From the IMG/VR virus record IMGVR_UViG_3300019768_000015, positions 1-30,816 of that record: 30,816 nt of DNA; one strand, written 5' to 3'. Origin of the DNA: a virus. Made by a program: the position numbers and the translations under genes. The first letter of the stretch is position 1. The number at the start of each line of letters is the position of its first letter. The notes beneath the pieces were generated by a model. That model ran no database searches. It saw only the letters and a list, made by a program, of their open reading frames with translations, and was not told the origin of the DNA. Of this stretch, positions 1 through 30,816 are shown piece by piece.

Positions 1-1595
1 AAAACCTTGACGTGGATCCCGTTGCTAAAGGTGATGAATATATTTTAAATTTCTATAAAAACGGCGAACCAAGACAAATGGTTGTTGATAAAGTAATGTT
101 TGAAGCTTTTAAACCTCAAAATTTTGACAATATAGCTAGTAAAGTAGCACAAAACTTTAAAAAATATGCTACAAATCCATTTAAATCATTAATTACTGAG
201 TACAACCCAGCCTTTTCTGTTGCAAATGTAATGAGAGATATACCAACAGCATTAACATTCTCTGACAATGCATTAAAAATGTCGGCTAAAGTACCAGAAG
301 CAGCTAAAGAAATTTTAACTAACGGTGATAGATTTAGACAATTTAAAGCTTTAGGCGGGACGAGAGAAGGTCTTATTGGTGCGGGTAAAGAATTTAGAGT
401 TCCTACAATTGGTGATAAATCAGGATTAAGAAAAGTTGCATCACAAGTTAATAAAGCTAATCCTTTCAAAATTATATCTGATGTAAATGGTTTTACTGAG
501 ACTTTGCCAAGATTTTCAGAATATTTAGCGGTGCTAGAAAAAACAGGCGATCCCGCGCTAGCTATTTATAAATCAGCAGACTTAACAACAGACTTTGCAA
601 AACATGGTAACACAACAAAATTGCTTGACAGTTTTGTACCTTACCTTAATCCGCAAGTTCAAGGTATGGATAAGTTTGCAAGATCGATTATAAACAATCC
701 TATTAAAACGGCAGCAGGAGCAGGAGCAGCGATAACAGTTCCTACACTTATACTAGATCAAATAAATAAAGATGATGAAGCTTACAACAACTTATCACCT
801 AGAGAGCGTAACTTATATTTTCAAATACCTTATGAAGATAAAAACGGTGAACGACAATTTATTAGAATACCGAAATCACGTGAATTAGGTGTGGTATTTA
901 GTAGTTTGTTCGATTGGTCATTAAGAAAATCTAGAGGACAGGAAGTGACTGGCGAAGAAATGAAACAAGCTATAACTGAAAACTTTGGAATAGGATTACA
1001 ACCTTTATGGACACCTGCATCTAAAGCGTGGACACAAATTAAAGACCCTGATGCATATGAGACAAATTTCTGGGGCGGTTTAATAGTACCTCAGTCACAA
1101 AGGAAATATAGTCCAGGTGAACAATATGACCTTAATTCATCAGGTATAGCTAAGGCGGTTGGTAGAAAGTTAAACATTTCACCATTTGTAATAGATTACT
1201 TTATGAAGTCTTACGGCGGAGTAGGCGCACAGTTTATACAACCTATCGGAGCAGACCGGAAAACAGATTTATTACAGCCGTTAACAGGCAGATTCAAAAC
1301 TGATCCGGTATTTAAATCTGATGCACAAGGTAAGTTCTTTGATTTACTAGATGTAGCTACTAAAGAAGCTAATGATTTTAATAGAATTAACCAATTACCA
1401 ACAAGTGGTCCAGAAAATATTGTTACACCTCTTGAAAAAAGAGCAAGCGAGTTACGCAAAGTATCACGAGAAATGACTGATTTAAGGAATCAAATTAAAG
1501 AATTGCAAGTTAAAAGAGGAAACGAAAATAAAATAAGGGAACTTCAAAAGGCTATTAACAAACTTGCATCTGATGCAGTTAGGGAGAATAAGTAA
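1..1595 (+). CDS. C-terminal part of a large internal virion protein (LPD38-like)
   Basis: The frame is open from the first bases (codons before the GTG at 12 have no stop), so this is the 3' end of a gene that starts outside the window. About 530 residues are visible. The stretch around residues 60-110 (NPAFSVANVMRDIP) resembles the C-terminal domain of very large polyvalent phage proteins (LPD38 type) that are packaged in the virion and ejected with DNA. A small hydrophobic, Gly/Ala-rich segment lies near residues 225-245, and the last ~55 residues are a charged coiled coil. Its place just before the lysis genes fits the end of the structural module in podoviruses. The family name rests on pattern memory; the virion role is inference. 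Confidence 0.6.
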   Translation, partial: NLDVDPVAKGDEYILNFYKNGEPRQMVVDKVMFEAFKPQNFDNIASKVAQNFKKYATNPFKSLITEYNPAFSVANVMRDIPTALTFSDNALKMSAKVPEAAKEILTNGDRFRQFKALGGTREGLIGAGKEFRVPTIGDKSGLRKVASQVNKANPFKIISDVNGFTETLPRFSEYLAVLEKTGDPALAIYKSADLTTDFAKHGNTTKLLDSFVPYLNPQVQGMDKFARSIINNPIKTAAGAGAAITVPTLILDQINKDDEAYNNLSPRERNLYFQIPYEDKNGERQFIRIPKSRELGVVFSSLFDWSLRKSRGQEVTGEEMKQAITENFGIGLQPLWTPASKAWTQIKDPDAYETNFWGGLIVPQSQRKYSPGEQYDLNSSGIAKAVGRKLNISPFVIDYFMKSYGGVGAQFIQPIGADRKTDLLQPLTGRFKTDPVFKSDAQGKFFDLLDVATKEANDFNRINQLPTSGPENIVTPLEKRASELRKVSREMTDLRNQIKELQVKRGNENKIRELQKAINKLASDAVRENK

Positions 1596-1726
1596 TGTAT
1601 GATATAATAAGGTATATAATTGATAACGCTGTATTTTTATTTTTAATCCTAGTTTTAGTGTTATCTTTGGGAAGTGCAATTTCAGAAAAGATACAACGGT
1701 GGAGGGTAAAACATGGTAGATCATAA
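1595..1726 (+). CDS. 43-residue membrane protein at start of lysis module
   Basis: The ATG at 1595 overlaps the stop of the upstream virion gene by one base (TAATG), so translation is probably coupled. The product has one strong hydrophobic segment (about residues 11-30, FLFLILVLVLSLGSA) followed by a short basic tail. It ends inside the first codons of the XhlA-like gene, another sign of coupled translation. Single-span miniproteins here are typical of holin or spanin-like accessory factors, but the sequence has no signature that I recognise. Function unknown; a lysis accessory role is inferred from position. Confidence 0.55.
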   Translation: MYDIIRYIIDNAVFLFLILVLVLSLGSAISEKIQRWRVKHGRS

Positions 1727-1922
1727 CACATGTCAAGGATATAACGAATTAGATAAACGGCTTATTGTAGTTGAAACGGAGCAAGGCACAATGAAAAGTG
1801 ATATACAAGATATTAAGCAAAGTCAAAAAGAAGCAAGAACACTAGCAATGACTACATTAATAACAAGCCTATTATCAGCATTAGGCATAATAGCAACACT
1901 TATCATTACGATGGGAGGTTAG
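1713..1922 (+). CDS. XhlA-like hemolysin/holin accessory protein
   Basis: The 69-residue product has a charged amphipathic N-terminal half (residues 10-45, predicted coiled coil) and a single C-terminal membrane span (about residues 46-67) ending in GG. This is the architecture of the XhlA family, which in Bacillus PBSX-type phages cooperates with a holin to permeabilise the membrane and release endolysin. The ribosome site GGAGGG lies 7-8 nt before the ATG. The gene starts inside the preceding 43-residue gene and is followed after one base by the HhH gene, so the lysis genes form one operon. Confidence 0.8.
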   Translation: MVDHNTCQGYNELDKRLIVVETEQGTMKSDIQDIKQSQKEARTLAMTTLITSLLSALGIIATLIITMGG

Positions 1923-1923
1923 T

Positions 1924-2190
1924 ATGAGTAAAAGATTATTAAAATCTTATTCTATTGTATTAGCTGTAGTAATCGTATTAGTTGCAGTTTTGGGGGTTGC
2001 ATTATATCAACCCTCAATTCACACAACAACCATAGAGGAATTAACTGAAATTAACGGCATAGGCGAGTATTACGCACAATCTATAGTAACATACCTAGAA
2101 AACAATCCCGATTGTTCTATAGAGGATTTAGACGATATAAAGTATATTGGTGACAGTGTACTGAGTAAGTTAAGAAAGAGGTATAGATGA
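1924..2190 (+). CDS. Membrane-anchored helix-hairpin-helix (ComEA-like) protein
   Basis: The 88-residue product starts with a short basic stretch (MSKRLLKSYS), then a hydrophobic span (residues 11-28), then a helix-hairpin-helix region (residues 35-88) with the motifs ELTEINGIGEYYAQ and DLDDIKYIGDSVLSKLRKR. This order is that of ComEA, the membrane-tethered DNA receptor of competent Gram-positive bacteria, so the HhH domain should face outward. It sits between the XhlA-like gene and the endolysin, overlapping the latter by ATGA. In other proteins HhH domains bind DNA backbones without sequence preference. Whether this one binds DNA, affects entry of other phage DNA, or serves lysis is unknown. 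Confidence 0.75.
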   Translation: MSKRLLKSYSIVLAVVIVLVAVLGVALYQPSIHTTTIEELTEINGIGEYYAQSIVTYLENNPDCSIEDLDDIKYIGDSVLSKLRKRYR

Positions 2191-3338
2191 TTAAAATAGT
2201 ATTGGATGCAGGGCATGGACCTAACACGCCAGGTAAAAGAACCCCTATGTTTGAAAACGGAACTTTTATGCATGAACATGAGTTTAACGATGCAGTGGTC
2301 CAAAAGTTAAAAAGCAAACTAGAATTAAACGATAGTTTTACAGTAACAGTAGTTTCATCATCTACAGAAGATGTACCTTTGGAAACAAGAGTTGCAAGAG
2401 AAAAGCAAGTAAGAGCAGATTTATTCTTATCTGTACATGCAAATGCGTTAACCGGTATGTGGGGATCGCAAAACGGTATAGAATCTTATAGTAATATTGG
2501 TTCTGTGAAAGGTGCTAAGTACTGTAAAGTAATACAAGATGGTTTGATTGCTTCAACTGGTCTAAGGAATAGAGGTTGTAAAACATCTTCATTCTATGTA
2601 CTAAAAAATACTTACGGGCCAGCAGTACTAATTGAATGTGGTTTTATGGATAATAAAGAAGAAGCAAAACTTTTAATGTCAGATGCGTATCGTGAAACTA
2701 TAGCAGAAGGCTTATATAATTCTATATGTGCTATATTTAATGTAGAATATAAAACAGAGATAAAAGGTTATAAAATAATCGGTACTCCTACTTGTACAGT
2801 AGAACAAATGAAACAATGGGCCAAAGATAGAGGGGCAACACAAACATTTATTGATTTAGCGGACCTTTTCTATGAATTAGGGCTAAAATACAATTGTGAT
2901 CCTGCTGTTGTATATTCTCAATCTGCTAAAGAGACTGGATTCATGAGATTTGGAGGTGTAATTGATGAAACATACCATAATACATGCGGTCTTAAAATTA
3001 CATCAGGTGGTGGAAACTACGATCCAGATGCACATAAAAAATTTAAGGATTGGAAAGAAGGAATTACAGCTCATATTCATCATTTGTTATTATATGCTGG
3101 TGCTGAAGGTTTTCCTTTAAGTGACACACCTGACCCTAGACATTTTGCATGGATATTAGGTAAAGCACCTACTGTCGAAATGTTGAGCGGTAATTGGGCG
3201 CCTAGCAAGACTTATGGTGAATCTATAGTAGACCAATACATTAATGGTATTTTAAGCACTAAGGTAGAAATAATAGACTATAAAGCTAAGTACGAGGAAG
3301 TACAGGCTAAACTAGATAAGATTAAGGAGATACTATGA
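2187..3338 (+). CDS. Bifunctional endolysin: amidase_3 plus glucosaminidase
   Basis: The 383-residue protein has two catalytic domains. Residues 1-190 are an N-acetylmuramoyl-L-alanine amidase (amidase_3): DAGHG with zinc ligand H10, E32, H84 in SVHANA and catalytic E150 in LIECGF. Residues ~195-360 resemble the glucosaminidase family, with the likely catalytic E249 in SQSAKETG and an aromatic/Gly-rich body. It would cut both the stem-peptide amide bond and the glycan strand of host peptidoglycan. There is no signal peptide, so release should depend on the holins. Translation is coupled at ATGA to the gene before it and at ATGA to the holin after it. The C-terminal 25 residues are charged and helical rather than a known wall-binding repeat. 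Confidence 0.88.
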   Translation: MIKIVLDAGHGPNTPGKRTPMFENGTFMHEHEFNDAVVQKLKSKLELNDSFTVTVVSSSTEDVPLETRVAREKQVRADLFLSVHANALTGMWGSQNGIESYSNIGSVKGAKYCKVIQDGLIASTGLRNRGCKTSSFYVLKNTYGPAVLIECGFMDNKEEAKLLMSDAYRETIAEGLYNSICAIFNVEYKTEIKGYKIIGTPTCTVEQMKQWAKDRGATQTFIDLADLFYELGLKYNCDPAVVYSQSAKETGFMRFGGVIDETYHNTCGLKITSGGGNYDPDAHKKFKDWKEGITAHIHHLLLYAGAEGFPLSDTPDPRHFAWILGKAPTVEMLSGNWAPSKTYGESIVDQYINGILSTKVEIIDYKAKYEEVQAKLDKIKEIL

Positions 3339-3541
3339 AAGAATTAATTAAAAGATTAAGACATCCGGGTACATTAATAGGTTTGGTGGGTATGATTGGA
3401 TTACTATTAACTCAATTCGGTGTAAAAATTGATTTAGAATGGTTAGACACAACTATTAAGATTATTTGTAGTATTATGACTGTACTAGGATTAACTACTG
3501 ATCCTACTACTCCAGGAGTATACAACCCAACTAAAAAGTGA
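3335..3541 (+). CDS. phiLC3-type phage holin
   Basis: The 68-residue product has a basic N terminus, two hydrophobic segments (about residues 13-30 and 40-53) and the family-typical ending VLGLTTDPTTPGVYNP. This matches the phiLC3 holin family of Gram-positive phages, which form the membrane lesion that lets the endolysin reach the wall. The start codon overlaps the endolysin stop (ATGA), with AAGGAG upstream. It is the last gene of the lysis operon; a terminator follows 46 nt later. Having both an XhlA-like protein and a holin parallels PBSX-type lysis cassettes, though the gene order is different. Confidence 0.88.
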   Translation: MKELIKRLRHPGTLIGLVGMIGLLLTQFGVKIDLEWLDTTIKIICSIMTVLGLTTDPTTPGVYNPTKK

Positions 3542-3587
3542 TACAATAGATTAAGACTCATGTCTATTTCATACCATACAATCCTTT

Positions 3588-3617
3588 AAAACCATAACTT
3601 TCGGGCTATGGTTTTTT
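3588..3617 (+). terminator. Terminator of the lysis operon
   Basis: AAAACCATA (3588-3596) pairs with TATGGTTTT (3607-3615) around a 10-nt loop, followed by a run of six T. It ends the late/lysis transcript and faces the terminator of the minus-strand cassette, so the two convergent units are insulated from each other. Confidence 0.8.
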
Positions 3618-3624
3618 AGTGCAA

Positions 3625-3647
3625 TAAAAAACACCCCTAAGGATGTT
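3625..3647 (-). terminator. Terminator of the minus-strand radical SAM cassette
   Basis: On the minus strand AACATCC pairs with GGGTGTT (7 bp, one wobble) around a TTAG loop and is followed by six T. The stem starts within the stop codon region of the 39-codon gene, so the transcript ends immediately after it. This places the small gene inside the same transcription unit as the radical SAM gene. Confidence 0.75.
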
Positions 3648-3765
3648 ATTCAGTAATTATGCTAAGTTGTCCGCAAGCTGCACCGTTATCTATTTCACTT
3701 TGTGTTGCAATAGCTACAGCATAATCATATCCGTTTTCTTGTAACTGTTTTTTTATATCGTTCAT
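3646..3765 (-). CDS. 39-residue RlmN/Cfr-type catalytic-cysteine tail, encoded separately
   Basis: The product contains EIDNGAACGQLSII, which matches the C-terminal motif of RlmN rRNA/tRNA methyltransferases (in E. coli, DDIDAACGQLAG around Cys355, the cysteine methylated during catalysis). The residues before it (IKKQLQENGYDYAVAIAT) align with the helix and strand that precede this motif in RlmN. The neighbouring upstream gene encodes the rest of that fold but stops short of the motif. The gene is in a different frame, begins 8 nt after the upstream stop, and has AGGAGG 5 nt before its ATG. It is either a true second subunit or the product of a frameshift in a once continuous gene. The motif identification is firm; the separate function is inference. 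Confidence 0.8.
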   Translation of the reverse strand: MNDIKKQLQENGYDYAVAIATQSEIDNGAACGQLSIITE

Positions 3766-3773
3766 AATTCCTC

Positions 3774-4559
3774 CTACTTCAAGTTAGTTGTTTCTATCAC
3801 CCCATTACCCATATTGTTCTCACTCGATACACTGTTAGGGTTTATTGGTGATAGTTTAATAAAAAAATCATCTTTATTAAAATACTGTTTAATAATATTA
3901 ATGTCAAAATCCGATTTATCTACCAACGTCATATTAATTGTTGTTTTTAAATGTGATTTAGTTTTTACTTGACCGAGTTCTTTTATTGACATTTTATTTT
4001 TTATAGGAATAAGCCAATCTCTCTTATTCTCTATGAGTGAGTGTAGTGATAATTGCAATGTAATATTATCTTTTATCCATGAAAAATCTGAATTTTTTAA
4101 TCCCACTGTAGATATATAGTGATGCACATTAGGATATTTGTTATCTATTATATCTATTGCTTTTTTTACTTCTTGTATGTTTAAGAAGGGCTCGCCCATT
4201 CTAGTATAGTTAATCTTATTTTCCTTTGCTTCTCCGAATTTAAAACCTTTGTTTTTTTCTATTACAAATTCAATTTGAGATACTATTTCATCTGCGGTTA
4301 AATTTCTCCATTTTTTTAATTGACCAGTAGCGCAAAATTTGCATCCTACAGGGCAACCAGACATACAGCTAACTCCTATCATGTACCTTTCTGTGTAGTC
4401 TCCTAAACCTTCATCTTTTAATTTGTTTGTGTGATCATTAATGCAATTTTTCGTATAATAAGGCAAATGTGTTGATGTTACCTCTATAGGATAATTATCC
4501 CATGTTTCTAAAGCATACACAACACCATTAGAAAACTCTTTCCTTTTTAATTCTTTCAT
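3774..4559 (-). CDS. RlmN/Cfr-like radical SAM methyltransferase, N-terminal and core part
   Basis: The start at 4559 is chosen because GGAGG (4565-4569) lies 5 nt before it; the in-frame ATG at 4571 contributes bases to that site. The 261 residues contain the radical SAM 4Fe-4S motif C69-x3-C73-x2-C76 (CPVGCKFCATG), MGEPFLN at 121-127 (SAM binding), STVG, LQLSLHS, a WLIPI strand and KLSPINP, all in RlmN order. RlmN methylates C2 of A2503 in 23S rRNA and A37 of some tRNAs; Cfr methylates C8 of A2503. Oddities: no RlmN N-terminal accessory domain; the position of RlmN Cys118 is Gly62, with a Cys at 65 instead; no cysteine follows C76. The missing C-terminal Cys motif is in the next gene. It is the only minus-strand unit in the window. 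Confidence 0.85.
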   Translation of the reverse strand: MKELKRKEFSNGVVYALETWDNYPIEVTSTHLPYYTKNCINDHTNKLKDEGLGDYTERYMIGVSCMSGCPVGCKFCATGQLKKWRNLTADEIVSQIEFVIEKNKGFKFGEAKENKINYTRMGEPFLNIQEVKKAIDIIDNKYPNVHHYISTVGLKNSDFSWIKDNITLQLSLHSLIENKRDWLIPIKNKMSIKELGQVKTKSHLKTTINMTLVDKSDFDINIIKQYFNKDDFFIKLSPINPNSVSSENNMGNGVIETTNLK

Positions 4560-4572
4560 AATAACCTCCATT

Positions 4573-4597
4573 AAAAAAACTCCTCACGTATGAGAAG
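4573..4597 (-). terminator. Attenuator-like terminator just upstream of the radical SAM gene
   Basis: On the minus strand CTTCTCA (4597-4591) pairs with TGAGGAG (4586-4580) around a TACG tetraloop, followed by seven T (4579-4573). The ribosome binding site of the radical SAM gene starts 3 nt later. A complete intrinsic terminator between promoter and gene suggests conditional read-through. Its 5' arm begins directly after the stop codon of the upstream leader ORF, so a ribosome held there would cover the arm. Confidence 0.7.
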
Positions 4598-4660
4598 CTA
4601 ACTAATGCTATTAGTGACAAGAATCGTGTTCAAGCCAGTAATGCTGTATTCGATTAACAT
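4598..4660 (-). CDS. Candidate 20-residue leader peptide of the radical SAM cassette
   Basis: ATG at 4660 opens 20 codons (MLIEYSITGLNTILVTNSIS) and ends with TAG at 4600-4598, abutting the 5' arm of the attenuator hairpin. A small hairpin (ACTAAT/ATTAGT, 4601-4615) covers its last codons, and another (ATTAAC/GTTAAT, 4653-4667) covers its start codon. The position is that expected for a regulatory leader ORF of an attenuated resistance-type gene. No good ribosome binding site precedes it, which weakens the call; a 20-codon ORF can occur by chance. Confidence 0.4.
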   Translation of the reverse strand: MLIEYSITGLNTILVTNSIS

Positions 4661-4693
4661 TGTTAATATAGGACGAAGCACGACCTTATAATA

Positions 4694-4722
4694 AGTGTAA
4701 ACCTGATCTATAAATAAATCAA
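4694..4722 (-). promoter_or_regulatory. Candidate promoter of the radical SAM cassette
   Basis: On the minus strand TTGATT (4722-4717), a 17-nt spacer and TACACT (4699-4694) give a moderate sigma-A match. The expected start near 4687 leaves a leader of about 128 nt before the radical SAM gene, containing the leader ORF and the attenuator hairpin. Confidence 0.45.
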
Positions 4723-4723
4723 C

Positions 4724-4737
4724 GCAAAATATTTTGC
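4724..4737. promoter_or_regulatory. Perfect 14-bp palindrome between divergent promoters
   Basis: GCAAAATATTTTGC is a perfect inverted repeat. It lies 1 bp beyond the -35 box of the minus-strand radical SAM promoter and 22 bp before the extended -10 of the plus-strand candidate small RNA. A dimeric regulator bound here could act on both. The regulator is unknown. Confidence 0.5.
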
Positions 4738-4759
4738 ACTTTTAAATCATATTTACCTA

Positions 4760-4768
4760 TGCTACAAT
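4760..4768 (+). promoter_or_regulatory. Extended -10 promoter of candidate small RNA
   Basis: TGCTACAAT is an extended -10 (TGnTACAAT) with a weak TTTAAA-like -35 about 16 nt upstream. Transcription would start near 4775, heading away from the radical SAM cassette. Confidence 0.45.
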
Positions 4769-4774
4769 ATACAT

Positions 4775-4927
4775 ACACATTGGGTGTCACCCATGTATCT
4801 TATTACCTTCACTATCTCTTATCGTAACGGAGATATAAGGTAACATCAAGGTCTATTACATCAAAGAAGCCTTGTCCCTCTTTAGAGTGGAATATTAAGA
4901 ATCCTTATGGTTTTAGGGTTCTTTTTT
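4775..4927 (+). ncRNA. Candidate ~150-nt structured small RNA with its own terminator
   Basis: No protein gene fits here. Hairpins follow one another: ACAT-GGGTG/CACCC-ATGT (4777-4796, one bulged T); a long two-part stem TTACCTT/AAGGTAA enclosing TATCTC/GAGATA (4803-4843); CAAGG/CCTTG (4847-4874); CTCTTTAGAG (4878-4887); and the terminator stem AAGAATCC/GGGTTCTT (4897-4904 with 4916-4923) with six T. An extended -10 promoter lies just upstream. The arrangement of promoter, compact hairpins and terminator is that of an independently transcribed RNA. I do not recognise the family. A 14-codon ORF from 4793 lacks a ribosome binding site. Confidence 0.5.
4897..4927 (+). terminator. Terminator of the candidate small RNA
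   Basis: AAGAATCC pairs with GGGTTCTT (8 bp, one wobble) around an 11-nt loop and is followed by six T. It is the only strong plus-strand terminator between 4600 and 5700, so it separates the small RNA from the tRNA unit. Confidence 0.7.
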
Positions 4928-5320
4928 ATTGGGTTTTAATAGAAGTTTGAAAGATTTATTCGTAATTTGATAGAGTTAACCCCTATACACCCAAAAACAA
5001 ATAGTTTAAAAGGTATAAAGAGGTTAATTTTAGTTTGATGAGTTTACACGCAACCGCACTAGACTATATTTATTAACATGCTAATACTCAAACGATTACT
5101 TTTCCGTCCGCAATCTCGTATTAGTTCCCTTGCATAAGCACCAGAAAACCACACCTCGCCTTTTAATTGGTAGCGACAACCTAACACCACAGATCAACAA
5201 GTAAATATAGTAACCCCTCACTGTGTTTGTTGATTTTACGTTTAGGCTCAACTTACCTTAGTGTTTAACGTGTTTTCTATTACCCACGACCATATAAAAA
5301 AGCCTAACCGATGGCTAGAC
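4928..5320. other. Non-coding structured interval between small RNA and tRNA unit
   Basis: No ORF with a ribosome binding site is present on either strand. Visible pairing: TTAACC/GGTTAA (4976-4981 with 5022-5027) enclosing TATAC/GTATA (4984-4988 with 5013-5017); CTAATAC/GTATTAG (5081-5087 with 5118-5124) enclosing GATT/AATC; and two mutually exclusive helices, CACAG/CTGTG (5188-5192 with 5221-5225) and ATCAACAA/TTGTTGAT (5193-5200 with 5227-5234). The plus strand is C-rich and the minus strand G-rich here, so the functional strand is uncertain. Confidence 0.5.
5043..5070 (+). promoter_or_regulatory. Candidate promoter inside the non-coding region
   Basis: TTTACA, a 16-nt spacer and TATATT give a good sigma-A match with no gene downstream until the tRNA. 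If used, it would make a transcript of about 680 nt running through the tRNA to the terminator at 5724. Confidence 0.4.
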
Positions 5321-5349
5321 TTGAAATATCATGTAATATCGTGTACAAT
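5321..5349 (+). promoter_or_regulatory. Promoter of the tRNA unit
   Basis: TTGAAA (5321-5326), a 17-nt spacer and TACAAT (5344-5349). The expected start near 5356 gives a ~145-nt leader before the tRNA. The leader has two strong hairpins: CTTATCAGGT/ACCT-a-GATAAG at 5408-5434 and TAGGGG/CCCCTA at 5472-5494. Confidence 0.6.
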
Positions 5350-5500
5350 TAACATATAGCAATTGAAACACTTTTATTCGAATTTTCGAAGTCGATTCGG
5401 TTAACTGCTTATCAGGTCGGCAAACCTAGATAAGACTTGTATTCATTTGTTATATTCATTTTAACACATTATAGGGGATAAAGCAAAACCCCTACATTCT

Positions 5501-5575
5501 GTAGATATACGCAAGCGATATGCGACGAGTTTTGGGAACTCGAAGTCCTAGGTTCGATTCCTAGTATCTGCACCA
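5501..5575 (+). tRNA. tRNA-Pro (anticodon UGG), CCA encoded
   Basis: A full cloverleaf can be drawn: acceptor GTAGATA/TATCTGC with A73 and encoded CCA; D stem CGCA/TGCG; anticodon stem CGAGT/ACTCG with loop TTTGGGA, giving anticodon TGG at 5533-5535 and G37 as in bacterial tRNA-Pro; T arm CTAGG-TTCGATT-CCTAG. It would read CCA and probably other Pro codons. Two oddities: the 7-nt D loop AGCGATA lacks the usual GG (the base at 19 appears to be A, so the G19-C56 elbow pair is lost), and the acceptor begins G1-C72, whereas bacterial tRNA-Pro normally has C1-G72. Confidence 0.88.
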
Positions 5576-5723
5576 AGACGTTTCTTGTCTACGGTCAAAC
5601 GGCAAGCGGTGGTAGAGTCTCCTGAGAATGTCGAAAAACAAAAGACTAACAAACAATTGAATCCTAGAGATATCCGTCCCATGTAGAGGGCTGTTGCAAG
5701 TGAAAGTCTTGTCAATTGTGATT
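5576..5723 (+). ncRNA. Structured 3' tail of the tRNA transcript
   Basis: No ORF with a ribosome binding site is seen. AGAC/GTCT pairs right after the CCA end (5576-5590). AAGACT (5642-5647) can pair either with AGTCT (5616-5620) or with AGTCTT (5705-5710), and CAATTG occurs twice (5654-5659, 5713-5718) just inside and outside that helix, so alternative folds are possible. The stretch is transcribed with the tRNA up to the terminator at 5724. It contains no second complete cloverleaf. Confidence 0.4.
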
Positions 5724-5757
5724 AATCGTTTCTTTTAATAGAAGCGATTTTTTATTT
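5724..5757 (+). terminator. Terminator of the tRNA/structured-RNA unit
   Basis: AATCGTTTCT (5724-5733) pairs with AGAAGCGATT (5740-5749) over 10 bp with one wobble, loop TTTAAT, followed by six T. It is one of the strongest terminators in the window and isolates the RNA unit from the early promoter at 5779. Confidence 0.85.
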
Positions 5758-5778
5758 GCATTAATTTATAAAATCCTG

Positions 5779-5807
5779 TTGACAACATGTTTTATTCATG
5801 ATAATAT
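5779..5807 (+). promoter_or_regulatory. Early promoter 1 (consensus sigma-A)
   Basis: TTGACA (5779-5784), exactly 17 nt, TAATAT (5802-5807). CATG occurs twice within the spacer, 7 nt apart, which may be an operator. The sequence after the -10 (TAATATGTAGTTA) is repeated at the promoter at 10883. It drives the first block of early genes, beginning with a ribbon-helix-helix protein that could feed back on it. Confidence 0.85.
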
Positions 5808-5842
5808 GTAGTTACAGATAAACGAAACGGAGGTGAAACACA

Positions 5843-5986
5843 TTGAAAAAAGCTAAGATTGAAGTATTAGGCACAAACGAATGGAAAGCAGACGTTAAGA
5901 AAGCTGCAGAACGTAGAGGTGTTACAGTATCAGCGTATGTTAAGGATGCGATATTTGAGAAGATGAAGAAAGATAATAGAAAGTAG
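5843..5986 (+). CDS. Ribbon-helix-helix (Arc/MetJ-type) DNA-binding protein
   Basis: The TTG start at 5843 is chosen because GGAGGTG lies 7 nt upstream. The 47-residue product has a short strand (KAKIEVLG) followed by two helices, WKADVKKAAERRG and VSAYVKDAIFEKMKK, with the turn VTVSAY. This is the strand-helix-helix pattern of Arc-like regulators, which bind operators as dimers. It is the first gene after a consensus promoter, so autoregulation of early transcription is a natural inference. An alternative is a general phage RHH protein with another target. Confidence 0.65.
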   Translation: MKKAKIEVLGTNEWKADVKKAAERRGVTVSAYVKDAIFEKMKKDNRK

Positions 5987-5994
5987 GTAAAGGG

Positions 5995-6111
5995 ATGGAA
6001 AGAAAGATAATTATATTGTTAGTAAAAATAAAAGATTACATGAAATATATTACTATCGAAGATTATAAAAAATTAAAAGAACTTGTCGATCAAATAGGTG
6101 ATAGAATTTAG
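5995..6111 (+). CDS. Hypothetical 38-residue protein
   Basis: The ATG at 5995 has a modest ribosome site (GGTAAAGGG). The product begins with a hydrophobic/basic stretch (MERKIIILLVKIKDYMKY) and ends with a charged helix. It lies 8 nt after the RHH gene and 14 nt before the next gene, so it belongs to the same operon. I recognise no family; an amphipathic or peripheral-membrane peptide is possible. Confidence 0.45.
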   Translation: MERKIIILLVKIKDYMKYITIEDYKKLKELVDQIGDRI

Positions 6112-6125
6112 AAAGAGGTATAAGA

Positions 6126-6389
6126 ATGAAAATAACAGATATTACATTAGAAGGTATGCCTGATAAGGTAGAGTATTACAACAACGAACAATTAAACATA
6201 GATCATATATCATTAACAGATATAGATGCATATGATTTAACAGTACAATTTGCAAAAGCTTATTATCAGCACATATTAAAAACAGAAGATTCAGAAGAAG
6301 CATACAAGGCTATTATCGAAGCTGTAGGTGAAGCAATAGAAATAGACATACTAGACGACCTAGAAACTGAAAAGGTAAGACTACAGTAA
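6126..6389 (+). CDS. Hypothetical acidic 87-residue protein
   Basis: AGAGG precedes the ATG by about 7 nt. The product is acidic, with a short beta-like N terminus and a helical C-terminal half (DLTVQFAKAYYQHILKTEDS and following). After the TAA stop the same frame stays open for 15 further codons (EVAELKDYIQDMIEG) to a TAG at 6435-6437; these continue the coiled-coil character of the C terminus. A recent nonsense mutation or shortened C terminus is possible. Family unknown. Confidence 0.6.
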   Translation: MKITDITLEGMPDKVEYYNNEQLNIDHISLTDIDAYDLTVQFAKAYYQHILKTEDSEEAYKAIIEAVGEAIEIDILDDLETEKVRLQ

Positions 6390-6445
6390 GAAGTAGCCGA
6401 ATTAAAGGATTATATACAAGATATGATAGAAGGGTAGGTAATGGT

Positions 6446-6556
6446 ATGAATGATTACACTAATTTAGATTTAGAACAAATGAGTCAAGATGAATTAAAAG
6501 TAGCTTTAGAGTGGGCGCAGGAACAATTGGAGAACGGAGAGGATTACAGATGTTAA
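6446..6556 (+). CDS. Hypothetical 36-residue acidic peptide
   Basis: The ATG at 6446 follows TAGGTAATGGT. The product (MNDYTNLDLEQMSQDELKVA and following) looks like a helical hairpin of the SAP-like/coiled type and is strongly acidic. Its stop overlaps the start of the zinc-ribbon gene (ATGTTAA at 6550-6556), so translation is probably coupled. No function can be named. Confidence 0.45.
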   Translation: MNDYTNLDLEQMSQDELKVALEWAQEQLENGEDYRC

Positions 6557-6723
6557 ACAGAACCGTACGATGGGAAGGTCCATTTAACGAAGCGAAAGAC
6601 GATGCAGAAATGTATTGTATGGAATGTGATTACAATTTAGATTATGGCGGTGAAGATTGGAATTATTGTCCTAATTGTGGAATGAAACTTATTTACAGAA
6701 CAGAAGAAGATTACAGACTGTAG
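6550..6723 (+). CDS. Small zinc-ribbon protein
   Basis: The start at 6550 is chosen over the upstream GTG at 6511 because GGAGAGG lies at the right distance and the start overlaps the preceding stop. The 57-residue product has two Cys pairs, CMEC and CPNC, about 20 residues apart, with aromatic residues between them (YNLDYGGEDWNY): a zinc ribbon. Such miniproteins are common in Gram-positive phage early regions; they may bind nucleic acid or modulate host enzymes. Role unknown. Confidence 0.65.
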   Translation: MLNRTVRWEGPFNEAKDDAEMYCMECDYNLDYGGEDWNYCPNCGMKLIYRTEEDYRL

Positions 6724-6732
6724 GAGGTCAAA

Positions 6733-7797
6733 ATGAATTTACAAGTAACTGAATTAAAGATTGGTAAAGTACAAGCAGCAGAAATTAACTGGAACGGTGC
6801 AGAAATAAAAGCATCATTAAACGTAGCATTAGAAGATTACAGAAACATGGTAGTTACTGAGGAAACTTTAAAAGGTTCTAAAAAGGTTATGGCAGACTTG
6901 AACAAGCAAGCTAAGATTATTGATGATTTCAGAAAATCAACTGTTAAGAAGTTAAATCCTGATATTAAACAATTTGAATCAGAAGCAAAAGAACTTGTGT
7001 CAATGATTAAAGAAGCTAGAACAATTATTGATAATCAAGTAGAAACATTTATCATTAAGCAACGTGAAGAAAAGAAAGTACTTGTTAAATGTGCTATTGA
7101 TTCAGTATCGCATGAAATTGAGTTAAAAGAAAAGTATCTTGTAAGAGTTGAATTAAAGGATCAATATCTCAATTCATCAATGACTATTAACAAAGTTACT
7201 GAAGATTTAAGAGTACAGTTTAACCAATTGCTTCAAGAACAACAAATGGAACAGAACAAGATTGATACAATTAAAGTTATTGTTGATACATTCAATGACA
7301 AGTTAACATTCAAGTTTACACCACAAGAATTTGATTACTTACTTGATAGAGACATTACAGAGATATCACAAGTAGTTAACTCAAAGGTACAAGGCAGACT
7401 TGAAGCAGAACAAGAGGAACTCGCTAGAATCGAAAGAGAAAAGCAAGAAGCTATTGAAAAGGCTGAACGTGAAGCAAAGGAACAAGCAGAAAGAGAAGCT
7501 AAGAAAGAAACTGATAGAATCGAAAGAGAACATCAGGAAAAAATCAAACAGGCTGAAATTGAAAAACAACAAGCAATTCAGAAAGCAGAAGCAGAGAAAC
7601 AAGCTGTATTATTCGCTACTGAAGAAGCTTTACAATCAGTTGATACAATTACACCAGTAGAACAAGTTGAGGATCAAGGACAGGATAATCCGTTGTTAGA
7701 ACTTAACTTCTCTGTACTAGATACACACGAAAGATTAGAAACACTTAAAAGATACTTGGATCAATTTGGATATGAATATCATGTAAAGGAGATGTAG
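6733..7797 (+). CDS. DUF1351-family phage protein with long coiled coil
   Basis: The 354-residue protein begins MNLQVTELKIG...INWNGAEIKASLNVALEDY and has the KKVMADLNKQAKIIDDFRK segment typical of DUF1351, a family found next to single-strand annealing proteins in many Bacillota phages. Residues ~215-295 are a highly charged coiled coil rich in E, K, R and Q. The next gene starts 2 nt downstream and encodes the annealing protein, so the two probably act together in recombination. The biochemical role of DUF1351 is not established. AGGAGG lies directly upstream of the start. Confidence 0.75.
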   Translation: MNLQVTELKIGKVQAAEINWNGAEIKASLNVALEDYRNMVVTEETLKGSKKVMADLNKQAKIIDDFRKSTVKKLNPDIKQFESEAKELVSMIKEARTIIDNQVETFIIKQREEKKVLVKCAIDSVSHEIELKEKYLVRVELKDQYLNSSMTINKVTEDLRVQFNQLLQEQQMEQNKIDTIKVIVDTFNDKLTFKFTPQEFDYLLDRDITEISQVVNSKVQGRLEAEQEELARIEREKQEAIEKAEREAKEQAEREAKKETDRIEREHQEKIKQAEIEKQQAIQKAEAEKQAVLFATEEALQSVDTITPVEQVEDQGQDNPLLELNFSVLDTHERLETLKRYLDQFGYEYHVKEM

Positions 7798-7798
7798 T

Positions 7799-8452
7799 AT
7801 GAGTAATTTACAATTATGGGAACAAGTAAGAGCAGTACCGCAAACAGCTACTAAAAATATTGGTGGTGGAAGGCTTAAAGGTATGACAGATATTAACCCT
7901 ATGTGGAGAATTAAAACACTTACAGAACAGTTTGGACCTTGTGGGTTTGGTTGGTATTATGAAATAGTTGAAAAAAGAATAGAACAAGGCGGAAACAATG
8001 AACAAGCTGCATTTGTAGATATTAAATTATATGTGAAAATCGGTAATGAGTGGTCAAAAGGAATAGAGGGTACTGGTGGTTCTTCTTTTGTAGCTAAAGA
8101 AAAAGCCGGATTATATACTAATGATGAATGTTTTAAGATGGCATTAACGGATGCAATATCTGTTGCATGTAAAGCTTTGGGTTTTGGTGCTGATATTTAT
8201 TGGTCAAAGGATAACACTAAATACAACGATCAAAAGAAAGACAACTACAATAGCCAACCGCCACAACATCAAAACAATTACAATAACTATCAGCAACAAC
8301 AACAACAGAATCCACCTAGACAACAAAATCAAGGTATGCCTAACGGTGCTTGTTCTGACTGTGGTGCTGATGTAGCTGAAAAAGTTAAAAACTATTCTTT
8401 AGACAAATACGGAAAGGTGTTGTGCTACAATTGCCAACAGAATCATAGATGA
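7799..8452 (+). CDS. Rad52/Sak-like single-strand annealing protein with C-terminal zinc finger
   Basis: The 217-residue protein has a Rad52-superfamily-like core (residues ~1-137): GGGRLKGMTDINPMWRIKTLTEQFGPCGFGW early, and the hallmark MALTDAISVACKALGFGADIYW near its end. It would bind ssDNA and anneal complementary strands during phage recombination and replication. Residues 146-178 are an extreme Q/N/P-rich linker. Residues 185-212 carry CSDC and CYNC, a probable zinc finger. The core resembles the Sak/Sak3 group of lactococcal phages; the exact subgroup is uncertain. It follows the DUF1351 gene after 1 nt and overlaps the HNH gene by ATGA. Confidence 0.7.
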   Translation: MSNLQLWEQVRAVPQTATKNIGGGRLKGMTDINPMWRIKTLTEQFGPCGFGWYYEIVEKRIEQGGNNEQAAFVDIKLYVKIGNEWSKGIEGTGGSSFVAKEKAGLYTNDECFKMALTDAISVACKALGFGADIYWSKDNTKYNDQKKDNYNSQPPQHQNNYNNYQQQQQQNPPRQQNQGMPNGACSDCGADVAEKVKNYSLDKYGKVLCYNCQQNHR

Positions 8453-8772
8453 TGATACCTAAACCTAAGAAACATAAAAAGAAGAAAGTTAAAACACCTA
8501 TACCAAGCGGAGCAAAAGAATGTTTCGCTTGTGGGTGTACTTATAACCTCGAATTGCATCATTGTTATTTTGGGACAGGAAAGAGAAAACTATCATCAGA
8601 ATACAAATGTATAGATTGGTTATGTAATATTCATCACAGGTCAAATATAGGCGTTCATGGTGGTAATATAGAATTAGATTTACAATTAAAACAAAAGCAT
8701 CAGGAGCGATTAGAATTACAAGGCATGAAAAGGAAAGAATTTATATTATTATTTGGAAGAAATTATTTATAA
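8449..8772 (+). CDS. HNH-type nuclease-like protein
   Basis: After a very basic N terminus (residues 1-17) the 107-residue product shows CFACG (C25, C28), LELHHCYFGTGKRK (H37, H38) and WLCNIHHRSN (C59, H62, H63), then GVHGG. This is a treble-clef HNH layout of the kind found in small phage recombination nucleases (YbcO/Ref-like). It has no strong ribosome site and starts by ATGA overlap with the annealing-protein gene. Position suggests DNA processing in recombination. Nuclease activity is inferred from motifs only. Confidence 0.6.
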   Translation: MMIPKPKKHKKKKVKTPIPSGAKECFACGCTYNLELHHCYFGTGKRKLSSEYKCIDWLCNIHHRSNIGVHGGNIELDLQLKQKHQERLELQGMKRKEFILLFGRNYL

Positions 8773-8791
8773 GTATATAGGAGGATAAGAT

Positions 8792-9190
8792 ATGTTAGGT
8801 CTTGAATATAGGATAGTAAAGACTGTTGAAGTTTCGACAAATATAGGAGATTTTAAAGTTGATATTTTTAAAGATAAATGCACTAAGGATTTTAAGTGTA
8901 TAGCAAATCAAATAAGCTTGATAGATATATATGGAGACCATAAAATATTTACTTTTCAATCTGTAACCCCTGACGTATATAGAACGCACTCGATCACACC
9001 AAATAAAAACTATTATGAACAAGAACATATTAGTACAAACATTATAGAATATAAACCGTTAGTGTATAATTTTTATTTTAAAGTATTTTTTCTGACTGAT
9101 ATAAAACATTTTTTATCTAAGTTTGAATATGAACTTAAAACAAAAAATTCAGGTTGGCATTTAACTGCCGTTCCTAAAGCAGGTGATTAA
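8792..9190 (+). CDS. Hypothetical 132-residue protein
   Basis: AGGAGGATAAG precedes the ATG. The product is rich in beta-type and aromatic residues (for example YKPLVYNFYFKVFFLTDIKHFL near residues 87-108), with no signal peptide or Cys motif. It lies between recombination genes and ends directly against the NinB-like gene (stop 9188-9190, next ATG 9191). I do not recognise the family. Confidence 0.6.
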   Translation: MLGLEYRIVKTVEVSTNIGDFKVDIFKDKCTKDFKCIANQISLIDIYGDHKIFTFQSVTPDVYRTHSITPNKNYYEQEHISTNIIEYKPLVYNFYFKVFFLTDIKHFLSKFEYELKTKNSGWHLTAVPKAGD

Positions 9191-9745
9191 ATGAAATTTA
9201 AAACTAACAACTTAGAAGTAACTTTTAACGCTATGCTTAATAAACACGCTTGTTGGTTTGAAATACCTAATAACATGGTAGACAAGTTTAATAAGCTTAC
9301 AGACAAAGCTTGTAGCATAGAGGTAAAGGAATACAAGGGGAACAGAAGTCTATCAGCAAATGGTTACCTGTGGATTTTATTGGATCAATTATCAAAGAAG
9401 ATTAACATACCTAAAGGCGATATGTATATTAAGATGATTAGAAGATATGGTGTATTCGATCAAGTCATTATAAAAGATGAAGCCTTAACAGAATTAATCA
9501 GGAAATGGGACAATGCCAATACATCAGTTGAACATGTAGAAAGTTTATGTGAGATAACTAAAACATTTAGAAAAGGTCCGCAAGTATGGCATGAGGTTAC
9601 TTGTCATAATGGTTCAAGCGGATATGATAGTAAACAGTTTTCTAGGTTATTAGAAGGTGTTATAAGCGAATGTGAGTTGATTGGAATAGACACAATGACA
9701 CCTGATGAAATAGAAAAATTAATGGCTAACTATAATGGAGGGTAA
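9191..9745 (+). CDS. NinB/Orf-like recombination accessory protein
   Basis: The 184-residue protein contains KGNRSLSANGYLWILLDQLSKKI and, near the end, SSGYDSKQFSRLLEGVISECELIGIDTMTPDEIEKL. Both blocks are typical of a conserved phage family annotated as NinB-like or YqaN-like. Lambda NinB/Orf helps loading of recombination proteins onto SSB-coated ssDNA. Its position after the annealing protein and HNH gene fits that. AGGTGA lies 5 nt before the ATG. The family match is from memory of these blocks, so the functional name is moderate. Confidence 0.55.
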   Translation: MKFKTNNLEVTFNAMLNKHACWFEIPNNMVDKFNKLTDKACSIEVKEYKGNRSLSANGYLWILLDQLSKKINIPKGDMYIKMIRRYGVFDQVIIKDEALTELIRKWDNANTSVEHVESLCEITKTFRKGPQVWHEVTCHNGSSGYDSKQFSRLLEGVISECELIGIDTMTPDEIEKLMANYNGG

Positions 9746-9746
9746 T

Positions 9747-9947
9747 ATGAAAAAATGTGAATACTGTTTAAAGCAAGGGGAACAATCAGGGTTTATAGCT
9801 GACGAAGATGGATTAGGTATATTTATAAATTGGAATGACAAAGGTGAATTTAATGTTTATTCGCCTGAACAATGCACTGATTTTGAAGTTGAATTAATTA
9901 TCAACTTTTGCCCTATGTGTGGTAAAAAACTAAACGAAAGGAGTTAA
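9747..9947 (+). CDS. Small zinc-ribbon protein
   Basis: The start at 9747 (MKKCEYC) is chosen rather than the ATG at 9735, because GGAGGG, formed by the last Gly codons of the preceding gene, lies just upstream. The 66-residue product has CEYC at the N terminus and CPMC near the C terminus, giving a likely zinc-binding fold around an acidic middle. Unknown role; it belongs to the recombination operon. Confidence 0.6.
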   Translation: MKKCEYCLKQGEQSGFIADEDGLGIFINWNDKGEFNVYSPEQCTDFEVELIINFCPMCGKKLNERS

Positions 9948-9949
9948 CT

Positions 9950-10048
9950 ATGTTTAAACACATGCACACAGGATGCAAGCATAACATAAACGGATATTGT
10001 GAAACATACGATTATATAGAAGTTGATAGGATTAACTTTAAAATGTGA
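9950..10048 (+). CDS. Hypothetical 32-residue peptide
   Basis: AAAGGAG sits 6 nt before the ATG at 9950, a near-ideal ribosome site, which is the main support for this gene. The product contains MHTGCKHNINGYCETYDYIEV, with two Cys and several His that might bind a metal. It lies 2 nt after the previous gene. No family recognised. Confidence 0.5.
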   Translation: MFKHMHTGCKHNINGYCETYDYIEVDRINFKM

Positions 10049-10065
10049 TAAATACGAGGTGAGAG

Positions 10066-10524
10066 GTGAAGAAGAAAAAGTGGCAACATGCAAAAACGGT
10101 GGGGAATAAAACAGAGTCAATTGTTAGTACCTGGTTTTCCGAACTGGGTATTAACATTAAACAAGAAGATACCATGAGAAACACTCGTACACGCAATAAA
10201 GGTGGAATTGATTTTGAAAACGACAGTATAGCCATTGAAGTAAAACATTTTACTAAATCTTTAACAGTTAAATATAAGTCAGAGGATCATGATTTAAAAT
10301 GGTCTCAGGTAGAATTGCTTAACAAGAAAGCTATAAAAGGTAAAATATCAGGCTTATTAATAACAGAGGATAACGAGACGTTTTATTTTATAGGTATAGT
10401 TAATTTTATACTTTGGTGGGTAGATTGTAAAAGAAAGTCAATTAACGCTGATATAGCTAAAGAAATTGGCTATGTAGTTAAATGTAAAGAAGATTTAAAA
10501 CGTATAATAGATAGGAGGTGTTAA
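10066..10524 (+). CDS. PD-(D/E)XK nuclease-like protein (resolvase-like)
   Basis: A GTG start at 10066 follows GAGGTGAGA. In the 152-residue product E17 (NKTESIVSTWFSELG), D49 (GGIDFEN) and E58-V-K60 (IAIEVKHF) form the E...D-x(8)-EVK pattern of the PD-(D/E)XK nuclease fold used by Holliday junction resolvases and phage exonucleases. The basic N terminus would suit DNA binding. It lies at the end of the recombination gene cluster. Whether it is a resolvase or another endonuclease cannot be told from the motifs. Confidence 0.6.
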   Translation: MKKKKWQHAKTVGNKTESIVSTWFSELGINIKQEDTMRNTRTRNKGGIDFENDSIAIEVKHFTKSLTVKYKSEDHDLKWSQVELLNKKAIKGKISGLLITEDNETFYFIGIVNFILWWVDCKRKSINADIAKEIGYVVKCKEDLKRIIDRRC

Positions 10525-10689
10525 ATGACTAAACAATGTAAAAGATGTAACGGAACAGGTAAAGTATACGAAGATAAAAAAGGTGACTCAGCAGAAGTAA
10601 AATACAGAGGGTTAAGATTCACTACAGGTAAAAAAACGAGCGTTAAAGGTACAAATTGTCCTAGATGTTATGGAAGTGGTGTTAAATGA
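10525..10689 (+). CDS. DnaJ-type zinc finger miniprotein
   Basis: The 54-residue product has CKRCNGTG at the N terminus and CPRCYGSG at the C terminus, two CxxCxGxG repeats as in the zinc-binding region of DnaJ. GGAGGTG lies upstream and the gene directly follows the stop of the nuclease gene. No J domain is present, so it is not a co-chaperone. Such stand-alone miniproteins are frequent in Gram-positive phages; the function is unknown. Confidence 0.65.
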   Translation: MTKQCKRCNGTGKVYEDKKGDSAEVKYRGLRFTTGKKTSVKGTNCPRCYGSGVK

Positions 10690-10841
10690 CTAAACTAGAA
10701 GAATACGAAAAACAAATTAAATACCATAATCAAAAAATATTGAACCATCAAAAGCTATTAAACAGGTTATTTGTATTAAGAGAAATACAGAGAAATAAAG
10801 AAAACGGGCAATTAAGCATTGACGATATAAAGGAGTATTAA
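10686..10841 (+). CDS. Hypothetical 51-residue coiled-coil protein
   Basis: Starts by ATGA overlap with the DnaJ-type zinc finger gene. The product is almost entirely one charged helix (EEYEKQIKYHNQKILNHQKL and following). It is the last gene before the promoter at 10883. No family recognised. Confidence 0.5.
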   Translation: MTKLEEYEKQIKYHNQKILNHQKLLNRLFVLREIQRNKENGQLSIDDIKEY

Positions 10842-10882
10842 CAGGTTTCTTTTTTATATTTTTGAAAAGTCGTAAAATTGTA

Positions 10883-10911
10883 TTGACATACGTCGTATTA
10901 AGGTATAATAT
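10883..10911 (+). promoter_or_regulatory. Early promoter 2 with dyad in the spacer
   Basis: TTGACA (10883-10888), 17 nt, TAATAT (10906-10911): perfect spacing and near-consensus boxes. The spacer contains the dyad ATACG-T-CGTAT (10888-10898), a likely operator. The sequence following the -10 box is shared with early promoter 1. Confidence 0.85.
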
Positions 10912-10947
10912 GTAGTTAGGATATAACTTATACGAAAGGAGTTTTAT

Positions 10948-11226
10948 GTGTTTAAAAAAGTAAAAACTATAATTTTTTATTATTCAAAAGGAGTGGATAA
11001 AGAATTTGAAAAACAAGCGTTAAAAGAGTTGGAAGAAGCAGAAAAATTAAAAAAGTTAGCTGATGCTGTATTATATGCTATGCAATCTGGAATGTATTTT
11101 AAGATTGCTAACGGAAGATACATTACTAATGAAAAAGGCGAAATTGTAGATTATATAGATTTAATTGATACGGTAGAAAGTCTTATTGATTGGGTAGAAG
11201 AAAGGAAAAAACATGAGATTAACTGA
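10948..11226 (+). CDS. Hypothetical 92-residue protein
   Basis: The GTG at 10948 is the first in-frame start with AAAGGAG 6 nt upstream; the ATG two bases earlier leads to a stop after five codons. The N-terminal half is a charged helix (EFEKQALKELEEAEKLKKLA). The C-terminal half has IANGRYITNEKGEIVDYIDL, a beta-hairpin-like repeat of short strands. It is the first gene after early promoter 2. No family recognised. Confidence 0.55.
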   Translation: MFKKVKTIIFYYSKGVDKEFEKQALKELEEAEKLKKLADAVLYAMQSGMYFKIANGRYITNEKGEIVDYIDLIDTVESLIDWVEERKKHEIN

Positions 11227-11359
11227 AAACAAAGGGAGTTACAAGGTTGTACTCCCTAAACACATTATTAAAGAATTGGGTTGGGAAGATAAGAAAGATT
11301 TACAAGCAAAACGTGTAGGTAAAAAGATAGTAATAAGTGAGGTATCAAATGAAGATTAA
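11213..11359 (+). CDS. SpoVT/AbrB-like swapped-hairpin DNA-binding protein
   Basis: The 48-residue product contains KVVLPKHIIKELGW...KRVGKKIVIS, the conserved pattern of the SpoVT-AbrB domain (a strand, VxLPKxIxxxLG, then VxxxGxxIxI). These domains dimerise and bind DNA as transition-state regulators or antitoxins. No toxin gene is adjacent. It overlaps the previous gene by 14 nt and the next by 11 nt. A role in phage gene control just after promoter 2 is inferred. Confidence 0.65.
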   Translation: MRLTENKGSYKVVLPKHIIKELGWEDKKDLQAKRVGKKIVISEVSNED

Positions 11360-11699
11360 AGACCAATTACAAGGTGCTACAGCTATATTCCTAATATTAA
11401 TCATTACATCAATATCTATATCTTCATTAGTAACATACATAACATTTAAAAAACTTGAATGTAAAGTAGCTGTATATGTAGTTAAGAATAATGATGTAGT
11501 AATAGATTTAAATGATTATAAAATTGATCAGAACAAATTAAACAAAGCATTTAGTGACATGATAAACATGAACAACGAGTTAATCAACAGAAATTCAAAG
11601 CGTATAACACAAACTAACATAGACCTGGACGAAGTGTCACACCAGGAATGTAAAACGCACATAGAGGAAATATGGGACGTATTAGAAAGGGTTGAGTGA
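11349..11699 (+). CDS. Single-span membrane protein with extracytoplasmic domain
   Basis: The ATG at 11349 is chosen over the GTG at 11337 because GAGGT lies 5 nt before it. Of 116 residues, 11-35 form a strong membrane span (AIFLILIITSISISSLVTYI), and residues ~40-116 form a helical soluble domain beginning CKVAVYVVKNNDVVIDLNDY. Basic residues before the span suggest the C-terminal part is outside. It lies directly before the second radical SAM gene. Expression from an early promoter suggests a host-envelope role such as exclusion, but there is no direct evidence. Confidence 0.55.
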   Translation: MKIKDQLQGATAIFLILIITSISISSLVTYITFKKLECKVAVYVVKNNDVVIDLNDYKIDQNKLNKAFSDMINMNNELINRNSKRITQTNIDLDEVSHQECKTHIEEIWDVLERVE

Positions 11700-11700
11700 T

Positions 11701-12627
11701 ATGAAAATAGGGATGATCACAGATGCGCCTATGCATAACCTAGCTTTAATGAAATTATCTACTTATCATAAATCTTTGGGTGATAGCGTAGAACTGATTA
11801 ATAAAGATAAAATCCGATCATTTGATAAGGTATATGGTTCTTATATATTTACTTGGAACAGAAACAAAGCTTTAGAGTTAAAACAAGTATACGGAGACAA
11901 AGCTATTATAAGCGGTACTGGTGTAGATGTTACTGACAAACTACCCAAACATGTAGAAATGTTAAAACCTGATTACTCGCTTTTTGATTTAGATTACGGG
12001 GTGGGATTTACTAGAAGAGGTTGTATTAATAAATGTAGTTTCTGTGTAGTTCCAAAAAAAGAAATATGGAAAGAAGATACAGCAATAAAAGATATTATTA
12101 ATCCTTTAAGCAACAGAGTTTATATATTAGACAATAATTTTTCTAATGATCCTAATTTTGAATTAAAAGTAAAAGAATTTAACAATAGAAACTTAATTGT
12201 AAGCCTTCAATCGGGAGTAGATGTTAGAACTATGACGTGCGAAAAAGCTAGATTGCTTTCAACTATAAATCATGAAAAGCAGTTACACATAGCTTGGGAC
12301 AATTATAATCATAAAAAATCTGTATTAAAAGGTATTGATTATTTGCTTAATTACTTTAAACCATCAAAATTAATGTGTTATGTATTAATTGGATTTAATT
12401 CAACTAGAGAAGAAGATTTTTTAAGAATTGACGAACTCAGACGATTAAAAATTGATCCTTATGTAATGATGTATCGTGATCCTTATGATCCTAATTATAA
12501 ATTTGATCGAATGGATATGCATTTTAAAAATTGGGTTAATGGACACGCTTATAAATCTGTACCTTTTGAAGAGTTTGATCGTGCTATTAATGAAATTAAA
12601 AAAAGACAACAACTATCGTTATTTTAG
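11701..12627 (+). CDS. Radical SAM protein with B12-domain-like N terminus
   Basis: The start at 11701 follows the previous stop by 1 nt, with AAAGGG upstream. The 308-residue protein has a Rossmann-like N-terminal region (residues 1-95: MKIGMITDAPMHNLALMKL, then YIFTWNRNKA and IISGTGVDV) reminiscent of the cobalamin-domain remnant of many radical SAM enzymes, followed by the 4Fe-4S motif C108-x3-C112-x2-C115 in GFTRRGCINKCSFCVVPKKE. Later blocks (YILDNNF, VSLQSGVDVRTM, MCYVLIGF) fit a radical SAM barrel. The residues usual for cobalamin binding are not evident. The substrate is unknown; a DNA-methyltransferase gene lies downstream, so nucleic acid modification is one option. Confidence 0.75.
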   Translation: MKIGMITDAPMHNLALMKLSTYHKSLGDSVELINKDKIRSFDKVYGSYIFTWNRNKALELKQVYGDKAIISGTGVDVTDKLPKHVEMLKPDYSLFDLDYGVGFTRRGCINKCSFCVVPKKEIWKEDTAIKDIINPLSNRVYILDNNFSNDPNFELKVKEFNNRNLIVSLQSGVDVRTMTCEKARLLSTINHEKQLHIAWDNYNHKKSVLKGIDYLLNYFKPSKLMCYVLIGFNSTREEDFLRIDELRRLKIDPYVMMYRDPYDPNYKFDRMDMHFKNWVNGHAYKSVPFEEFDRAINEIKKRQQLSLF

Positions 12628-12636
12628 GAGGTAATC

Positions 12637-12834
12637 ATGACTAACTGGAAGAAAACCAACGGTAAACCACCAGAGCCAATTATGATGTATATAGAAGCAT
12701 ACAAAATTGATAAGCTTAACAAACAAGCGTCTATACAACGTCAAATAGATAAGTTAAACCCAGATAGACAAAAGATTGTTTACGGTATATTAGAAATGTT
12801 ATTAGACTTACAGGAAGGTGAGAAGAATGAGTAA
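12637..12834 (+). CDS. Hypothetical 65-residue protein
   Basis: TAGGAGG lies 6-7 nt before the ATG. The product begins MTNWKKTNGKPPEP and continues as a helix with KLNPDRQKIVYGILEMLLDLQEGE. It overlaps the methyltransferase gene by 8 nt. Possibly a small partner of its neighbour, but no family is recognised. Confidence 0.55.
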   Translation: MTNWKKTNGKPPEPIMMYIEAYKIDKLNKQASIQRQIDKLNPDRQKIVYGILEMLLDLQEGEKNE

Positions 12835-13549
12835 AAAACTTAGAATATTAGTGGCATGTGAAGAATCGCAAGCAGTAACAATCGAATTAAGAAAATTAGG
12901 GCATGAAGCATACAGCTGCGACATTATGGAATGCAGTGGAGGACACCAAGAGTGGCATATACAAGATGACATGACTATTTTGTTAAATGGATTCTGTACT
13001 TTTGTAACATCAGATGGAATGTTTCATAAAGTTGAACAAAAATGGGATATGATAATAGCGTTTCCTCCATGTATTTATTTAACCAATGCAGGAACAAGAC
13101 ATTATTCGTTAAAATGTAATCCAGTAGAAAAGGTTGAAGCTAGAAAATTAAAAAGGGTAGACGCTTTTAATTTTGTTATGAAAATAGCAAATGCAAATTG
13201 TGATAAAATAGCGATTGAAAATCCTGTAGGTTGGTTAAATTCACAATGGAGGAAACCTAATCAAATAATACATCCTTATTACTTTGGCGATCCTGTATCT
13301 AAACGCACTTGTATATGGTTAAAAGGATTGCCTGAATTAAAAGATACTGATCGATTACCAAAACCAGAACCTATGTATATCTGTCAAGGTGAAAAAACAA
13401 AAGGGAAAAAAATAGGATGGTGCGAAGGTATTAAAGGTACAACTGGTGGTCAAGCGGGTAGGTCTAAAGCTAGAAGTAAAACATTTACTGGAATAGCAAA
13501 AGCAATGGCTAATCAATGGGCGGGTGATTGCAATGAACAATTGGGTTAA
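12827..13549 (+). CDS. Phage DNA (cytosine-5) methyltransferase-like protein
   Basis: The ATG at 12827 has AAGGTGAG upstream. In the 240-residue protein ILVACEESQAVTIELRKLGH (residues 7-26) corresponds to the SAM-binding start, FPPC (79-82, catalytic Cys82) to motif IV and IENPVGWLN (130-138) to motif VI of C5-cytosine methyltransferases. The form is short and lacks a clear target-recognition domain, as in a common phage family. It would methylate phage DNA, probably to escape host restriction. An insertion-like segment lies at residues 40-72 between motif I and IV. Target sequence unknown. Confidence 0.7.
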   Translation: MSKKLRILVACEESQAVTIELRKLGHEAYSCDIMECSGGHQEWHIQDDMTILLNGFCTFVTSDGMFHKVEQKWDMIIAFPPCIYLTNAGTRHYSLKCNPVEKVEARKLKRVDAFNFVMKIANANCDKIAIENPVGWLNSQWRKPNQIIHPYYFGDPVSKRTCIWLKGLPELKDTDRLPKPEPMYICQGEKTKGKKIGWCEGIKGTTGGQAGRSKARSKTFTGIAKAMANQWAGDCNEQLG

Positions 13550-13751
13550 GTTCAACGATTATTACAGCATATGTAAAAACACATGTATGATTAAATCACA
13601 TGCTAGAAAACATTTATTTGGCTTGTCAGTGAGAAGAGTACCAGAGAGAATACTTGCAGTAGGATCAAACGGATATGTAAAGATACATGGTAAATCAGTA
13701 AAACCAAGTAATGTATATAAAGATACATTTGGTATAGAATGGGAGGATTAA
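13533..13751 (+). CDS. Hypothetical 72-residue basic protein
   Basis: The ATG at 13533 is preferred over the GTG at 13524 because GGGTGAT lies upstream; it overlaps the end of the methyltransferase gene by 17 nt. The product is basic (SHARKHLFGLSVRRVPERIL) with a beta-rich C-terminal half. It may bind nucleic acid. No family recognised. Confidence 0.55.
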   Translation: MNNWVKFNDYYSICKNTCMIKSHARKHLFGLSVRRVPERILAVGSNGYVKIHGKSVKPSNVYKDTFGIEWED

Positions 13752-13752
13752 T

Positions 13753-14025
13753 ATGACACTGCAGCAGCTTAGAAAAAGAACAGCGTTAACTAGACTTATA
13801 GACAAACTCGAACGCTGCGCAGAATTTACAAAACAAGTAGACATAAGTGAAAACAGCTTAGGAAGTAAGTATCATTTATTTAAAGATGATGTAGAGATTA
13901 TGACATTCAACAATTTAAAAGAAGTATCAGAATATTTTGATATACACACTTCAACAGCATCAATGTATTACAATGACCCACCGCAAGAATTTATAGATAA
14001 AGGGTTTAATATAGAAAAATGGTAG
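13753..14025 (+). CDS. Hypothetical 90-residue protein with HTH-like segment
   Basis: GGAGGATTAAT precedes the ATG. The C-terminal part, NNLKEVSEYFDIHTSTASMYYN, has the spacing of a helix-turn-helix. Many phage proteins with this type of segment (KEVSEYFGVSTSTV) act as small DNA-binding proteins. The N-terminal half is a basic helix. Starts 1 nt after the previous gene. Confidence 0.5.
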   Translation: MTLQQLRKRTALTRLIDKLERCAEFTKQVDISENSLGSKYHLFKDDVEIMTFNNLKEVSEYFDIHTSTASMYYNDPPQEFIDKGFNIEKW

Positions 14026-14033
14026 GAGGACCT

Positions 14034-14375
14034 ATGATTAAAGAAATATTAGAAATTATATTTGGTAAAAGTAAAAAGCAATTAAAAGCTGAACTTAAAG
14101 AAACTAGAGAAGGATTTGACAAAGTTGTAGCTATAACCGAAAAGTATAATAAAGAATTATCTATACTAAAACATGAAAATATGAAATTAAAAACTGAATT
14201 AAACGATCAAAATAAATTAAAAAAATGGTACGATCATAGATTGTACAGGCTTCAACATAAACACACGGTTGAACTTATGCGTAATTTTAGGTCTAGGGCA
14301 CTTAAAGAAAAACTTGAAGTTATAGAACGAGAAGCAGAGGCTAGAATGATAATGTTAGAAAAGGAGGTCCTATGA
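14034..14375 (+). CDS. Hypothetical coiled-coil protein, 113 residues
   Basis: The ATG at 14034 is chosen over that at 14019 because AGGAGG lies between them, 5 nt before it. After MIKEILEIIFGKSKKQLKAE the protein is one long charged coiled coil to the C terminus. It overlaps the next gene by ATGA. No family is recognised; a structural or scaffolding partner for other early proteins is possible. Confidence 0.5.
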   Translation: MIKEILEIIFGKSKKQLKAELKETREGFDKVVAITEKYNKELSILKHENMKLKTELNDQNKLKKWYDHRLYRLQHKHTVELMRNFRSRALKEKLEVIEREAEARMIMLEKEVL

Positions 14376-14545
14376 AAATAATGGCTATACAATACCCTAA
14401 CGGAATAAGAACCATTATAACGAACGTAGGCTTGGGTATATCAGCAGATAAGATTGACGGTATACCAATGGTAGGTAAACAATTAATGGAGGTTAACGGT
14501 AGATATAAGGTTATTAGTGGTACACCAGAACAATGTAAGGTGTGA
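14372..14545 (+). CDS. Hypothetical 57-residue beta-rich protein
   Basis: AAGGAGG lies just upstream and the start overlaps the preceding stop (ATGA). The product (MKIMAIQYPNGIRTIITNVG and following) looks like a small beta barrel with alternating hydrophobic residues. It is the last gene before a terminator at 14556. No family recognised. Confidence 0.55.
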   Translation: MKIMAIQYPNGIRTIITNVGLGISADKIDGIPMVGKQLMEVNGRYKVISGTPEQCKV

Positions 14546-14555
14546 GGTGATAAAT

Positions 14556-14580
14556 AAGGGCAGTTAGCCCTTTTTATTTT
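14556..14580 (+). terminator. Terminator between early blocks
   Basis: AAGGGC (14556-14561) pairs with GCCCTT (14567-14572) around AGTTA, followed by TTT-A-TTTT. It ends the block started at promoter 10883 and is followed 11 nt later by a new promoter. Confidence 0.8.
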
Positions 14581-14590
14581 ATAAATACAG

Positions 14591-14619
14591 TTGACATATA
14601 ACGTAATAAAGTGTAACAT
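14591..14619 (+). promoter_or_regulatory. Early promoter 3 (replication block)
   Basis: TTGACA (14591-14596), 17 nt, TAACAT (14614-14619). It drives the excisionase-like gene and the replication genes. Confidence 0.8.
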
Positions 14620-14638
14620 AGTGGTAGGAGGTGAACAA

Positions 14639-14797
14639 GTGGATAAATTATATAATATTAGTAAAGCATCTGAGTTACTTGGAGTAACTAGACAAACACT
14701 TTACAGATGGGAAAAAGAAGGTAAGGTAAAATTTATACAAGTTGGCGATTTTCAAAAGGTTAGTGAAATTGAAATTAAAAGATTAAGAGGAGAATAA
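14639..14797 (+). CDS. MerR/excisionase-type HTH protein
   Basis: The GTG at 14639 has AGGAGGTG 6-7 nt upstream. The 52-residue product, YNISKASELLGVTRQTLYRWEKEGKV and following, is a typical MerR-like winged helix domain as in phage Xis proteins and small regulators. It is the first gene after early promoter 3, directly before the replication initiator gene. With no integrase in view, a regulatory role in replication or transcription is more likely than excision. Confidence 0.7.
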   Translation: MDKLYNISKASELLGVTRQTLYRWEKEGKVKFIQVGDFQKVSEIEIKRLRGE

Positions 14798-14798
14798 C

Positions 14799-15575
14799 AT
14801 GGCTGATCGTAGAATGTTCTCTAAAACAATAATTGATAGTGATGATTTTTTAGATATGCCATTATCAACACAATCTTTATATTTTCATTTAGCTATGAGA
14901 GCTGATGACGAGGGATTTATAAATAATCCTAAAAAGATATGTCGTATGATTGGAAGTAGTCAAGATGAATTAAAATTATTAATTGGTAAAAGATTTTTAT
15001 TAAGTTTTGAATCGGGTGTGGTTGTTATAAAACATTGGTTAATTCATAACATGATAAGAAAGGATAGAATGAAAGAAACTTTGTATCATGAAGAAAAATC
15101 TCGATTAGGATTAAAAGATAACAAAGTTTATACAGAAATACGCGAAAGCGTTGATATACCTATGGTAGCAGAACGACAACCAACAGACAACCAATTGTCA
15201 GCACAGGTTAGTATAGGTAAGGATAGGTTAGAAGAGGTTAGTATAGATAAGGTTAAGCAAAAGAAACCTACTCAAAAACAAGTTTTTTCAAACATTATTT
15301 CTAATTACACTAATAACATTGAACTTGTTGAGTCTTTAGAAAACTTTATAGACATGAGAAAATCAATCAAAGCTAAATTAACAGAAAACGCATTAAAGCT
15401 ATTACTAACTAAACTAAATAAAATAACCAATGATGATGATTACAAGATTGAAATGTTAAACAACGCAATTATGAACAGTTGGAAAAGTGTATATGAGATA
15501 AAAGATCGCAAATCTAACAATGTTAATCAGGTAGATACATCTGCAATGGAAGCCTTTATGGCTATGGGGGATTAA
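14799..15575 (+). CDS. Replisome organizer / DnaD-like replication initiator
   Basis: The 258-residue protein starts MADRRMFSKTIIDSDDFLDM and LSTQSLYFHLAMRADDEGFI, the winged-helix N terminus of phage replisome organizers. The middle (residues ~130-155) is a linker of repeats (QVSIGKDRLEEVSIDKVK), and the C-terminal part has DnaD-like helices. It would bind origin repeats and recruit the host helicase with the loader encoded next. The linker-coding DNA (15205-15256) carries four AGGTTA repeats, the probable origin. It follows the MerR-like gene after 1 nt. Confidence 0.8.
   Translation: MADRRMFSKTIIDSDDFLDMPLSTQSLYFHLAMRADDEGFINNPKKICRMIGSSQDELKLLIGKRFLLSFESGVVVIKHWLIHNMIRKDRMKETLYHEEKSRLGLKDNKVYTEIRESVDIPMVAERQPTDNQLSAQVSIGKDRLEEVSIDKVKQKKPTQKQVFSNIISNYTNNIELVESLENFIDMRKSIKAKLTENALKLLLTKLNKITNDDDYKIEMLNNAIMNSWKSVYEIKDRKSNNVNQVDTSAMEAFMAMGD
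15205..15256 (+). repeat. Iteron cluster inside the initiator gene: candidate origin
   Basis: AGGTTA occurs at 15205, 15225, 15235 and 15250; two copies are extended to AGGTTAGTATAG (15205-15216 and 15235-15246). The starts are separated by 20, 10 and 15 bp, so three of the four lie about on one face of the helix. Iterons within the initiator gene are the classic origin layout of lambda-type and many Gram-positive phages. Confidence 0.65.
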
Positions 15576-16109
15576 ATGACTAAACAAACATTAATGAAAT
15601 CTATGTATTTAATAGCAAAGTCTTTTGAAAAATTCCAAGCACACAAAGACGAAGAATTGTTATTGATGTGGTATGACGTGTTTAAGGACGAAGATGAACT
15701 TGTATTTCAAACAGCTGTTAAAAGATTAATAACTACATTTCAGTATCAAGTACCAACAATAGCTAATCTTAATCATATACTGGCAGAATTGAAAAATGTT
15801 AAAAAAATAGAACCAGGTGATGTATATGATGAAATAAACAAAGCTATTAGATATTATGGATTTTACAGACTTGAAGAAGGATTTAACAGTTTATCACCAC
15901 TTGCACAGCAGACCGTTAATGCTATAGGTGGATTTAGAAATGTTTGTTTATCAGATAATGTAATGGCAGATAGAGCGCACGCATTAAAAGTTGCAAAAAG
16001 TTTTATTGATCGAGAAGAAAAAGAAAATCTTTTAACTAACAGCATGAAGAAAGAACAACTAGAGAACAAAGATAGAATGTTAAAACTAACTGAAGGGATA
16101 GGTAAATAG
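15576..16109 (+). CDS. Replicative helicase loader/inhibitor-like protein
   Basis: The 177-residue protein has an N-terminal helical domain (MTKQTLMKSMYLIAKSFEKF, ELLLMWYDVFKDEDELVFQT and PTIANLNHILAEL) typical of the phage helicase loader family represented by SPP1 gp39. The C-terminal part contains INKAIRYYGFY, LSPLAQQTVNAIGGF and VMADRAHALKVAKSFID, blocks usual in this family. It would deliver the replicative helicase to the origin complex. It starts directly after the initiator stop codon. No ATPase motif is present, so it is not a DnaC/DnaI-type loader. Confidence 0.7.
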   Translation: MTKQTLMKSMYLIAKSFEKFQAHKDEELLLMWYDVFKDEDELVFQTAVKRLITTFQYQVPTIANLNHILAELKNVKKIEPGDVYDEINKAIRYYGFYRLEEGFNSLSPLAQQTVNAIGGFRNVCLSDNVMADRAHALKVAKSFIDREEKENLLTNSMKKEQLENKDRMLKLTEGIGK

Positions 16110-16110
16110 A

Positions 16111-16329
16111 ATGGAAAGAACTATAACGGTAACAAAACAAGGAACAAAAAAATTGTATAAATTTCATTGTGAACACTGCGAAACGGAGTGGATGGACGAA
16201 AAATGGGAAGTCAAAGAAGAATTATTGACTATAAACGCTTTCTTACACGCACCAGGAACAGATATTAAACTACCGACGTCAATGTGTCCTACATGTACAA
16301 TACGAAGTCAATTTAGGTTAATAAAGTAG
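16111..16329 (+). CDS. Small Cys-pair (zinc-binding) protein
   Basis: The 72-residue product has CEHC (residues 20-23) followed by EWMDEKW and CPTC (residues 59-62), a probable zinc knuckle pair. It starts 1 nt after the loader gene. After the TAG stop the frame remains open for 15 codons (ATIRDKQKNIDWIRK) to a second stop at 16375-16377, with coding-like composition. A shortened C terminus is possible. No family recognised. Confidence 0.6.
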   Translation: MERTITVTKQGTKKLYKFHCEHCETEWMDEKWEVKEELLTINAFLHAPGTDIKLPTSMCPTCTIRSQFRLIK

Positions 16330-16385
16330 GCGACAATTAGAGATAAACAGAAAAACATAGACTGGATAAGAAAATAGGAGGAGTT

Positions 16386-16673
16386 ATGTCAGATATAGAA
16401 TACTTAGAAAAGAAAAGAATGGAAGTTTTAGAAGCAATAAAACCTATATGCGAAGTGCATAACATAAAAGAATATGATTATGTAGTTAAGGAAACAGGAC
16501 AATCAGAAACTTTAATATTAAACGGCGTTAAGATTGGTTGTTCTTCAAATTCTATTTCAGCAATTATAGACGAGGTTATTGGTTACTTATTTATAGAAAG
16601 ATGGTGTCATCATAGATATTTAGGCACTTTTAGTACTCAAAGTCAAAATGTTATTAAACGATATTGGTTATAG
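16386..16673 (+). CDS. Hypothetical 95-residue protein
   Basis: TAGGAGGAGTT precedes the ATG; the same 11 bases precede the next gene too. The product begins MSDIEYLEKKRMEVLEAIKPICEVHNIKEYDY and has a Cys in KIGCSSNSISAI. The start resembles a conserved small phage protein seen in early regions, but I cannot name it. C-terminal residues are aromatic and basic. Confidence 0.6.
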   Translation: MSDIEYLEKKRMEVLEAIKPICEVHNIKEYDYVVKETGQSETLILNGVKIGCSSNSISAIIDEVIGYLFIERWCHHRYLGTFSTQSQNVIKRYWL

Positions 16674-16681
16674 GAGGAGTT

Positions 16682-16957
16682 ATGAATTATGCAATAGGTC
16701 AAAAGGTGAAGTTTTATAAACATCTAAAGAAAAATAAACATAGTAAATGGAATGAATCAATGTATGTTTATGATACGAAATTTAGTGAAGGTATTCTTGT
16801 AGGTGTTAGAAGTATACCGATAAAGGGCAATAAAGATTATAGTTATTATCATGCTATGTATTTATTCAAACGAACAGAGTCGAGAAAAGTTTTACTTGTA
16901 TCAGTCAATTTAAAGCAAACGGTTTATGTTGATTACGAGGATATAATACATGATTAA
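16682..16957 (+). CDS. Hypothetical 91-residue beta-rich protein
   Basis: The start at 16682 (MNYAIGQKVKFYKH) is chosen over the ATG at 16664 because AGGAGG lies 5 nt upstream. The product resembles an SH3-like barrel: GQKVKF, ILVGVRSI, KVLLVSVNLKQTVYVDYEDI. Such small barrels occur in phage early regions with unknown function. It overlaps the MazG-like gene by 8 nt. Confidence 0.55.
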   Translation: MNYAIGQKVKFYKHLKKNKHSKWNESMYVYDTKFSEGILVGVRSIPIKGNKDYSYYHAMYLFKRTESRKVLLVSVNLKQTVYVDYEDIIHD

Positions 16958-17261
16958 CAAACTAATACAAGTACACTACATAAACCCTGATACTAAACTA
17001 GATAAGCTAAAAGAGGAAATACAGGAGTTAATACAGTCAATTGATGAATATCAAAATAACGCTGATATTTACCCTGTATTAGAAGAATTAGCAGATGTAT
17101 GTATTTGTACTCTAGGTATAGCGATAGTTAAACACGGAGTGAATACAGAAGAATTTAAGGCTATTTTAGATAATAAGTTGAATAGAAGTATAAGAATTAA
17201 GAAAATCATGAAGGAAACAGGCAAAAGTTATGAGGAGGTAAGACAAGATGTTAGGTACTGA
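16950..17261 (+). CDS. MazG-like nucleotide pyrophosphohydrolase
   Basis: In the 103-residue protein KLKEEIQELIQSI (E22, E23, E26) and LEELADVCI (E45, E46, D49) form the metal-binding EExxE and ExxD motifs of all-alpha NTP pyrophosphatases. These enzymes hydrolyse dNTPs or alarmone-related nucleotides to the monophosphate plus pyrophosphate; phage members may clean the dNTP pool or lower (p)ppGpp signalling. It lies in the replication operon and overlaps both neighbours. The exact substrate is unknown. Confidence 0.72.
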   Translation: MINKLIQVHYINPDTKLDKLKEEIQELIQSIDEYQNNADIYPVLEELADVCICTLGIAIVKHGVNTEEFKAILDNKLNRSIRIKKIMKETGKSYEEVRQDVRY

Positions 17262-17622
17262 ACAATGCAAAACAATAGTAAAAGGTAATTGGCCAGATAG
17301 TAGATATGGCATGTTAAGAAAAGCATTAACAGAACTAATTAAAGCATCCGAAGAACGTGATACATTGAAGGCTAGGGTTGAGGAGTTGGAGGAAATACTA
17401 AATTTAAAGACTTCAATAACAACAGAGATGATAAAAAGAAATAAAACTATAAAAAAATTAATAATTGAGAAGTCGAAAATTACAAGAGAAAACAAAGAAC
17501 TTAAAAGACTTGCTGAGATAGGTGAAGCTATAATCGGATTAATGGGTAATGAAGTAGTTAATGGATTTATCGAAGAGTGGAAAGCGAGAAACGAGGTAAA
17601 CAATGTTCATAACAAAGACTAA
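17248..17622 (+). CDS. Hypothetical coiled-coil protein, 124 residues
   Basis: GAGGAGGT precedes the ATG by about 9 nt. The first 25 residues (MLGTEQCKTIVKGNWPDSRY) are a distinct motif, and residues ~30-95 a long coiled coil (ERDTLKARVEELEEILNLKT). It overlaps the MazG-like gene by 14 nt and the next gene by 20 nt. This type, a short conserved head plus a coiled coil, is common among phage early proteins of unknown role. Confidence 0.55.
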   Translation: MLGTEQCKTIVKGNWPDSRYGMLRKALTELIKASEERDTLKARVEELEEILNLKTSITTEMIKRNKTIKKLIIEKSKITRENKELKRLAEIGEAIIGLMGNEVVNGFIEEWKARNEVNNVHNKD

Positions 17623-17899
17623 ACATAAAAGTATTATCAAATCGATACTAAAAAGCGAAGAAAGGCTTGTTAAAACAATTAATAAAAAGGATCACGAAAT
17701 AGCATGTTTAAAACAAGAACTTGAAAAGATACAACAATTTGATTCTGATGAACTTATAGAACATGGCAAGTGTCCTACTAAGAAATATTTTATTACAGCA
17801 GCCAAGAGGTTACTTACTGAAGAAGAGTTTAACGAGTTAAAGGGTGGTAAGAAACAGAAGTATTACAATGTTGGCAAGAAGGTTAGGAGGATTGTATGA
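17603..17899 (+). CDS. Hypothetical 98-residue basic protein
   Basis: GAGGTAAACA precedes the ATG. The product has a basic N terminus (MFITKTKHKSIIKSILKS), a coiled-coil segment (residues 20-45) and a basic tail (GGKKQKYYNVGKKVRRIV). It overlaps both neighbours by short stretches. Probably nucleic acid interacting by charge, but no family recognised. Confidence 0.5.
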   Translation: MFITKTKHKSIIKSILKSEERLVKTINKKDHEIACLKQELEKIQQFDSDELIEHGKCPTKKYFITAAKRLLTEEEFNELKGGKKQKYYNVGKKVRRIV

Positions 17900-18078
17900 A
17901 TATGCAAAAGGTAAAAAGAATTAAAAGAGAACTTTTATATGTTATAAAAAAACACGAAAACGACAAATTGCAAACTTTTGAAACAAGCATAAGCGGTATG
18001 GCTAAAGATTGTTTAAATGCTATTAATTGGCTTGTTGACGTTGTTGAAATGGTAGAAAGTGCTTATCACGAAAAATAG
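17896..18078 (+). CDS. Hypothetical 60-residue helical protein
   Basis: AGGAGG lies 5 nt before the ATG and the start overlaps the previous stop (ATGA). The product is helical, with a basic first half (KVKRIKRELLYVIKKHENDK) and an acidic end. No family recognised. Confidence 0.5.
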   Translation: MNMQKVKRIKRELLYVIKKHENDKLQTFETSISGMAKDCLNAINWLVDVVEMVESAYHEK

Positions 18079-18087
18079 GAGGATGGC

Positions 18088-18306
18088 ATGAAGAACAGAG
18101 AAGAAATCGAAATCAAAAGGAATTATTATTCTGAGAGATTAGAGTATTACAAAGAAAAATGCCAAAGATATAAAAAGCACCAAAAGGAAGGTTCATATTA
18201 TGATTTGGAAACTCGGGTATCATCGTATAAAGAACATGTAGATCATTATCAAGATTTAGTTAATCTTTTAAATTGGGTATTGTGTTCAGAACAAGAAAGG
18301 ACATAA
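18088..18306 (+). CDS. Hypothetical 72-residue coiled-coil protein
   Basis: TAGGAGG lies 6 nt before the ATG. The product is a charged helix pair rich in Tyr, Lys and Glu (ERLEYYKEKCQRYKKHQKEG). Part of the same run of small early genes. No family recognised. Confidence 0.5.
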   Translation: MKNREEIEIKRNYYSERLEYYKEKCQRYKKHQKEGSYYDLETRVSSYKEHVDHYQDLVNLLNWVLCSEQERT

Positions 18307-18307
18307 C

Positions 18308-18436
18308 ATGAGAAAATATTCTAGCAACATAAAAAGACCAGGTAAACTTAAAGCAGAAGGAACAGATAAAAAGGTTTATTCAAATGGTCACATTTATATT
18401 AAAACAAAGAATAAAATATGGCGTGAAGTGTACTAA
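18308..18436 (+). CDS. Hypothetical 42-residue basic protein
   Basis: AAAGGA lies 6 nt before the ATG at 18308, 1 nt after the previous stop. The product is basic with short strands (KVYSNGHIYIKTKNKIWREV), as in small beta-hairpin proteins. No family recognised. Confidence 0.5.
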   Translation: MRKYSSNIKRPGKLKAEGTDKKVYSNGHIYIKTKNKIWREVY

Positions 18437-18448
18437 TTGCAACGTATG

Positions 18449-18457
18449 TGGTATAAT
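18449..18457 (+). promoter_or_regulatory. Extended -10 promoter candidate
   Basis: TGGTATAAT is a perfect extended -10; no good -35 is seen 17 nt upstream. It would start a short-leader mRNA for the 123-residue gene at 18475. Confidence 0.4.
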
Positions 18458-18474
18458 AGATTAAGGAGAAGGAT

Positions 18475-18846
18475 ATGAAAATAACAGAGATTAGTTGGGA
18501 AGATGGCAAGAAATACACAGCGTATTTTAGTAGTTCAGAACACACGGTAATAGTTGAGAGTGGAGAACTTTATTCGATAGAAGGTTCTAAGTGTTTAGTT
18601 GATATAGCTATATTAGAAGAAATATTAAACGGTAACTATGAAGAAGTAATAGAACCAGTAGATTACAAAACGGCTATTGAGGATTGTAAGAAAAATCCGC
18701 AAATAGAATATAAAAGCACAGGTGACGATCTCAATCTTATGCAAGTAATGAGAAATATAGATGGATATGTGACAATTAAATCTTCTGTTAAAAATTCGTG
18801 TAGAATTGATTGTATAATAGATTGCATGTGGATCAGAAAGGGGTAG
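18475..18846 (+). CDS. Hypothetical 123-residue protein
   Basis: AAGGAGAAGG lies before the ATG. The N-terminal half is beta-rich (MKITEISWEDGKKYTAYFSS) with an ILEEILNG helix; the second half includes IDCIIDCMWI with two Cys four residues apart. A similar N terminus (MKITDITLEG) occurs in the gene at 6126, so the two may be distant paralogues. Function unknown. Confidence 0.55.
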   Translation: MKITEISWEDGKKYTAYFSSSEHTVIVESGELYSIEGSKCLVDIAILEEILNGNYEEVIEPVDYKTAIEDCKKNPQIEYKSTGDDLNLMQVMRNIDGYVTIKSSVKNSCRIDCIIDCMWIRKG

Positions 18847-18850
18847 TAAT

Positions 18851-19171
18851 ATGATTATAATAGAGAGTCAAAGCAGAAATAGTATTTTAAAATGCGATAT
18901 AATTAACGTAAATGGATATAATCAAATTATAGCAAATTATAAAGTTATTATCGATGGTGAAGGTTGTAGAACGGAAGAATATGATTTATTAGGGACTTAC
19001 GAAACAGAAGAACGAGCAATACAAGTTATGGAAGAGATAAAAGCGTTGATAGAATTTGTTTCTAACACTAAAACGTTTGGAGAAAGTCAATTGCATGTTT
19101 GTATACAACTTCTTGCGGAAAAATGCCCCAAACTACCACTAACTACTATTTACACTATGCCTAAAGAATAG
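18851..19171 (+). CDS. Conserved hypothetical phage protein, 106 residues
   Basis: The product begins with short strands (MIIIESQSRNSILKCDIINV), has LLGTYETEERAIQVMEEI in the middle and ends TTIYTMPKE. This layout (a strand start, a YxTEERAxxVL helix and a terminal YxMP) is a frequent small-protein family in Bacillota phages and mobile elements, of unknown function. A purine-rich ribosome site (AAAGGGG) lies upstream. Confidence 0.6.
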   Translation: MIIIESQSRNSILKCDIINVNGYNQIIANYKVIIDGEGCRTEEYDLLGTYETEERAIQVMEEIKALIEFVSNTKTFGESQLHVCIQLLAEKCPKLPLTTIYTMPKE

Positions 19172-19185
19172 GAGAGAGATAACAA

Positions 19186-19332
19186 GTGGCTAACAAACGT
19201 AAAATGAAAGAGTGTAAGAGAGCAAAGAAAGCAGCTGCTAAGATGACTCGTAAAAGAAAAGATATATCTAATGGTTGTGATTATAAAAAGAATCATAAGA
19301 ATAGTTTTAATGTTGTTGATAGCAAGTTGTAG
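19186..19332 (+). CDS. Small highly basic protein, 48 residues
   Basis: The GTG at 19186 follows AGGAGAGA. The first 26 residues are almost a polybasic helix (MANKRKMKECKRAKKAAAKM), suggesting nucleic acid or ribosome binding by charge. It lies 14 nt after the previous gene. No family recognised. Confidence 0.5.
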   Translation: MANKRKMKECKRAKKAAAKMTRKRKDISNGCDYKKNHKNSFNVVDSKL

Positions 19333-19341
19333 GAGGTTGAC

Positions 19342-19482
19342 ATGAATAAGTGTATTTATAAAGAATTCGCAGTATGGAAAGAAGGAATTACAATAAAAGC
19401 ACAATATGAATGTAGAGTAGCTGATGCTAAAATAACAAAAGGGTTCTGTAATGGTTGCAAATGCAAAGAGGTGACTAATTAA
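19342..19482 (+). CDS. Small Cys-rich protein, 46 residues
   Basis: AGGAGG lies 5 nt before the ATG. Cysteines occur at residues 4, 24, 37, 40 and 42 (CNGCKC at the end), consistent with a small metal-binding fold. First of three Cys-rich miniprotein genes in a row before the early terminator. Role unknown. Confidence 0.5.
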   Translation: MNKCIYKEFAVWKEGITIKAQYECRVADAKITKGFCNGCKCKEVTN

Positions 19483-19636
19483 TAAGCTACCTCAATTAAA
19501 AATACTAGAAAACGGATTCTATGGATATAGTGAACCTAAACAATACAGATGCTTTAACTGTAACCATAAAGGAAACTGTAATAAATGTAAGTGGACTACT
19601 GATCCTACGGTTAAACCTAGTGAATGGAGAGTATAG
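19478..19636 (+). CDS. Small zinc-binding protein with a possible ATT start
   Basis: The frame codes for about 52 residues with CFNC and CNKCKW and a natural ending (PSEWRV). It contains no ATG, GTG or TTG; the first candidate initiation codon is ATT at 19478, 4 nt after GAGGTG (19468-19473) and overlapping the previous stop. The frame is closed upstream by TGA at 19472-19474. Translation by an AUU start or by coupling to the previous gene is inferred. It could alternatively be a decayed gene that lost its start. Confidence 0.45.
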   Translation: MNKLPQLKILENGFYGYSEPKQYRCFNCNHKGNCNKCKWTTDPTVKPSEWRV

Positions 19637-19791
19637 TGAAAGTAATAGCAAAAGGCAGCGGTGGTTATTGTAGGTGCAGAGTGTGTAATTGCCAGTTTAA
19701 ATATGATAGTACAGATATTATATGGCCTAGAAATAAACCTGAAGTAGGATGTCCCGAATGTAAGTCATTGAATAAACACAAGAAGGCCTAA
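19636..19791 (+). CDS. Small zinc-ribbon protein, 51 residues
   Basis: The GTG at 19636 shares a base with the stop of the preceding gene; GGAGAG lies 5 nt upstream. The product has CRCRVC (residues 12-17) plus CNC and CPEC (39-42), with an aromatic middle: a probable rubredoxin-like zinc ribbon. It is the last early gene; its final codons lie in the stem of the terminator at 19780. Confidence 0.55.
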   Translation: MKVIAKGSGGYCRCRVCNCQFKYDSTDIIWPRNKPEVGCPECKSLNKHKKA

Positions 19792-19805
19792 AAACCTTCT
19801 TTTTT
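19780..19805 (+). terminator. Terminator at the end of the early region
   Basis: AAGAAGG (19780-19786) pairs with CCTTCTT (19795-19801) around an 8-nt loop, followed by T residues to 19805. It overlaps the end of the last early gene and separates early from packaging genes. Confidence 0.8.
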
Positions 19806-19807
19806 AC

Positions 19808-19836
19808 ATTACATTAATAACATGGTAAAATATAAT
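19808..19836 (+). promoter_or_regulatory. Candidate promoter of the packaging/structural genes
   Basis: ATTACA (19808-19813), 17 nt, TATAAT (19831-19836). The -10 is perfect and the -35 moderate. It lies between the early terminator and the TerS gene. Confidence 0.55.
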
Positions 19837-19853
19837 AAAGAGAGGTGATACTA

Positions 19854-20255
19854 ATGACAGCGGGTAGACCGAAGATATATGATTCAAAAGAAATTACAAA
19901 AGATTTGTTAGAGTATATAGAGAAAACAGAAGATCCAATGATAGAAGAATTCGTCCTAAACAGTGAGTTTGTAACGGATACGCTGTATAGATTAGCCAAA
20001 GAAGATACAGGATTATCGGAGGCTATAAAGAGAGTTCATGCCAAACAAAGCATTAGAACGCAACGTTTAGCAGAGCAAGGAGAGATACCTACAGCTTGGG
20101 CTATATTCAAGATGAAACAAAAATGTTATGGGTGGACAGACAAGCAAGAAGTGGTATCAACTAACCATAATATCAATGAAGAAGTAACAGAACTTACTTC
20201 AGAAGAGAGAAAAGCACGAATAAAAGAGTTAATGGAGAAAAATAAGAATGGCTAG
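19854..20255 (+). CDS. terS: Terminase small subunit
   Basis: The ATG at 19854 is chosen over the GTG at 19845 because GAGGTGA lies 5 nt upstream. The 133-residue protein begins TAGRPKIYDSKEITKDLLEYIE and has IYDS, FVTDTLYRLAKED (an HTH-like DNA-binding segment), AIKRVHAKQSIRTQRLA and TAWAIFKMKQKCYGW, which are usual in TerS of P22-like and Gram-positive phages. TerS recognises the packaging site and activates the large subunit encoded downstream. The packaging site is often within or near this gene; none can be identified by eye. Confidence 0.8.
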   Translation: MTAGRPKIYDSKEITKDLLEYIEKTEDPMIEEFVLNSEFVTDTLYRLAKEDTGLSEAIKRVHAKQSIRTQRLAEQGEIPTAWAIFKMKQKCYGWTDKQEVVSTNHNINEEVTELTSEERKARIKELMEKNKNG

Positions 20256-20294
20256 ATTTCAACGTTAAATGCCAATCGTCCCTAGGAGGAACAT

Positions 20295-20480
20295 ATGAAA
20301 AAAGTATGGTTATTAGAATCGGTAGAATATATAGAAGATGCATACAAATCTTGTAACTTTGTGGGTTTATTTGCAACAAAAGAGTTGGCAGAAAAACAGA
20401 AAGATATTCTACTAAAGGACGAAGAATATAATTATTACGATGAATATGAAATAACGGAGCATGAAGTTGTAGGTGATTAA
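20295..20480 (+). CDS. Hypothetical 61-residue protein between terS and terL
   Basis: TAGGAGGAACAT precedes the ATG. The product has the pattern KKVWLLESVEY...GLFATKELAEKQKDIL...YEITEHEV, i.e. a strand, a helix and a final strand. This alpha-beta mini-domain type (a question-like VYLVxxxxxxx-GVFSTxExA layout) is widespread in phages with unknown role. It ends immediately before the terL ATG. Confidence 0.6.
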   Translation: MKKVWLLESVEYIEDAYKSCNFVGLFATKELAEKQKDILLKDEEYNYYDEYEITEHEVVGD

Positions 20481-22046
20481 ATGTTAACTGATAAAGAAGA
20501 AATAGAACTGTTAAGGCTACTGGAAGAGGAAGAAAAGGATAATGCTAAATCGAATTATTATGATTATGTAAAGTATACGCACAGCGAAATATACACTCAC
20601 ACGAAACATGGTGAATATATATGTAATACTATAGATGATGCAATTAATAAGCGTATAGCCATGTTTAACGGTGATATACCTATAAAAACGCAATACCTTA
20701 TGTATACTGTGCCTGCTCAACACGGTAAATCTATGCATATAACTGAGACTTTACCATCTTATTTCTTTGGCAAGTTTCCTCATCATGGTTGTATTGAGAT
20801 AAGTTACAATGAAGATTTTGCAACTAAGTTTGGTAAACGTAACAAAGAAAAGATTAACCTATACGGTGAAGAATTATTCAACATATCAATACCTAATGAT
20901 AATAGATCAGCTTCTGAATATGGCATACAATACAAAGGTAAGCGTACAAGAGGTGGTATGATATCAAGAGGTATTATGTCGGGTATCACAGGTTCTAGCC
21001 TTGGTGATCTTATTATTATGGATGATGTTGTTAAGAACAGACAAGAAGCTAATTCACCAACAACACGTAAAGCACATTGGAATGAATGGACTGACTCAAT
21101 ATCTAAGCGTGTGCATCCAGGTGCAATTGTTATATTGATTATGACTAGATGGCATGAAGATGATCTTGCAGGAAGATTATTAAACAATGAGTATGGTGAA
21201 GTGTTGACTTGGGAAGTGCATAACTTACCTATCGAGTGTGACGAAAAACACATACAAGACGAAGGTAATCCATTAAACAGAGTGATAGGCGAACCTCTAT
21301 GGCCAGAAATGTATGGTTATGAAGAAATAGCCAAAAGAAAACAATACCCACAAACCTTTTCGGCTATGGATCAAGGTAGACCTACAGCTGCAGGTGGTAA
21401 CATATTTAAACGTGATGCATGGCAGTATTATGACAAGACTAATTTATTTGTGCAGACAATGCCTATACTTGTTTTATCGGTAGATGCTACATTTACAGAT
21501 GGAACAGGAACAGACAAAGTATCAATACAGGTTTTAGGTAAACTAGGCACTAACTGCTATCTAGTGGACAACTTAACAAGAAGGTTAAACTTTACAGCTA
21601 CTAAACAAGCGATTAGAAACATGTTGCAGAAATACCCTAAGATAAGCGCAAAGTATATTGAAGCTAAAGCCAATGGTCATGCTATAATAGATGTGTTAAA
21701 CAGAGAAATAGGTGGATTTATACCTGTTAAAGCAGATGTAAGCACAGGTGGTAAGATAGCAAGAGCATATGCGATAGAACCTTTTGTAACAAGTGGTAAT
21801 GTATATTTGCCTAGAGGTGAAGGATGCGAGTGGGTGCATGATTACGTAGAAGAATTGGCAAGTTTCCCTAACGGAACGCACGACGATCAAGTCGATGCAA
21901 CTACTCAGGCACTTAACAAGCTTATATTCTTTTATGCTGAACTTGAAAAAACGGCGATTAAACCAAATCAACATAATTTTGTAGATAAATCTAATCCTAA
22001 CCCACTTACTAGTAATTACAGTGATGATTTTATAAACCAATTCTAA
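20481..22046 (+). CDS. terL: Terminase large subunit
   Basis: The 521-residue protein has the packaging ATPase and nuclease domains. ATPase: Walker A-like VPAQHGKS (77-84), Walker B LIIMDD (177-182) and an IVILIMTRWHEDDL coupling segment (216-229). Nuclease: D335 in LSVDATFTDG, E394 in YIEAKANG and D468-D469/D472 in HDDQVDA, the acidic residues of the RNase H-like fold. It cuts concatemeric DNA and drives it into the prohead through the portal. The HGKS form of Walker A and the TRWHEDDL block are usual in the P22/T7-type podovirus group. It starts directly after the 61-residue gene. Confidence 0.93.
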   Translation: MLTDKEEIELLRLLEEEEKDNAKSNYYDYVKYTHSEIYTHTKHGEYICNTIDDAINKRIAMFNGDIPIKTQYLMYTVPAQHGKSMHITETLPSYFFGKFPHHGCIEISYNEDFATKFGKRNKEKINLYGEELFNISIPNDNRSASEYGIQYKGKRTRGGMISRGIMSGITGSSLGDLIIMDDVVKNRQEANSPTTRKAHWNEWTDSISKRVHPGAIVILIMTRWHEDDLAGRLLNNEYGEVLTWEVHNLPIECDEKHIQDEGNPLNRVIGEPLWPEMYGYEEIAKRKQYPQTFSAMDQGRPTAAGGNIFKRDAWQYYDKTNLFVQTMPILVLSVDATFTDGTGTDKVSIQVLGKLGTNCYLVDNLTRRLNFTATKQAIRNMLQKYPKISAKYIEAKANGHAIIDVLNREIGGFIPVKADVSTGGKIARAYAIEPFVTSGNVYLPRGEGCEWVHDYVEELASFPNGTHDDQVDATTQALNKLIFFYAELEKTAIKPNQHNFVDKSNPNPLTSNYSDDFINQF

Positions 22047-22057
22047 GGGAGGATGTA

Positions 22058-22300
22058 ATGGAACTATTATACGCATTAATAGGATTAACATGTGGTTATG
22101 CAATATATGCCAAAGGAATAAAGGATGGAAAAGCATTCGCACAAAATAAACCTGTAGCAATACTACCACAACCTGTAAAGGCTATTAAACAGGCTAAAGA
22201 GGATAAGGAAGCAAAAGTAGAACAAGAAAAGTTTATGGAGTACCAAGAAAGATTATTCAATTATGATGGGTTTAAAGAATCAGAAAAGGTAGGTGAATAA
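22058..22300 (+). CDS. Small membrane-anchored protein, 80 residues
   Basis: GGGAGGATG lies before the ATG. The N terminus (MELLYALIGLTCGYAIYAKG) is a membrane span. The rest is charged (KAIKQAKEDKEAKVEQEKF) and ends with a helical segment. It lies between terL and the portal gene, with a 1-nt gap before the portal start. A membrane protein in this spot is unusual for a packaging operon; role unknown. Confidence 0.6.
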   Translation: MELLYALIGLTCGYAIYAKGIKDGKAFAQNKPVAILPQPVKAIKQAKEDKEAKVEQEKFMEYQERLFNYDGFKESEKVGE

Positions 22301-22301
22301 G

Positions 22302-24074
22302 GTGGCAAAGAATAAAGTTAACAATGAAATAACTACCCAAGCATGGAAAGAGTACGAAGATGGGAAGAATTATAACATAAAACTTAATTTGTATTCTATC
22401 AATGACAGGAATGAAAGGTTTTACGCTGACGATCAATGGAATGGATTTGATTCAGGCGGTAACCCTACTCCTGTATTTAACATTTACAAGAGAGTAATTA
22501 ACTATTACATTGCATCAATACTTAAACAACCGGTAAAGCTTACATTTTTACCTATGTTATCGAACGAAGAAATAAACGAAAAAGATGAAAATGCACAAGA
22601 ACAAATGGATATGAACGAAGCAGCAGAATTAATAACATCTTACATGGACTCTCTAAAAGAACGCTGGAAGTTGGATACTATGAATAGACAATTGTTACTT
22701 GATGCAGCTAATACAGGCGATATGAGCACATATATGTATTGGAATCCTGATATAGAAACAGGCCAAGATTCATTAGGTGATATTGATTTAGAAATCAAAG
22801 ACGGTGTTGACGTTTACTTTGGTAATCCTAATCAAGTTAATAAAGAGAAGCAACCTTATATTCTTATAGTATTTAGAGAAATGGTATCGGAGTTAAGAAA
22901 GCAAGCTAAAGCAGCTGGTTTATCTAAACAAGAAATAGATAAGATCACATCTGATGAAGATTATGATTATACGGCAGGTGATAGAGGAAAGATTGAACTT
23001 GATAACAACGGAACTAAAAAAGGCGGAAAAGGCAAAGCTACAGCAGTACTCAAACTTTATAAGAAAAAAGGCACTGTACATGCCCAGAAATCTACTAGAC
23101 GAGTTGTTGTAAGACCAGAATGGAATACTAAATTAAAAAAATACCCTTCACAGTGGGCTAATTGGGATAAGAGGAAGAACTCGTATCATGGTCAAGCTGT
23201 AGGAACAGGGATTGTACCTAATCAACTATTTATTAACCAACAATTCTCATTAGTAATGATATTCATGAGAGATATGGCTTTCCCTAAAGTAATCTATGAG
23301 AAAACAATGGTAGGTCCATGGTCCAATAAAGTTGGTGGTGCATTTGGCGTTAACACTGGTGGACAAATACCATTAAGTCAAGTGGCTGATTATATGACAC
23401 CTGCACAGATGAACACTCAAATCATGCAAGTAATAGATGCTACTATAACTTATACTAAAGAAATGCTAGGTGCTAATGATGCTGCATTAGGAGATGTTAA
23501 TCCTGATAACGCTAAAGCCTTGGCTATAGTTACAGAACAAGCGGGTGTACCACTTGCAAATATTAAAGCTAATTTATATCAGTTACATGAGGATATTGGG
23601 TACTCTGCTTTGGATTTTATGTCACAATACTACGGAAAACGTAAAGTAGTTGTTAAAGAAAATGGCAAGAGAGTTGTTAAAGAGTTTGACTTTGATAAAC
23701 TTCAAGACATGCCTATGACATTAAAAGTAGAAGTTGGACCTGGTACATTATTTAGTGAACTAGCAGGACAAGCAACACTTGATAACTTACTGCAACAAGA
23801 TAGAATAACATTCTTACAATACTTAAATAGTTCTGTGCCTGGTGTAATCCCTAATAAACAGGAACTTATAGACGAGATTAAAGCAATAGAAGAACAGCAA
23901 CAAGAATCGCAAAATCAAACAGCGCAATTTATGCAAACTTTACCACCTGAGATACAAGAGAAAATACAAGCAATGGACCCAGAAGAAGCGCAAGGAACTA
24001 TTCAAGCATTAATGCAATTACCACCAGAAGATTTACAAAGCGCATTACAAGAAGTTATGGTAAACGTACGATAA
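22302..24074 (+). CDS. Portal protein
   Basis: The GTG at 22302 is chosen because AGGTGA lies 5 nt upstream; the GTG at 22293 has no proper site. The 590-residue protein has the podovirus portal pattern: YNIKLNLYSINDRNERFYADDQW and PVFNIYKRVINYYIAS near the N terminus, LLDAANTGDMSTYMYW, a central insertion, and IDATITYTKEMLGANDAALG followed by the stem-like helices. The C-terminal 60 residues are rich in Q, E and P (PPEIQEKIQAMDPEEAQ), like the extended barrels of P22-type portals. It forms the dodecameric ring for DNA entry and exit. Confidence 0.88.
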   Translation: MAKNKVNNEITTQAWKEYEDGKNYNIKLNLYSINDRNERFYADDQWNGFDSGGNPTPVFNIYKRVINYYIASILKQPVKLTFLPMLSNEEINEKDENAQEQMDMNEAAELITSYMDSLKERWKLDTMNRQLLLDAANTGDMSTYMYWNPDIETGQDSLGDIDLEIKDGVDVYFGNPNQVNKEKQPYILIVFREMVSELRKQAKAAGLSKQEIDKITSDEDYDYTAGDRGKIELDNNGTKKGGKGKATAVLKLYKKKGTVHAQKSTRRVVVRPEWNTKLKKYPSQWANWDKRKNSYHGQAVGTGIVPNQLFINQQFSLVMIFMRDMAFPKVIYEKTMVGPWSNKVGGAFGVNTGGQIPLSQVADYMTPAQMNTQIMQVIDATITYTKEMLGANDAALGDVNPDNAKALAIVTEQAGVPLANIKANLYQLHEDIGYSALDFMSQYYGKRKVVVKENGKRVVKEFDFDKLQDMPMTLKVEVGPGTLFSELAGQATLDNLLQQDRITFLQYLNSSVPGVIPNKQELIDEIKAIEEQQQESQNQTAQFMQTLPPEIQEKIQAMDPEEAQGTIQALMQLPPEDLQSALQEVMVNVR

Positions 24075-24084
24075 AACAGAATAT

Positions 24085-24113
24085 TTGAATATCGTTCGTG
24101 TTTATAGTATAAT
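24085..24113 (+). promoter_or_regulatory. Internal promoter before scaffold and coat genes
   Basis: TTGAAT (24085-24090), 17 nt, TATAAT (24108-24113). Transcripts would begin near 24120 with a 5' hairpin AGGAC/GTCCT (24123-24138), which could stabilise the mRNA. It would raise expression of the high-copy scaffold and coat proteins. Confidence 0.65.
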
Positions 24114-24157
24114 TTAGGTATAAGGACATGCCAGTCCTATTAATCGAAAGGAGACAT

Positions 24158-24931
24158 ATGCCAATGTCTGAAAAAAATGTAGTAGTAGAACAAACCGAAG
24201 CGTCTGTAGATAATACAGAAGTTTCAGAAACATCAACAGAAGAAACTAAGCCAAGTTTTATTGATACCTTTGAATATAGTTTTGATAAGAACCCTCAAAA
24301 GGTAACGTCTGAAGATGAGTTGAAAGAGTTAGTTGAAATGGGAAGATACTATAAAGAAAAAGGCAAAGCCGGAGACGAATGGTTAAAAGCTTATGCTAAG
24401 AAGAACAACATGAGCAAATCAGAATTGTTAGAAGCGTTTAACCAACAAGAGGTAGATGCAGAAATACAAGCTATTGCTGATGAAGAAACGGTATCTTTTG
24501 ATATTGCCAAAAGGTTAAGAAACGAAAAGTTATTAGCCGAAAAGGATATGACTAACGCACAGAAACAAGCTGAAAAGAAAAGACAAGATGAACAAATGTC
24601 ATTATTTGCTGACAAATACCCTGATGTGAAAGAATTACCTCAAAATGTATGGGATAGATTCGCTAAAGGCGATATTGATCTAATCGAAGCTTATGACATG
24701 TTCAACAAAGATAGTACAATTCAAGAACTACAAGAAAAACTCGCTAAATACGAGAGTCGAGAGGCGATTGACAATAAAAATGCTACTAATGCTGAAATAA
24801 GCACAGGTAGTACAACCGGAAATGGTCAAACTGATTCTATATTTACACGAGAACAAGTGAAAAACATGTCTAAATCTGATGTAAAGAAAAATTACAATAA
24901 AATTATAAAAGACATGAAAACGTGGAAATAG
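24158..24931 (+). CDS. Scaffolding protein
   Basis: The start at 24158 (MPMSEKNV) follows AAAGGAG; the ATG at 24164 is an alternative. The ~257-residue product is acidic and helical, with an unstructured N-terminal 40 residues (VVVEQTEASVDNTEVSETST), coiled-coil segments and a basic C terminus (SDVKKNYNKIIKDMKTWK). A disordered acidic start, helical middle and basic coat-binding end just before the coat gene are the marks of P22-type scaffolds, which direct prohead assembly and leave before packaging. Confidence 0.8.
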   Translation: MPMSEKNVVVEQTEASVDNTEVSETSTEETKPSFIDTFEYSFDKNPQKVTSEDELKELVEMGRYYKEKGKAGDEWLKAYAKKNNMSKSELLEAFNQQEVDAEIQAIADEETVSFDIAKRLRNEKLLAEKDMTNAQKQAEKKRQDEQMSLFADKYPDVKELPQNVWDRFAKGDIDLIEAYDMFNKDSTIQELQEKLAKYESREAIDNKNATNAEISTGSTTGNGQTDSIFTREQVKNMSKSDVKKNYNKIIKDMKTWK

Positions 24932-24943
24932 GAGGAATATAAA

Positions 24944-25798
24944 ATGGCTCAAAACGTTAATGCAACAGCATTTATCCCTGAAGTGTGGGATGAATCCATC
25001 CAAAGAACCAGAGAAGATAACCTTGTAGCACTTAAGATTTCAAGAACTAGACCAAGAAAAGGGGCTAACAAAGCAGGTGATACAGTTTATTTTAATGGTT
25101 TAGCAGAACCAACAGTTAACCCATACACAGGTTCAATTACTTATGAAGGTTTAGACGACGGCTCGGTTGCGCTTCTAATCGACCAACAAAACTACTATGC
25201 TTTTAAAGTAACTGATCCAGAAGAAGCTATGGCTAATGTAGATTTAAAAGGTTCTCAGACTCAAAGAGCAGCTTATCAATTGAACAGAACTACAGATTCA
25301 TACATTATGGGATTATACACAGAAGCAGACACAGGAAATGTTGTAACAGATGCATCATGTGACTCTGCAACGATCTTATCAGATGTTTCTAATGCTGTAA
25401 GACTGTTAGAAGAACAAAACGTAATGGAAGGCGACATGTGGATGACTATTCCACCATGGGTAAAAGAAAAACTTGTACTTGCAGGTGTTGTATTCCAAAT
25501 TAACAACGGTACAAATGAAAAAGGTCAAATGGCATGGGCTAATTATTTAGGTATTGATATCTTTGTAACTAACCAGGTGAATAATACAGGTACAAAAGCA
25601 GCGCCAGTATCACAATGTATGTTTGGCGCTTATGATGCTATCGTGTATGATGAAGCATTATCTAAATCAAGAATGATGGAATTAGAAAACTCATTTGCTT
25701 ATGGTTGTTCAGGACTTACAGTATTTGGTGCTAAAGTAATCAGACCTAAAGAAGTAGGTTACATGAACTTAACATATGCAGCTGAAACTGCAATTTAG
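24944..25798 (+). CDS. Major capsid (coat) protein, P22-like HK97 fold
   Basis: AGGAGG lies upstream of the ATG. The 284-residue protein shows the P22-coat-like pattern: FIPEVWDESIQRTREDNLVA (N arm), GDTVYFNGLAEPTV, YYAFKVTDPEEAMANVDLKG, a central WMTIPPWVKEKLVLAG, and the C-terminal YGCSGLTVFGAKVIRP. It would form the icosahedral shell with the scaffold encoded just before. No cross-link or protease signals are visible. It lies downstream of the internal promoter at 24085 and before a decoration-type gene and a terminator. Confidence 0.88.
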   Translation: MAQNVNATAFIPEVWDESIQRTREDNLVALKISRTRPRKGANKAGDTVYFNGLAEPTVNPYTGSITYEGLDDGSVALLIDQQNYYAFKVTDPEEAMANVDLKGSQTQRAAYQLNRTTDSYIMGLYTEADTGNVVTDASCDSATILSDVSNAVRLLEEQNVMEGDMWMTIPPWVKEKLVLAGVVFQINNGTNEKGQMAWANYLGIDIFVTNQVNNTGTKAAPVSQCMFGAYDAIVYDEALSKSRMMELENSFAYGCSGLTVFGAKVIRPKEVGYMNLTYAAETAI

Positions 25799-25830
25799 CA
25801 GATACAGCACAACTTAATAGGAGGTAACAC

Positions 25831-26220
25831 ATGGCAGTAGCAGTAACAAACACAACCTTATCAGCTTATGATACGGAATATGCGGTAACAGCGAACGCGG
25901 CTACTTCGGCAGTAATTGACGAAACAGAAGCCTTTACAGTAACACCTACTAAAGCAGGTCATAAGGTTTCTATCTTAATGACAAATGCAGCGGGTCATGG
26001 TGCTTATACTTGGTCTGTACCAGTTGGGGCATTGTGGGCAGGTGATAGCGCAACGGCTTTAACAGGATCAATCGCAGCAGGAGCAACAGAAGTTATTCAA
26101 TTAGCTTCAGGGAAACATCTTAGTTCAGCAGGAACTTATGTAATCACGTTAACACCTGCATCAGGAAAAAGATTGTTAACAGATCACGCAGCGGTTATGG
26201 AAGTGTTAGAAACAGTATAA
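25831..26220 (+). CDS. Putative capsid decoration protein
   Basis: The 129-residue product is rich in A, T, V and G, with alternating strands (VTNTTLSAYDTEYAVTANAA and following) and no helices of note. It looks like a beta-sandwich of the kind used in virion surface or decoration proteins. It sits between the coat gene and a terminator, so it shares the abundant coat transcript, supporting a high-copy virion role. AGGAGG lies upstream. The exact fold is unknown. Confidence 0.6.
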   Translation: MAVAVTNTTLSAYDTEYAVTANAATSAVIDETEAFTVTPTKAGHKVSILMTNAAGHGAYTWSVPVGALWAGDSATALTGSIAAGATEVIQLASGKHLSSAGTYVITLTPASGKRLLTDHAAVMEVLETV

Positions 26221-26258
26221 CAACCAAAGGGGTTGGGGTTAATCCTCAACCTTTTTTT
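26221..26258 (+). terminator. Partial terminator after the coat/decoration genes, with competing hairpin
   Basis: GGTTGGGG (26231-26238) pairs with CCTCAACC (26244-26251) around TTAAT, followed by seven T. The first arm can instead pair with CAACC at 26221-26225. It probably limits transcription of the later structural genes, which are needed in fewer copies, since no promoter follows. Confidence 0.8.
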
Positions 26259-26271
26259 AATAGGAGGACGT

Positions 26272-26607
26272 ATGAAATTTAAAGGAATACCAAATAGATT
26301 ATGTAGAATAACTAAAATCAAGCCTAATCTAGTAAGAAAAATACCTAAATCAATTAGATTTGACAAAAATGGAGTGTATGAAACTGAGAACCCTTATTTG
26401 ATTAAAAGACTTAAAACTAAATTTGAAATTATAGGAGAATATAATGGCTTACAAGAAAACCAAGAAAAAGAAGAAAAAACCGAACAAAATGGAATAGTTT
26501 TAAAAGAATGTTCGTATAGTGAATTACAGGTAATGTATGCTGAAAAGACAGGTAAATCAGCAGTAGGGAAAAGAAAAGTTGATATATTAAAAGAATTGGA
26601 GGTATAA
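26272..26607 (+). CDS. Head protein with C-terminal HeH/SAP-like motif
   Basis: The start at 26272 is chosen because AGGAGG lies before it. The 111-residue product has a compact basic N-terminal part (MKFKGIPNRLCRITKIKPNL and FDKNGVYETENPYLIKRL), then an E/K-rich linker (about residues 60-75), then a HeH-like hairpin (YSELQVMYAEKTGKSAVGKR followed by KVDILKEL). HeH/SAP-like ends on short proteins between coat and adaptor genes are frequent in Gram-positive phages. A head completion role is inferred from position. Confidence 0.55.
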   Translation: MKFKGIPNRLCRITKIKPNLVRKIPKSIRFDKNGVYETENPYLIKRLKTKFEIIGEYNGLQENQEKEEKTEQNGIVLKECSYSELQVMYAEKTGKSAVGKRKVDILKELEV

Positions 26608-26608
26608 T

Positions 26609-27169
26609 ATGGCATTTCCTAACGAATTAAAAAATAAATTGATGAACGTATTCGAACAATTCACACAAGCGTTTAAAGTTATAACAAATGATCATGCATA
26701 CATACACGAAGGTATTATGTTTGTGGCTTTTGATAAACTAGTTGTAACTGCAGGAGCAACCGGAGAATATGCATTTAAAACACCAGAAAACGGATTTGTT
26801 CATTATAGGTTAGCAGGGATAAACCCTTCAGCCGATAAAGTTGATACACAAATATTCGAAGATGCAACATATACGGGTGGTACATTATTAGAAATAAACA
26901 ATAAAAACAGAAATTCTGATAAAGAATCATTAACTGTAGTAAGTAAAAATCCAACATTCCAAACACCAGGTACTTTGTTACCAGGGTTTTCTTCTTATCT
27001 ACCAGGTGCTGAAGGTACTGGTCAAATAAGAAGCGGAACTGATGGAAAAGCGGATTCAGAAATAGTATTAAAGCAAAATACCGTGTATAGATTCGTACTA
27101 ACTAATGGTAGCTCGTCTACAAACACAGTGGGTATTAATTTAAGATGGTACGAAGAAATTCAAGGTTAG
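26609..27169 (+). CDS. Structural protein, beta-rich, 186 residues
   Basis: GGAGGTATAAT precedes the ATG. After an amphipathic start (MAFPNELKNKLMNVFEQFTQ) the protein is mostly beta (GEYAFKTPENGFVHYRLAGI, EIVLKQNTVYRFVLTNG) and ends in a GINLRWYEE strand. This type, a short helical start plus a TNF-like or jelly-roll-like sandwich, is found among virion proteins of gut and Gram-positive phages. It lies between head and adaptor genes. Role inferred from context only. Confidence 0.55.
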   Translation: MAFPNELKNKLMNVFEQFTQAFKVITNDHAYIHEGIMFVAFDKLVVTAGATGEYAFKTPENGFVHYRLAGINPSADKVDTQIFEDATYTGGTLLEINNKNRNSDKESLTVVSKNPTFQTPGTLLPGFSSYLPGAEGTGQIRSGTDGKADSEIVLKQNTVYRFVLTNGSSSTNTVGINLRWYEEIQG

Positions 27170-27178
27170 GAGGTAATT

Positions 27179-28120
27179 ATGACTATAGCACAAGATATAT
27201 TGGATAGTGCAAAAGGTCTAATAGATGAACTTAATGTTGGAGGGGTTAAAATCCCTTCCACTGATTCAGATATGCAAGCTTTAGAATACAATGGTATTTC
27301 ATATATTAACCAAGCTTTAAGAGAAGTATACAGAGAATCAAAGAGTTTTAATACATTAGAAGTATCGAATAAAAGAATCCCTAACCTTTTAGGCGACTTA
27401 GGTCAATTTAACAAGGTAGATTATATAGGTGTGGATCAAGTATATCCTCCAACTGGATTGGGTGTTGTAGGTGCTAAAGCTTATTATGTAGAACCTGATT
27501 CGGATTACACTATTTATATTGAGGAGTACTCAGGTGGTGTGTGGTCTATCTTAGAAACAATTACAGGTGTTACTACTGTTCCGGTAAGATTAAAAGGATT
27601 AATCACACCAACAGACTCTAACAACCCTATTCAAATGAGAATGTCAGGGACAACTTTCTATAGACACGAAAACCGTTGTTTATATAGTTATCCTTTTAAA
27701 GCTGATTCAATACCAGAGTTTAGACCATGGATTCCTGTTACTATGCCTGATGATTTCGGTGAACTTGATGAGATCATAGATGAACATCCAGTAAGACAAT
27801 ACAATCAGGATGGTAACTATAAATGGGAAGGGTTTAACAAACTGTACATTAATTTCTTTTACGAAGGTACACTAAGAGTTATATACAACCCAACACCAAC
27901 GGTAGTAACTGCAGGAACGGATGTAATAACTTTACCTAATCCGATTGCATTAGAATTTTGTAATAACTTTGTGGCTGCTAGAATGGCAACTACTGAAAAC
28001 CCTCAGTTGGTTAACTATTTTGAGGAAAAAGCCAACGAATTAATGTTTAAATCAAGCAGAACAGGACCCGCAAGCGAAGAATCTATAACAGATGTTTATT
28101 TTGGAGGTCATTATGGCTAG
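27179..28120 (+). CDS. Head-tail adaptor (gp4/gp11-like tail tubular protein A)
   Basis: The 313-residue protein starts with helices (IAQDILDSAKGLIDELNVGG, YINQALREVYRESKSF) that resemble the adaptor fold of short-tailed phages and then has beta-rich insertions (residues ~60-190). Near the end, LPNPIALEFCNNFVAARMAT and NYFEEKANELMFKSSRT form the closing helices. In P22 and T7 such proteins form the ring below the portal. It precedes the large tail-tube-like gene, as in those phages. It overlaps the next gene by 8 nt. Confidence 0.65.
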   Translation: MTIAQDILDSAKGLIDELNVGGVKIPSTDSDMQALEYNGISYINQALREVYRESKSFNTLEVSNKRIPNLLGDLGQFNKVDYIGVDQVYPPTGLGVVGAKAYYVEPDSDYTIYIEEYSGGVWSILETITGVTTVPVRLKGLITPTDSNNPIQMRMSGTTFYRHENRCLYSYPFKADSIPEFRPWIPVTMPDDFGELDEIIDEHPVRQYNQDGNYKWEGFNKLYINFFYEGTLRVIYNPTPTVVTAGTDVITLPNPIALEFCNNFVAARMATTENPQLVNYFEEKANELMFKSSRTGPASEESITDVYFGGHYG

Positions 28121-29951
28121 AATGAGAGTAGCAAAAGAGCCTAAACCTATCGAAATAGATGAATGGTTCGGTATTAATGAAGCTGTGGGAGAAACACAGA
28201 TTAAACCCGGCGAATGGGTAAAAGGTTTTAACTTTAGAGTTACAAAGAACATGAAGGCACAGAAAAGACCAGGGCATCATACTTTTATAGACTTTGAAGC
28301 TGCAGGAAATGCACAAGGCCTATGGCAAGGTGTACTTGATGGTAAAAACATCATGCTAGTGTGTTGGAATGGTAACGTATATAAGTACGATATGTCTATA
28401 TCAGTAGATAATACTCTTTTAAGCGAACTTATTACAATTGGTGTAGTTTCTGTAGTCGGAAGTATAACAGATGTTAGAACAGATATATTTTGGTTTAATA
28501 GCAAGGTTTACTTCTTAAACGGAACAGACTATAAAGAGTATGATGGTACAACTTATCAAAATGTAGTCCCTTATATCCCTACAATAGCAATCAATGCACC
28601 ACCTGCGGGTGGAGGTACATTATTTGAAGAAATCAATCTATTGACAGGTCAAAAGTCACAGACATTTATAGGTGATGGCTCTAGCACGTTGTATCAATTG
28701 GCAGAGTTGACACTAGATGTAGATACAGTATTAGCATCTGTTAACGGTGTACCTAAGACAGAAGGAGTAGATTTTACAGTTAATAGAACCTTAGGTCAAG
28801 TTACATTTACAGTGGCACCAGTCAATTTATCAGCTGTAATTATTACATGGACCAAAGTGGTAGCAGGTAATGATCTGTTAGTGAAAAATCATAAATATGC
28901 TGTACAATTTGGTGTGAACAACGATACTAACCTATTCATATTCGGCAATGTTAACGAAAAACATGTATTTAGATACTCAGGTATCAATAAAGCGGGCTAT
29001 TTCCCTGCTAACTCATTTGTCGGTGTTGGTAGTGATGAATTTGCAATAACAGCTTTACAACCTCAATATCAATCATTGTTAGTTTTTAAAGAGAACTCGA
29101 CTAAGATAGTTGACCCAACTTCTAATCCTAACTTTACAGATAACACAGGGTTAAATCCTTTTAATTTTGGTTACAGAGCTTTAAATGATTCTATTGGTAA
29201 CTTAGCGCCTAACATGGTCCAATTAATCACTGATAAGCCCGTGAGCCTAGATGGTGTATCTATGAGACTATGGGGAAGTACAACAAGTGTAAGAGACGAA
29301 AGAGAACCTGAAATAATCAGTGATAGACTTAAGTTAAGTTTGCAAGTGTTAAACCTAGCAAATGCCGTAACCTTTGATTATGAGTTTCAAAAGGAATTAT
29401 GGGTTAATGTAGATGATATAGTTTATATTTGGAACTATGGTAACAACACAATGTACAAGTATTCAAATATAAGAGCCACGGAGTTTATCGACATAGATGG
29501 TGATATCTATTATACAGCTAATGGAACTGTAGAACATGTAAGCGAAGATTTTGTAGCTGATGGCGAAGTATTAGGCGATACGATACCATGTAAAATATAC
29601 GGCGGGTTTTCAGATTTCAACACGTTAGAATGGCGTAAAATGATGCGTGATGAATGGTTAGCAATAGCAGCTGACAGTAGAACATCAGTAAAAATAGGTT
29701 TCTTAACCGACAAAATTAATGAAGAAGATGTCAAATTTAAAACAGTAGAGTACAAAACAATGGATTTTGATAATATTGACTTTAACGACTTCTCATTTTT
29801 AACTAACCTAAACCCACAGCCTAATAGATTAAAACTAAAAGTTAAGAAGTGGACGTACATTCAGTGGGTTATGGAGAACGACACTAACAACGAAACTTTA
29901 ACAATCCTTAAATTGTTAATGAAAGCAATGTTACAAGGACATAGCAAGTAA
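28113..29951 (+). CDS. Tail tubular protein B / nozzle-like protein
   Basis: The start at 28113 is chosen because GGAGG lies just upstream; the ATG at 28092 lacks a site. The 612-residue protein is beta-rich with propeller-like strand pairs (KAQKRPGHHTFIDFEA, NIMLVCWNGNVYKYDM, VYFLNGTDYKEYDGTTY, LLVFKENSTKIVDP, KELWVNVDDIVYIWNYGN). This matches the nozzle proteins (P22 gp10, T7 gp12 type) that extend the adaptor ring and carry fibres. It follows the adaptor gene in the expected order. Confidence 0.68.
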   Translation: MARMRVAKEPKPIEIDEWFGINEAVGETQIKPGEWVKGFNFRVTKNMKAQKRPGHHTFIDFEAAGNAQGLWQGVLDGKNIMLVCWNGNVYKYDMSISVDNTLLSELITIGVVSVVGSITDVRTDIFWFNSKVYFLNGTDYKEYDGTTYQNVVPYIPTIAINAPPAGGGTLFEEINLLTGQKSQTFIGDGSSTLYQLAELTLDVDTVLASVNGVPKTEGVDFTVNRTLGQVTFTVAPVNLSAVIITWTKVVAGNDLLVKNHKYAVQFGVNNDTNLFIFGNVNEKHVFRYSGINKAGYFPANSFVGVGSDEFAITALQPQYQSLLVFKENSTKIVDPTSNPNFTDNTGLNPFNFGYRALNDSIGNLAPNMVQLITDKPVSLDGVSMRLWGSTTSVRDEREPEIISDRLKLSLQVLNLANAVTFDYEFQKELWVNVDDIVYIWNYGNNTMYKYSNIRATEFIDIDGDIYYTANGTVEHVSEDFVADGEVLGDTIPCKIYGGFSDFNTLEWRKMMRDEWLAIAADSRTSVKIGFLTDKINEEDVKFKTVEYKTMDFDNIDFNDFSFLTNLNPQPNRLKLKVKKWTYIQWVMENDTNNETLTILKLLMKAMLQGHSK

Positions 29952-29959
29952 GGGGGGGG
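29952..29959 (+). promoter_or_regulatory. G8 homopolymer as ribosome binding site of the fibre-region gene
   Basis: Eight consecutive G lie 4 nt before the ATG at 29964, directly after the preceding stop. It acts as the purine-rich ribosome site, but such a tract is unlike the AGGAGG sites used elsewhere and is prone to length change by slippage. Confidence 0.5.
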
Positions 29960-29963
29960 AATA

Positions 29964-30816
29964 ATGGCTAAGAAAATATTAACACAAGCAGCTTATGATA
30001 CTGATAATATTCAGAGTCAACCTGACCAGGTAAAAGGTCAACCAACGGCTTTAAAATTAGCATTTGACCAAACTGGAATAGATGCTAAAACTTATACTAA
30101 CACAACTCAACTAGCGGAGTTACAATCAGAAACGCCTAATGATGCAGGAGCAAACGCAATAGGTGCAGAGGGGACATTTGGTACTGATAATGTAGGTGAT
30201 GAATTAAAAGCAGTCAAAGATGCGCTTGACGGTGTAGTTTTGGGTCAGATACCTGATGGTTCGCTAACAGACGTTAAATTATCAAACGCAGACGGTCAAA
30301 TAAAAGATACTGTATCAAAAAATACGAGTTATATATCAGGAAATGCAAGAGATATTGCAAGACTAGAACTAGCAGTAAGAAAAAACGGTATTGTATCGGG
30401 GCAATATGTTAATAAATACTTTGAAAGTCCAGAAGTTCGTACAACCGATTCAATAGGTTTAATCGATTTTGGTAAGGTTTATGCATCTGTAGTTAACACA
30501 GGTACAAATACACTTGTAGTTGATACATTGCAAGTTGACAAAGACGGTAATACTCCTACATTGTTATCAGATTGTTTTGAGTTAAAAGAAGAAATTACGC
30601 TTGCTGATGCAAGTGGCGAAAACTTAATTATTAGTGGTATTGATGATGGAACTAAGACGTTAACATTTACAACTAACATTGTAGGTACTTACTCAAGTGG
30701 TGCTAACGTATACCGTAGTAATATGGTTGTTAATGGTGAAGCGTGGAATTTTGGTGGTGTTGGAGAAGGTGTATTAGGGTTTGATATAGAAAATGCAAGT
30801 TATGATTCTGTTAGTT
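29964..30816 (+). CDS. Tail fibre / distal tail protein, N-terminal part (runs off the window)
   Basis: The frame is open from the ATG at 29964 to the end of the window (about 284 codons). The start (MAKKILTQAAYDTDNIQSQP) and the next 60 residues (NTTQLAELQSETPNDAGANA) resemble the N-terminal attachment region of Gram-positive phage fibre or baseplate-appendage proteins. From residue ~105 there is a short coiled coil (DTVSKNTSYISGNARDIARL), followed by beta-rich domains. It follows the nozzle gene, where a host-recognition gene is expected. The receptor-binding end lies outside the window. Confidence 0.6.
   Translation, partial: MAKKILTQAAYDTDNIQSQPDQVKGQPTALKLAFDQTGIDAKTYTNTTQLAELQSETPNDAGANAIGAEGTFGTDNVGDELKAVKDALDGVVLGQIPDGSLTDVKLSNADGQIKDTVSKNTSYISGNARDIARLELAVRKNGIVSGQYVNKYFESPEVRTTDSIGLIDFGKVYASVVNTGTNTLVVDTLQVDKDGNTPTLLSDCFELKEEITLADASGENLIISGIDDGTKTLTFTTNIVGTYSSGANVYRSNMVVNGEAWNFGGVGEGVLGFDIENASYDSVS

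Follow-up and report, generated by a model that had tools for sequence, protein, structure and literature searches.

A conserved RlmN-like radical-SAM gene pair in phages, probably a two-component system, and a terminator-like hairpin in the 5′ leader of one member

A stretch of viral DNA of 30,816 nt (IMG/VR record IMGVR_UViG_3300019768_000015, positions 1 to 30,816; the whole stretch is called the window below) carries on its minus strand a radical-SAM enzyme gene and, directly behind it, a small gene. Both genes are conserved, they are homologous to complementary parts of RlmN, and the second catalytic cysteine of RlmN is absent from the pair. Minus-strand positions 4714-3630 probably form a self-contained phage cassette coding for a two-component RlmN-like radical-SAM system. 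An earlier note on this DNA had described an attenuator in front of the enzyme gene, and the small ORF at 3765-3646 went unremarked there. The larger finding lies beyond the attenuator: RlmN-type radical-SAM enzymes exist in a conserved variant made up of two genes, a widespread and apparently undescribed phage system. No description of a split RlmN-like system was found in the open-licence literature, and PADLOC revealed no convincing defence family for the gene pair.

RlmN and Cfr are class A radical-SAM methylases of 23S rRNA A2503 and tRNA A37, and their methyl-carrying cysteine is built into the polypeptide of the enzyme. In the case of RlmN, C355 receives a methyl group from one SAM, the radical derived from a second SAM leads to a methylene radical, and this adds to adenosine; C118 (C105 in Cfr) is needed for resolution of the cross-link (PMC5130265, PMC9692996, PMC13001441). 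The C118A mutant of RlmN traps the covalent cross-link (PMC5130265, PMC9692996).

The enzyme gene of the phage (3774-4559, minus strand; start codon ATG at 4559, alternative start at 4571) codes for an RlmN-like radical-SAM core enzyme of 261 aa and is preceded by the Shine-Dalgarno sequence GGAGG (4565-4569). RlmN fold and radical-SAM core were both found, and the CX3CX2C motif is represented by C69/C73/C76. The profile of the enzyme family aligned in hhalign with columns 75-297 of the RlmN profile (E 9e-40). A single-chain AlphaFold2 model (pLDDT 93.5) gave E. coli RlmN as best structural match with Z 22.3, rmsd 2.5 and 225 residues aligned. Residues 1-257 of the model lie on RlmN 80-325; residue 1 aligns with RlmN residue 80, the N-terminal accessory (RNA-binding) domain being missing, and the C355 tail stays uncovered. 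The chain ends before the catalytic ACGQL motif. The position of RlmN C118 is occupied by glycine in 68/68 enzyme relatives and by cysteine in 19/19 true RlmN, and the three cluster ligands are the only conserved cysteines among the 68 relatives. Scores against the RlmN and Cfr models remain far below the cut-offs (81.6 vs 290 bits for TIGR00048). The relationship to RlmN/Cfr that had been proposed is therefore real as a distant kinship, but a standard enzyme of this type is not encoded, since the defining residues and the accessory domain are missing.

The small gene (3646-3765, minus strand) follows directly downstream in a different frame and codes for a cysteine protein of 39 aa, MNDIKKQLQENGYDYAVAIATQSEIDNGAACGQLSIITE, corresponding to the C-terminal helix, strand and catalytic-Cys loop of RlmN. 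It possesses its own strong ribosome binding site (GGAGG, 3770-3774, −10.2 kcal/mol), which shares one base with the stop codon of the enzyme gene, and a predicted intrinsic terminator at 3630-3647 ends the two-gene unit. The small family matched columns 307-345 of the RlmN profile in hhalign (E 2e-6, probability 89%, a short match of 39 columns). Together, the profiles of enzyme and small protein tile RlmN from the core to the C-terminus, minus the N-terminal domain. In 54 sequences the small protein is conserved along its whole length and shows no variable core; G12, A18, A20, T21, E24, A29, A30, C31, G32 and Q33 are invariant. In the single-chain structure prediction (pLDDT 86.7) it shows a helix, an extended segment and a loop, and the protein is acidic with a pI of 4.2. 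Searches revealed no significant NCBIfam match, no PHROGs family (54 members searched), no PDB relative by sequence and, for the one relative tested, no Pfam match.

Both genes occur in 102 of 106 phage and MAG loci and are never fused to each other; an ACGQ motif inside the enzyme ORF was found in none of the family loci. In 90 of the 106 loci a small AACGQ ORF is located close to the enzyme gene, and in 58 of them it is directly adjacent. Non-adjacent small ORFs are separated by up to 2.9 kb, two of them being located upstream of the enzyme gene. Twelve of the remaining 16 loci carry the small ORF elsewhere on the record, and it was not found in four of the 106, among them a truncated contig and an incomplete MAG. 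The enzyme has relatives in Bacteroides phage tikkala (64%, crAss-like) and Moorella phage MTATph1 (43%), in Pectobacterium, Yersinia and Vibrio phages, in further IMG/VR contigs and in MAG and genome contigs including archaeal MAGs. This occurrence across diverse phages and archaeal MAG contigs points towards broad selection. In Vibrio phage D479 the small unit is duplicated in tandem within one ORF, and in locus L146 it forms part of a fusion with another radical-SAM protein; duplication and fusion fit a carrier domain.

Several neighbours recur in these loci. In 20 of the 106 loci a nicotinamide phosphoribosyltransferase-like gene is located no more than about 4 kb from the radical-SAM gene (such neighbours were seen in L015-L018, L104, L105, L125, L144, L148 and L161) and an NMN adenylyltransferase-like gene occurs in 12, an association with phage NAD salvage genes. 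In L009 (3779-4087 and 4093-4977) a second radical-SAM gene and a peptide of ~100 aa accompany the pair, as is also the case in L115, L128, L142, L143 and L146. The ~100-aa peptides of related loci end in D[PG]C...C and resemble a RiPP precursor.

A tree of four RlmN-like groups places the split family in one group (99/94) adjoining a single-chain family that ends in SNCGQ (100/96); the tree is midpoint-rooted, and calling the latter a sister presumes a root on the RlmN side. The tail of this sister family (alignment A6), ...GYDVILSIGELEENxIGSNCGQ, matches the small protein (E 4e-6). In most of 12 loci its operon contains an isochorismatase-domain hydrolase and a thioredoxin-reductase-like flavoprotein. 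This conserved three-gene operon with an enzyme devoid of C118 was observed in L045, L055, L057, L058, L059, L063 and L091.

In the phage itself, the cassette sits between lysis genes and early genes, and the rest of the phage is plus-strand. A relative of the virion protein (L021, 59%) comes without the cassette and has another gene set after the lysis genes, and the relatives of the portal protein are short contigs. In the relatives inspected gene by gene, the enzyme gene stands among neighbours of the same strand. Just before the endolysin gene the window codes for a small protein (1924-2190, plus strand) in which a hydrophobic segment at the N-terminus is combined with a ComEA-like helix-hairpin-helix domain. 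The phage also carries a second, unrelated radical-SAM protein (11692-12627, plus strand; phrog_9298), for which no Pfam or NCBIfam match was obtained.

According to the mechanism that we propose, the first gene would provide the catalytic core, with TIM-barrel, [4Fe-4S]/SAM site and N-terminal beta extension, and the second the counterpart of the last helix, last strand and catalytic-cysteine loop (ACGQL) of RlmN. We infer that small protein and core associate: the small protein would dock on the core enzyme and its single cysteine would accept a methyl group from one SAM. The second SAM would then give the 5′-deoxyadenosyl radical, turning the methyl-cysteine into a methylene radical that attacks the substrate, and the thiol would be supplied in trans by the small protein, an exchangeable carrier. 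A trans-supplied equivalent of C355 is the best reading, since the C118 position is glycine in 68/68 relatives and the ACGQ cysteine is invariant in 54/54. As there is no second conserved cysteine, resolution of the adduct must differ from that in RlmN; without a C118-type cysteine, the known RlmN cycle could not finish. It is quite unlikely that the small carrier stays covalently joined to its target via a methylene thioether, in which case a cross-link such as that trapped by the C118A mutant would be the natural product. If true, a nucleobase, metabolite or protein would thereby be tagged with a phage peptide. In 42 of the 106 loci there is a second radical-SAM gene downstream, often between enzyme and small gene; the partner of the small protein, or the enzyme modifying it, might instead be the product of this second gene. 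Due to the missing accessory domain and the acidic small partner an rRNA substrate is not favoured, and ribosome modification as the function is not supported.

Upstream of the enzyme gene, the hairpin CTTCTCA-TACG-TGAGGAG begins at base 4597 of the minus strand, with 7 bp, a TACG loop and seven T thereafter (4579-4573). The 7 bp alone fold with −6.0 kcal/mol; with weaker outer pairs the stem comprises 9 bp (4599-4578) and −8.7 kcal/mol. The complete intrinsic-terminator-like element with its seven U covers 4571-4599 in the 5′ leader, with 18 nt between the hairpin and the radical-SAM gene. When the 271 nt before the enzyme gene were shuffled 2000 times with dinucleotides preserved, a hairpin and U-run of equal quality came to lie no more than 60 nt from the start codon in 0.2%, and hence the hairpin is likely real and above chance. 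Any transcript initiated further upstream has to cross this terminator-like hairpin, as it is situated in the 5′ leader. The simplest reading of the element at 4599-4571 is a somewhat leaky terminator that belongs to the leader of the cassette itself and holds expression low, and the 5′ terminator probably limits expression of the cassette. A sigma-70 scan of the minus strand (4560-5062) yielded no promoter that passes. The candidate promoter pointed out earlier, TTTATA-18-TATAAG (4685-4714, minus strand), is visible in the letters, but it is weak and absent from the scan list.

Alternatively, the hairpin could be unrelated to control of the enzyme and instead terminate a short RNA of the minus strand or stabilise a 5′ end, with the gene being transcribed from an unrecognised phage promoter. 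The 1.2 kb of non-coding structured DNA upstream, which contains other terminators, is consistent with this, as is the finding of no recognisable promoter for the enzyme gene. However, only 18 nt between hairpin and start codon leave no space for a promoter downstream, and this explanation appears somewhat doubtful to us.

Further elements were observed in the surroundings of the cassette. A perfect 14-bp palindrome, GCAAAATATTTTGC, lies at 4724-4737 between the plus- and minus-strand units; it is the sole match in the window, with up to 2 mismatches allowed, and is possibly an operator. At 4741-4930 (plus strand), an extended −10 promoter-like site, TTTAAA-16-TACAAT with TG before, precedes ~150 nt containing several hairpins; the final hairpin leads into a U-run, and the folding is more stable than in shuffles (z −2.6). 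This might be a small RNA without Rfam match; in the Rfam search tRNA alone passed. Within the non-coding region of 1.2 kb there is also a strong minus-strand terminator (5300-5322); no gene on this strand lies upstream of it, which points to an unannotated RNA of that strand. The stretch 5501-5749 (plus strand) comprises a tRNA-Pro (TGG) and ~170 nt without gene, with a terminator hairpin at the end.

With regard to the small protein, its role could also be that of a RiPP-like precursor substrate, the cysteine of which is modified by the core or by an accompanying radical-SAM enzyme. Small size, separate coding and one invariant cysteine would agree with such a substrate, and a second radical-SAM gene is near in the 42 of 106 loci mentioned, some of them with ~100-aa peptides ending in DPCxxG...C; in L146 the small unit is even fused to the second radical-SAM enzyme. 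On the other hand, the small protein is conserved over its full length as part of an enzyme would be, without a variable core, it matches a tail that is in-chain in RlmN and in the sister clade, and the two genes are directly adjacent in 58 loci. We therefore regard a precursor as unlikely and prefer the small protein as a cysteine carrier acting in trans.

In the earlier note, hairpin and preceding ORF were interpreted as a leader-peptide attenuator, in which a stall in the 20-codon ORF blocks the terminator and induces a ribosome-modifying enzyme, for instance under an antibiotic. The anatomy described there is correct: the leader ORF runs on the minus strand from ATG 4660 to TAG 4600-4598 (4598-4660, product MLIEYSITGLNTILVTNSIS), its stop abuts the 5′ arm of the hairpin, and transcription from any promoter further upstream would meet the terminator before the gene. 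Genes of 23S rRNA methylases are known to be controlled in this manner, e.g. by ribosome-dependent transcription attenuation at yxjB of B. subtilis (PMC6851288). The deficiency in ribosome binding that the note had conceded is borne out, however, as duplex energies with the 16S 3′ end revealed no Shine-Dalgarno at ATG 4660 (−1.7 kcal/mol) or GTG 4681 (−3.8 kcal/mol), compared with −10.5 for the enzyme gene, −10.2 for the small gene and −6.7 to −11.4 kcal/mol for ten other genes of the window; translation of the ORF is thus improbable. In 4% of the shuffles, an ORF of 20 or more codons with an ATG start ended no further than 5 nt from the hairpin edge, which makes the leader ORF borderline, and the promoter is weak. 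Folding showed no stable antiterminator competing with the hairpin: the first three bases of its 5′ arm pair upstream with a probability of 0.4-0.5, the others with 0.01-0.2.

Among the 106 loci, only the window and L028 showed a hairpin with U-run in the 200 nt before the enzyme gene; in L028, a long stem 112-149 nt upstream resembles the terminator of another gene. In the upstream hairpin scan a comparable element was absent in 104 of 105 related loci, so that the conservation across homologues asked for in the note is not seen. The exact pattern of leader and hairpin was not found in viral contigs, a distant blastn of the leader against phage records gave no match, and the collections searched contained no close sibling of the phage's leader. 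Moreover, the enzyme lacks the defining RlmN/Cfr residues. An antibiotic-induced ribosome modification is not supported, in view of the missing accessory domain, C118-type cysteine and in-chain catalytic C-terminal cysteine, and of the nearest sister family, whose operon comprises a hydrolase and a flavoprotein and not ribosome or resistance genes. In total, the terminator inside the 5′ leader stands, stall-induced read-through via a leader peptide is not supported, and the attenuator as a whole is very improbable. Leader translation might still act as a control switch; the structure is anatomically sound, and the regulation is putative and not conserved across relatives.

Decay or frameshifting of an rlmN-like gene, with the two ORFs as its remnants, is hardly credible: they are adjacent, in different frames, and their products together resemble most of RlmN, but the same split is conserved in 102 of 106 loci, the small gene is sometimes more than 1 kb off, duplicated or upstream, and both genes have strong Shine-Dalgarno sequences and conserved sequence. 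Read-through or fusion of the two ORFs was rejected as well, because the frames differ and the ORFs are often far apart.

If the trans-acting carrier is true, class A radical-SAM chemistry would be organised here in a new way, with the methyl-carrying cysteine on a separate 39-residue protein and the second catalytic cysteine dispensed with. The two-gene pair also offers a simple test system for how the covalent intermediate is resolved. As a caution, phage genes of the split family should not be labelled as Cfr-like resistance genes.

Taken as a whole, the system shares with RlmN and Cfr the core fold, CX3CX2C, the GEP motif, the beta extension and the ACGQL loop. In contrast to these enzymes, ACGQL resides on a separate protein, the resolving cysteine C118/C105 and the N-terminal accessory domain are missing, and the small partner is acidic. 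The leader resembles yxjB-type attenuators in that a short ORF and then a terminator precede the gene of a putative methylase (PMC6851288); it differs in having no ribosome binding site and no conservation, with stalling and ribosome target putative. A further family (alignment A7), ending in GGGCGQLW and including members from Salmonella phage Arash and Stenotrophomonas phage ANB28, is likewise phage-borne and RlmN-like, but both catalytic cysteines are located in one chain. The sister family from bacteria and archaea is a near relative of the core (E 6e-53) and, similar to the phage enzyme, has no C118; it differs in being a single polypeptide with the catalytic tail in cis.
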